A DNA stretch of 64,000 nucleotides, taken from Siphonodentalium dalli. Lineage: Eukaryota > Mollusca > Scaphopoda > Gadilida > Siphonodentaliidae. Position numbers and translations under genes: made by a program. Of the stretch, positions 1-64,000 are shown in pieces; position 1 is the first letter of the stretch; each line of letters begins with the position of its first letter. The stretch covers positions 11,051,287-11,115,286 of the forward strand of contig CP136061.1 in the NCBI GenBank assembly GCA_032622095.1, given 5' to 3'. The notes below the pieces were generated by a model. It saw nothing but the letters and a program-made list of their open reading frames with translations, made no database searches and was not told where the DNA came from.

Positions 1-159
1 TAAAATTGGTGTGTTTTCTTTGTAATATGATGAAGCATAATTAGATTTTGTTCACATTAGTCATTTTTATTAATAAAAACCGAAACCGAAACCGAGACTC
101 AACTCTTTTTCCACAACCGAAACCGAAACCGAGGCAAATTTTCACAACCGCCCATCTCT

Positions 160-365
160 ACCATATAGGCTGGTCCCTGTCTCCCATGTCACCATATAGG
201 CTGGTCCCTGTCTCCCAAGTCACCATATAGGCTGGTCCCTGTCTCCCAAGTCACCATATAGGCTGATCCCTGTCTCCCAAGTCACCATATAGGCTGGTCC
301 CTGTCTCCCAAGTCACCATATAGGCTGGTCCCTGTCTCCCAAGTCACCATATAGGCTGGTCCCTG
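160..365. repeat. 31-bp minisatellite, 7 copies
   Basis: Seven head-to-tail copies of a 31-bp unit containing CCATATAGGCTGGTCCCTG recur at about 161, 192, 223, 254, 285, 316 and 347 with few differences. Just upstream (about 76-136) is a short array of an ACCGAA motif. No coding potential is recognised. Confidence 0.96.
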
Positions 366-605
366 CTGTGGGTATAGTGCCCAGTGAGATCGGTATAGTT
401 CCCAGTTAGGTGGGTATAGAGCCCAGTGAGGCGGGTATAGTGCCCATTGAGGTGGGTATAGAGCCCAGTGAGGCAGGTATAGAGCCCAGTGAGGCAGGTA
501 TAGAGCCCAGTGAGGCGGTATAGTGCTCAGTGAGGTGGTATATAGCCCAGTGAGGTGGTATAGTGCCCAGTGAGGTGAGTATAGAGCCCAGTGAGGCGGG
601 TATAG
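366..605. repeat. 23-bp minisatellite (GGTATAGAGCCCAGTGAGGC)
   Basis: About eleven copies of a roughly 23-bp unit directly abut the preceding 31-bp array. The two arrays share no sequence, so this is a junction of two unrelated satellites. From 606 to about 757 nothing is recognised. Confidence 0.94.
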
Positions 606-757
606 TTCACAACACGAAACATGGCACTATACCCATGTAGTCAACTCCAATCTATGCTCTATTAATTAAATATACTGACCACAGAGCTTGTTGAATAAAA
701 CAATGCTGTTCCTGTCGCTGCCCCTGCCACAATGGCAAATCTGTAAAGAAAAAAATG

Positions 758-2260
758 AAAGTGTCAATGACACTGTAGCTCAACTTGGAAAGGGAATAAT
801 TTAATGTGGAGCGATTAGGAATGCGGAAAGTTGAAATGTCTAAGTAAAACTAGATTATCAACATGAAGAGATAAATATATATATATAAAAAAGGAAAATC
901 CAAGAGGGTTACTGGTGGCTATGTTTTCCAATAAAATTCAAAAACATTTGATAGCTTCCATCTAGTAAGATCAATATGAAGATTAATATGAAGTCTGGAG
1001 ATGATCGGATAAGGGAAGTGGACTGTAGGGTGTGCCAAAGGATTTAGTCATGCAAAGAGTAAAATCCAAGATGGCTGCCAGTGGACACGTTTTAAGACCA
1101 AATGAACCTAAAATGACTCGTTCCTATCTACATCCCAATGTCAACAGCCATGACAAATTTCATGATAATCCGACTAAAGGTACGACCTGTAGCCCACGCC
1201 AAAGGATTTTGTCATGCAAAGATTAAAATCCAAGATGGCTGCTGGCGCCATGATTTTGGCCGAATAACCTAAAAATGACTCGTTCTCATCTACATGTCAA
1301 TGTCAACATCCATGACAAATTTCACAATGATCTGACAAAAGGTGCGACCTGTAGCCCACGCCAAAGGATTTAGTCATGCAAAGAGTAAAATCCAAGATGG
1401 CTGCTGGTGACCATTTCTTTGGCCGAATGACCTGAAAATGACTCGTTCCCATCTACATGTCATATTTAACATCCATGACAATTTCATGATAATCTGACCA
1501 AAGGTACGACTTGTGGCCCGTGTGAAAGGATTTGGTCATGCAAAGAGTAAAATCCAAGATGGCTGCCAGCAGCCATGTTTTTTGGCCGAACGACCCCAAA
1601 ATTACTCGTTCCCATCTACATCTGAATATTAACACCCATGACAAATTTCATGATCAGACGAACAGTACGAACAGTAGCCCGTGCTAATGGATTGAATTTT
1701 GAATCCAAGATGGCCACTGGCAGCCATGTTTTTTGTCCGAATAACCCCAAAATGACTCGTTCCCATCTACATTCCAATTTTAACAGCCATGACAAATTTC
1801 ATGATGATCAGACTAAAGGTATGACCTGTAACCTGTACTAAAGGATTTAGTCATACAAAGAGTAAAATCCAAGATGACTGCTGGTGGCCATGTTTTTTGG
1901 TTAAATGACCTCAAAATGAATCGTTTCCCATCTACATCTAATTGTTAACATCCATGACAAATCCCATGATGATCGGACCAAAGATATGACTTGTAGCCCG
2001 TGCCAAAGGATTTAGTCATGCAAAGAGTAAAATCCAAGATGGCTGCTGGTGGCCATGTTTTTTGGCTGAATGACCCCAAAACGACTCGTTCCCATCTACA
2101 TGTCAATGTCAACATTCTTGACAAATTTCATAAAGATCAGACCAAAGGTACAACCTGTAGCCCGCGCCAAAGGAAATTGTTGACGGACACACGGACACAC
2201 ACACGGACGATGGACGCCAACCCATGGCAATAGCTCAAACTTACAAAGTAAGTTGAGCTA
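758..2260 (+). mobile_element. Pearl-like element with about 160-bp tandem core
   Basis: The left end starts AAAGTGTCAATGACAC and contains TAGCTCAACTTGG. The core holds seven diverged copies of a unit carrying AATCCAAGATGG, at about 1062, 1228, 1388, 1552, 1702, 1866 and 2032. After the core comes an ACGGACAC-type short repeat (about 2183-2213). The right end is an imperfect palindrome, TAGCTCAAACTTAC facing GTAAGTTGAGCTA. The order left end, tandem core, ACGG-like microsatellite, hairpin right end is that of the bivalve pearl-type elements, later regarded as non-autonomous Helitron relatives. Short ORFs inside are repeat translations. A smaller copy lies at 27779-28362. Confidence 0.75.
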
Positions 2261-2500
2261 ATAAATACTAAATATACCTCACAAGTTTAATTCCGTGATT
2301 GGTCTGTAAATTACACATGTAAATAAATACTAAATATACCTCACAAGTTAAGTGCCGTGATTGGTCAGTAAATTACACATGTAAATAAATACTAAATATA
2401 CCTCACAAGTTAAGTGCCGTGATTGGTCTGTAAATTACATACGTAAATAAATACTAAATATACCTCACAAGTTTAGTGCTGTGACTGGTCTTTCTAGTAC
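2261..2500. repeat. About 62-bp tandem repeat, 4 copies
   Basis: Four copies of a unit containing AAATATACCTCACAAGTT and a GTGATTGGTCTGTAAATTAC segment follow the hairpin end of the pearl-like element directly. The last copy is the most diverged. Confidence 0.93.
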
Positions 2501-4270
2501 ACCCAATGATTGATAAATTCCTCAGACTCCGCAATAATGTGCTGTATGTTCTCGATGCCATTTTTTCTGAAAGAAACATTTCGTGACATTTTATTCAACA
2601 ATTAATTGCTAGTAAAATGCTGTGTGGCCATTTGTCTCCCAGAAAAATGTGGGTTTTTTTTATGACATGGAGTTTTTACAGACAATAAAAAGTAGATTTC
2701 TCAAGGTAATATAACTATATACATATATAGGTTTCTTCAAGTATTATAACATGTATGTACATTCCAAGAGGGTGAATTTTGTGATGCCAGCCCGCTGGGC
2801 AGAATAGTGTCACTAAATTCACCTTCATGGGAGCTCATTCATCAAATGGCAGACACACTACATCCAGATGAATGGATAGATGAATGGATCAGGGTAATTT
2901 CCAGGCCAGTTTTGGTACCTGTAACAGGTATGGGCGCCCAAACTCCAGGTGCCCAAAAAACAGTTAGAAAGAAGAAAAATTCCTCAGATAATTTGTTTTT
3001 TGACCATTATTACTAGAAAACAAACACAACTAACACTAAATCATCAAATAAAGCAATAAATTGTCATTTTATGGCAGTATGTACACGTAGTTCAAGGGGA
3101 AGGCCACCCTATACCCTCCCCAACTTAGGGCTGCGGCCTTCGGATATGACTTTGGCGTATAAACAGGTGTCCCCAAATAATTACTGGAAACTACACTGGA
3201 ATGGATATATAGATAATTACTTGTAGACAGATTCGGCCATGGATAGATGAATGAGTAGATGAATGGATATATAGATAATTACTTGTAGACAGATTCGGCC
3301 ATGCATGGGGTTAGCCTTTGGGTGAGACTTTGGGCTGGCTTTGTAAAATTCAACCCCAAACTCTCTAAATTGTTCCAGAAATCTGTCTCTTTGTGGGGTG
3401 AATCTTTAGACAAGTCCGTTATTTCGTAGAAGTTATGTTTAACGAAATAACGGGCATCTTAGAGTTATCTCTCATATATCATACATTATTATACAAATTC
3501 ATCTATCAGTACAGATATCAATCATATCATTCATTATTATACACACTTTAATTAATGATAAATTCACCAATATATTTTACTAATCAAACTTCAAAGTCAT
3601 GGGGAAATTATTTATCATTGTGTTTTGATGGATAAATACATCTACAAGATACAAACTATCACAGACAAACTTGCAGTTTTGCATAAAAAAAATGCAATAT
3701 CACTGAATCTATTGCAAAATTCTATAACAAAAGCAAGAATGACATTTTATTCACTCACTGCATGTGTGTGTTGTCAATTTAGATATAATATTTGTAAAAA
3801 TAACTACTTTGAATAAGATTATTCTCCATTTCTATTTGATCACCCTACCGGAGTGTTTCACATCACTTTAATTATACTGACTGTATATGCGTCTTGAGTG
3901 GCATAATAATAAAAAGAACACTGCAATTAAGCCCTTTAAAAGTTTTTATCAAAACGATGGAGTTGACGTGCATCGTGCATGTCTGACATTATCTCAAAAT
4001 ACTTGGAATGCAGATGGCGACACAAAGTCCGACCTATACTATGTCAGATTAGAACCCTCGACCTAGATCATGCCATGAATCTCTGCTCTGGCTAGCGCCC
4101 GTAGAGATCACATTCCAGTGATTCCACCAGTACAAAACCTGGGAACTTTTTGAAGTTTTAACAGAGAACCTTATAAAGTCAACAAACTAGAGATTGAGTG
4201 TTGTCTGGTGCATACCCCCTTGTGACATACCGCCTAGTGTGGGCATACCTATAAACTATGACTGATATTC
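2501..4270. other. Non-coding stretch without recognised gene
   Basis: AT-rich sequence. The only internal structure noted is a direct duplication of about 45 bp containing ATATAGATAATTACTTGTAG (about 3207-3302). Short open frames here lack splice signals, composition or motifs that would support a gene. Confidence 0.6.
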
Positions 4271-4710
4271 TCAGACAGATGGACCCAAAAATCATCATAT
4301 TCAGATAAATAAAGATGATTAACAATAGAACAAAAAACCTAAACATAAAATTGAACACGAATGTCCTGATACTAAGTGGTGAACATCCATACCAAATTTC
4401 TTGAGATCCGAGCATTAATGTTCATGTTATGGCCTGAAGAGACATTGGACGGACCAAAAAGGACAAATTCCAGATAAACAAAGATGACTAATTCTAGAAT
4501 GGAAAACCCGAACAAAACGATTGAACCCTATATTGAATGTCCTCATAGTAGTGAATATCAATACCAAATTTCATTGAGATCCGAGTATTACTGGTTAATT
4601 TATTACATGAACAGACATCGGACATACATATGGACGCACACGCCCCGATGCACGAACAGAAACAAAAGTCACAGAAAAGCTGGCAATTTCAAGCTGGGTC
4701 CGCCCCCTAA
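4271..4710. repeat. Two diverged ~190-bp tandem units with CGGAC-type tail
   Basis: Two related segments share CCAAATTTC-TTGAGATCCGAG and CCAGATAAACAAAGATGA-like stretches. The array ends in a GGACATACATATGGACGC tail. This resembles the core-plus-tail layout of the pearl-like element but with unrelated core sequence. Confidence 0.6.
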
Positions 4711-4804
4711 TGTGAAGTAGGTTATTTAGGAGCATATACTAGTACTGACAAAGAAATTTATTCCCTGCCTTGATTATGGGAGGCTCTTTTCACATTTATT
4801 ATTT

Positions 4805-4945
4805 ATTTGTGCTTAAGTGCAAATATTTGCGCTTAAGTGTAAATGATTTGCACTTAAGCGTAAATCATTTGCCCTCAAGCGCAAATCATTTGCAGTTAAG
4901 CGCAAATATGTGTCTATAAATTTATTTGCGATTAAGCGCAAATAC
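4805..4945. repeat. Short tandem repeat of CTTAAGCGCAAAT
   Basis: Roughly 24-bp periodic copies of a TTAAGCGCAAATCATTTGC motif, itself partly palindromic. A smaller cluster of the same motif lies at about 6138-6225, so the motif is dispersed locally. Confidence 0.85.
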
Positions 4946-5034
4946 CTAACACTTCCATACTTCCCTCTGATTGTGAATGATTGAGTCCATCTCACAGTAT
5001 ATTATTAATTAGCTAGAGGTTATCGGCCGCATTA

Positions 5035-5150
5035 AGTAGAAAGCTGCCCACGTCATAAGTAACAAAAAGTCGGCCAATAAGTAGAAAACGCGGCCAATAA
5101 GTAACAAAAAGTCGGCCAATAAGTAGAAAACGCGGCCAATAAGTCAAGGT
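5035..5150. repeat. 42-bp tandem repeat (GGCCAATAAGTAGAAAACG)
   Basis: About two and a half copies of a unit alternating GGCCAATAAGTAACAAAAA with GGCCAATAAGTAGAAAACG. Nothing else is recognised between here and the hairpin at 5484. Confidence 0.88.
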
Positions 5151-5483
5151 AACGTAAATTACGTCATACGTAATTAGCTCGATCGGCAAAGAATATTGGG
5201 TCGATGGAAGATAGACTGCAGTTGATTTCGGATGAATTACGGACAGTCACTGTTTTTGGGAGTAAATATACATGTACGTGGATGAACTACATGTTTCCGT
5301 ATCAATATCATTCCCAGTGGAAACAGACAGTACTGTGAAATCGCTGCAAGTTCTTCATTAAATTCACAAGAATAAAAATTGCTGGAATAATTTTTAATTT
5401 AATAAAACACACAATGGTATATCTATGTTAATGTATTCATCCTGTGAAACAATTATTGCCACTGTTGCTAATTAATAAAATAC

Positions 5484-5620
5484 TTATTAATTGGTTGTTT
5501 CCACATTGACCGAGTTATGAGCCTCGGTCTGTCGTATTAGCCTTCGGCCTGCGGCCTCAGGCCAATACGACAGACCTCGGCCTCATAACTCGGCCAATAT
5601 GGAAACAACCAATTAATAAC
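5484..5620. mobile_element. Hairpin MITE
   Basis: Two arms of about 59 bp (5484-5542 and 5560-5619) are near-perfect inverted repeats separated by a short GC-rich loop. The outer end is TTATTAATTGGTTGTTTCC and its complement. The structure could fold into a long stem. No target duplication can be called because the flanks are themselves palindromic. Confidence 0.85.
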
Positions 5621-5644
5621 ATATATTATTATGGGCCCATAGTA

Positions 5645-6070
5645 GTATCCCCATAGACTCGAAAATTGAAGAAAACAGATATTTCTATATGCATATCAGC
5701 ATCTCTGTCCCTGGTGTCCCAATAATTGGTGCCTCAATCACAGAGCTCTAGTATATTTGATTAAAGGGACATCTCCTGCACAGATATACATGTATACCAT
5801 TTCCATGGCCAACAAACGGGAATTAGGGTTACAGGGGGCTTGCTTCCCTCATATGGTGTACTTTTTTACTTGAAATAAGGGGAAAAACCCTATTTTCATA
5901 TTATCAGCATCCCTGCCCCCAAGAATTTGTGTCTCCATCCCAGAGATCTAGTATATTTTGAAAAAGAGACATATCCTGCTCAGATCTATACCATTTCCAT
6001 GGTCATAAAAAGGGAATTAGGGGTTTAATACTGGGGGATTGCTTCCCTCATATGGTGGGCTTATATAGAC
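5645..6070. repeat. Two diverged copies of a ~215-bp unit
   Basis: Both halves carry, in order, TATCAGCATC-CTG, a CAGAG-TCTAGTATATTT segment, ACCATTTCCATGG, GGGAATTAGGG and TTGCTTCCCTCATATGGTG. Divergence is roughly 20 percent by eye, so the duplication is old. Confidence 0.88.
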
Positions 6071-6414
6071 TTGAGTGATGTGTTTAGGCCTGTGCCATTT
6101 AAAATTAATTCAGGGGGATCAATGCATATGAATTTTTATTTGCACTTAAGTGCAAATCATTTGCGCTTTATAAGCGTTATTCTTTTGCGCTTAAATGTAA
6201 ATAATATCTATTTGCACTTAAGCATACTCTTGGGCTCCAAATAAAAGTGCAGGCCCAAATATCAGTGCAGGGGGTGAATTCCATTGAAAGTTAATTAAAG
6301 AGAATCTAGATTTGGATTCTCGCCGAAATATAACTTCAAGCCCCAGTGACAGAGATAACTCTATTACACAATCGCCTGAAATGTCTATCAACTTACTAGT
6401 ACGCCCCCAAAGGG

Positions 6415-6725
6415 AGGAATTTTGACAGGAATGCCATTAACCAGTGGATCGTTGCCCACAGTAGGGTTCTTTATCTTGCACACACGGAACAGCCATTTAT
6501 GTCCCTACCCGATGAGACGGCTGCATGATCAAACCAGTGTCATCCCTGTACATGACACCGGGCGGGGGCGGATTACCACTTTAGGACACCTCATCGAGGC
6601 ATTCAGGGTACTTTATATAGGTACGCTCGGAGCTACAACTTTTGTTTTGTCTAGGGTGCAAGCGAAACCTCTGGCCAGTAGTCAAACACGATAACCACTC
6701 GGTCATCCAACTCCTCATTGAGAAG
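6415..6725 (-). mobile_element. tRNA-derived SINE, minus strand
   Basis: Reading the minus strand from about 6725, a tRNA-like head has an A-box-like GACCGAGTGGTTATCGTG and a B-box-like GAGGTTTCGCTTGC. A body follows with TGTGTGCAAGATAAAGAACC. The same body motif, with CACGTTAAAGAAC, occurs in the plus-strand SINE at 9186, so both belong to one family. Open frames here are incidental. Confidence 0.7.
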
Positions 6726-6886
6726 CACAGTTGTTGAAAATTTGTGTCAAAAAACACAAAAAACACGAAAAACAGATATCCCCACCCCTACTTAGTATAT
6801 AATTGAGATACTAAGTAGTGACCAGTGGTGTGGATATCTGTTTTTTCGTGGTTTTTGACACAAATTTCCAACAAGTTGAACAACTG
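6718..6886. repeat. Inverted repeat (foldback)
   Basis: An arm with AAATTTGTGTCAAAAA and AACAGATATCC (about 6738-6782) is repeated inverted at about 6830-6874. The roughly 50-bp centre contains its own small palindrome around ACTTAGTAT. The left arm overlaps the start of the minus-strand SINE. Confidence 0.8.
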
Positions 6887-7779
6887 ATTGAACTGTGTTG
6901 AGAATGAGAAGTTATCTCGAAATTTCCAGATAAATAAAATAATTTAAATGTCCTATTTTAGCCATCGTATTTTTACCTTTGGTGTCACTTACTTTTTAAC
7001 AAACTTCATATAAGAAGTTCCTGGTGTTTCTACGTGCGATCATACAGCGTTCCGTGTCTGCTCATGAAAAATACGTGAGAAAGTCCACGCTCGCGTGTCG
7101 GGCATGAGGAAATCCCGGAAAGTCCCAGCTATTAAAAATAACTGCATAAATGACGTCACTGTCAGCTACGGACTATGGCAAGCCATTTGGAACTCATTTT
7201 TCAATCGTAAATGTCACGCCTTCAAATTGTCCGTGTAGTTTTGATATAACATTCTACAAAAAAAATCGAATGAAAGCCTCATCAGACAAACAGAAAACTA
7301 TAAACTACCAGCAAGATCCTAAAAAATATTTTTTTAGAATATGGCAGCCTGGGTCCACCCAAAGGGATATACAAAAAAATAAATATTGTCTCATACCACA
7401 GAAAACTGTGACAAATCTAAAAGAGTTCACAAACACTTCATATTTGAACCGGCAAATGACATCCATATACCTTATACCACAGCTAAAGCCGACGACACAT
7501 TTAACTTACCAAATTAAAATAAATTACACAGCGCGACGATTAATTATAAATGGATTATTATGCTGACATAATTTTTAAATACGTCACTGGAATCTTAGTG
7601 GTCGGATATGGTGTCATGTACGAGACTTTATCGTGGCCACAAGCCGTCAAACTTTAGGCCTACTTGTTGCTGTGTAGTTTCCGGCCGCAGGCCGGGTAGG
7701 ATGGTCGGAACGCATTGTGCAGTTCCCTTCACCCTTTCTTTAATTCTTCGATAAAAATCGATTGTTGAGGCTGTTGTAT
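6887..7779. other. No recognised gene
   Basis: An open frame of 138 codons (7150-7566, plus) is the longest one here. It has a lysine- and asparagine-rich, AT-driven composition, no recognised motif and no splice context. I do not support it as a gene. Confidence 0.5.
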
Positions 7780-8760
7780 TTGGAGGCAAAGCGGTGGAAG
7801 CGTGGTGGAGGAGTCGAGGCTGTTGGGATGTGAGGCTTGGGTTTAGGCTGGATGTCTGGTTGGTGTGGCTGTTGGTTGGCTGGCGTTAAGGCTGATCAAT
7901 GCGTCTTGGATGCTTGGTTGGTGGTGTGGCTGGCGAAGTGCTGGAGTGGTTGGGGGCTGTGTTGGCGTTGGCTGGTGAGGTTATTGGCGCTGAATAGGTC
8001 ACTCTCACCGGTTTTCTGTGATAAAGTTACCCAGGTTCCTAATTTTGTGATAAAGTTACCCAGGTTGGTGAGAATTGTGATAAAGTTACCCAGGTTAAGC
8101 AAATCTCACAATATCAACTCGATTTAAAATTGACAGAGGGAAATATTGTTCAGTTTTGGCAAGTAATAGCCCTTATCAAGCATAAATTAAGACATATTAG
8201 TACTGTAGTTCGTCATTTTGATCACAAAAATCAATAATTTGTTGCTAAACATGAACTATTATTAACCTGGGTAACTTTATCACATTCTTCTCCAACCTGG
8301 GTAACTTTATCACAATTTCAGGAACCTGGGTAACTTTATCACAGAAAACCGGTGAGAGTGACCTATTCAGCGTTATTGGCTGGCTGGTGATTTGGCTGTT
8401 GGTTGGCTTGGTTGACGGTTGTATGGGATCTAGATTGGTCTGTCGGTGTTGTCGATTTCTAGGATGGACTTGGTCTTTTTGGTGGAGAGCAGCTGGTTTC
8501 GCAGATGGAGTTCTTGCATGAGTGGGCTGTTGTCTATTCTGGCGAGGGTCTGGTTTCTGAGGTCGGTTAGTCGTTGTTTCGTCGTAGGTATGTCTGCTGC
8601 GTCGTGGAGGGATTGGTTTGGTGTGAAGATTGGCTGATGTAGAGCGATGCGGAGAGCTTTGTTTTGGACTTTCTGCAGGGTTTCGATTGAGCTGTTGGAG
8701 GCTGCTGCTATGATGGGTGCGCCATACTCCATTACTGGGCGGACGTATCTAGTTTGAAGA
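7780..8760 (-). pseudogene. Decayed non-LTR retrotransposon 3' part (RT C-terminus)
   Basis: On the minus strand, 8760-8430 translates to the C-terminal tail of a Jockey/I-like LINE reverse-transcriptase ORF. The blocks RPVMEYGAPIIAAAS and LQKVQNKALRIAL, a proline/LHDAAD segment and a terminal region ending in a stop at 8430 are characteristic. Upstream, TIINLFKL appears in a different frame, so at least one frameshift separates it. The rest of the polymerase and the endonuclease are absent, so this is a 5'-truncated dead copy. Downstream, 8429-7780 (minus) is CCAAC-rich and probably the 3' untranslated part. It is interrupted by the 383-bp MITE at 7989-8371. Confidence 0.8.
7989..8371. mobile_element. 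383-bp MITE with ~105-bp TIRs and 9-bp TSD
   Basis: Both ends read GCTGAATAGGTCACTCTCAC inward, and the inverted arms continue for about 105 bp. Each arm contains three copies of GTGATAAAGTTACCCAGGTT. The flanks are an exact 9-bp direct repeat, GTTATTGGC, at 7980-7988 and 8372-8380. Long TIRs with a 9-bp target duplication fit the Mutator-like (MULE) superfamily. The element sits in the 3' part of the LINE remnant, so it is the younger insertion. It has no ORF. Confidence 0.93.
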
Positions 8761-8817
8761 GGTTGATGATGGTCTGGCTGTTGGTTAGGTTGGTTAGGCC
8801 TACACTTATTTCACCAA

Positions 8818-9000
8818 CAATTTATAAGTGCCACCGCACACGCTACGATTAAAATTAGAATGGGGAAAATCGCAGGTGGAGAAAAGTGACTTGCCCGCAG
8901 ACGCTACGGTGCAAACTCCATACAGCGCCCTCTACGCTATCGCTGCGATATATCACTGCCACAATGAGTGTACTTTGCAGACGATAAATCTATTTTTACA
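8818..9000. repeat. Dispersed repeat fragment
   Basis: A segment with GCCACCGCACACGCTACG and GGGGAAAATCGCAGGTGG matches, inverted, the segment around 16945-17000. It is therefore one copy of a dispersed family. No gene is recognised here. Confidence 0.65.
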
Positions 9001-9185
9001 TATCGTCGCGGAACTGTATTTACTACTATTTAGTACCTATTATCGTGTTTTTACCACCAATTTTTTTTTAAAGTTTTCAATAATGGTAATTCTTTCGGTA
9101 TTGATAAGAACAATATGAACTGAGCCAGACATAGACAATTTTAATCCTAAAACATAAGAACTAAAAACAGTGGTAGGCCTATCTC

Positions 9186-9555
9186 AGCGGAGGGAAGTCG
9201 GTGGCCGAGAGGTAGCGTAGGCCTACTGGTCTCTCGTGCTATCGGACCGGGGATCGCAACCTGGTCAGGGTATTCTGACAAAAATCAGAACTCGGTCAGA
9301 TACCAAGTTTGTCAGGCTGAAAAGTCTCATTCGAGATAACTGAATAAAGATCCGAATGCAAAATGCCGACTTCCCCCCATTACAACACTTGTCCAGGTAT
9401 GTTGTCGTGGGTGCAGTACGCTGTCCGTTCGGGCGCGGACATTAATGGCTGACCCGTGTACACGCCTCGGTGTGTGCACGTTAAAGAACGCTACTGGAGT
9501 CACCACAGGGTTATAAAGTTACTCGGCCGTTGTAGCACCTGGTCCTCCACATAAT
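9186..9555 (+). mobile_element. tRNA-derived SINE, plus strand
   Basis: The head at about 9197-9265 has an A-box-like GTGGCCGAGAGGTAGCG and a B-box-like GGGATCGCAACCTGG. The body contains GTGTGTGCACGTTAAAGAAC (about 9470-9490), shared with the minus-strand SINE near 6480. Pol III promoter function is inferred from family knowledge, and the head is too diverged to be a working tRNA gene. Confidence 0.75.
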
Positions 9556-10907
9556 CCTCAGCGATCACGCGCAACGTCAAGGCTGCTCGTTTGATTTTTT
9601 TCATTGTAACGTACATTTCTTCATAACTAGTTTGACCATAACGGCATTTTGTAGCTAAATGACGATTTAAACGTAAGAATCAACATTTATTATCACCACC
9701 TAAATTTATTGTGTTTGTTAACACAAATTAGCATCAAGTCTGGTTGGTGTATAAACAATATTTATTTTTTTAAATCAAATAAAAAACACAAACACAATAC
9801 AATACAAATATACAAACATTGCCGCTGCGTACGAATGGGGGTTCGGAAAACAGGTTTCCGCCTTGTTTTTCCCCCAGAAAATAAAGGGTTTTTTTACCTA
9901 GGCGGTTTTTCCTGGCCGACTGCGCAGTTTTCTCGATATGTACAATAACATGTATGTCTACATGTGCCCACAATATTCTCTGTAAACATGCAATCCTTAA
10001 TAAACGCTGACTTACGACTATGGATCGGCTTATTTGCAATATTTCGAGTTGTTTATTGTAACGTCGAATTGGGAATACTAGGTATAACTGTCATTGAGAC
10101 AACACATATTATAAATCAATTACTTCACACGGCATTACTAATGCAGCCAGGGTGTAAGTGACACTCTCGTTATTTGGCAGACTCATTAACAGATGTGATT
10201 AGCATGACATGGATCCGGTTAAACATGGTTTTATTGGGCCGGGACTGAGACCCCATTTTCACATAATTACATCATTACGTAATCCCATAATTAGTTGCAG
10301 CTCACGAACTGTGAACACACCTCATATGAACTGCCTACTCAAATTTTCTAGCAGTCAGATATAAGAACACAATAACTATTCAATTATAATAACATAGTTT
10401 GTCAATGTCAACTTTCGCTTCGCAAGCAGCCTGTCGCAAGCGGAATAAAATTCACTCCGATACATCTATCCGGGTATCGATTGTCAGTGTTACACCTCCC
10501 ATGGCTACACGTTTTCACCATTTTATGAAAACCCGACTCAGCTTGGAAATATTCTGGTGCACATCGAACAAATTATCCTTATGAACTGTTAATAAAACAA
10601 ACGAAATCTCTCGCCGGGCGTCGAAATTAATCACCAAACCAGGAATAAACAAGAAAACCATAGTCAGAAATGGTAACGCCACCAAGATCGTATTATTAGC
10701 CATAAATATAAATAATAATACAATTATTCTATAAACTAGCTTTCAAATTTTATGCGGGAAATTTGCGTACTTCCATATTTCAAGTTTTCCCGTTTCTCGT
10801 GGCATACATTACTTTCATCAAACTGTCTTCTTTATTACACAAGCTGATAGGCCCGACTTCACCCGGGCTGTTTCCCATCTGCTTTCCGGTGAAAGGTGCG
10901 ATTTGAC
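9556..10907. other. No confirmed gene
   Basis: AT-rich sequence. One minus-strand frame at 10703-10515 begins with a hydrophobic stretch resembling a signal peptide (MANNTILVALPFLTMVFLF) and is discussed in the findings. Nothing else in the stretch is recognised. Confidence 0.5.
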
Positions 10908-11430
10908 CTTCAATTGACTATTTCGAAAGTCAAGGTCAGGTCAGGGTCATGATTTGTCCAGTCCAAAACACCCCCACCCGTAGAAAACTACCCATAGGTA
11001 TCAAATTTCGTCGAAATCCGTCCGTTTTACCCAACTTGACCTTTAATTAACAATTTTGAAGGTCAAGGTAAGGTCAGAGTCATGATTTGACCCGTCCAAA
11101 ACACCCCCCCCCGACAAAAGTACCCATAGGTATCAAATTTCGTCGAAATCTATCCGTTTTATCCGAGTTGACCTTTGATTGGCCATATTGAAGGTCAAGG
11201 TCAGGCCGAGGTCACGATTTGACCCGTTCAAAACTCTCCTCGGACCAAAGTATCCCTAGGTATCAAATTTCGCCGAAATTTGTCCGTTTTACCCAAATTG
11301 ACCTTGCATTGACAGTTTTAAAGGTCAAGGTCAGGTCGGGGTCACGATTTGACCCGTTCAAAACACTTCCCGGACACAAATACCCATAGGTATCAAATTA
11401 CGTTGAAATCTATGGAAAGCCGAGGAGGAC
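10908..11430. repeat. ~130-bp tandem repeat, 4 copies
   Basis: Four diverged units each contain TTGACCTT, GGTCAAGGTCAGG, GATTTGACCCGT and CCATAGGTATCAAATT-CG. They have different accumulated point changes and an intact period, so the array is old. Confidence 0.93.
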
Positions 11431-11769
11431 ATGTTGGTTGCTAATTGCTAGATATACGACGCGGTATTTTGAAGGTGTTTCAAACTAGGAGATAGAAGTA
11501 TTCTGCCTTTCAAATGGTGATGAATTATAGTAGTTTATTCAAATTTTATGGCATAAATTGTTATTAAAACCGTATATACTATAAAAAATTAATGACTCGA
11601 AAATTAAGTGGGCCTTTAAACAAAGTCACAATTGCATTTAGGCTCATCTCATACTCGTCCATTCAGCGATATTCTACTGCGCAGTTTGTTATAGCCTCCA
11701 GTATTTATTGAGCGTTATACCCCCAACTGTTATAATTTGCCTTTAGCAGGCGTACTCTTGCCTCAGATT

Positions 11770-12620
11770 ATTGAGATATTATGTCACACATAATCACATT
11801 AAATCGCATCGTAACATAGCAATTGTGTGGGCTCCTTGGCGTGAATATGTAATGAGAAATAAGGTCATACGTAATGACATTAAACTCAAGAAAACCCTCG
11901 AAAACAAAACAAAATCACATTTAATGTTTTACGTTATTTCCTTCATAAAAAGAATCTTCGTGATAATGAACCCTCTCGTTACTTTAGAATATAGAATTAA
12001 CCTTAAAATAAAAAAAATCTTTGGAACACAGAACCTTCGGAATAACGAACCTTCGGATTGGTGAACCTTCGGAATAGCGAACATTCAGAGAAATTTCGGA
12101 ATAGTGGACCTTCGGGATAGTGAACCTTCGGAATAGAGCCATGCCCCCCAATATTCATATTATATGCCCAGAGTTCAAAGGTATGGACCCATAAAATTCA
12201 AAACTTGGCCCTTAAAATAATGAACTCCAAATTGGAGCACACACAGAACACCACTTAAGTCAACTGAACCTATGTCATGTCCCAATGCGGGAGGGTCCAT
12301 ATATACCACAACATTCATAGTATATGCCAAGAATTCAAAGGTATGGGCCCACGTAATGACATAAAATCTCAAGAAAACCAGCGAAAACAAAACAAAATCA
12401 CATTTAATGTTCTAAGTTAAGTTATTTCCTCCTGTATCTGTATCGGTGCGCGCGCATGATCAGTTCGGATGTGAGCGCACACTCCATATAAAGAATCTTT
12501 GTGAAAATGAACCCTCTCAAATTAGTCTCAATACTTTAAAATATAGAATTAACCTAAAAATAACAAAAACCTTCGGAATAGAGAACCTTCGGAATAGCGG
12601 ACATTCGGGATAGCAAACCT
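11770..12620. repeat. Duplicated segment plus ACCTTCGGAATAG short repeats
   Basis: A segment containing AACAAAACAAAATCACATTTAATG occurs at about 11900-11930 and again at about 12385-12415. Each copy is followed by clusters of an 18-bp AACCTTCGGAATAGCG motif (about 12020-12135 and 12568-12625), which makes this a local segmental duplication of about 480-bp spacing. Confidence 0.75.
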
Positions 12621-13306
12621 TCATAATAGAAGCATGTCCCCACAATTACACCGGTGACGTAAACACATGTGCCAATCTTAGTTGTACTCTCGTAATTATC
12701 GGTACGATGAAACGGTGACGGAATCTGACGAGGTTTGCCGAATGTACAATCACCCATCGACCATGCGATACAAAAAAACCAAAAGCAATAAACACCACAC
12801 TACGGTGGCGTAATGACAACATTTTCTGATTGGATGATAAGGTGATGCACGGATACTTAGTATGAAATTTAATAGTCTTGCTAATTACACAAAAAATGAT
12901 GTTTATTCCGAACAAACATCCGCCGATATTGAGTGTTGCTACGCTATCAACACACATTGATGTCTTACCGGAAATCACGCTAGGATCTCAGTGAAAGATG
13001 CCGTTATCTGATTGGATAATGCCGATATCTGCCGAAGCGTCAATTGAGGGCAACGGAGTATCAAGTAGATAGATAACTCTGCCTGGAGTTTGGCTACGGT
13101 GCTGCGATGTCTTTATATATCCGATTTCTATGCTGCGATGTATGCAGCTACGATTTTATCCACGTGGTCGATCACATGATAGCAAAATGTTATATCACAT
13201 TCTCCACATTATGCAATTATATACATATATATACATGGCATATGTATTTCAATTTTCTAAACTAACAAATTGAATTTGAAAATTCAAATGAAATTGAATA
13301 TTTTTG
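12621..13306. other. No recognised gene
   Basis: Open frames on the minus strand (12554-12978) are short, overlapping and without recognised motifs. A downstream exon of the repeat-containing ORF at 13307-14530 could lie here, but I could not identify one. Confidence 0.45.
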
Positions 13307-14530
13307 TTATTTTGACATTTTTGTACTTGTCAACTGCACAGCAGCCCTCTTCTCTTTGTCTGCAGACGGCTGATATGTGGTATAGGCCTTGCACTCCCTA
13401 TCGTGCCTTCTCTTTGTCTGCATAGCAGATGGCTGATATGTGGTATAGGCCTTGCACTCCCTAGCAGACGGCTGATATGTGGTATAGGCCTTGCACTCCA
13501 TAGCAGACGGCTGATATGTGGTATAGGCCTTGCACTCCCTAGCAGATGGCTGATATGTGGTATAGGCCTTGCACTCCCTAGCAGATGGCTGATATGTGGT
13601 ATAGGCCTTGCACTCCCTAGCAGACGGCTGATATGTGGTATAGGCCTTGCACTCCCTAGCAGACGGCTGATATGTGGTATAGGCCTTGCACTCCCTAGCA
13701 GACGGCTGATATGTGGTATAGGCCTTGCACTCCCTAGCAGATGGCTGATATGTTGTATAGGCCTTGCACTCCCTAGCAGATGGCTGATATGTTGTATAGG
13801 CCTTGCACTCCCTAGCAGATGGCTGATATGTGGTATAGGCCTTGCACTCCCTATCGTGCATAGCAGACGGCTGATATGTGGTATAGGCCTTGCACTCCCT
13901 AGCAGACGGCTGATATGTGGTATAGGCCTTGCACTCCCTATCGTGCATAGCAGACGGCTGATATGTGGTATAGGCCTTGCACTCCCTAGCAGACGGCTGA
14001 TATGTGGTATAGGCCTTGCACTCCCTATCGTGCATAGCAGACGGCTGATATGTGGTATAGGCCTTGCACTCCCTAGCAGACGGCTGATATGTGGTATAGG
14101 CCTTGCACTCCCTATCGTGCATAGCAGACGGCTGATATGTGGTATAGGCCTTGCACTCCCTAGCAGACGGCTGATATGTGGTATAGGCCTTGCACTCCCT
14201 ATCGTGCATAGCAGACGGCTGATATGTGGTATAGGCCTTGCACTCCCTAGCAGACGGCTGATATGTGGTATAGGCCTTGCACTCCCTATCGTGCATAGCA
14301 GACGGCTGATATGTGGTATAGGCCTTGCACTCCCTAGCAGACGGCTGATATGTGGTATAGGCCTTGCACTCCCTATCGTGCATAGCAGACGGCTGATATG
14401 TGGTATAGGCCTTGCACTCCCTAGCAGACGGCTGATATGTGGTATAGGCCTTGCACTCCCTATCGTGCCACATCTGCACCAATGTGGCCTCGTTTTTGTA
14501 AGTCCAAGAAGTTTGTGAACTTTGCGCCAT
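13307..14530 (-). CDS. Repeat-expanded ORF with Myb/SANT- or MADF-like ends
   Basis: The 407-codon frame starts with an ATG in good context (AAAATGG). The N-terminus includes SWTYKNEATLVQMWHDRE. A 13-residue unit, RECKAYTTYQPSA, then occurs 26 times, seven times preceded by an extra MHD, and the protein ends DKEKRAAVQ plus a short tail. If the repeats are collapsed to one, the order W, E, L-V-Q-M-W-x-D-R-E-C, AYTTY, DKEKRAA resembles the first two helices of Myb/SANT-like/MADF domains (tryptophan, leucine-rich helix, LY-type turn, nK.KR). I infer that the repeat grew inside such a domain. The opposite strand is also open across the array, so an open frame alone is weak proof. The last codons may run into an intron. 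Expression is unknown. Confidence 0.4.
   Translation of the reverse strand: MAQSSQTSWTYKNEATLVQMWHDRECKAYTTYQPSARECKAYTTYQPSAMHDRECKAYTTYQPSARECKAYTTYQPSAMHDRECKAYTTYQPSARECKAYTTYQPSAMHDRECKAYTTYQPSARECKAYTTYQPSAMHDRECKAYTTYQPSARECKAYTTYQPSAMHDRECKAYTTYQPSARECKAYTTYQPSAMHDRECKAYTTYQPSARECKAYTTYQPSAMHDRECKAYTTYQPSARECKAYTTYQPSARECKAYTTYQPSARECKAYTTYQPSARECKAYTTYQPSARECKAYTTYQPSARECKAYTTYQPSARECKAYTTYQPSARECKAYTTYQPSAMECKAYTTYQPSARECKAYTTYQPSAMQTKRRHDRECKAYTTYQPSADKEKRAAVQLTSTKMSK
13360..14468. repeat. 39-bp minisatellite with 87-bp higher-order unit
   Basis: About 26 copies of a 39-bp unit including GGCTGATATGTGGTATAGGC are nearly identical. In the distal (higher-coordinate) part, units alternate with a 9-bp insertion (ATCGTGCAT), giving a 39+48 = 87-bp higher-order repeat in seven copies. 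The proximal half is plain 39-bp units. All lengths are multiples of three, so a reading frame is kept on each strand. Confidence 0.98.
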
Positions 14531-14559
14531 TTTTGAATTTTTTCTTTTCGTGGTATTTA

Positions 14560-16450
14560 CAACATGGCCAGAGGCGTTATTTCGCTAAAATCCGATTCAG
14601 ATTCTCGATTCAGATTACAGATTGGTCCCCGTACGACTTGGTTCGACAAAAGAACAGACCAGAAATTGGCAGAATCAGTAAACGAACAGACCGTAACCTC
14701 AATTTCGTGGTAATCCGATTGGGATTCGGATTCCGATTACGGACTCAAATGTTCGTAATGTAAACAAACCGAGATTTCGCCACCTCAGAGTTTAAAAACA
14801 CAATAAAACATAAGAATCCGTCTCTTGTGTACAAATTATTGCATAATATAAACGATCTATATCAAAGAATTTTAAATGCGGAGACAAATTTTTTTTATTG
14901 AATGTAAACTGGGAGAATATTACTGAAATTAGCCAAATAATAACGCTATTGATAGTAACGCTGGTGAGCACTTCGGTTGATGGCGAAGCAATTGCAAATC
15001 ATTGTTGATTGTCACTTTCATATGTCCATTTCATAATTCCATCCTTAAAATACCGCCCGAACGCATGTCGATTTCGAATTCGGCGGATACGTAACCATTG
15101 ACCGAATTCATATGAACCTGCATGGATATGTCTTCTGCTGTGTTCGTTATTATAATGTTTCTTCTTATTCAAGAAATAGTAGGATTATATGGTATCGATG
15201 GATTATCAGATACACGTATGTACTATCATCTAGTCTTAAAGTTATAGCAATTTCATGTTTAACATGTTTTGTTTCGTTAAATGCAGTCATTTTGCACAAT
15301 AGTCTCTGTATAGACAACAGACACATGTTCTAGGGACGTGGCTAGAAGTTTACTCAAATTTCCGGCCAACTGCACCCCCCCCCATTGAACCAAACATCAA
15401 TCTCACAGGTTCGCAGAATTCAATTTGCTCCCCTTGGAAATATCCAATCTGACAAACACTAAGATTGGAAAATTACCAACTTTTACTGGTTGAAAAAAAT
15501 AAAACAATGACAACAATGCCAACCTATATATATGGTGTCAAATTAATGTCCAACTAATGTTGTGTCATGCATGAAATTTCCGACTGCTGGAATGTACCAA
15601 AGTTTAGTTTAGATATATTTATTTCAAATATATGTCAAATTTAGATAACACATGATATATAACACATATATTTGTTTATACATCCAAAGGAATTGGGGGA
15701 CAAGTACTGACTCACTTAAGGGTACCCCCTCTCCCATATGCTATTACACCGAAAAAATAAATAATTAGTAATGGCAAAGCAACATGACTACCAAAAACAA
15801 GTTGAACATATATACAGATCACTGGACACCCCCTCTCCCGAGTTAGTCATAAGTTTGTATATGTATTTATTTAAAATCGGGTTTGTTTGTTGCGTTTGTT
15901 GGCTTGTACGTATCATTATTTGAAACAGTTAGTCAAAATAATCCTGATTTTCCTCACGTATGAATGACTGCACAGCTTAGCAAATTGTACCAAAGTTCGG
16001 GGTGGGGGTCGAGACACCCAATCAACCCCTGTCGTCACGTCCCTGTTCAACTGACAAGTTTCGTGTGTTCTTCACAACATCTTCGGAATTTGATTCAGGA
16101 GGCCTAGAGCTGTCACGTTTAGATATGCTTGCCATCATCAATAAACACACTTTAACTTGAAAAAAAAGATGCGATTAAGTCGGATTGGCAGCAAATTATG
16201 TGCCGTGTATATACACATAGAAGAAAAGCATGACGTTCACAACAAACATGCACTTTATAAATATAAGTTACAAATGATACTTGTGTCAAATACATGAGTC
16301 ATGTTTGACGCTGGGAGAACATTAAACATAGTTTCGGAGACCACGTGGATTTCAAAATCTGACCTAGAATCGGGAATTAGCCCCGCCCCCGTAATCGGCT
16401 TCGGATTCTCAATCCGGATTTTAGCGAAATTACGACTCTGTTCGACAATG
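14560..16450. repeat. Inverted pair of a ~120-bp segment
   Basis: A segment at about 14566-14640 with ATTTCGCTAAAATCCGATT is repeated inverted at about 16385-16440. The 1.7 kb between is AT-rich and has no recognised gene. The pair could be two dispersed copies or the ends of an old element. No target duplication was found. Confidence 0.5.
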
Positions 16451-16509
16451 GTCATGTGACAGCTTCGATCGCGCGCGTTGCCAAGGTCACGCCACGATTT
16501 TCCTGGTAA

Positions 16510-16990
16510 AAATCAAACAGTGCTTGATCGCTACGTGTACCTTCAGACGACCACGATACAATCGTAAGTGGAAAGATTTCCGTCGTAGGAAGTAACCGGA
16601 ATATGGACTGCGCATGCCCACGTCAAAATCGTAGGTCATAAAGTAATATCAAGCGCTGTTTGATTTTAGATGCGAAATCGTGGCGTATCCTTGGTTACCT
16701 CCACTTGCGACGTAATCGCAGTCGTGTGTACGTAAAAATCGTAGCTGGAAATTACCGTAGGGTAGTCAATCACATGCTTTAGAACAACCTACGATATCAT
16801 AATGTACGCGTGACATCGCAATCGTCTGAACAATTTATCCACGATCTCGTCGGGCCCGATTCCCCCACTTATGATTGTATCGTGGTCGTCTGAAGGTACA
16901 CTATGATTTGGCTACGATATTGTCGTGGGCATGCGCATTGGATTCCCCACATGCGATTTTCCCCACTTACGATTTTAATCGCAGCGTCTG
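16510..16990. repeat. Inverted repeat element with CTACGATT motifs
   Basis: The left part (about 16530-16640: TACCTTCAGACGACCACGAT, TGCGCATGCCCACG) is matched inverted on the right (about 16865-16945: ATCGTGGTCGTCTGAAGGTA, CGTGGGCATGCGCA). Multiple CTACGATT/AATCGTAG words lie between. Part of this family occurs at 8818-9000. Confidence 0.75.
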
Positions 16991-16994
16991 CGGT

Positions 16995-17090
16995 GGCAGT
17001 GTGTATGCAGTGTGGATAAACGGAAGTAATTACATGTAGGAAGTGTGGATAAACGGAAGTAATTAAATGTAAGCAGTGTGGATTAGACCC
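16995..17090. repeat. 33-bp minisatellite, first cluster
   Basis: About two to three copies of the GTGTGGAT-AACGGAAGTAATT unit. A second cluster of five copies lies at 17975-18140. Confidence 0.85.
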
Positions 17091-17974
17091 CGAAGCCACG
17101 ACAACTAATTTTCGCGGCTGGCTCAACCAATTTCGTGGCTGGTTTGCTGGCTAAGCCGACTCAGTCGCGACGTTCGTGGCTGACGAAATATGGCGGCTCA
17201 GCCGACTGAGACGTTACCATTCAGTGTATTTTCGTTTCCGAAATGTTCCTAATCCCCAGTTATAGACCCAGTTTGTTTTAGCATGTGTGGTGAACCCTAG
17301 AATCCCAGAGCACAGTTGTGCTCTTTTGGTGTTGGGCTTTTCCATTATGGCGAAAATAGTTCAAAATACACGAAGGACTGGCATGGATGTACTATGAATA
17401 GTTTCCCATGTAATTGGTATAAGTTACAACTTACATTTGGGACGTATGTCGACTTCCGACTGCTATCACCACTGGTATCTGGCGATATATGCATGCATCA
17501 TTGAATGATGAATCCTGAATCCGATAGTAATGATATAATATTTCAAACTATTTTCTATTCTCTTCTACAGGTTATGTGCATATATATCGACAAATACCAG
17601 CGATGTATGAGAATGAGTCGTGTCGAAATAAACAATTTATATTTTAATCCTTTCAATACTGAATGGATTATCCCATTCAGTTATATGAAAGCATGCGTGC
17701 ATTGTATTAGCCTATTCCACATTGAGAGGTCCAGGTATTCTGATAATATAACAACCATGCCGTCTCCATGTGAATATACCAATATTGGGCAATGCGGTTT
17801 AGTTCTTTGCGATTCACAGTAAAGTTGTGCTTGACATATAAGCCCATGCACGCGGCTCAGCCATTTGAAAATTCCGGCGGCGGAGATTTTTTCATGTGGC
17901 TGGCGTTAGAGATAATATGGCTGGCGGCGGCTTGTGGCCAATATGGCTGGCGGCGGCGGCGTGCGATGACGGCT
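17091..17974. other. No recognised gene
   Basis: Two adjacent plus-strand frames (17316-17504 and 17505-17822) have no recognised motif and no coding-like composition, and a stop separates them. They are not supported as a gene. Confidence 0.45.
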
Positions 17975-18140
17975 TCGGGCTCTAGTGTGGATGAACGGAA
18001 GTAATTAAATGTAGGCAGCGTGGATGAACGGAAGTAATTCAATGTGTATAGACAGCGTGGATGAACGGAAGTAATTAAATGTAGACAGTGTGGATGAACG
18101 GAAGTAATTAAATGTAGGCAGTGTGGATGAACGGAAGTAT
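17975..18140. repeat. 33-bp minisatellite, second cluster
   Basis: Five head-to-tail copies of GTGGATGAACGGAAGTAATT plus an AAATGTAGGCAG spacer, clearly related to the cluster at 16995-17090. Confidence 0.95.
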
Positions 18141-18747
18141 TTATTTATATTTACATACACCTGATATCTCTTCCGATTTCCCCATAGCGTTACGGTAGAC
18201 ACGCCCCCTTATTCAATGCGTTCATAAACCTATGAACGTAACGTGACGTCACTTTCAATGTCCTTCATAGGTTTATGAACACATTGGTCCCGGAAATCAC
18301 CGGGGATTGTCGGACATTACCGACTGCTTGAGTATCTAGTCAGCCAATACGCCAAGGATTTGATAGCAAACAATATGTAATCGAGGTTCACGATTGGATG
18401 CCTAGTGGCATCTAATCGCGAGCACGGGTGGCACGAGATGTTCGATTGACTATCAGAATGTTGGTTATCATATAATCCCATATCCCATAATATGTCAAAT
18501 ATAGCGAATTATCGAAATATGAAATACAACGAAAAAGCGAAATATGAAAATACAGCGAAATAGCACGAAAAATCGAAATAGGAAAATACAGCGAAATAGC
18601 GAAATAGGGCGAAATATAGAGCGAAATATAGAAATAGGAAATTATTTTTATAAACGAAATAATGGAGATATTTGAAAAAAGTGTTTTTGACGAAATAACG
18701 GACATATTTGGAGAAGTGTTTTAAAGAGCGTAAGTATATAAATATAA

Positions 18748-18897
18748 ATAATAAACGGCGGATTCAACGTGGTCATGGGTTTTGACCGCGATAAAAATCA
18801 GCAAACTCCGCATGAATCCCTTCGGGGTTCATGCAGTTTGCTGAATTTTTCTCGCGGTCAAAATCCCATGACCACATTGAAACCGCCGTTTATTTCT
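18748..18897. mobile_element. Hairpin MITE
   Basis: An AATAAACGGCGG-type end, a GTGGTCATGGGTTTTGACCG segment and a CAGCAAACT segment are mirrored in inverted order around a short loop near 18825. The preceding 200 bp (about 18510-18660) holds GCGAAATAG short repeats. Confidence 0.88.
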
Positions 18898-18937
18898 TAT
18901 GTATACACGCTTTCTTAGTTATGTAATTAGAAGCGGT

Positions 18938-19415
18938 GTGTTATTATACAACATAATGTCCGTACGATGGGAGACATGTGCAACATCCTGTCACCAAGCA
19001 GACAATTAAGTTATTATACAACATGTTGTCGGTACGATGGGCGACAACATCCTGTTAAGTTATTATACAACATAATGTCGGTACGATGGGCGACAACATC
19101 CTGTCACCGTGCAGAAAATTAAGTTATTATATACAACATGATGTCGATACGGTGGGCAACAACATCCTGCCACCATGAATAAAACGAAGTTATTATACAA
19201 CATACTGTCGGTAGAGTTGGCGAAAACACCCTGTCACCATGCAGAACACGAAGTTGTTATACAACATAATGTAGGTACGACGGAAGACAACATCCTGTCA
19301 CCATGCAGAAAATTAAGTTATTATACTACATACTGTCGGTATGGTGGGCGACAACACCCTGTCACCATGCAGAAAACGAAGTTATTATACAACACACTGT
19401 CGGTAGAGTGGGTTC
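18938..19415. repeat. ~64-bp tandem repeat, about 7 copies
   Basis: Units contain TTATTATACAACATAATGTC, CGATGGGCGACAACATCCTG and TCACCATGCAGAAAA. The plus-strand frame of 104 codons here is only a translation of the repeat. Confidence 0.94.
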
Positions 19416-19829
19416 CACATTATATAGGCCTACCACATTCCAGCATGATCTATGTTAATACATCATCTCCATTGCATTATGCATGTTAACTTATCATTTT
19501 TCCCCTTGCATGGCCGGCTAGCTGTGCCAGGTATAGTGCGCTGTCACGATCATGCATTCACCGTGTTTCGATATTGTATATATTAGCCAAAGGTTCGGCA
19601 TAATAGAATAGCCTTTAATGCTATATTTAGTATCTAGTAAAGTGTTTACATACTTCATATAGGCTTTCAATCGAGAACAAAAAGCCTACTTTCATCTCTA
19701 TACTTTGTTCACCACCTTCCATGTGAACACATCCTTGAACTTCATTGTGAACACATCATAGAACATGGCTCCATAGACACAGAGCATAGAATTTGGGACA
19801 CTCGGTTGATCATTTAGTATACTCGACGG

Positions 19830-20985
19830 ATAGCTGTGTACACTATAGTATGGTTAGGGCACTCATTAGATGGTTTTAGACACTTAACGGATGGTTTGAG
19901 ACACTAGTCTATAGTTGGTCGGTCTTAGAAACTCCAGAGGAACTGAAACACTCGATCGTTGTGTGGTTTTGGCCTCTCTTTGTGTGAGTTGGAACACTGA
20001 TATATAGGATGGTTTGAGACACCAGACGTGCAGTTTGCGACATCCGTTGGATGGTTTTGGACAGCATATGGGTGGTTTGAGACACTCGGTGTGTGGTTTG
20101 GGACACTAGCTGTGTTGTTGGTACATTCATTTGTGTATCTTGTGACATGCACTCGATGGGTGGTTTGGCCACTGCTTGGTTCGTTTGGGACACTGGAATG
20201 GAGGCTTGGAACACACATATGGTGGTTTAAGACTCTCGGTGGATGGTCTATATGACACTGATTGTGTGGTTTTGGTACTCACTGGATGGCATGGAACACT
20301 TATTGTGTGGATTATAGGACACAATGGGTGGTTGGGACAATACCTGAGTGGTTTGATAGTGTGGAATTCTCATTGTGTGGTTTCAGACACCCGTTGGTCT
20401 GTGACACATGTTGTGTGGATTGGACCACTCATTTGATGCCGTTGGCTGGTTTTGGATACTATGTGTTTGGTTTATGACACCCGTTTTATGGTTTGAAGTA
20501 TTCGTCGGACGGTATGAAACACTTATTGTGTGGATTAAAACGCCCGTTGGGTGGCTTGTGTAATCATTGCATGGTTTGGGACACGACTGGGCCACTCTTT
20601 GGGACGTTAACGTTTGAAACATTCATTCGTTGGGTGGTTTCGGACACGCTTTGTATTTTTTATGACACTAGTCTATTTGGGTAAATATGAATAGTAAGTT
20701 AGGTGGTTTGGCACACTCACTGTATGGCTATATGGTACTCGTTTGTGGTTTTGGACTCTAAGTGTGTAATTTGGAACACTGCCTTGTTGGATGGCTCGGA
20801 ACACTACTTATGCGACCCAAACCACGTAACCTGGGTGTTTAAGGATACTTGTTGTATGGCCTGCGAAACCCACTGGATGGTATGGAACATTCATTGGTTG
20901 TATTTGGGACAACAGTTGGGTGGTTTTGGCATACTCGCTGGTTGTCTTGGGACACCCGTTTGGCTCATGATCTTAACTACGTCGA
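19830..20985. repeat. Degenerate GT-rich ~36-bp tandem array
   Basis: Over 1.1 kb the motif GGTTTGGGACACTC-TTG-GTG recurs about thirty times with substantial drift. Because the period is near a multiple of three and the unit is AT-poor, overlapping open frames appear on both strands. They share the repeated unit and are not genes. Confidence 0.85.
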
Positions 20986-22446
20986 TTGGGTACCCTGAAT
21001 TTCGTCCGATAAGCACGAAGCGGGACTTCGAGATTATGGGTACCCAAGTCGTTTCGAGATCACGAGTATCCCATTGAACGTTTTTTTTAACCAATTCAGC
21101 TTTAGTGGTTGTAAATAGGCATAATAATCACACCACACGCTTTAGCCTCCAATCAAATAATTATATAGTGTTAGTTTTACTGATTACCAGCCCATTTTAT
21201 TAGTGGATTATTATATACTGCGTCAAATAACAACGACGAAATATTCCCGTCGCATGCATGTTCCAAAGTTTGGCAACTCGTATGATCGAGTCTACTGGGA
21301 TAACAAGGACGCAACAACAAACTCGAGGATCATGACCATCCTTTACGCTTTATTTATCGAAACAACTCTGCAGCAACGGGTTCGTGTTTACGTGACAACC
21401 ACAACCCCATCCAACCGTGCCCATGACCCCCTGATGATCTCGTAAATCATGTCGGATGAGTATGACACCACAAAGATATCTTTAAAGTAAAGTGTCCTCT
21501 CAGAGACCTCGCATAAAATACAAAATGTCGTACAAAAATGCTGACTAACCTGGCCTAACTAATATTAATTCAGAAAGATCTTTTGGAGAAAAAACGCATG
21601 TTTTCTCCTCACTTATAACTTGAAAGAACATGTGAATTTATAATAAGTATCAATTGAATGGTAGTACGTGAACATGTTCATAAATTTCCCCGATCAGTTT
21701 TTGGGCGGTAAACTCGATTTTACGAGGTCTTGAATACAGCCGACGATATGGAGCTTTTGAATATTCATGAATTCCATACATGGATTCATGAATATTTAAA
21801 ATTCCACACATGGAATGCTATTCCAGAACTTTTACCTGTAATACTTAAACCCCGGAATGGGGGCTGAATAAATCCAATGTGTTAGTGACTCAGTGATCTC
21901 GCTTGTTACATAGAATATACTATAGAACAGAAAAGCTCACAAATAACTAATTACATACATAGAAAATATATAGGTACCACAGAAGAGTATATCCCACATG
22001 CAAATATTAACTAATTACTTAGAATATATCGGTACATGGGCCGGCACCGAGTGGGGTGGAGGATAGAGGGGTAATAACTGATGGCCTAGAATATATAGGT
22101 ACCAATTAATAACTAATTACATAGAATATTTAGGTACCAGAACGGAGTGGGATGGAGGATAGAGGGGAAATAACTCTATAATGTATAGGTACACATTTAT
22201 TTCAATAAGAAGCAAAATCCTTCTAAAACAGATTGAAATGTTACACTCAGATTTGTGGGATGCAGTAACAATGTAATTTGTGGGATGCAGTAACAATATA
22301 ATTTGTGATAATGCATCAACTTCATTGATAAATCTGACTTTATACATAACATTTATAAGCATAACACAAAGATTTTAAAATAATGAAATATTAGAAATAA
22401 TTTGGCTGTTCTCTTCTGGCCAAACTTGAGTTAAGGAGAAATTAAA
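20986..22446. other. No recognised gene
   Basis: The stretch contains a palindrome around 21748-21825 (AATATTCATGAATTCCATAC and inverse) and repeated TAACTAATTACATAGAATAT with TATAGGTACC words (about 21945-22195). No coding exon was identified. Confidence 0.5.
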
Positions 22447-23146
22447 CAAAATCTCAATTTCAAACTACAGTACCAAAACAACACCTGTTCTATAGTACTA
22501 TAACAACACCTGTTCTATAATACTATAACAACACCTGTTCTATAGTACTATAACAACACATGATCTATAGTACTATAACAACACCTGTTCTATAGTACTA
22601 TAACAACACCTGTTATATAGTACTATAACAACACCCGTTCTATAGTACTATAACAACACCTGTTCGCCCTCACAATATGAGAGATATGTTCCAATTATGT
22701 ACAAAAATTAAAGTGTCAATGACACTCTAGCTCAACTTGGGGAGTCGTTAATTATGCAGTGTATTTTTTTCAAATATTACCTATACAACTTTCCATCAAA
22801 CACCTCAAATAAGTTGTTTTCATATTTTTTAAATAACTTTATTTGATACATAATTAGAAAATATCTCTCTGATATTGTGAGGGTGTTGTTATAGCACTAT
22901 AGAACACATTGGTTTATATAATAGACGATAATGATTTTCTCGGTGTTGTTATAGTACTATAGAACACATTGGTTATAATAGACGATAATGATTTTCTCAG
23001 TGTTGTTATAGTACTATAGAACACATTGGTTATAATAGACGATAATGATTTTCTCGGTGTTGTTATAGTACTATAGAACACATTGGTTATAATCGAGGAT
23101 AATGATTTTCCCCTACAAATTGAAAGTTTGAAATTGAGATTTTTGG
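22447..23146. mobile_element. Foldback element with minisatellite arms
   Basis: The outer ends are AAAATCTCAATTTCAAACT and its inverse. The left arm holds about eight copies of a 25-bp TACTATAACAACACCTGTTC unit. The right arm carries the inverse unit inside four copies of a 57-bp repeat. The centre (about 22680-22880) is AT-rich and includes an apparent pearl-like left end (GTGTCAATGACACT at 22712). The opposed arms mean this can form a large stem. Confidence 0.8.
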
Positions 23147-23236
23147 AATATTCATGAATCTTAAGCATTTTTAAGCATGGCTAGAAAGCTCACTCAATGG
23201 GGAGACACAGATTGAAACATTTCTTATTTGAGTTAA

Positions 23237-23627
23237 CCCTTTACCCAACAGAAGGGCCCTGTGCCAATGCATTCTCTTATATATGCGAGTCGACCATAGG
23301 TCGCCTCGCATATATAAGAGAATGCATTGGCTTAACACATTTAAAATTATAAAATTGTTAAAGAATGTAAGAAAAAATGGTAAAAAGTGTTAAAAAAAGA
23401 TTTTTTTTAGGCCAATGCATTCTCTTATATATGCGAGGCGACCTATGGTCGACTCGCATATATAAGAGAATGCATTGGCACAGGGCTAACTGTAACTATC
23501 ACAATGTGGTCAAGGAGCCGGTTCCAATGATATCCATATTTGTATGGTTCTATTGAGACAGACCGAAGATATTTTAGGCTGTTGAAGCTTTATTTGGCCG
23601 GTTTTGGCCGGTTTGTTGGGTAAAGGG
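23237..23627. mobile_element. piggyBac-type MITE, copy 1
   Basis: The TIR is CCCTTTACCCAACA with its inverse at the other end, flanked on both sides by TTAA (23233-23236, 23628-23631). Inside are two hairpins built from CCAATGCATTCTCTTATATA with ATGCGAG and a CGACC-TAGGTCG core. A TTAA target with a CCCT terminus is the hallmark of the piggyBac superfamily. It has no ORF and is non-autonomous. Confidence 0.92.
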
Positions 23628-23874
23628 TTAAAAGGATCTTAAGCATGGCTAGAAAACTCACTTAATAGGGAGATTCAGACTGAATCACCAGTAATTCTAG
23701 TTAGTCATCTCATTTGCCGGCTACGGTGTCATGTGAGGCTCAGCAAGATTAGTATCGGCTTCGTCACTGAAGGCTCGGCTAGCACTCGCCGATATTAATC
23801 TGAGTCAAATGACGTCATATCGAGCAACGAATTACCCTGTAACTTACACCATGAAATAATTGTGTACAATGCAC

Positions 23875-24277
23875 TCAAGTCTGAGTTAATGTGCCTGTCA
23901 TTTGCAGAATGAGGTCCCCAGAGGGGATTTAGTAACCCGCATGGCAGGCTAGAATCCCCAAATTCACCCTTTGGGGACCTCATTTTGCATGGCCTCATCT
24001 GCTATGGGAGACATAGACTCAGATTGAAGTTCCCAAATGGTGAATATTGTGATGTACACCCATTGAGAACATTGATTATGCAATGTGTAGTCTCCCAATT
24101 TGGTTTCTATAGAAATTTGATAATAAAGAAAATTTCCAGAGAAGAGGAGGACTAAGCAGAATGAGGTCCCCCGAGGGTGAATTTAGTGATGCTAGCCCCC
24201 TAGGTGGGATACCATCACTAAATTCACCCTCTGGGGACCTCATTCTGCAAATGACAAACACACTGTAATCAGGCTTG
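23875..24277. mobile_element. hAT-type MITE, long form
   Basis: The ends are CAAGTCTG and CAGGCTTG. Inside are two hairpin modules of the GCAGAATGAGGTCCCCAGAG / GGTGAATTTAGTGATGC family separated by a central segment with a third inverted pair. The flanks share only a 4-base AATG, so the target duplication is degraded or absent. Confidence 0.75.
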
Positions 24278-24457
24278 AATGATTATCCAGAGCTTATGAA
24301 CCCGACACAATTCATGTCCTTGTGCAGCTCATTTCCAAAAATGTATTTGTCCCAACAAAACCCCTTATAGAGCCCCACATATACTGGAGCAGACGACACT
24401 CTGCAGTGCATGCTTCCATCTGTGTGAGGCTCCCTCTGGGATAAATCTCTTAATTAA

Positions 24458-24840
24458 CCCTTTACCCAACAAACCGGCCAAATAAAGCTTCAACAGCCTA
24501 AAATATCTTCGGTCTGTCTCAATAGAACCATACAAATATGGATATCATTGGAACCGGCTCCTTGACCACATTTGTGATAGTTACAGTTATGCCCTGTGCC
24601 AATGCATTCTCTTATCTATGCGAGTCGACCATAGGTCGCCTCGCATAGATAAGAGAATGCATTGGCCTAAAAAAAATCTTTTTTTAACACTTTTTACCAT
24701 TTTTTCTTACATTCTTTAACAATTTTATAATTTTTAATGTGTTAAGCCAATGCATTCTCTTATATATGTGAGGTGACCTATGGTCGACTCGCATATATAA
24801 GAGAATGCATTGGCACAGGGCCCTTCTGTTGGGTAAAGGG
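24458..24840. mobile_element. piggyBac-type MITE, copy 2 (inverted orientation)
   Basis: Same TIR, TTAA-flanked (24454-24457, 24841-24844). The internal order is opposite to copy 1. It lacks the AAAACGCC segment near its left end that copies 3 and 4 carry, and reads CTTATCTATGCGAG where copies 3 and 4 read ATTATATATGCGAG. Confidence 0.92.
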
Positions 24841-24847
24841 TTAAAAC

Positions 24848-25099
24848 CAAGCCTTGAAATAGGGTGTCTGTCATTTGCAGAATGAGGTCCCCAGAGGGTG
24901 AATTTAGTGATCCTACCCCACATAGTGGGCTAGCATCACCAAATTCATCCTCTAGGAACCTCATTCTGCTGAGGTGTAAGCAGAATGAGGTCCCCAGAGG
25001 GTGAATTTGGTGATGCTAGCCCACTATGGGGGTAGCATCACTAAATTCACCCTCTGGGGACCTCATTCTGCAATGAGAGATACACTATTTCAATGCTTG
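24848..25099. mobile_element. hAT-type MITE, short form
   Basis: The ends are CAAGCCTTGAAATAGGGTGT and the inverse form ending CAATGCTTG. Flanking 8-mers are GTTAAAAC (24840-24847) and ATTAAAAC (25100-25107), seven of eight identical. It holds two GCAGAATGAGGTCCCC hairpin modules. An identical copy is at 26183-26434 because of the tandem duplication. Confidence 0.88.
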
Positions 25100-25264
25100 A
25101 TTAAAACAGAATGCGCCAACATGCGAGGACAGTACTAATTACTAATCTTATGGATACAACAATATGAATGCATTGTTCCATGTCAACAATATTCTTATAT
25201 GCATTCTACACATCAACAAATACAGACAATTGGGTTGACATCATACATGTACATGTATATTACG

Positions 25265-25481
25265 TACAGTAATGCCCTAAGTAATTGACTCCATAACCAC
25301 AGCAGAATTATGGGTAACTTTTCAGGATTTAGTCGGAAATATGGCTTGTTGCCATTCATCAGAAAGCTCTTTGGCAGAGTTTTCCGATGAATGGCAACAA
25401 GCCATATTTCCGACTAAATCCTGAAAAGTTACCCATAATTCTGCTGTGGTTATGGAGTCGATTACTTAGGGCATTACTGTA
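25265..25481. mobile_element. TACAGTAATG hairpin MITE
   Basis: Nearly 100-bp arms, TACAGTAATGCCCTAAGTAA inward and inverse, flank a short loop containing GCTCTTTGGCAGAG. Conserved interior words are CAGCAGAATTATGGGTAAC and CCGACTAAATCCTG. Related copies are at 26600-26816 and 39539-39727, with a half copy near 31363-31431. A 95-codon frame over part of it is repeat sequence. Confidence 0.92.
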
Positions 25482-25783
25482 TATCCATATTTCAGTACTA
25501 TGTATAGCAAAACCTAATATTTGGTTTTGAACTTTGTTGTATAGGCCTACGCTATTATTGCATACATTCACTGCATGCATGACGACAAAGTCGCAAGCTT
25601 CGCTATATTGAACCGTGTCAAGATGCGTAGTTTTGTTGTCAGTCAAAGACTATTTTTTATACAGAAAAATGTTCACATATGTCTTATTTATCGAGATTTA
25701 TCAGAAAAATATATTTTATAATCTCAATAAAAATCGTTTTTGTATATTTTAAATAAGTTAGTGAACACATGACTGGACATTAA

Positions 25784-26175
25784 CCCTTTACCCAACAAAC
25801 CGGCCAAAAACGCCCAAATAAAGCTTCAACAGCCTAAAATATCTTCGGTCTGTCTCACTAACACCATACAAATATGGATATCATTGGAACCGGTTCATTG
25901 ACCACATTGTGATGGTTACAGTTATGCCCTGTGCCAATGCATTCTATTATATATGCGAGTCGACCATAGGTCGCCTCGCATATATAAGAGAATGCATTGG
26001 CCTAAAAAAAATCTTTTTTTAACACTTTTTACCATTTTTTCTTACATTCTTTAACAATTTTATAATTTTTAATGTGTTAAGCCAATGCATTCTCTTATAT
26101 ATGTGAGGTGACCTATGGTCGACTCGCATATATAAGAGAATGCATTGGCACAGGGCCCTTCTGTTGGGTAAAGGG
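25784..26175. mobile_element. piggyBac-type MITE, copy 3 (chimeric)
   Basis: TTAA-flanked (25780-25783, 26176-26179). The left half matches copy 4 (AAAACGCC insertion, CACTAACACC, ATTATATATGCGAG). The right half matches copy 2 (the AAAAATCTTTTTTT tract and the single AATTTTTAATGTG segment). The switch lies at about 25985-26010. Confidence 0.92.
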
Positions 26176-26182
26176 TTAAAAC

Positions 26183-26434
26183 CAAGCCTTGAAATAGGGT
26201 GTCTGTCATTTGCAGAATGAGGTCCCCAGAGGGTGAATTTAGTGATCCTACCCCACATAGTGGGCTAGCATCACCAAATTCATCCTCTAGGAACCTCATT
26301 CTGCTGAGGTGTAAGCAGAATGAGGTCCCCAGAGGGTGAATTTGGTGATGCTAGCCCACTATGGGGGTAGCATCACTAAATTCACCCTCTGGGGACCTCA
26401 TTCTGCAATGAGAGATACACTATTTCAATGCTTG
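26183..26434. mobile_element. hAT-type MITE, short form (duplicate)
   Basis: By eye identical to 24848-25099, displaced by 1335 bp. It was copied by the segmental duplication and does not represent a second insertion. Confidence 0.9.
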
Positions 26435-26599
26435 ATTAAAACAGAATGCGCCAACATGCGAGGACAGTACTAATTACTAATCTTATGGATACAACAATAT
26501 GAATGCATTGTTCCATGTCAACAATATTCTTATATGCATTCTACACATCAACAAATACAGACAATTGGGTTGACATCATACATGTACATGTATATTACG

Positions 26600-26816
26600 T
26601 ACAGTAATGCCCTAAGTAATTGACTCCATAACCACAGCAGAATTATGGGTAACTTTTCAGGATTTAGTCGGAAATATGGCTTGTTGCCATTCATCAGAAA
26701 GCTCTTTGGCAGAGTTTTCCGATGAATGGCAACAAGCCATATTTCCGACTAAATCCTGAAAAGTTACCCATAATTCTGCTGTGGTTATGGAGTCGATTAC
26801 TTAGGGCATTACTGTA
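26600..26816. mobile_element. TACAGTAATG hairpin MITE (duplicate)
   Basis: By eye identical to 25265-25481 at an offset of 1335 bp, as part of the same duplication. Confidence 0.92.
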
Positions 26817-27118
26817 TATCCATATTTCAGTACTATGTATAGCAAAACCTAATATTTGGTTTTGAACTTTGTTGTATAGGCCTACGCTATTATTGCATAC
26901 ATTCACTGCATGCATGACGACAAAGTCGCAAGCTTCGCTATATTGAACCGTGTCAAGATGCGTAGTTTTGTTGTCAGTCAAAGACTATTTTTTATACAGA
27001 AAAATGTTCACATATGTCTTATTTATCGAGATTTATCAGAAAAATATATTTTATAATCTCAATAAAAATCGTTTTTGTATATTTTAAATAAGTTAGTGAA
27101 CACATGACTGGACATTAA

Positions 27119-27577
27119 CCCTTTACCCAACAAACCGGCCAAAAACGCCCAAATAAAGCTTCAACAGCCTAAAATATCTTCGGTCTGTCTCACTAACACC
27201 ATACAAATATGGATATCATTGGAACCGGTTCATTGACCACATTGTGATGGTTACAGTTATGCCCTGTGCCAATGCATTCTATTATATATGCGAGTCGACC
27301 ATAGGTCGCCTCGCATATATAAGAGAATGCATTGGCCTAAAAAAAAAAAAAAATTTAACACTTTTTACCATTTTTTCTTACATTCTTTAACAATTTTATA
27401 ATTTTTTCTTACATTTTTTAACAATTTTTATAATATTTTTCTACATTTCTTTGACAATTTTATCATTTTTAATATGTCTTAAGCCAATGCATTCTCTTAT
27501 ATATGTGAGGCGACCTATGGTCGACTCGCATATATAAGAGAATGCCTTGGCACAGGGCCATTCTGTTGGGTAAAGGG
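27119..27577. mobile_element. piggyBac-type MITE, copy 4 (longer)
   Basis: TTAA-flanked (27115-27118, 27578-27581). Its central A/T region is longer, with tandem TTTTTTCTTACATT-TTTAACAATTTT segments, giving 459 bp. Confidence 0.92.
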
Positions 27578-27778
27578 TTAAGAACTAAAAGGTCTCACCC
27601 TCTGGAGACCTCTTTCTGCAAATGTCAGACACACTATATCCAGACTTAATCACGATTTTTTCTTCAAATCAAATTTGGGGCAAGATTCACAGTGAATCGA
27701 ACCATCGAATCAAAACACGGTAATCTAAAGTTCAGCGACATTAACAATTTGTTTTCATCGCCAGCAATTATAGAAACG

Positions 27779-28362
27779 AAAGTGTCAATGACCCTGTAGC
27801 TCAACTTGGAGAGGGGATAATTTCATGTTAATCAATGGAGCGATTAGGAACGGGGATAGTTTTAAATGTCGAAGTAATACTAGATGTCAACATGAACAGA
27901 TATATATATAAAGTAAAATCCAACATGGCCACTGGAGGCCATGTTTTCCAATGAATTTAAAAACAATTTGTTAGCTCCCATCTAGTGGTCACCCCTGGAT
28001 GTGGTCTGCAGGTGAGCTAAAGGATTTAGTCATGAAAAGAGTAAAATCCAAGATGGCTGACAGTGGCCATGTTTTTTGGCAGAATGATCATAAAATGACT
28101 CGTTCCCATCTACATACAGTATGGCATGTAGCTCGTGCTAATAGACTGAATTTTAAAATCCAAGATGGCTGCTGGCGGCCATGTTTTTTGGTCGAATTAC
28201 CCCCAAAATTACTCATTCCCATCAACATGTCAATGTCAACAGCCATGATAAATTTCACATTGATCATACGACCTGTAGCCGATGCTAATGGAAATTGTTG
28301 ACATGGACAACGTATACCAACCCATGGCAATAGCTCAAACTTGACAAGTCAAGTTGAGCTAA
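27779..28362 (+). mobile_element. Pearl-like element, short copy
   Basis: The left end AAAGTGTCAATGACCCTGTA and the terminal palindrome ending AAGTTGAGCTAAA match those of 758-2260. The core has only about two to three units with AATCCAAGATGGC, and the ACGG-like tail is reduced. Confidence 0.75.
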
Positions 28363-28670
28363 AAATGATGAGTAATTGATCATTTCATCATTTTCATTAA
28401 TTTTATCATTTCATCAGACTACATGTAGAAGGAGGTAGTGTGATTTTTGGGCATCAACGCCGAGACTGGGGTGTTTAACTGGGATGTTTAACGTTAGCAC
28501 GTGGGATATCATACTTTGGTGCAAGATAAGTATGCCTCGAGGTCGAGGGTCGAGAAGTCCAGAATGGTGTTTACCTTAATAAATTGGTACAATACACATG
28601 CTGTTATCTCCCGTCTGTTAAACAAGAGTTAAACCTTGCATGACGGGAGCTGCGCTGGCACAATATTAAA

Positions 28671-28978
28671 AACCCTGTGCCAATGCATTCTCTTATATAT
28701 GTAAGTTGACCATAGGTCATCTCGCATATATAAAAGAGTGCATTGGCCTAAGAATTTTTTATCAATTTTCCTTACAATCATTAACAATTTTTGTAATTTT
28801 TTACAATTTAAAAAAAACAAACTTTTTTTTCTCCATTTTTTCTTACATTCCTTAACAATTTTTTATCATTTACATTTTTGTAACAATTATAAAAAATAAT
28901 ATAAAATTTGTTAGGCCAATGCATTCTCTTATTTATACAAGGCGACCTATGGGAGAATGCATTGGCACAGGGTTTTTG
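28671..28978. mobile_element. Foldback with ATGCATTCTCTTATATATG arms
   Basis: AACCCTGTGCCAATGCATTC at the left and its inverse, ATGCATTGGCACAGGGTTTT, at the right enclose an A/T-rich centre. It is the same hairpin module as in the piggyBac-type MITEs but without their CCCTTTACCC termini, so it is a related or truncated member. Confidence 0.75.
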
Positions 28979-29204
28979 CAAAAATTCAGGAAGCTCCCTT
29001 CATGAAACAATATTTATACATTAATAGAGAAAGTTGCATGAATCTCGAATCAACTTGTGTGTGATTTCACATTAAATCGAATCTTGAATGTTCGCAGGAG
29101 CCTACTGAGTACAATGTCAATTTTTGGAGATAATTAAGAGAAATCATGTGAATCAACCAAAATTGTACAAACAACACATCTTGATTTATATTTGTGAAGA
29201 CACG

Positions 29205-29345
29205 TGTACATATAGAATATGTAGCTAGTGTCGTCGCTTAAACTCTTTATCTCTGTGAGGGGGATTTGAGCAACTATTGGGCGAGGCTCTGCCGAGTCCA
29301 ATAGATGCCAAATCCCCAAACGGACATAAACAGTTTAAGCGACAA
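29205..29345. mobile_element. Hairpin MITE
   Basis: GTGTCGTCGCTTAAACT and GGATTTG segments on the left are mirrored by CAAATCC and AGTTTAAGCGACAAC on the right, around a GGCTCTGCC centre. The outer ends are ATATGTAGCTA and TAGCTACATAT. Confidence 0.8.
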
Positions 29346-30337
29346 CATTAGCTACATATGTTATTTATCCATCGTACAAAACTTGCCTTTTGTGAGGTAA
29401 ATCGGCCATTTTCCTCAGTTTTACATTCATTACCTTGTTGACGCCCTTACATTTATCAGGTCAAGCAAACTAATTAGCATTCATGACGTTGGAAAACCGG
29501 AGTGCAGCTTAGAGCGAAATAGTTCATTGGTTTTTTTTATAGTTATTCTAAGCTGGCCTTGTTCTAATGGTTTATAGATGTTTTAGAGCGAAAACACATA
29601 TTCATTTATGAAATTTTGTATCAATTGCCGTAATTATGGACATTTAAAAAGTTCCAAAATCAAAATGACGTCATTTTCGCAGGTTGGCATCCCTAGTTAC
29701 CTGTGCAGTTTACACATCAAATGACGTCATGAAAGTAGTACTAACCTAATAAAGCTACATTGACGTAATAAGCGTAATGTTTATTAGGCAGATTTATATA
29801 GGCAATAGAGGCAGTGAGCGGTGGATAAATACAGTATACAACTGTAGTTGTCACAATTCAAAAGTGACATTGTCAGATTCATATTATTGCTAACATAACT
29901 TGCAAAATATAAAAATATTTATCTTAGCATATAATATAAGAAACAGAGAGCACTACTACATGTATATTAAAATATACTACACTAACGTAACACAATTCAT
30001 TAACGGAACACTTGCAGATTAATTGTGTGAAACAATTTGCGCAACAAAGATTTTCCCATCAAACAGTCTTAGCAAATAAATGTCTCCCCCCCCCCCCCCC
30101 TTTGACCTATCGCCAAAATTTTGAATTGGAAATTTTATGCCTGACACAGCCTTAGTTTGAAAATATTTGGACTGAAATGACCATCGGTTGGAAATTTCCA
30201 ATCATTACGCTAAGTTGGAAATTTCCAAGTAGGGTAGTTTGAGGTACAAATTGGAAAATTCTAATTAAATTCTAAATTTCCAAGGTGGACAGATTGAATC
30301 AAGTTTAGCTGTACATAAGAATTTGACATAATAACAT
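29346..30337. other. No recognised gene
   Basis: AT-rich sequence with a C-run at 30087-30101 and repeated GGAAATTTCCAA words (about 30187-30290). No exon was recognised. Confidence 0.5.
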
Positions 30338-30345
30338 GAATAGAC

Positions 30346-30785
30346 AAGTCTGAAAATAGTGTGTCTGTCATTTGCAGAATGAGGTCCCCAGAGGGTGAAT
30401 TTAGTGACGTTATCCTGCATAGCGGGCTAGCATAACTAAATTCACCCTCTGGGGACCTCATTCTGCTTAGGCCCTCAACTAATATAGCAGACCTAGGATC
30501 AGATTGAAGTTCCCCAGTTGAAGTTGGTGATGTTCACCCCATTGGGCACCTCTCAATTATGAATTTTATCTTCTGCAAATTAGGGGATATAGAAACTTCC
30601 TGGAAGGGAAATGTAACTAAAAACAATCTTAATTTGATACTATAGATACTTCCCAGAAGATGAAGCCTAAACAGAATGAGGTCTCCAGAGGGTGAATTTG
30701 GTGATGCTATCCCGCTATAGCGTCACTAAATTCACCCTCTGGGGACCTCAATCTGCAAATGACAGACACGCTATTTGCAGGCTTG
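30346..30785. mobile_element. hAT-type MITE, long form
   Basis: The ends are CAAGTCTGAAAATAGTGTGT and an inverse end finishing GCAGGCTTG. Flanking 8-mers TGAATAGA and TGAACAGA match at seven positions. The two-module layout is as in 23875-24277. Confidence 0.87.
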
Positions 30786-30904
30786 TGAACAGATAAGGTA
30801 CCGGTAGGTGAGTGGTATATTTTATCATACATGTATGCATAGGGGTGTTCGTGAATGAGATGATTAACATTCTCATGACGGGAGCTGGGCTGGTGCAGCA
30901 TTAA

Positions 30905-31062
30905 AGATCATGTCCCATAGGGAGCCTAACATATATAAGAGAATACACTGGCTTACAAGGTCAAGGAAAATATTGTTATGCCGATGTATTCTCTTATACA
31001 TGTATATGTGAGGCTCCCTATGGGAGACCTGCATATATAAGAGAATGCATTGGTGCAGGGTT
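30905..31062. mobile_element. ATATATAAGAGAATGCATTGG foldback fragment
   Basis: A diverged pair of hairpin modules of the same family as 28671-28978, with CTCCCTATGGGAG in place of the CGACC-TAGGTCG core. A TACAGTAATG-family half copy follows at 31363-31431. Confidence 0.65.
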
Positions 31063-31431
31063 TTCGGAAGATTTCAGGAAGCTTCAGTCATGGAAGGGTT
31101 AAACTACCCTTATGGAGCCCCTCAGACATGAGCAGACGACACTCAGCAATACAAACTGCCACATGTATGGGGCTCCCTACAGGTAGCTTTAGTCATGGAA
31201 GGATTAAGATTCATTGGATGCGTCATCCAGGGATGAGTATTAAGTACAACTCTTCCACTTAAACCTCTTTCATAATGAAAAGTCATACACTCTTTATTTC
31301 TACCATGGCTCTTTTCTGTTCCATGTCATGCAAATGGCTGTTTTTTGTTTGGAATCCAAAATCCGACTAAATCCTGAAAAGTTACCCATAATTCTGCTGT
31401 AGTTAAAGAGTCGATTACTTAGGGCATTACT

Positions 31432-32282
31432 ATTGCATGAAGAATATGGTGTAACCGGGATTGCGAGGTGGCACCGCAGTTGGCGGCAGTATTATTTACC
31501 GTGGTAATACCGGTGGTCAACCTCATTAAGGAGGGTCATTAATTAGAGCATAGCTGCATACCGTACATGTAACTTCAGTTTACAATTGGAACTTGGTCCA
31601 TTATTGTGGCAGCGTCTGGTTTAAAATTACTGATTATCAAGATAGCCTTGTTATCTCAGTAGCCCTTGTTATCTCAATAGTCCTGTCTGCAGACATCTAC
31701 AGCGCAACATTACGACAATGGCTGTAGCAATTTGTTTCAAGTTCTGACTTTTTTCTCGGCTAAAAAAGACCTTTTTTTTTGCGTCGGTTGAGCTAGTAAC
31801 AGGGGTGCGGTAGGGTGACTGCACACAGATACATTGACATGTTATTTTTAATAGTGGCCTTTGGTAAAAGAGTTGGACATGCTCAAATAACAGAAACTTT
31901 GTAAAATTAATATCATACATCATTAGAAAGGATATTAGTAACTAAATCCATATATCGTTGATGGGTTTCTAAAATGTTGTATCTTCCAAAAATCTAATAA
32001 ATACAGGAGACACAAAAAACTATTTATTATAAACTCAACAATAGATTATAGAAGAAATCACTAACAGATAATAATCCTTATCCACCGCTAGAGTGAAGAT
32101 ATAGAACATTATACTTTGTAGCTTTGACGTCTATGGCATAACCGAGTTTCTTGAATAACTATCAACAAATTGTAAGATGTTAACCATAGCGTTAGTACTG
32201 ATATGGATGATAATTCTGTAATTTCTGTTATGAAGTATTAGATTTGCATGTGACACTGTTATAATGGGTATATGCACAGCAC
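31432..32282. other. No recognised gene
   Basis: AT-rich sequence. The only longer frame (31669-31923, minus) has no recognised motif. Confidence 0.5.
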
Positions 32283-32480
32283 GCACATAATAAAAAGAAA
32301 ATCTAGTGTTTTTGAGTGGATACCGAAATTTATCTCATTCGTGACCGCGACAAATGTTTATTTTCTCTCGTGGCAAGACACTCGGGGGAAAAATAGACAT
32401 TTATACATGTATTTGTCACTCATGAGATAATTTTCGGTATCCACTAAAAAACACTAGATATTCTCTATTTATTATATGCT
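32283..32480. mobile_element. Hairpin MITE, ATAATAAATAGAGAA family, copy 1
   Basis: The left end ATAATAAAAAGAAAATCTAG and the right end CTAGATATTCTCTATTTATT are inverted. Inner arms are GTGGATACCGAAA and TTTCGGTATCCAC. It shares its outer ends, but not its inner arms, with the element at 32755-32935. Confidence 0.85.
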
Positions 32481-32754
32481 TCCTCATAAAATAGAGGAAA
32501 ATTGCCGTGGCGTAGAGCGTTATATCCATCGCCTGGACCGAGGCAATGGATAACATACACTGACCGAGATGATGGATAACACAATAGTATTAGCTTCTCG
32601 GAGATTACTTCCGGTTTATATGCTCGATATTTTGTCATTCAGTGGTGAGCAAATCAATTGATGGAATGCAAACAAAATGCAGATTTGAAGTGAACTGTAG
32701 GACAAAACTAGCAGTTTTTTTTAAGGGGGGGGGGGGATTATAATGTAGCCGCTG

Positions 32755-32935
32755 CGCATATAATAAAAAGAACACCTACGGGTTTTGGTTGAATACCCGG
32801 ATTATCTCATTCGTGGCTACAAGGAAATACAGAATTTCCACTCGCGGCTTCTTGGAAATTCTGTATTTCCTTGTAGCCACAAATGAGATAATCCGGGTAT
32901 TCAACCAAAACCCATATATATTCTCTATTTATCTC
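32755..32935. mobile_element. Hairpin MITE, ATAATAAATAGAGAA family, copy 2
   Basis: Long, almost perfect arms (GGGTTTTGGTTGAATACCCG and ATCTCATTCGTGGCTACAAG with inverses) meet at a loop near 32860. The outer ends resemble those at 32283-32480. Confidence 0.9.
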
Positions 32936-33102
32936 TTGAAATAGAATTGGTATCTGCCGATAACTTTGCATGATAATCCTTCACATCAAAGCTGTAATAA
33001 AGGATATACTTTTATATTCATGTCTCTCCTACGGCAGTTGATGAGAAAAAGATGATTTTATTGTTTTATACGACAATATAGAAATAAAAATTATTAAGTC
33101 CT

Positions 33103-33415
33103 GAGATACAACATTTAATTTTGATGATTTCCATGGATTCGATTGATCTCTGCATGAGATACAACATTTAATTTGACGATTTCCATGGATTCGATTGATC
33201 TCTGCGTGAGATACAACATTTAATTTGATGATTTCCATGGATTCGATTAGTCGTCGTGAGATACAACATTTAATTTTGACGATTTCCGTGGATTCGATTA
33301 GTCGTCGTGAGATACAACATTTAATTTTGATGATTTCCGTGGATTCAATTAGTCGTCGTGAGATACAACATTTAATTTTGATGATTTCCGTGGATTCAAT
33401 TAGTCGTCGTAACTC
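33103..33415. repeat. ~51-bp minisatellite, 6 copies
   Basis: Units read GAGATACAACATTTAATTTT, then a GATTTCC-TGGATTC segment, then a TTAGTCGTC or GATCTCTGC variant. Two subtypes are segregated along the array. Confidence 0.95.
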
Positions 33416-33477
33416 AGGATAAGGACGAAACACCTTTTCAAAACAACTCATTCATGACTGGAGCGTCCTGAAATTTT

Positions 33478-33705
33478 GTGACGATGCATTCTCTTATATA
33501 TGCGAGTCTCACATAAGGACCCCCACATATATAAGAGACTACATTGGCCTAACAATATTTACCTTGACCTTGTAAGCCAGCGCATTCTCTTATATATGCG
33601 AGTCTCCCATAAGGACCCCCACATATATAAGAGACTACATTGGCCTAACAATATTTACCTTGACCTTGCTATGGGAGACTTGCATATATAAGAGAATGCA
33701 CTGGC
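33478..33705. repeat. Tandem pair of foldback modules
   Basis: Two direct copies of a segment with ATTCTCTTATATATGCGAGT, AAGGACCCCCACATATATAA and CAATATTTACCTTGACCTTG, then a third half. These are diverged relatives of the hairpin module at 28671 and 30905. Confidence 0.8.
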
Positions 33706-33986
33706 ACAGAATCTTTAAAGCTGCACCAGCACAGCTCCTATTATGAAAGGGATAATTATATTATATAACACTCCTGTATGGAGCCTCACACAGAACCAAG
33801 CAGAGAACAGTCATCAGTGCATTGTTCTCTGGTTGGGGTTCAATAAAGGGTTAACAAATAGAAATTTATATATAAGCAAGTTATTATAAGCTTTTCAATG
33901 ATGCATAATACTAGTTTTTTCTTCATTAAGACTTTAAGACTTTCAAAACAGACTGAATTTTAACTGAATAGATAATTTTTCCCGTA

Positions 33987-34451
33987 CAGGCCTGAGAATA
34001 AGGTGCCTGTCATTTGCAGAATGAGGTCCCCAGAGGGTGAATTTAGATATGGTATCCTGCTTAGCAGGCTAGCATAACTAAATTCACCCTCTGGGGACCT
34101 CATTCTGCTAAGACCTCAACTTCTCTGGAAATTTGTTTTTATTATAAAATTTCTACGGAAACTTCCTCACATAGATTCTATTTCTTTTTTTAGTTTAGTT
34201 TCTCTATAACCCCAAATTGGCAGACAACACATTGCATAATTGAGGTTCCCAATTGGTGTACATTACAATATTCACCATTTAGGAACTTCAACATGAGCCT
34301 AGGTCTCCCATAGCAGATGATGCCATGCAGAATGAGGTCCACAGAGGGTAATGCTAGCCTGCTATGCTAGATACATGTACATGTAGTGTCACTAAATTCA
34401 CCCTCTGGGAACCTCATTCTGCAAATGACAGGTGCACTAAACTCAGGTTTG
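33987..34451. mobile_element. hAT-type MITE with perfect 8-bp TSD
   Basis: The element runs from CAGGCCTGAGAATAAGGTGC to an inverse end GCACTAAACTCAGGTTTG. It is flanked by exact 8-bp direct repeats TTCCCGTA (33979-33986 and 34452-34459). It has two GCAGAATGAGGTCC hairpin modules. It lies 49 bp beyond the RSBN1 stop codon, probably inside the 3' UTR. Confidence 0.93.
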
Positions 34452-34500
34452 TTCCCGTAGTGTGAATCGTTGATTTCTCAAGAAGGACCACACCCCTTTG

Positions 34501-36485
34501 CTATGATGTGTCCATAGATAAATCTGTCCTGCAGTCTGCCTCCGACGGAATAGCGACACTACATGCCTCGCTCTGCGGCAAAGACAAATTCTCAACAATT
34601 TCCTCTGTCTTTAAAACAATTCCGCTCACATGACTACCTTCAGCTGAAACGCTCTTTAAAAAATATTTCTCATCAGAAACAACCTTATGATCATCCTCTA
34701 TGCTAAGATTGTTCTCAGATTGGGTTTCAACGTTATTAATGCTAAAATGTTTTTCATTTTTACCAGGGGAACACCCATCTCCACTCACTTCCATTGAATG
34801 CATCTCTTTGCTGCCTACTATCTCCATAGCAACGTCCTCGTGACAAACTGAATCAGCATCTCCAGTTACCGTAGCAACGATACTGACATTGTCTTCAATT
34901 GTTTTTTCAATTATAGGAACTGGTAACCTCTCAGTTTCTTTGTTTATTTCTGTAAATATCGACTCCAAAGAAACAACATATTTAACAGGGTCTATACCGT
35001 CCCCGAACTTTGAATCAGAAAATTTCTTCTCTTGATTTACAGGAACTTGTTGTCTAGCAACGGCTAGATTCTCTCTTGCATCAACAATGACACTGTCTTT
35101 TGGGATGAAATCAGCATGTGAAGTTTCACATGTCGATTTGGATACCAGATCATTTGTAATGACAAAAGTATTAATAGTTTCTGATGTGTCCTGCTTCTCA
35201 TCATTTTTTATCTCGCCATCATCGGGTTGAGATATCTCTGTGGTTTTTATCGTACTTGCATCAGGTTGAGTTTTATCCTCAGATTTTACCATACTGGCAT
35301 CCGGTTGAGAATTATCCTCGGTTTTAACCATGGTAGCAAACAGTTGAGATTTCTCCTCGGTTTTCATAATACTTTCATCACAACGTGGTATGTTCATGGT
35401 TTTTACCGTATTTGTGTACATTCGTGAACTTGCTCCGCTTCCTTGTATAATTTTTATGACTGGAAAATTTCCTGGATATTGCTGGCTGACTGTCAGTTTA
35501 GAAAGAATTTCAACCTTCTTTGTCAACGAAGCATTTTCAGACAAAACAATAGTGTCCTTGACCTTAGCGCTGACCGCTGAATGCTTTTCTTCAACCTTCA
35601 ACTGAGGCATCCTAGCAGCAGAAAGCGGCCGTATGTCATTTGACTTTGAGACAGTTTGTACCGTATTTTGCTCCTTCTTTGTGGCCTGTTCATCATCAGT
35701 AACCATGGTAACTGAAGAATATTCTTCCTTTTTATGAACTGACTCAACTTTCTTCGGATTCACCTTAATAACGTGCACATTGTCTGTTTTCACTGTAGAA
35801 TCGTTCAACTTTGTAGAACATTCTTCAACCACTCTCGGCAAAACTTTCATTGAATGTAGGCTAGCTGCCTTAATTGCGGGAGAGAAATGAGCATCTCGGG
35901 CGTATGAGGTATTTTAGGATTCCTCGTTATGACACAAGTCGGGGCTGATGCATCCATAGATGAGGCTCCCATCTTCACAAAAATGTTCTCCACCTCCTTG
36001 TAATCCTTTTTAAGTCTACTCTGATCTGGATGATGAAGTGATTCCACCTCCTTGTAATCCTTTTTAAGTCTACTCTGATCTGGATGATGAAGTGATTCCA
36101 CCTCCTTGTAATCCTTTTTAAGTCTACTCTGATCTGGATCATGAAGTGATTCCTTTGAGATGTTTTTTATTGCTTTTGACGGCAGTTCGACTTCAGATTT
36201 TCCGTTTTCAGATTTTACTGTAGTTTCGCTGGATGATGTTCCATCATCTACTTTAACACAACTGTCATCACTTCTATCAGCAACGTTGTTATTCTGAGAT
36301 TCTGGGTAATAAGTTTTTAGACGGATGTGCCATGCTAAGCTCGTTACAGCAGAAACCGTCTTGAACTGATGTATTATGTTACGAGGTATGAAGTATATGT
36401 CGTTGTCTCGGAGGAAGATGCGTGAGTATCTGATACCTTCTCGACGGAGGTAATTCAGTTTTGCATCATCTAACCATGTGACACA
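34501..36485 (-). CDS. RSBN1: RSBN1 exon 5 with an 18-aa repeat and an apparent frameshift
   Basis: The acceptor is ATCATTTCAG before 36485. The first 53 codons finish the conserved domain ([39 protein letters not shown]). A low-complexity tail includes three tandem copies of [18 protein letters not shown] (36152-35991). This frame stops at TGA 35849-35847. A second frame opens after a TAA at 35916-35914 and stays open for about 470 codons to TAG at 34503-34501. It is rich in KTE/KSED repeats such as [13 protein letters not shown]. The two frames overlap in 35850-35913. A 1-nt assembly or allelic deletion, or a small unrecognised intron, would join them. The alternative is that the protein ends at 35847. 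Confidence 0.88.
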
Positions 36486-37611
36486 CTGAAATGATTAAAA
36501 CACAAACAGTTAGTCATAAGTTTCAGGTATTTTTTTCAAATTTGGTAACAGCTATATTATTAGTTATTTTACCAACATCAGGGAAATAAATCTCTTCATG
36601 AAGGAGGGACCCAAATAAAGAAAATAATATGGAGGGGGTGGGTTAAAATTCATACAGTAACTGAGGGGGGGGGGGGTCCCAGGCAGTTCTTGACATACAG
36701 ATACTGAGGGGGGATCCCAGGCAGGTCTTGACATACAGATACTGAGGGGGGGGGGGAATCCCAGGCAGTTCTTGACATACAGATACCGGTACTGAGTGGG
36801 GATCCCTGGCAGTTCTTGACATACATATACTGAGGGGGGGGGGGGGGTCCCAGGCAGTTCTTGACATACAGATACTGAGGGGGATCTCAGGCAGTTCTTG
36901 ACATACAGATACTGAGTGGGGGGATCACAGGCAGGTCTTGACATACAGATACTGAGGGGGATCTCAGGCAGTTCTTGACATACAGATACTGAGTGGGGGG
37001 ATCACAGGCAGGTCTTGACATACAGATACTGAGGGGGATCCCAGGCAGTTCTTGACATAGATACTGGGGGGGGGGGGGGAATCCCAGGCAGTTCTTGACA
37101 TACAGATACTGGGGGGGGGGGGGGAATCCCAGGCAGTTCTTGACATACAGCTACTGGGGGGGGGGAATCCCAGGCAGTTCTTGACATAGATACTGAGGGG
37201 GGGGGGGGGGTGGGTAGGTAAAAACCAGACAGGTCTTGACATACAGATGATGTAAACATTATTTATTTAGTATCCCAGATTTATACAACAATTTACAAAA
37301 TGATGTTAATATATATATATGTAAGTATGATAAGTCTGAGAGAGAAGAGGATTTGACATCAAGCGCCAGGCGCTTACATGGAGCCATCTCCTCCATCTCC
37401 TTGACATACAGATACTGGGGGGGGGGGGGGGGGGGGGTGTGGGTTAAAAATCAGACAGGTCTTGACAGACTGATTGGCTATTATTCCACACGATCCTGGT
37501 GGATGAAATCTCATATATTCACCTGAAATAATTTGTTTTCTGAATAAAAATGAAAATAACTAGGCAAGTCTTATCGATATGAAGGGGGTGGGTTAAAATT
37601 CAGGCAGGACC

Positions 37612-37648
<37 letters not shown>

Positions 37649-40600
37649 AAACCATAAAGGTGATTATTCCGGACGATCCTGGTGGATGCAAATATCATAT
37701 ATTCACTTGAAATAATTTGTTTTGTGAATAAAAATGAACAAAACAAAAACATCAAGGTAAAAAAAACCCAGATATTTGATTCTCAGGCAATTTGTTTTGA
37801 AAATCAATGCACGAGCGGGGGTTTTATTTTTATTTTTTAGTAAACATGGGTTATTATACCTTCCAATGTCCAGAAAATGTATGGAGAACCTCGTTTATAA
37901 TGGATATAAACTAATTTAATCTGATAAGAAGAATGATGAGTTATGACATTGTACGTCATACAGGGATACCTAGAATGATATATCTATTGATATGATTTTA
38001 ATATTGGCACAATAATTTGTAACATGCAGAAATACATATCCAATTCATATAAAAATATGGAATGAGAATACATTCGAAACGAAAAGATAAACTGATCTTC
38101 AAAACTATCATAGAAAGTCTTGATTCACTTATTCAGCTAACTAATTAGAGACAGTATACTATGTATGTACCGCAAGGAATGATAGACAATAAAACTTCAA
38201 ATAACCATCATAACATGGCCAATATACACTGCATGTCAAATTGTAGTGCGCTCCGGTTTGCGTATCTTCTATTGCAATAGTGTAGCAAGGGGGAAAAACT
38301 CTATATTGCAGGGTTACTTTCTTACTGTGCAAAGGTCAAATATCCAACTTCCTGCTGATCTTTTATCCAAATATTTCAACACATTAGACTTGGCTAATAA
38401 ACTTTGAGATTTGGACAGCCTGTGGTGACAATATGCCTGATAGTTATCGTTGCCTATGGTCTGTCGTTGAATACCCACACATACACCGTTATATTCAGCC
38501 CCTACTCAATATTTGAAACATAACTAATTTCTGTGTGACAGTTTCCTATTTTTGTTTTAACGGTTTACAACTACGGTGAAAATTGAAATCCAAAATCATA
38601 ATAAAATGGTCCAATATGGGCTTTTGTTTGGATGCCGCAATGCCTGAGAATCAAAACCCTTTATTTTGGCCTAATATTGCAATTATTGATTTTTTTTTTA
38701 ATTCAATAGCTGATTCTAATAATGCCTGCAAATTTTCAAAACAATTTACCGATAAATGCAGGCTGCAGTGAGTGCCGATGGATTCAAATTTGAAATCAAA
38801 GATGGCTGCTGGTGGCCATGTTTTTAACGAATGTCGGAAAATTTGGTACATGTAGGCGCTTATCCAGAGTATACCCTGAAGATCCACATGAAGTTTGGTG
38901 ATGATCGGATGAGAGATGTGACCTGTAAGGTGCCGAAAGATTTAGTCATGCAAGATGGCCACTGGCAGCCATGTTTTTCAAAAAACTTCGGAAAAATTTG
39001 ATTGCTCCAATCTAGTGGGTACCCCGAAGATTCATATGAAGTCTGGTGAAGTGGGATGTCGTCTGTAGGGTGTGCCAAAGGATTTAGTCATGCAAAGAGT
39101 AAAGTCCTAGTATCCAGCCAATTATTCTTGGTTTGGGTAATTGGCCAAATACATGTAGATCCTCATGACACTGGAATATGTATATAGGATTATGCTTTAT
39201 ATAACATTATCTAATTGCGTCCCTTACCAAAAAGATAATGAAATATTAATAATTCAATTCGTAACTATATAAATTTTGGTATATGAAGCGCGATGGTTAT
39301 GCATTTTTGAATCTGGATGGAACATAAATATGAACTGCTTTTACTATTTCTAAATTTATAGTGATACTCAAGCGATTATCTCCATAGAGTAAATAGGTGT
39401 GTTTTGATATTGACATCCAGGAATCCCAATTGTAAATATGGAACAGCAATAACACTGTACTTCTAGGAACAAGCGTATAATAAAGTACTAAACATTTTTT
39501 CAGAATAATATTCCTTGAAGCACAATTGGGTAGAGATGTACAGTAATGGTCTAATTAATCGACCTCTTAACCACAGCAGAATTATGGGTAACTTTTCAGG
39601 ATTTAGTCGGAAATATGGCTTGTTGCCATTCATCGGAAAGCAACAAGCCATATTTCTGACTAAATCCTGAAAAGTTACCCATAATTCTGCTGTGGTTAAG
39701 AGGTCGATTAATTAGACCATTATTGTAAATCAATTGAATTGTGCATAAGTCAAATTAGTAATAAATGTGAAAAATGGGGGTGAGTAGGTACAATTGTGTA
39801 TGGGTGTAGGGGTGTGTCGGGTGTATAGGGGTGTATAGGGGTGTGTAGGGGGAGTAAATACCTGAGACATAGGAGGTTCATGTAAGTTGTATGGTTTATG
39901 CCATTATGGCAAAGGGGATGTCAATCTAGTAACTACAAACTGGGTGGATAGACACCACACCGGCCCACCGGACTAGCAGGAAAATACTAGTATGAAGGGT
40001 CGACTGGTAACCGAGAGGGATCCCTCGGTTATCTACAGGTCAACAAAGGATACAGGATAGTAAAATGGCCGATCATTCTGCCGCCATATATGTAAATTTT
40101 TCATTACATTTTTCACGTGATATGTGTATAAAATAAATGTATGCATACCACGACGGAAAAGGAACATAGCAGTAAGACTTATTAAAGACATGGGGATATC
40201 TTATGGTTATGTTGCCCAATTTGTACAGGTACATGTTTCCCCGTGGGGGGTGAGTAGGGGGTGTAGGGGTGTGTCGGGTGTATAGGCGTGTGTAGGGGGA
40301 GTAAATACCTGAGACATAGGAGGTTCATGTAAGTCTAGCTGTAACTTCTCAACCAACTGTCGAAAGTCGCCAGCGTGGAAACCTACAACATCCTTCACAA
40401 CTCTCCTATTCTCAGTGTCCCTGAAATAAAATTACATTATTTTATTATAACAGTAAAATATACGCCTGTATAATAAGACATGGGGACCGTTGTTCAGTAA
40501 CAATGGCTGAAATTCAGTTTCACCCCAAACATCAGCCTTCTATGGTCCAATAAGTTATATCCAACACAAGAGCGCATTTATAAAACCATTATAGTGAGTT

Positions 40601-43600
40601 AGTAAGAAAACCACTAAAATCAGCTCAAACTTTAAATATGCTGTTGGGATATACATGTACTAGTAAGCACACTCGTATATGAGAGAGAAGTCACTTCTCC
40701 CTGGAATAAAAGTAGGGAGAAGTGGCACAATTTAGGGAGAAGATATCTCCCAAGTCGCCCTCTAAGCTGGTTCTCTCCCAAGTCGCCCTCTAAGCTGGTT
40801 CTCTCCCAAGTCGTCCTCTAAGCTGGTTCTCTCCCAAGTCGTCCTCCGAGCTGGTTCCTGCGTTGGAAATTATCTCCTAAATTAATAATCATGCTGACAT
40901 TATTATTAGGCACTGGAGAATAATTAATTAATAATAGTGTTAACACTATTATTAGGCACCTGAGAGTAATCGTGCTGACACTATTATTAGGCACCTGAGA
41001 GTAATCGTGCTGACACTATTATTAGGCACCTGAGAGTAATCCTGCTGACACTATTATTAGGCACCTGAGTGTAATCATGCTGACACTATTATTAGGCACC
41101 TGAGAGTAATCATGCTGACAGTATTATTAGGCACCTGAGAGTAATCATGCTAACACTATTATTAGGCACCTGAGAGTAATCGTGCTGACACTATTATTAG
41201 GCACCTGAGAGTAATCATGCTGACAGTATTATTAGGCACCTGAGAGTAATCATGCTAACACTATTATTAGGCACCTGAGAGTAATCGTGCTAACACTATT
41301 ATTAGGCACCTGAGAGTAATCGTGCTGACACTATTATTAGGCACCTGAGAGTAATCGTGCTAACACTATTATTAGGCACCTGAGAGTAATCATGCTGGTC
41401 ATCCTATAATCCCCGTTGCGGGCAGTAAACCCAGGTGCGGGCATCAGTAAACTGCACATCGGGCGATAACAGTTAAAGAGTTTTTCATACCAGGGCTACA
41501 TGTAGTCTAATTAGTTAAAAGTAGTCAGTTTATAAATTGTACCAACCAATGGAAGACGTATATGACAGGTAATACCTATTTATGCTGTGATAGGAGTTCA
41601 GAGAAAATTCAGATATAAGTTCTCGAGAAATCACAATCTTAGTCGAGCGCATTCAGAATTTTGGGGTAAATTTAAGTTTCATTCAGCAAAACTTTCACTG
41701 CAAACACTTCTCAAGAATGTTTTTGAAAAAGTGGAGCAACTGTATATGGGACACTCTATCCGTGATGTGTTTTGATACTAAAAAACCCAAATCCCTATCC
41801 AGTATCTTGAATAAAGACATCTTTCCAAACATACTGTACATCGATAAGGCCAAAGCGAAAAATAGGCATGTTTCCACTCCCCCGCCCGCCCCCACCTCAA
41901 AACCCCCCGACGAAACTCACTTTATTTATTTTCCAAATGCCGAAAAATAAAATACGATGTATTTACTATTTCCACGTGAATTAATACTACACTATTTATA
42001 TTGTTATATATAGACCTCTCACATAAGCAAGCATACTAAAATTGTCTCCTTATTTGGTTATTAAATCGACCCACTGACAATAAAATTCCGTGTTGTGACC
42101 GATATAGCAACAGATTGTAAACAAAAACAAACGCGCACGTGGTTTTCAGACACACTGTAAAATGAAGCTCCATGGCGGCATTAGGGTGATGAGTTTATGA
42201 CCGCATTATTAATGTACGTCAACTAACGACATGCCCAAATATACCGGAAAAATAATGCTACACAATATTTACGCGAACGCAATCGCAAAGAATACATCTG
42301 TCCCAAAACTTCCAACGGTGTCTGAAAAGAACGGACTGTAACAACCGGATGATATAGGCCTACGGTAGTTTACCGAACGGAAGCCGGAGTGTATATTTAC
42401 CGGAAGATCTAAAACAATTTTGCCAACATCCGGGAAATAGTGTCAACATGTCATCCCAAACAAGTGCCAGCAGCGTGTTGGCACTTAAGTTTTTTAAATG
42501 CATACACATGGCGCAAGGCAGAAACAAAATGACAAAGGTTCCCCACTGCAACACCTTTTTTCAAGTCTATGAAAAGAATCACCCCAAAGGCCTTGACGCC
42601 CAATTATGTGGAAAGTTATTCTACACTGTTGTAAATATTGAAACTAGTTGTTTTATTGAATATTAATGAACATATGTACAATTTGCACATGTAGATTTAA
42701 TACAAGGCACTGAAATTCAGTACATACATTGTTAGCCTTCACAATAAGTTCATAAATGACATAATTATTAGAAAGATAGCACAAATATGATATTTGAATT
42801 TCCCCGCGAAAAAATAAAGTGAAAAAAATAAATAAAGTGAAAAGCCACCCCCCCCCCCCGCCCCTGTTTTTTTTATGGATGGGAGTGGAAACACACCTAT
42901 TTTTCGCTTTGGTCTAAAGTAAAACGTAATGCGGCCAAATTCGTGCCTGCTTTGGGGTTTACTCCGACACCGTGGAGTATCACATGCAATTGTCAATATT
43001 TTTCTACTTAAATGCAGCAAATGAATGTAGATTTAGTTTCCTAAACTAACTGTAACAATGTAACGTTGACAACAATGTCAAAATTTATCACCACGCACTC
43101 ATCTTAGAGCCGAAAACACACAAAATTGAAAAATGGAAACTTAATTTCCCAGCTCATCGAGCAGCGGGTATTATAGGATGACCAGCTTGGTAATAGTGCT
43201 GACACTATTATTAGACACCTGAGAGTAATCGTGCTGACACTATTATTAGACACCTGAGAGTAATCGTGCTGACAGTATTATTAGGCACCTGAGAGTAATC
43301 GTGCTGACAGTATTATTAGACACCTGAGAGTAATCGTGCTGACACTATTATTAGACACCTGAGAGTAATCATGCTGACACTATTATTAGGCACCTGAGAG
43401 TAATCATGCTGACACTATTAGTAGGCACCTGAGAGTAATCATGCTGACACTATTAGTAGGCACCTGAGAGTAATCGTGCTGACACTATTTATAGGCACCT
43501 GAGAGTAATCATGCTGACACTATTATTAGGCACCTGCGAGTAATCGTGCTGACAGAATTATTAGGCACCTGCGAGTAATCGAGCTGACAGTAATATTCGG

Positions 43601-46600
43601 CACCTGAGAGTAATCGTGCTGACACTATTATTAGGCACCTGAGAGTAATCATGCTGACGATCAGACACCATTATTAGGCACCTGAGAGTAGCATACTGAA
43701 TGTAATACCGGTACTTACGTTTCTCCATATTTGATAGCTTGCAGAACACCGACTGCCGCAGTTGTTTGTCGGTCGAATCCATAACCAACATGATCAGCGT
43801 GAGCTCTCGTTCTATCTTCTACCAACAGCTCCCTGGGCTCCGATGATCTCGGCAGATAATGTAAATTCCTGAGTTCATTGGACATTCTGCAACAACACCA
43901 ATGTGAAGTGTAGCATACCCGGTACTAATAATAATATGAAGTGTGACATACCCGGTACTAATAATAATATGAAGTGTGACATACCCGGTACTAATAATAA
44001 TATACTATTCTCCCGGTACTAATAATAATATAAGATACCCAGGGGGGAGATATCGTGTTACACCGGTACTAATAATAATATAAGATATCCAGGGGGGAGA
44101 TATCGTGTTACACCGGTACTAATAATAATATACTATTCTCCCGGTACTAATAATAATATACTATTCTCCCGGTACTAATAATAATATACTATTCTCCCGG
44201 TACTAATAATAATATGCTATTCTCGTGTTTTACAGGTAACAACTAGGGGGCCGTCACAAAATGACGGGTATACAATTGTTCTTTGTTACTTTCTAGTGTC
44301 CGCGGTCATGAACAAATTCTCATTTCTATATAAGAAATGCAATGGTCATGCTTCTCTTTTTTGTCACTGGATGCACGAGGGAACACTTTATTTCATTAAA
44401 ACTGTATTTCTACACATACCCACCCCACATATATGCGCATGCACATATTGAACGAAACAAAATCAGCATATTACTTTAAATATTATTATATACAAACTGA
44501 AACATACTCAATTCGGGTGCGTTTATTCAGCGATGAAGGGGGCTTGCGGCACATTTTGATCTTAAACGGATCACCTTGGGAGCCTGCATTCAGTATGTAA
44601 CCTAAGGATCACAGGCCCATTTGTGGGAACACTTTATTTGAAATAAAACAGTATTTCCCCCCCCCCCCCCCCCTCCTTCTCCCCAACCCACATATACATG
44701 TATATGATGCACATACAGAAAGCAACAATCAAGATATTTTACTTTATTACTACATGTATATACATGTACTAACTGAAACAGGTTCCATTCGGGAGCCTTT
44801 ATTTAGCGATGCAAGAGCCTGCCGCGCCTTTGCGCACATTATATGACCTTAAACAGCGCACGCTTCGTGCACATTTTGATCTTTTAAACATTCTTTCATT
44901 AGATTTACATTCAACTGAAACATTAAAAGAGCATTAATGAGCGTGGGCAGTATTGTTTACACTATATTAGTCCCGGCTCGCGTGGGCAGTATTGTTTACA
45001 CTATATTAGTCACGGCTCGGTGAGCGTGGGCAGTATTGTTTACACTATATTAGTCCCGGCTCGGTGAGCGTGGGCAGTATTGTTTACACTATATTAGTCC
45101 CGGCTCGGTGAGCGTGGGCAGTATTGTTTACACTATATTAGTTCCGGCTCGCGTGGGCAGTATTGTTTACACTATATTAGTTCCGGCTCGGTGAGCGTGG
45201 GCAGTATTGTTTACACTATATTAGTCCCGGCTCGCGTGGGCAGTATTGTTTACACTACATGTATATTAGTCCCGGCTCGGTGAGCGTGGGCAGTATTGTT
45301 TACACTATATTAGTCCCGGCTCGGTGAGCGTGGGCAGTATTGTTTACACTATAATAGACCCGGCTCGCGTGGGCAGTATTGTTTACACTATATTAGTCCC
45401 GGCTCGCGTGGGCAGTATTGTTTACACTATATTAGTCCCGACTCGGGAATGTGGTTTTTCTAACCGAGTTCCGGCGAATCTACTGTGTACCCACTGACTG
45501 TCAGACTGTGTCCATTCACCATCTTCCGCACAACTTTCATAACAAAGACAGCATTCTTTACGTATGTTTACACCGAACTGGCAAATTAAAATACCATATT
45601 AGCATATCTCGACTCTACACCCATTACATGCACTTTCATGACAAAATCAACATTTGTTACTTCTATTCACACTCAACCTGAACTGACAAATTAATTTAGC
45701 GCCTATTTGCAACAACGCTGTTAGCTCGCATGGAAGTTTCGTCGACAATAGCAAAGATACTGTGGGTTTGTGTGCGACATCATTTCGACAAACGTCATAA
45801 GAAATAGTCTATACTTGAGTGCAAATACTGCATTTCGGGACCATGTTAGATCTCAGGTTTGCTTTGACCAATCAACTTAAAATTTGGTGAGTCACCTTTT
45901 ACGACACAATATACATGTAGGCCGTGGTACAAATTTGGGCCACATTGCACGCATGGTTGAAAAGTTATAGCCGCACCAAAAGCGTGACCGAGCTATACAC
46001 AGACAGACAGACAGACACACACACACACACAGACGACGGGTTTTATATATATAGATAATCGGGTGTCTGACCAGGTGACACAGGGTCAGCGAATATCACA
46101 GCTAGCCCTCCTGAATGACAGTAACAAGACAGAATGGAGGACTGGCTGATGGAATATAACGACTTTCAGTTTGTCAACAGTATAGTGAAAGACATGGCTT
46201 GAAACTATCCATCATATAATTTTCCCACATGATGAAGATTGTGCACGATGTATGGGTGACGTGAGAATGGGTGGATGTCTGCTAGTCATATTAAAGAAGA
46301 GGCTAAATATAATGACCAAGGTCCCAATTTATCACAGACAAATTGTTCCTCGTCGATATAAATTTAGAAATATTTACACTCACACATGCATTCGCGTTGT
46401 GGAACATGAATGCAGGACGTTGGTTGGTCGAAATTAGGTCACATGACATCGCATGCTGACCCCAACTTGCATCCATTTTTGTGTAGACGCAACTTGTACC
46501 GATACACGATAATAACGTTGGAAATGGGAGCTTAAAACTCTTTTAACCCTTTACCCAACAAACCGGCCAAAACCGGCCAAATAAAGCTTCAACAGCCTAA

Positions 46601-49600
46601 AATATCTTCGGTCTGTCTCAATAGAACCATACAAATATGGATATCATTGGAACCGGCTCCTTGACCACATTGTGATAGTTACAGTTATGCCCTGTGCCAA
46701 TGCATTCTCTTATATATGCGAGTCGACCATAGGTCGCCTCGCATATATAAGAGAATGCATTGGCCTAAAATAAATCTTTTTTAACACTTTTTACCATTTT
46801 TTCTTACATTCTTTAACAATTTTATAATTTTTAATGTGTTAAGCCAATGCATTCTCTTATATATGCGAGGCGACCTATGGTCGACTCGCATATATAAGAG
46901 AATGCATTGGCACAGGGCCCTTCTGTTGGGTAAAGGGTTAATCTGCCAGTTGACTCGGATGAGTGTAAATATAAGTAATGGATATTGATTTCGTTGCGTT
47001 CTATAGAGTATGGATGCAAGTTCGTCTGAAATTTTTATGTGTGGAACGCTTTCGCACAAAATGTCAGACCAACTTGCATCCATACTCTATGGAACGCAAG
47101 CAAATCAACATATATTTCTTAAGTGGAAGCTGGATCCTGGAGCAACGTACCCCAAAAAACAGCACATTTTATTTATGTCAAAAGTATAACTTAGACAAAT
47201 TTGGAAAATTGACTCCCAATGAGTTAAAAATATGCCAATATGTTCTGATAGGATTATTATGCAGATTGTTGACTCTGTGCCATACTAAATGTACATGTAT
47301 GTCAACTTACGATTTGGCTCAATACCCACAACAGCTCCCTTGGCTCCGATGATCTTGTCAGATAATGACAATATTAAAGGTCTACTTAATTTTTCGAACC
47401 CCCAGATCATAGAATAAAATATATGCCGTATGATACACCATTTGAAAGAGGAAGCTCCAAAACATTGTATTTTCAACTTATTCGATGTAATAAACTGTGA
47501 TCATCTTTATCGTGAGATACTGCTCAAGTTTATGCACAAAGTCTATTATTTTCAATGGAAGGGGAATAACTCTATATATTTAGATATAGAGTTTCATTTG
47601 TTTGAATTCTGTTGCATTCTTGGAGCCATAAGGGGGGGGGGGATTATTTTATGATTTCAGCTATTTTCTATTACTCTATGGGCACCTTCTGAGACACGTT
47701 CCAAATGGTGATGAATTATAGTATTTAAAAGGAGGTAAAGTGGTAACATTTGAATGAGGAATTCAGTGTTAATTTGAATGGGGAATGAGGAATTCAGTGT
47801 TAAATTGAATGGGGAATGAGGAATTCAGTGTTAATTTGAATGAGGAATTCAGTGTTAATTTGAATGGGGAATGAGGAATTCAGTGTTAATTTGAATGGGG
47901 AATGAGGAATTCAGTATTAATTTGAATGGGGAATGAGGAATTCAGTGTTAATTTGAATGGGGAATGAGGAATTCAGTGTTAATTTTTTAGAAAAGATTGA
48001 TCAAAGCTTACAAAGTGCAGATCTATGACCATATCATACCTTTTTGGAAAGTTTGATGACTTATCTAGTAACAACGCGAAGCAGAAGTTTGATTATCATC
48101 CAAGGTTGGATATTATTGGACATTATTAAAAAGTAGGTCACCATTGTTTATCATTGTTTATAATATTTCCATCAAATGTCACAAAACAAAACATAAATGA
48201 AAAATCTGCTTTGCGTTGTCACTAAATATACAATGTATGCTCAAACATTCAAACAAGACATGAAGTATTAATCTGCGATTTGTAAATATTGAGTAATCTT
48301 GTCTTAAAAATTAACACTAATTCCCCATTTAAATGTTGCCTCAAAATATACCAACGCAGAAGATTTACGAACAATTTGTTGATATAGAGCTGAACATACA
48401 TGTACATGTTTTGTTTCCTACCATATACTAGTAGCTCGATTTTGGTAGTTCAATCTTTTATGTCAACGGGCGAGTAAAAATTGCAACTGTAGACAAATTG
48501 GAATAAAATCTAGAGCTGTCATTACGCTGAAACGTTTATGGCACCACATAATTTATGAAATGTTTATGGCACCACATAATTTATGAAACGTTTATGGCAC
48601 CACATAATTTATGAAACGTTTATGGCACCACATAATTTATGAAACGTTGATGGCACCACATAATTTATGAAACGTTTATGGCACCACATAATTTATGAAA
48701 TGTTTATGGCACCACATAATTTATGAAACGTTTATGGCACCACATAATTTATGAAACGTTTATGGCACCACATAATTTATGAAACGTTTATGGCACCACA
48801 TAATTTTTATGATTAAAACGAACAGAAAGCAGTGCATGAAATTTTTAAATACATGTTAAAATACACAATAAACCTTTTTTGGACATTCTATATCTGATTT
48901 CATGTTAAGATAACACAATAAACCATTTGCGGACATTCCATATCCGATTTCACATGTTAAGATAACACAATAAACCTATTCTGGACATTCCGTAATCGAT
49001 TTCATGTTAAGATAACACAATAAACCTATTCTGGACATTCTGTAATCGATTTCATGTTAAGATAACACAATAAACCATTTGCAGACATTCTGTATCCGAT
49101 TTCATGTTAAGATAACACAATAAACCTTTACCAGACATTCTGTATCTGATTTCACATGTTAAGATAACACAATAAACCTTTTCTGAACATTCCGTATATG
49201 ATTCCGAACATTCCGTATGCGATTTTACATGTTAAGATACAAGCCTTGAAATAGGGTGTCTGTCATTTGCAGAATGAGGTCCCCAGAGGGTGAATTTAGT
49301 GATGCTACCCCGCATAGCGGGCTAGCATCACCAAGTTCACCCTCTGGGAACCTCATTCTGCTGAGGTGTAAGCAGAATGAGGTCCACAGAGGGTGAATTT
49401 GGTGATGCTAGCCCGCTATCCGGGGTAGCATCACTAAATTCACCCTCTGGGGACCTCATTCTGCAAATGACAGACACCCTATTTCAAGGCTTGTTAAGAT
49501 AAGACAATAAACCTTTTGCAGATATTCCATTTCCGATTTAATAAGATATACACAATAAACCTTTTGCGGACATTCCGTATCCCATTTCACATGTTAAAAT

Positions 49601-52600
49601 AAGACAGTAAACTTTTTCCGGACATTCCGTATCTGATTCTGGACATTCCGTATCTGATTTCAGAATTACGATATAAAATACAAATGGCACACTTTTTGTT
49701 AGGGGACGGAACATCATGTCTGAAATTGGATTTATTATGACTTCAATTTGTAATTCTTGGACATATTATTAAATGCTCGTAGAAAGGTAGTTCAGTTATT
49801 TATCGACCTACATGTATTTCGATACCAGGAAAAATTCAAAAGCGAATCCATATTATGACGGATTGTCGCCAGAGCGCAAACCACCAGTTTGTTTTAAGGA
49901 ATATGGAATCACGATTTTCAAATGTGTCAACAGTGATTGAAAAGAGTCAGCCCAGTCAGAGGGCCATGGTCACAAGAGTATATCATATTTTTGTAAATAG
50001 ATCGCTTCTAGTGGACATGCATGCTTTCATAGTCACCAAATCCAATCAGAGGGGTGGTCGGTTGCATGTGTCAGACAGACTAATCTAATCAAGATAATCC
50101 TGTGTTGTGATCTGTTGGCCATCTGATCTGGTTGTAAGATATCCATGAGATGTTTTAATGGGCCAATTTGTGACACATTTACATTGAATCTAAGAAATCT
50201 TAAAATTGGGATTCGTTGGTAGTTTCAGGTGTCAAAAGTATCAATTATGTTTTATTTTTTTAGCATGTTGGCACACTTGAAAACAGCTAAACGTTGTTTA
50301 TAATAAGTATATAACAAATTTTTTATAGAAATTTTCGAAATTTGATATTCCATATTCCATAATCTAAATATTGTTTTAGCATGGAAGGAGAGACCTAATA
50401 CACACCTTTTCTTCTTATATGGAGATTTCAAGTCTGCGGTTGGAACCATTTGCTCCCCGGGTCTGGTCCATAAAATAGGTCCATCATCACTCTGCGTCCT
50501 TGACTCCATTTTGACTGACGACCAGTGACCCCAGGGCATCACAGCTCGTAGGAAATAGTCCCTTTCCATCGTATCAAGAATTTTTGGGAAATAGTCGCCA
50601 GCCTCTTCGTTGACCGCACCAACAACACTGACCTGCAGTAGTGCACCTGAGCGGAACGTACCATGACTGTAAGTCCTTCTCATTTCTTCATAACACTTCA
50701 GTATAGATTCTGTCTCAATGTCGGATTTACCAGGGGTACTAACTTTGACAGTGAGATTTGAATAATGTGTCGCCAAAAACTGAACAAAGTCTGGGAACCC
50801 CTCTGCTGCATTATGAACTATACCCATTACAAAGTGAGACTCCCCTTCAGATGGTTCAGTAAACAGCAAGCGGAAATATTCATCAACAAATTCCTTAAGT
50901 TCACCGTCAGAAAGTTTAGAAATTTCATCCTGATATAAATGGACGGTTAAAGCGCCCCCATTTGAGCACCTTTCAATATGAACATACTTTGAATACTTTT
51001 CGCTGATTGGATAATTTGATAGAGACAGTGAAGAACAAGATTGCTGTTTCTTACTACATTGTGTTAGTTTGATGTTTGTGGAGGTTGAATGCTGTTCGTT
51101 ACCACATGGTGCCTGTTTGATGTTTGTGGAGGTTGAATGCTGTTCGTTACCACATGGTGCCTGTTTGATGTCCGTGGAGATTGAATGCTGTTCGTTACCA
51201 CATGGTGCCTGTTTGATGTTTGTGGAGGTTGAATGCTGTTCGTTACCACATGGTGCCTGTTTGATGTCCGTGGAGTTTGAATGCTGTTTGTTACCACATG
51301 GTACCTGTTTGATGTTTGTGGAGGTTGGATGAGATACAGGTGCCTGAATAGTTTGAGTACTTGAACTTTTTGATACTTTAGTCTCATTATGTGATGAGAC
51401 TGTCTTCATAGATTCTTCCTTGTGAAAGTTTGTCTGACATGACTTGGTATTGGTTCTTCTTCTTAGGTTAACCTGAACACCACAATTACTCACAATTTTC
51501 TTGCGAATTGCAAGCTTAGGCACAGTTCCATTAACCTCAACATTTAAGCATTGTAGAGTTGAAACTTGTTTGTCGTCAACTGTCTTCGTTAACAGTTTGG
51601 TATCGTTTTTACTGGTACTTGAGGTTTTGTGATGGTGGTGATGTCGATGGTGATGATGGTGATGATGGTGGTGTTTACTTGATTTGTGATGTGATGGCTT
51701 CTCAGGCGTATCTTTGTCATGTTTTGTTTCTTTCTTAACACCATCAGCAGGACGGCTATTGAGACCTGCTGTAAAAGGCTTATTTTCATCAGGAAGGTGA
51801 TGTTTCTTTCCTCCATGTTTTCTTTCCTTCTCCTCTTCTGAAATCAAAATGACAAAAAAAGATCATGAGTTGGATGACCAAATAAGACCTCTTTTCATAA
51901 ACACTTGGTTAGCAGATTATTCCTCTAAAAGTTCAGTTGGTCGATCAAATTAAAAATGGTTTTAATTAGATGTAAAGGCTCACAAACATTTTCGAATGCC
52001 CAGATCACATTATACACAACATATTCCATAGCATATACCATGCTTTGGAAGAGGAAATATACCAAGGATTATCCCTATTATGGCTGTTAGCATGCGAGAG
52101 CATGAACATTAGTGTCATCGACTCACCGATTAGTAGTCACCCTATAAACTCTGATGGGAAACTAGCATGGTCTGGGGGGGGGGGGGGGGGGTCAGTCAGT
52201 AATAGAGCTTTCCACTCATACTCATATTCACTAGTGGGAGGAGTTTACGGTCGCTACGAGACAAGGTATTTGCAGAAATATTTTGTTTGTCTATCAGCAC
52301 TTTACCTTATGTTATAACAAGCTGAAACAGTCTCCTTGGTGTGCATTGCTTTATACATATTGATATTTTAAACATTTTGATTTAAAAAAAAAAAAATAGA
52401 AATAATTTTTGTTTTAATTAAATTTTTGAATGTTTTTAGATTGAACTCCTTGCTCAATTTAAATTTCTATTTTTTTAATTTAAGAAAAATCTAATTAAAT
52501 TATAGATTGTTTTAAGGTCTTGCTCAATTTAAAAATTGAAAAAAAGTTAATGATTGTATTTTTTTTAGATTGAATTGCTTTCTCAATTTAACATTTAAAA

Positions 52601-55600
52601 TAAAAAATTTAAATAAACTTCAATTGAAAAATAAAATTTAAAAAAAAACCCAACTCCATCAGCCAGGGTACCCCGAGTCACAACACCAAATTTGGTTGAA
52701 ATCGGTCCAGGGTTCTTGGAGAAAAATTGTGAAGAGACAGATACTTCTCTTTTATATACTATTACATGTATACATGTATACCGGTAGCTACACCGGAGAA
52801 CATACATTCTTTTTTTGCCTTTAATTGTGAAAATTATGACAAGTGTCATGCAAAATGAAACGAGAGGCCGATCACGATCGGCAGATGTTTAACCCATACA
52901 TGTACCTTAGCGACAGCGATGATCTATTTTCATATATCCTTAAACCATCCTTTTCATGAGTGCAAAACTTTCAACAATTCACACTTGTGGAATCACACTT
53001 ATTGGGGGCACCTTGCTCCACATAAACACAATGTTTTGATTTCAACCTATTAGGTCACTCCAACACAGATACATGTATGTCTTATAGAGTGATAAAGCTA
53101 ATTAAGCTCAATCCATAGTCGGAGAGAAGCACCATAGCCGTTAAATATAAAATAGTTAAGAAATTAAGTAGATAAACATCATAGCAACTCAATTTATCTG
53201 TTTAGAACATTGGAACATGAAACATAATTAGATCTTGTGTTAATTTTTTATTATCATTGCTCTTTTTTGTTTATTATGTTTTGTGGCAGCTGCATATTAA
53301 AAATGCATAGCAACCTATTAATATTTCACCACTAAAAAACAATCAATACCTGAACAACTACATGTTGTATACAAGTGAGGGATGTATAGACCTGGATATA
53401 AAATATGATTGCTAATGATTGGATATAAAGGTTAATTTTCTTCTAAGCTGATCATTGGAAAGATACAATGTCTGTAAACAGTGGAAATATAATTAAAGTT
53501 ATGGTTAGTATTTTCGAAACCATTCAATCGATACCAAAATCTATACAGGCGAAGAATGTGTCATGATTATCACAGATGTGATTATTTATAGAGTGATCGT
53601 ACCAGGGACACAGGAAGCACCAAAGGGCAAGGAGGACAAACCAGTCAGGAGGGCGCTTTTCGGGTATACACTGGACTCCCCCGGGTCAGTGCAGGGGGAG
53701 GGGGGCAAGTACCCCTGCATGCCCCCTTCTCTGGGTTCCCTGAATCACACACTTATTAAGCATAATCCAAGTTTCATCTCTTATTCAATCTTAATGTACA
53801 TGTATACCGGTATTTCCACTGTGTTGTTCAAGTAATACTTTCCCCAAAACATGAGTTGGCATTTTATGTCACTTCGGTCAAGGTAGTTCAATATTTCTGC
53901 AGCTGGATAAAAAATAAATAGAAAAAAAATAATATCCCAACCTACATGTTTCTACCCTAATTTTTTCACACCGTTGGGCCAAAACAAAATGAATGCGTGT
54001 TTCCCGTAACGAGCCCAAAATAAATAGGGGCGGGCGGTAGGCTTTTCCTTTTATTTTTTTATGGTCTCGTGCGGGCCATGCCTAACCACCATCAAACACA
54101 TACAATGACCCAGAGCAACCGACAAATTGGTGATAAAACTGATATATTGAGGGGAAACATATAAAACAGATAACAGTAGACAGTTTACATGTCCGCATGG
54201 CACGGGGGAGAGATGAATTAATGTTGTAGGGGGGGAGATGAGTGTTGTAGGGGGCGCAGTGGAGAGATGAGTTGTTGTAGGGGGCACGGGGAGAGATGGG
54301 TTAAAGTTGTAGGGGGCACAGGGGAGAGATGAGTAATTTATTAATTAACAGTTAACGTTGTAGGGGGCACATGGGAGACTCCCCAGGGAGAGATGAGTAA
54401 TTTGTTAGTGGACAGTTAATGTTGTAGTGGGTGCGGGGAACAGTCAACGTTGTAGGGGGAGTGGGGGAGAGATGAGTTGTAGGGGGCATGGGGGAGAGAT
54501 AAGTAATCTATTAGTTGACAGTTAACTTGTAAGGGATGCGGGGGAGAGATGAGTTGTTGTAGGGGGCACGGGGGAGAGATGAGTAATTTATTAGTTGACA
54601 GTTAACATTTTAGGGGGCGCGGGGGAGAGATGAGTAATTTATTAGTTGGCTTCAGGGTTTTTGTTGGGAAATGTCAGAACCCCCTATTTCAAACTGAAGT
54701 TCACACCCCCTGAACCAAGCAAAATTTTGAGCTGGGAATATTCATGAGTGGACCTAACACCCCATGAGTGGACCTAACACCCCATGAGTGGACCTTACAC
54801 CCCATGAATGGAAAAATTTTGTTATCACAGGCCCACTGTCCTGTTGGACGTTTTGTAACCAGAAAATTTGAAGTGGCAAGTCGGTTTTCTGTTGATTACT
54901 AGTTAGTGTTGGTATCTATATCATAGTATGTAGCTTATCAGTTATTTAATCATGCATGGCATGTGGAATTCAAATTGTGCACACTATCGACAAAGTAATT
55001 AGTAAAGGTATTATATATGTAATATATATATGTTACGATACCACAATACAACATCCTGTTCATGCAAAGTCATTCCATGGGCTTCATTTTGTGTTTTATA
55101 TCTGTTGTAAATTGCGATTAACATGCATGCGAAAAAAATACAAAGCCCTGCACTTGCTACTAGTAACAATCGGCACAAACTTTCCGAGTTTTCGATCGCA
55201 AATCTTGCATGTTTATGGGGAAGATGACTATTATTTGAGTTAATATTTAGATGTAAATGATATTTCTGGGCTTTATATACCCGGTACATGTATATGAATT
55301 TATGAAACGAGCAATTGAATGTGAGACTGAGACAACATTTATAAGATTTTTATCAACACATCCTGAATTTTGTATGCACCCAGTAAAATTGTGATCTGGC
55401 AATCCGATCATTGTTGTGTTCTTGTGACGAAAAACCATTCTAATTAATGCGCCAAAAATCTGATTCAGTAACTTGTCAATTCTTGAGAACGACATTCGAA
55501 AACAGTGTATTTTGTGCCATCAAACCGGACGATATAACTCCGAACCGGACACCGAAAGAGGAATCTGATTGCATCGATTGTAGCCTGTGGTTATACAGCT

Positions 55601-57203
55601 TGTAAATATTAAAGAGAACACGTCTCCATTTTCACCCAGAGACTTCGAATCGACCCATGTGCGACCGCCATCGTTGAGATGAACTTGTTCGGATCGATTT
55701 GGTTCGATTCGAATCAACCGCGGAAAACATCCATGGATGTTTAATGTAAATATCAACAAACACATGTTTCCGGTCAGCGAAGAGGAACGATAACTCGTGA
55801 TCTTCTGGTATTGCATCAGATTGTATTACAGCCCTGGGAATTAGCCTAGGCAATAGGCAATGCCTAGGTAAAAGCAGAGGCAAAATCAGTTTGCCTAGGC
55901 AATTATATTGCCTAGGTAAAACAAGTTCATTGTGTTACTAAAATTGATTTGTGTCTATCAGAAATAGCACCTCTTTAGCCAAACTGACTTCCTTAAATCA
56001 CTCTTTACATACATGTATATTGTCCTAAAAATGTTTCCATGGCACTGGGCCATTAACTAGCTACCCATAAGGGCACTAGTTTTGGAGATGATTTGTGGAA
56101 TGTATATAATATATATATATATGATGAGTAGTGGCCTGGAAATGTTCTCCAAAATAACTAAGCATTTCAGGTTATTATTGAATCATATTGATTTGAGATG
56201 GCAATATTGTTGCAAAATTGCCTAGGTAAAATCTGTTTTTGCCTAGGCCGATTTCTTTCACCTAGGCAAAAATATTGCCTAGGCAAATTTTCCTTAATTC
56301 CCAGGGCTGTATTATATATAAATATATCAAAGATATTATTTATCTCGCGGGTTGAATCAGATAAAATGGAACCACGCGTACCCTGCTGGACAAAACAAGT
56401 GTCCACTTAACCGCGGTGAAATGCAGCTACACCGCGGCTCCACCGGCTAACTACAGTTGGGTCGCTGTGTACTTGCCATTTGGCCATGGTGTAGTTGCCG
56501 CTGTGTACGTTCATTAAACTGAAAAAAGATGATACGAACCAGAAATCTAACCATGGTGTACATGCGGTCCGGCCGCAGTGTACCGGTAGTTGCCGTTCGC
56601 CCATGGTGTACCATACTTGCCGTTCGGCGCAGTGTACTTGCCATTCGGCCGCGGTGCTCAACTGCAGTTCCAAACTCTGACACCGCGGCCGAATGGCAAA
56701 TACACTGCGGTGACATTGGACACTTGTTTTGTCAAGCAGGGTACATAGTTTGGTTATCAGTGCGGTCGGTCGGTTTTTATAGATTGATTTTTTTTATTTA
56801 AAACCAATAAATGAACTTGGGTCGGGGGGTTTATAAGACGGTCGGTCGGGTTACGGGAAACACGCATCATTTTTGTTTTGGCCTTAGCGGAAACATACTA
56901 TCTTCTTTTTTTTGGCCTTACTAGTATCTCCCACATATCTGCAAAAATCCCGGAATGATTTTTGCGTGTTTTGATTGAGTGATTAACCTTAAGTTGGACG
57001 CCAGTGATTAAAGTACATAGTTGTGGTTGTTGTTGTTTTAGTTGTTGTTGTTGTTGTTGTGAATGGTGATGACGATGAAGCGATTATGATGTCGAACACA
57101 TGATAAGTGTTAACAAGAAGGGCGACGACGGCGATGATAATGATGATGATGATGAAGCTTATGATGATGACGATGATGATGGAACGCTAATGATGATTAT
57201 GTC

Positions 57204-57234
<31 letters not shown>

Positions 57235-58541
57235 TTCCAATGATAATGACGACGATGGTGATGACAATGATGACAACAACAACGAAGTCGACAACGACGA
57301 CGATGATAATGATGATGATGTTGATGAAGATGAAGATAGAGGTGACGATGAAGACGTTTGGGAGGTCACATCTATTCTGTCCATCTTATGTATATATTTC
57401 GTTTTCTCAATATCCATTCATGTTATTTAATTGGATCAGAGAATAAAGCAATTCAACTGAGACTAATTAATTTTCACACTCATGAAAAGCCATGACAGTG
57501 GTTGTTATACATGCAGTATACGATACTTTACACATTGCTGTGAGAGTATAAACGGCCCATCGATACATGTAATACAGGTATTTTTGCGATATGTTTAGCA
57601 TTCGGTGTTAATACAATGTAGTCATGTCACCCCCAATAAATTGGGAATAAAATCTGAAAACCATTCTAATGAATATCTTTGGGTTTATAAAATTTTTAAT
57701 TCCAATTGTTTGTTCCAATAAACAATTGAAATTGAAAAAAATTCAAATGTCTTGTCTGAAATCCAAACATGACAAATGACTCCCAAAAAGATCTACCATT
57801 CAGTACTAATCATGTACTAGTAGTAACCTGATTGATGTTGAAAATGTTTAAAATCTATTACTAGTATAGACACAGCTGCATCAGGTCGGATCACAGTAAA
57901 AAAATATTTGGGTTGGGTGGTTTTGGTAGGGTCTGTCGAGTTACTGGAAACAAGTATAATTTGTGTAGGCCTAACCAACAGGGCAACAGATGATTTTTGT
58001 CGAGTTGAAGGCGACAAAATATCACCGCATGGTTAGGTCATGAGTGGATCAGTATAATCGAAACATGGATAATATTATGGAGTCTCAAGTATCAAAAATC
58101 ACCTTTTATATGAACACATGACGTATCAGCAGATGCTGTTTCGCTTTCATACTTGGGAATTTTCAACTTCAGTGGCTGTAGCTTTGGCTGACCAGTCAAT
58201 CCCACTGGAGAAGTATTTTGAGAGGCAACACTTTTCTGCTGAGGAGATGTTAGTGAATTCTTCTGTGGAGAACAACTTGTGTTGCTACCATCGGCATCAG
58301 AGTCACTGGCTCCTGAGAATCTTCTTTTCTTTGATAATTGATAGTCATACTCAACATATCCCGAACTAGACAGTCTACGGTAGTCATGTTGGACACGTTT
58401 TCGCTTTCCACTCTCAGGACTTTTCTGAGAATCTCCTGAAACTGCACTGGGGACTGAATCTCCAGTGCCACTGCCAGAAATACTTTTCTTTCCTGACGAA
58501 TTGCAGTCTGAATCTTTGACAGCACAAGATGGGCCTTGCAT
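34501..58541 (-). CDS. RSBN1: RSBN1/RSBN1L (KDM9) family gene, 5 exons, whole span
   Basis: Joining exons 58541-58103, 51837-50406, 43886-43719, 40420-40309 and 36485-34501 keeps frame at every junction through the start of exon 5, with GT-AG introns of 6.3, 6.5, 3.3 and 3.8 kb. The product has a basic, low-complexity N-terminus with a poly-His block and a 16-residue repeat. A conserved region (about residues 425-770) carries the family blocks [31 protein letters not shown]-like [31 protein letters not shown] and [20 protein letters not shown]. Vertebrate RSBN1 and nematode DPY-21 are nuclear JmjC-type proteins, and DPY-21 and mammalian RSBN1 have been linked to H4K20me2 demethylation. That function is inferred here. 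Coding length is 929 residues to the first stop, or about 1378 if the frame break in exon 5 is bridged, against about 800-850 in vertebrates. Confidence 0.93.
36650..37250. repeat. G-run minisatellite in RSBN1 intron 4
   Basis: About 16 units of roughly 37 bp read CAGGCAGTTCTTGACATACAG, then ATACTGA and a run of 4 to 14 Gs. The G-run length varies between units. On the RSBN1 coding strand these are C-runs, so G-quadruplex potential lies on the template strand. Proline-rich open frames across it are repeat translations. Confidence 0.96.
37412..37644. repeat. Long poly-G tracts
   Basis: A G-run at about 37418-37437 and a longer one at about 37614-37644 lie in otherwise AT-rich intron 4 sequence. 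They look like remote units of the adjacent G-run minisatellite, and lengths are likely to be assembly-uncertain. Confidence 0.9.
38760..39110. repeat. Pearl-like core units, isolated
   Basis: About two units with GGATTTAGTCATGCAA and AAGATGGC-GCTGGTGGCCATG, like the core of 758-2260 but without the recognised ends. The array lies in RSBN1 intron 4. The region 37650-38759 before it shows nothing recognised. Confidence 0.7.
39539..39727. mobile_element. TACAGTAATG hairpin MITE
   Basis: Arms with CAGCAGAATTATGGGTAAC and GGAAATATGGCTTGTTGCCA match those at 25265-25481, but the outermost bases differ (TACAGTAATGGTCTAATTAA) and the loop is shorter. It lies within RSBN1 intron 4. Confidence 0.9.
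39790..39882 (-). pseudogene. Partial copy of RSBN1 exon 4 end and intron start
   Basis: The minus strand carries ATGAACCTCCTATGTCTCAG followed by GTATTTACTCC, identical to the 3' end of exon 4 and its donor. The GTGTAGGGGTGTGTCGGGTG-type intron sequence next to it also matches. There is no acceptor in front of the copied 26-bp exon piece, so it is not a usable exon. Confidence 0.85.
40309..40420 (-). CDS. RSBN1: RSBN1 exon 4
   Basis: 112 nt between TTTATTTCAG and GTATTT. It encodes [20 protein letters not shown] and [12 protein letters not shown], a strongly conserved stretch. It ends on a complete codon (phase 0), matching exon 5. Its last 26 bp and adjoining intron are duplicated at about 39790-39882. 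Confidence 0.95.
40735..40860. repeat. 26-bp minisatellite, 4 copies
   Basis: Tandem TCTCCCAAGTCGCCCTCTAA plus GCTGGT units in intron 3. The word TCTCCCAAGTC also occurs in the 31-bp repeat at 160-365, probably by chance or from a common source. Confidence 0.92.
40885..41396. repeat. 35-bp satellite, left block
   Basis: About fourteen units of CTGACACTATTATTAGGCAC plus CTGAGAGTAATCGTG. The same satellite resumes at 43186, so the two blocks were one array split by an insertion. Confidence 0.96.
41397..43183. mobile_element. ~1.79-kb TIR element inserted in the 35-bp satellite
   Basis: The left end GGTCATCCTATAATCCCCG and the right end, inverted, GGTCATCCTATAATACCCG are terminal inverted repeats exactly at the satellite breakpoints. 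An internal inverted pair, CAAAGCGAAAAATAGG with TGTTTCCACTCCC, lies at about 41853-41883 and 42885-42915. The flanks TAATCATGCT and TAATAGTGCT could be a 10-bp duplication, but the satellite itself supplies that word, so the duplication is not provable. A 72-codon frame lies near the centre. No transposase was recognised. Confidence 0.8.
42448..42666 (+). CDS. Small ORF in the centre of the TIR element, unrecognised
   Basis: Seventy-two codons starting [18 protein letters not shown] in fair start context (ACATGT). The composition is more coding-like than the neighbouring AT-rich DNA and includes charged and cysteine residues ([19 protein letters not shown]). A possible donor, ACTGTTGTAAAT, occurs near 42630. 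It could be a captured host exon, a remnant of the element's own gene, or chance. It lies antisense within RSBN1 intron 3. I do not recognise the family. Confidence 0.25.
   Translation: MSSQTSASSVLALKFFKCIHMAQGRNKMTKVPHCNTFFQVYEKNHPKGLDAQLCGKLFYTVVNIETSCFIEY
43186..43700. repeat. 35-bp satellite, right block
   Basis: About fourteen more units continuing the array at 40885-41396, with more TTATTAGACACC variants. The array stops just before the RSBN1 exon 3 donor. Confidence 0.96.
43719..43886 (-). CDS. RSBN1: RSBN1 exon 3
   Basis: 168 nt between TTGTTGCAG and GTAAGT. It encodes [20 protein letters not shown], then [15 protein letters not shown] and [14 protein letters not shown], the family segment that follows the basic KKKR. 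Both junctions restore frame with exons 2 and 4. It lies at the edge of a 35-bp satellite that ends about 30 bp downstream of the donor. Confidence 0.95.
43893..44230. repeat. CCCGGTACTAATAATAATAT tandem array
   Basis: The 20-bp word recurs about ten times with two kinds of spacer (ACTATTCT and a longer CCAGGGGGGAGATATCGTG piece). The array begins immediately upstream of the exon 3 acceptor. Confidence 0.93.
44375..44830. repeat. Two diverged ~240-bp copies
   Basis: GGGAACACTTTATTT, a CCCAC-CATATA segment, a AACTGAAACA segment and TTATT-AGCGATG recur in the same order at about 44390-44580 and 44635-44830. The second copy has a long C-run at about 44658-44672. Confidence 0.8.
44939..45450. 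repeat. ~36/44-bp satellite, about 12 copies
   Basis: Units read GCGTGGGCAGTATTGTTTAC, then ACTATATTAGTCCCGGCTCG, with an optional GTGA. Alternation of the two unit lengths is irregular. Confidence 0.96.
45451..46546. other. Intron 2 stretch with a dispersed-repeat tail
   Basis: At about 45880-46060 there is an AAATTTGG-type segment followed by ACAGACAGACAGACACAC and GGGTTTTATATATATAGAT. That is the usual look of the 3' end of RTE-like LINEs or dependent SINEs in invertebrates, but no coding part remains. Nothing else was recognised. Confidence 0.5.
46547..46937. mobile_element. piggyBac-type MITE, copy 5
   Basis: CCCTTTACCCAACA TIRs flanked by TTAA (46543-46546, 46938-46941), in RSBN1 intron 2. 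It closely matches copies 2-4 but lacks the AAAACGCC segment in the form seen in copies 3 and 4. It lies more than 19 kb from the other copies. Confidence 0.93.
46985..47100. repeat. Inverted repeat
   Basis: TTGCGTTCTATAGAGTATGG with ATGCAAGTT at the left is mirrored at the right (AACTTGCAT, CCATACTCTATGGAACGCAA) around a loop with GTGTGGAACG. A MITE or small foldback is likely. Confidence 0.85.
47330..47368 (-). pseudogene. Decayed partial copy of RSBN1 exon 3
   Basis: On the minus strand 39 bp differ from exon 3 at only three positions and keep its frame ([13 protein letters not shown] against [13 protein letters not shown]). Downstream, the sequence reaches a good donor-like CAAATC/GTAAGT at about 47310. 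The rest of the exon is absent. It lies in intron 2, 3.5 kb upstream of the real exon in gene order. Confidence 0.75.
47745..47990. repeat. ~31-bp minisatellite, 8 copies
   Basis: Tandem GAATGAGGAATTCAGTGTTA plus ATTTGAATGGG units. One unit lacks the AATGGGG piece. Confidence 0.95.
48538..48810. repeat. 28-bp minisatellite, 10 copies
   Basis: Nearly identical GTTTATGGCACCACATAATT plus TATGAAAC units. The low divergence suggests recent expansion. Confidence 0.96.
48850..49660. repeat. ~50-bp satellite interrupted by a hAT-type MITE
   Basis: Units contain ACACAATAAACC, GGACATTCCGTATCCGATTT and CATGTTAAGATA. About seven units precede and three follow the MITE at 49240-49493. Confidence 0.94.
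49240..49493. mobile_element. hAT-type MITE with perfect 8-bp TSD
   Basis: 254 bp, with TIRs CAAGCCTTGAAATAGGGTGT. It is flanked by TTAAGATA at 49232-49239 and 49494-49501. The interior is two GCAGAATGAGGTCC hairpin modules, as in 24848-25099. The target word is part of the host satellite unit, but only one copy per unit is expected, so the duplication is a real insertion signature. Confidence 0.94.
50406..51837 (-). CDS. RSBN1: RSBN1 exon 2: His-rich, 16-aa repeats, first half of conserved domain
   Basis: The acceptor is TTGATTTCAG before 51837 and the donor AAAAG/GTGTGT at 50405. About 477 codons. Order: a charged [11 protein letters not shown] region; a block of about 13 histidines in a 15-residue stretch (about 51625-51680); a 16-residue tandem repeat ([16 protein letters not shown] type, five to six copies at about 51065-51340); then the conserved domain from [11 protein letters not shown] (about 50970) to [20 protein letters not shown]. 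The last codon is split 2/1 with exon 3 and encodes Arg. Confidence 0.95.
51838..54169. other. Intron 1 stretch, no recognised gene
   Basis: Contains a G-run (about 52175-52191), a long A/T-rich stretch with TTGCTCAATTTAAA recurring (about 52370-52640), and an ACCAAATTTGGTTGAAATCG segment (about 52683-52703) typical of dispersed invertebrate repeats. No exon signal was found. Confidence 0.55.
54170..54660. repeat. GTTGTAGGGGGC / GGGGAGAGATGAG variable repeat
   Basis: About ten irregular units combine GTTGTAGGGGGCACGGGGGA with GAGATGAGTAATTTATTAGT and ACAGTTAAC. Unit length varies strongly. Confidence 0.9.
54745..54815. repeat. 20-bp repeat, 3-4 copies
   Basis: Tandem ACCTAACACCCCATGAGTGG units. 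Confidence 0.9.
55829..56313. mobile_element. TIR element rich in GCCTAGGCAA
   Basis: The ends are CAGCCCTGGGAATTA and TAATTCCCAGGGCTG, with TATTA on both outer sides (a possible 5-bp duplication). Both arms consist of repeated TTGCCTAGG words, which are themselves palindromes, in opposite orientation. The 200-bp centre is AT-rich. It lies in RSBN1 intron 1. Confidence 0.85.
56378..56745. mobile_element. CCCTGC TIR element, TA-flanked
   Basis: CCCTGCTGGACAAAACAAGT at the left and the inverse of CCCTGCTTGACAAAACAAGT at the right, flanked by TA on each side as expected for Tc1/mariner-type targets. The interior is GC-richer, with repeated TGGTGTACTTGCCGTTCGGC and CACCGCGG motifs. Open frames on both strands are products of these repeats. 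Confidence 0.85.
57030..57345. repeat. TTG and GATGAT trinucleotide microsatellites
   Basis: A (TTG)n run at about 57028-57060 is followed by imperfect (GAT)n/(GAC)n to 57345. Frames of histidine, serine or methionine here are trinucleotide translation only. Confidence 0.93.
58103..58541 (-). CDS. RSBN1: RSBN1 exon 1
   Basis: Starts at the ATG at 58541, the first methionine after an in-frame TGA nine bases upstream. It encodes 146 residues plus one base. It is serine- and lysine-rich and includes [17 protein letters not shown], a recognisable RSBN1 N-terminal block. The donor is AAAAG followed by GTGATT at 58102. The extra G combines with AA at the start of exon 2 to make Glu. Confidence 0.9.
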
Positions 58542-59221
58542 GATTACTCAAATATATTTTGCCTTCATTTCGTAGGATATAAATGTAACAGAATTATTAA
58601 TCGTGTTGCTGAATACCAAACTATATAATGAAATTTGAATGTGGTGTCAGTTTTCATTATTTCAAAAACCTGGGATAAGTCCACAAATTGAAGAAATGTC
58701 AGAAGAACAAACAGGGCATGTCATGACAATAATTAACAGTGTCATCGGTGTATTCAAAAATAATACAAATAAAACGTATCAACGAATATTCGGTTCATGT
58801 TCTACATAGGATGTTTCCGATGAATAAAACGCATTGTTTACATCTGTTGACATCAAAAATGCTGCATTTCGGCCATTTTCTTGGAGAAGGTTACCCGGAT
58901 GTTGTGATATCCCTGTGACTTTGTAAAACGCAATTTCATTGGTCAGTTACAGAAGGAACCCCCACAATGACCTCAATGTGGCCAATGGACGGTAAGGAAT
59001 TAAAACTTACAATGACGCGTTAAAATATTCTTAACGGCGATTTGGATTGGTTATCTCAATGGTGAAACACCACAGATTTGTTGTCATTCAACCAATCAAA
59101 ATGTCTTTGGCAAACGGGCATGGCTTTTTGAGATCAACGTGCGTCTTCGCGCAAAAGATTCTGCTGTTTGAAAATAGAAATCGTGTGTAAATGTGCTTAT
59201 TATACAACATATAGAAAGAAA
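58542..59221. promoter_or_regulatory. Putative bidirectional promoter of RSBN1 and SET
   Basis: The two start codons diverge across 680 bp. The SET-proximal half carries four NF-Y-type boxes: ATTGG at 58938-58942, CCAAT at 58982-58986, ATTGG at 59046-59050 and CCAAT at 59092-59096. No TATA box is evident at a convincing distance. Both genes encode broadly expressed nuclear chromatin proteins, so co-regulation is plausible. Transcription starts cannot be read from the sequence. Confidence 0.6.
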
Positions 59222-59491
59222 ATGTCGTCGGAAGCAGCACCTCCTGCTAAAATGCAGAAATTGGAAGCGGGTGACGGGATTAAGGAAGGTGAAGACGGCG
59301 TCGATTTTGATGCCGAGACACAAAAAGCTTTAGAAGACATTGATGCTTGCCAGAATGAGATAGACGCTCTGAACGAAAGAGCCAGTGAGGAGATTCTCAA
59401 AGTTGAACAGAAATATAACAAACTGCGCAAACCATTTTTCGACAAACGCAATGAAATGATAAAGAATATCCCAAACTTTTGGGTCACAACA
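59222..59491 (+). CDS. SET: SET/TAF-I/I2PP2A, first coding exon
   Basis: Ninety codons ending exactly at a codon boundary before the donor ACAACA/GTATCC. I chose the ATG at 59222 (GAAAATG context, [17 protein letters not shown]) over an in-frame ATG at 59168 because it matches the usual SET start. The segment [20 protein letters not shown], followed by [10 protein letters not shown] and [10 protein letters not shown], is the highly conserved dimerisation-helix part of SET. SET is a nuclear NAP-family histone chaperone, a component of the INHAT complex and an inhibitor of PP2A. The rest of the NAP domain and the acidic tail must lie in later exons, which I did not find before or after the gap. 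Confidence 0.95.
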
Positions 59492-60321
59492 GTATCCTTG
59501 ATTTTCACCATCGAGTATTGATAAAACATGTTCATGAATCATGATGAACAATGCGCTTCACCCTTAGAAAAATTGGCTTTGAAGTTGAACAGTCTTCATT
59601 CAGACTGTTCAGTTCTTGAAATTTAATTCCCATTGTTTACTGTTAGCTACCGGTAATCCTCCTATCATATTGGAGTATAATACATGGGTCATGACGAATT
59701 TAGAAATTGTTGATTTTTGTCTTTGTTTTGCAGATATATTCATGATCCTAGATGGGTTTTTTTTTTTTTTTTTTAAATATGTGTGCCAATTTGAGATTAT
59801 GTTACAACACGATAATATTTGATGTTTTATCACCTACAAACCCGAAAATAGTGTGCGTTTCGGCCTGAAAGAAATAAAAAACATGCTAGAAAATGCACTA
59901 CAAGATTACTCGTCGGCACTGGCGAAGTCAATGTCTGGATGTTTTTGCAAGGTGCCAACTATGAGTTATCTCGTGAGTCGTATCCACGTTTTGCTCATGT
60001 GCCAACTGTCACCCAGACCTGTGTAGGTTTATAGGCAAAAAAAAAAGACCTGTGTTTCTGGTGACCACAGGCCTTCTAAACAGTGATAATTGAGTGATAT
60101 TATGTACTTTTGAAGTAATTGGACCACTTAACTTACTATAAATGGACCAGGTATGCATCAAGAATTCTGTCCGAAATTTTGTCACATCGATCAAGAAAAT
60201 AGGTTAAAGTCGATTTTATCATACAATTTACCATTAAACTTTAAGGTTTTTACAGCCATTTTGAATTTTACATTTAAATCCATCGCCTTTGTTTGAGGAA
60301 TGTTTGCATAATTCAATTTGG

Positions 60322-60358
<37 letters not shown>

Positions 60359-60981
60359 CTTTGATTTTCACCGAATGTTCCCTCACAGACTACTAGATGG
60401 TAGCCTATTCTAAATGGACCAGTAGTCTTGTGGCCATTAGCCATGCAGGGGGGGGTGAAAAGGATGGTTGAGATTTAAAAATCCAAACATCTATTGGTAT
60501 AATGCCAGACAAATTTACACCCCGATTTATTTTCTTCTTAATTTAATTAGCAAGTAATTACTGGCAAGGGCACAGAAAACACGGATCGGACGATGGTGGA
60601 CGGCCCGATGCGAACACATTTTGAAAATTTGACAATCCTAGCATCTAGACTGGCCTCATGCTTTCCAGTTCGGGGAAAATTTCAACCTGACACTCACCCT
60701 TCTAGCTTTTTAAATTGCCAACTGATGGCCATTTCAATCCAGAATTTTGCAAAAGAAAGGGAAATATGCAAATGTTGGTCTAAAAACAACAAATTCGTCT
60801 CTAAGAAATTGTTGGCAAATCAAACTACGAGAACAATTTCAACCTAATTTTGGTGTGAATTTTCCAACTAATGTTGCACTAGGTTTGAATACAGTTTGGG
60901 TCGGTAAGACCCATGCATAACCACCCTGTCGGCACATCCCTGCTTGGCACCCCATGCTAAGAGCGCGGTCTTGCATTCACT
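59492..60981. other. SET intron 1 sequence, no exon recognised
   Basis: Contains a T-run (about 59758-59774) and a 34-bp poly-C at 60323-60356. I looked for the expected continuation of SET (FVNHPQVSALL-like) and did not see it. The 84-codon frame at 60593 is not recognised. Confidence 0.5.
60323..60356. repeat. Poly-C tract, 34 bp
   Basis: An uninterrupted C run. The length is probably unreliable in the assembly. Confidence 0.98.
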
Positions 60982-61081
60982 NNNNNNNNNNNNNNNNNNN
61001 NNNNNNNNNNNNNNNNNNNNNNNNNNNNNNNNNNNNNNNNNNNNNNNNNNNNNNNNNNNNNNNNNNNNNNNNNNNNNNNNN
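60982..61081. other. Assembly gap (100 N)
   Basis: Exactly 100 N, a conventional placeholder for a gap of unknown size. It ends inside the tandem array described next, which probably caused it. Confidence 0.99.
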
Positions 61082-61440
61082 GAAGAAATCCATATTCGAA
61101 CCTGATCTGTATTTTGTTGTGGTAAACTAACATACCGAATTTGGTTCAGTTCACTCGATTCAATCTAAAGTTATCATCCGGAAACCGCAAAAACACGTAA
61201 AATCTAAGTTGAACAAGGGGCATAACTCAGTCAAAAATTATGCGGACGAAACCTATATTCGAACTTGATCCTGTATTTTGGGTGTGGTAAACTAACATAC
61301 CAAATTTGGTTCAGTTCACTCGATTCAATCTAAAGTTATCATCCGGAAACCAAAAGCGGACGGACGGACGACGGACGGACGGCTCGACGGACGGACAACC
61401 CATTTACATAATACGACCGTTTTTTCAAACGGGGCGTATA
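61082..61440. repeat. ~180-bp tandem units ending in ACGG microsatellite
   Basis: Two units share GGTAAACTAACATACC, AATTTGGTTCAGTTCACTCG and AAAGTTATCATCCGGAAACC. The array finishes with CGGACGGACGGACG repeats (about 61358-61400), then ACCCATTTACATAATACGAC. The layout resembles a pearl-like element whose left part is lost in the gap. Confidence 0.8.
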
Positions 61441-62091
61441 ATAATGTTCTTTTCCAAATGAGGGTTTGCTTCCATGTTCAATGTGTTTATCTTATTAGCT
61501 TTGTCAGCCATCTGGGGCATTGGCCGTCAAACAGTAATCTATAATAAAGAGACACTGTTGTGCAGTCCATGCTTCCTATCATATTGAGGTGACCTGAATT
61601 GTTACCTGTATGTGACCTGACCCTCGACTCCACCCCGTCAGTTTCCAGTAATCATAGCTCAAAGTTCAAATTTAGAATTCATAACGACAAGAGAGATGTA
61701 TCTCATATACGTATTACGATAGTTGGATCTACATGTATGTACAATACATATCAATTCTTCAAAATATTGAACAAATGCTATTTTCGTGCGTTTTTGGACC
61801 AATAAAACACTGAAAACAGACACCAAAGTTTGCTTCTTGAGAAAATTAAAGAATAGGAGATATTTAAATTATCAGATATCCTTTTGTCTAATCTGTCGTC
61901 ATTGGCCCGCCTCTGTAATTAACGGACTAGACTAATATGATTCAGGAATTTATCGTAATGTTATAAATCGCTTCATTTCTAACTCAGTTTGGCATGGATT
62001 ATGTTGGTTTTTCTGGAGTCTGTACTAATATGTTTTGGTGTATTGTATATAATTCTAAGGATAATCTTAATTCATGTAAGCTTTCACAAAC
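61441..62091. other. No recognised gene
   Basis: Sequence downstream (in gene order) of the TSP1 exon. No further TSP1-like exon was recognised on the minus strand. Confidence 0.5.
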
Positions 62092-62262
62092 CTGGACATG
62101 CGGTCTCGTTGCAGGCGATAGCCCGAGTTAAACTTCCATCGCATGTGACTCCCCCATTGCTAGGTGCTGGATTACTACACTGCCGTCCTTGTGTTTTAGA
62201 TCCAGATCCGCAAGTAACGGAACATCTTCCCGAGTCACTCCATGTCGTCCAAGCACCGTCCA
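62092..62262 (-). CDS. Thrombospondin type-1 repeat exon of a partial gene
   Basis: 171 nt between acceptor CTGATTTTAAG and donor CCAG/GTTTGTG, in symmetric phase 1-1, the classic TSP1 exon design. The translation starts DGAWTTWSDSGRCSVTCGSG, continues KTQGRQCSNPAPSNGGVTC and ends ACNETACP. It has the WxxW tryptophans, CSVTCG and six cysteines of the fold. TSP1 domains are extracellular and bind matrix or receptors. Which protein (thrombospondin, ADAMTS-like, hemicentin, semaphorin-5 and others) cannot be told from one module. Other exons must lie outside or further along the minus strand. Confidence 0.93.
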
Positions 62263-62504
62263 CTTAAAATCAGAAAGAGATAAATGAAATTCCGTGAGAT
62301 ACGGACATTTGTTCGTCCACTCGAGACCTAACCGGAATATTACACGAGGGCCGACATTTCAGGTCAAGAGCGGCGACAAATCGAGCTCCTAATAATTGAA
62401 AATATCAGCCGAGCACTTTATGTCTAACTAGAAAGCCAGGAAAGCAACACGACATTGCTGAGAAATCGTTGTGCAACATGCGAAAGGAATATCCGAATGC
62501 ACAC

Positions 62505-62690
62505 ACACCTGGACATTGCAGTCTCCGTAGACATCTCAAAAAATGTCACATCTATAGTTTAAAGTGGCGCTTCGAGTTCTCACACGAGGAAAGAAAAGTT
62601 GTTGTATTTGGCACCTACCAAAACCGGCGTCACACTGAGGATAGACCATGTGAGCTCGGACCCAGACATATCGCCAACGTAGAGTAAGTC
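62505..62690 (-). pseudogene. Possible decayed TSP1 exon
   Basis: The minus strand ends CGGAGACTGCAATGTCCAG/GTGTGTGTG, like the CNETACP-donor end of the intact exon 250 bp away. About 120 bp earlier it has ACATGGTCTATCC and CAGTGTGACGCCGGTTTTGG, reminiscent of TWS and CSVTCGFG with a 1-nt loss. Stops and frame changes between these landmarks mean it cannot code. The similarity is patchy and may be chance. Confidence 0.3.
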
Positions 62691-63704
62691 TCTCATCTGG
62701 GTATTATTCAGAGTTTGACTGCTCAACATAACCCAAACGCTGAGAAGGCAAATAATTCTGTTCAGCGTGTCGCTCACCAGTTTCAACCGAATTCTTACCT
62801 TTAACCAACCTAAAGATTCTTAAGCATATCGTTATTCCCATAGCGTTCTATAAGTGACTTCACTTAGTCGCGGTGAATCCGCCATTTGGTCTCCGGAGGT
62901 CAAAGTTAACAAGTAGCATCTGTTTTTAGCATACGGCTCCAGTCTGGGAATTCCCAAAATAAAATAGCAACATGTCGTTACCGAATCGCAGGTGCGAGAA
63001 CTTCATAAAACTAATTAAACACTCACCCTGGATACATACAATACGTAGGTTTCGCACAGTAGATGGATTGGATGTATCACGTATGTTTTTTAGTTATTTT
63101 TTTAACGCAAGAACTCGCTATTTATCAGTATCTTTACTTGCGGGAAGTTCGTTGACAAAAAAAGGGCGTCTGAATGTCTGCATCGTCACCAGATCCTAAC
63201 TCTATAGATGACATGGCCACAAAACACAAAATTCTTAAACACGTAGTTGCACTCAGAATAAATGAAATTAAGCCATAAAATGTTGATAAAAAATTCTCCC
63301 ACTCAGCTGTCGAATGTAAACAAATGGATGCTACTTCTCAACTTTGACCTTTTACCGGCTTTTACCGGTGGGTTGGATAAAAAGCTAGGAATCGGACCAT
63401 ATAGAACCATCAGCCATCTTGAAAATCGCGACCAGCAAAAAGGCTTATGGTTGTGAATCATGGTGGGGTTTGTAACATAAACAGTATACGGCGCTGGAAC
63501 GCGCTTACCGCATGTGTGTTAATATTTTACAGCGCATTCCGAAACGCAGTAATACAATATTATCCCTATCACTACTCGGACTTCTCCCTATTGTAGAGAT
63601 TGTCTCACTACACACGCGAGGTGAGTCAGAATGATCAGAGAGACGTTCTATCACTTCACTCCAAGGTAAACTCCGACATTCAGTCACTGTGGACACTTTG
63701 GCAG
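62691..63704. other. No recognised gene
   Basis: No conserved exon was seen on either strand. A weak inverted relation links the segment around 62890-62925 (GTCAAAGTT, AAGTAGCATC) with 63328-63350 (GATGCTACTT, AACTTTGAC). Confidence 0.45.
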
Positions 63705-63833
<129 letters not shown>

Positions 63834-64000
63834 AAGAACCTGAGTATTTTCCGATCCAAGATGGCCAATATTTTGACCAAAACAACTTATGACAATGACG
63901 CTCAATGCAACCAAACATATTCACATACCTTGCAAGTTTTATAGGTATCTGGAGTGTACATGTACATCTGAGTTTACACAGTTGGTTCGAAACACTGATT

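Follow-up and report, generated by a model that had tools for sequence, protein, structure and literature searches.

Transposable elements, among them MITEs, have been described as birthplaces of minisatellites (PMC6947457, PMC9659126). According to these accounts, part of an element copy undergoes duplication between short repeats and is multiplied afterwards, and nonautonomous elements and MITEs are frequent sources; the locus reported here is like them in both respects. They name Alu, B1, LTR and other MITE types as sources; the present unit derives from the relic of a coding exon in a Harbinger-like element and is open by coincidence. BrickBuilt, a bacterial MITE minisatellite (PMC4596501), also lies inside a MITE, but its repeat is presented there as part of the element family, whereas here a large expansion is found in one copy only. 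PIF elements typically make a 3-bp target duplication, and their second gene encodes a Myb-like/MADF protein (PMC9710019). PIF/Harbinger elements of this kind and their nonautonomous derivatives, as outlined in that source, share with the present element the 3-bp target duplication, the inverted ends and the MADF-type exon relic; unlike them, the element copies studied here contained no transposase that we could find. The titles and abstract openings listed by searches of open-licence papers gave no description of this element or of a minisatellite in a MADF relic.

The DNA analysed, referred to as the window, is a stretch of 64,000 bp from the 2.2-Gb genome of the scaphopod Siphonodentalium dalli (contig CP136061.1, positions 11,051,287 to 11,115,286); coordinates below are those of the window. 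Here we establish the anatomy of a tandem array on its minus strand, the family membership of the element copy that holds it, the shift of its reading frame and the insertions nested around it (Table 1). Very probably the array is a young minisatellite, and the copy around it a dead nonautonomous element of PIF/Harbinger-like type (MITE); members of this family bear the first exon of a MADF gene.

Table 1. Features of the array, the relic exon, the host element and its insertions
Feature	Position	Strand	Details	Basis
ORF spanning the array, 407 codons	13307..14530	-	ATG at 14530, TAA at 13307; probably fortuitous	Two other frames likewise open
5' part of MADF exon relic	14459..14530	-	MAQSSQTSWTYKNEATLVQMWHDR, in MADF frame	Alignment with 18 dispersed copies; in-frame relatives match PF10545
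Tandem array	13362..14458	-	26 units	TRF and direct count
63-bp unit	13397..13459	-	Family-like sequence TATGCAGACAAAGAGAAG; likely trace of founding duplication	Count against family sequence
3' part of exon relic	13307..13361	-	ADKEKRAAVQLTSTKMSK, again in MADF frame; 24-base deletion, changed splice-donor-like site	Alignment with dispersed copies
5' terminal inverted repeat region of MITE	16901..16998	-		Alignment to L013
MITE fragment between two insertions	16460..16535	-		Alignment to L013
MITE fragment with relic-exon start and first array unit	14422..14571	-		94.7% to L013
MITE fragment past array	13131..13407	-		82% with gaps to L013
3' terminal inverted repeat region of MITE	8825..8912	-	Flank TAA (8825-8827)	Alignment to L013
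4.2-kb insertion in MITE	8912..13092		9-bp inverted ends; perfect 9-bp target duplication GCTACGGTG at 8903-8911 and 13093-13101
1.87-kb insertion in MITE	14569..16440		Inverted ends of about 50 bp
Insertion of about 365 bp in MITE	about 16536..16900		Inverted ends of 36 bp

Results

The tandem array

The initial annotation reported a 39-bp minisatellite expanded about 26-fold, and its place, size and frame proved correct. At 13423-14462 TRF finds a 39-bp period in 25.1 copies, along with higher-order periods of 87 and 174 bp. Direct counting on the minus strand gives 26 near-identical units of 39, 48 and, once, 63 bp, arranged head to tail and within the 10-100 bp of minisatellite units. Read from the ATG side, spacings of 39 and 48 bp alternate seven times and are followed by ten of 39 bp, one of 63 bp and the last unit, which ends in TCTGC. 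All 26 units start in the same codon phase. Such an array is far outside chance expectation.

The seven 87-bp pairs are identical to one another, and the mean divergence between units is 1.5% per site (35-base core). The flanks of the window copy are more divergent: against 18 other copies of the element, the left flank differs by 5-14% and the right flank by 7-9% from 17 of the 18 (31% from L015). The array is therefore younger than the insertion of the element. Seven identical 87-bp copies are a place where assemblers slip, so that part of the length could be an artefact, with identical units collapsed or falsely expanded. We consider this highly unlikely, as the variant units are ordered and the flanks normal; the existence of the array does not depend on the exact count.

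The window as a whole is very rich in minisatellites (99 overlapping TRF rows in 64 kb). At 51042-51331, on the minus strand, an in-frame minisatellite (6.0 × 48 bp) lies inside the ORF 50252-51862, which matches the solved structure 5uqd (E 4.5e-37) and which we take to be DPY-21/RSBN1. This array is a true coding minisatellite and the comparison case for 13307-14530. Another in-frame minisatellite (35989-36153, minus strand, 3.1 × 54 bp) lies inside the ORF 35847-36494, which has no Pfam match over the cut-off and is presumably another exon of the same gene. The plus-strand stretch 59132-59521 matches 2e50 (E 2.5e-25) and encodes the N-terminal portion of a protein of the SET/NAP family. Neither Rfam nor a tRNA scan gave a match in the window.

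A dispersed element family

A two-unit DNA query, for which 40 of 70 candidates were scored, has at least 52 matches in the genome. Thirteen are in the window array and 39 elsewhere, with 37 of the 39 covering about one unit. A coding minisatellite in a host gene had been considered first and was dropped once these dispersed copies of the unit appeared. A 28-base core has 57 exact matches, spread over all 9 of the 9 sequences of the genome; the reversed control has none. We fetched 20 of the 39 matches outside the window and later 39 more exact-core copies, 18 of the 57 exact-core copies being already among the first 20. In these first 20 the common sequence is confined to about -400 to +380 of the unit, and several copies are truncated.

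Terminal inverted repeats were located at both ends by motif search in 26 of the 57 exact-core copies, and the length of the element in these copies is 522-813 bp (median 663 bp). The 3-bp flanks are identical in 16 of the 26, as against 27% for cross-paired flanks, and 14 of the 16 are TTA or TAA. PIF/Harbinger elements prefer TTA/TAA targets, and the flanks therefore fit an assignment to this group. The family has the inverted repeats at both ends, the 3-bp target duplication and the MADF-gene remnant of a PIF/Harbinger-like MITE. The MADF (Myb/SANT-like) gene behind the exon would presumably be the second gene of the transposon itself. For PF13359, the Harbinger transposase family, the genome contains at least 150 matches, none of them linked to the inverted ends of the element. 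Three in-frame relic copies (L053-L055, C7:64897006-64918318) lie about 10.5 kb apart with nearly identical readings and are perhaps a tandemly repeated larger segment.

The array lies inside one copy of this dispersed inverted-repeat element, which bears out the earlier suggestion of a transposon-derived origin. The window copy aligns piecewise, on the minus strand, to the sister copy L013 over 8825-16998. It is a broken copy of the nonautonomous element, cut by three further insertions. The 1.87-kb insertion ends 38 bases upstream of the ATG of the ORF, and the nearest insertion downstream of the stop is about 200 bases away. A clean target duplication was not seen for the 1.87-kb and the 365-bp insertions. 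The outer 3-bp flanks of the window copy are unmatched, with no TAA after 16998 to pair with that at the 3' end.

MADF ancestry and the shifted frame

The flanks of the array had been read, with the repeat collapsed, as a Myb/SANT- or MADF-type domain. That assignment holds by ancestry and fails for the peptide itself. Pfam gave no MADF match for the full ORF, for several collapsed forms, for an array-masked form or for a construct in which X links the two halves of the dispersed relic. Two control domains cut to 37-52 residues did match (3e-9 to 2e-8). A PDB sequence search with the collapsed form found no match, and viral contigs searched with the collapsed protein held no relative. The window contains a single instance of the flank motif W[TS]x6L[IVL]xx[WYF], against 0.72 expected per window in 60 simulations; the motif is uninformative alone since chance gives about this count in 64 kb.

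The evidence for ancestry comes from relatives. Both halves of the relic exon, combined into one protein query, have at least 151 genome matches (150 scored among 798 candidates), several of them open throughout. Five in-frame readings, from 20 loci that were cut out, were submitted to Pfam; PF10545 (MADF) is the top family in all five and is over the cut-off of 22 bits in one (26.0 bits, the other four having 13-20 bits). These matches cover the 84-position profile from position 1 to 37-46, the point at which the readings end. The element thus carries about the first half of the MADF domain, probably in one exon. Judged by these relatives, a Myb/SANT-like MADF exon is the ancestor of the flanks, and it is within this exon that the array is found. 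Profile searching of the repeat-collapsed protein, proposed in the initial annotation as a check, was accordingly negative for the window peptide and positive for PF10545 in its relatives.

The repeated part is in another frame. In four in-frame relatives GTGC is followed directly by CTATAC or CTGTAT. Four additional bases, AGGC, follow GTGC in the 20 copies first fetched (the 57 exact-core copies contain AGGC by the choice of the search pattern), and in the window all 26 of the 26 units have five, AAGGC. KAYTTYQPSA, the repeated residues, are therefore a shifted reading of the MADF exon. As the inserted bases are in every unit, the MADF frame was probably lost before the array expanded. The last array unit lacks five bases (TATGC), and a further 24 bases are missing beyond; the net arithmetic of the two losses brings the frame back at ADKEKRAA, a one-in-three outcome.

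These frames decide against an array of multiplied MADF helix units in a multi-site DNA-binding protein. The unit does originate inside the MADF exon, but its repeated letters are in a frame shifted relative to in-frame MADF copies and have no domain match over the cut-off. We regard this reading as scarcely credible, and the earlier view of the repeat as a coding part of a DNA-binding domain finds no support, KAYTTYQPSA being read out of the MADF frame.

The open reading frame

As the initial annotation stated, the 407 codons on the minus strand contain no internal stop, from the ATG at 14530 to the TAA at 13307. Over the array three of the six frames are open, and the two besides the ORF run for about 400 codons (399-408). 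All unit lengths being multiples of three, a frame without a stop in the unit stays open across the array, and three of the unit's six frames are of this kind. The length of the ORF consequently reflects copy number and not coding.

Openness of this kind is common. When random 39-bp pieces of the window (n = 3000) are repeated, 98.4% give at least one open frame and 63% give at least three. We hand-picked 33 arrays among the 99 TRF rows of the window for a tally of period and openness; the period is divisible by three in 13, and 9 of these 13, among them the array at 13307-14530, have one or more frames open throughout. Units from 18 sister copies of the family, repeated in silico, have some open frame in 18 of 18 cases at 39 bp and still in 17 of 18 at 38 bp, which is not a multiple of three. 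Since the units of sister copies stay open too, the openness of the array frame needs no selection. The open frame, unlike the array, is not beyond chance, and retention of the frame is weak evidence for coding. The caveat already attached to the initial annotation, that frame retention could be a by-product, is the better reading, and the repeat most likely produced the long ORF incidentally.

Base changes were considered alongside. The units show three kinds of base change, of which two leave the peptide unaltered when read in the ORF frame but alter it in both other open frames; for random changes the silent share in the ORF frame would be 22%. Among the 18 copies the N-terminal relic has 8, 14 and 23 changes at codon positions 1, 2 and 3, and the C-terminal relic has 24, 19 and 15, with no third-position excess.

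An expressed repeat protein from the array is possible but unlikely. It would be a new repetitive protein, Cys/Tyr-rich and with a MADF-like start, made from a relic exon transcribed from promoters of the element or the host, and with the frame of the array under selection. The long ORF with its ATG and frame kept, the silent kinds of substitution, the third-position excess in the N-terminal relic and the return to the MADF frame past the array, itself a one-in-three event, all fit such a gene, and exon growth does happen in the S. dalli genome, as in the 48-bp minisatellite of the ORF 50252-51862. Against it are the three open frames, the equal openness of random and sister-copy units, the position of the repeated part outside the ancestral MADF frame, the insertions close to both ends of the ORF and the lack of a domain match over the cut-off. 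We judge a new protein gene very unlikely. The proposal that selection kept the frame of the array is likewise unsupported: the repeat is out of the MADF frame, a related copy has a duplication that is not a multiple of three, and the element copy carries three insertions. We favour instead a minisatellite in a dead MITE copy, the long ORF of which most likely encodes nothing used.

Growth of the array

The 63-bp unit keeps the family-like TATGCAGACAAAGAGAAG, joined to CACGATAGG, which suggests how the array may have begun. In the first event a stretch of about 63 bp would have been duplicated in tandem, so that the exon piece ran from its end directly into its own start. The 48-bp unit could then have arisen from the 63 bp by loss of 15 bases between two GCA, and the 39-bp unit by loss of nine bases between two TA, in both cases by slippage between short direct repeats. 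Unequal exchange or slippage would have multiplied the 87-bp pair, to seven identical copies, and the 39-bp unit.

Small duplications are found at the same site in three of the 59 other copies examined: 36 bp × 2.1 in L009, 48 bp × 2.0 in L027 and, not a multiple of three, 17 bp × 2 in L085. L009 and L027 were found by a query that favours tandem copies, and the exact-core copies alone give one in 57. A pattern of closely spaced tandem cores has 22 exact matches genome-wide, of which the window array accounts for 21 and L009 for the other. A looser tandem pattern has 137 matches (reversed control, 4); among the 100 of these that were listed, 22 are in the window array and the only others in the family are L027 and L009. 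A large expansion is thus seen in the window copy only. Two long minisatellites at C3:287620855-287622310 and C6:21441794-21467880 are unrelated and have only the word AGGGAGTGCA in common with the array.

Discussion

The array is an ordinary kind of event, well dissected. Should it be expressed, a dead transposon exon would have become, through growth out of frame, an n-mer of a new repetitive Cys/Tyr peptide (ECKAYTTYQPSAR), its ends keeping residues in the MADF frame, and a gene would have been caught at birth. We see only a very slim prospect of this. As a minisatellite in a dead element copy, the locus is a stepwise example of how an array of triplet length in a broken transposon copy comes to look like a repetitive gene, and the many sister copies that did not expand serve as controls. 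For gene finders and for readers of annotations it is a warning that long repeat ORFs need to be tested against the openness that unit length gives by chance. The relatives, with their at least 151 matches, form a natural series in which the start sites of first tandem duplications can be studied.
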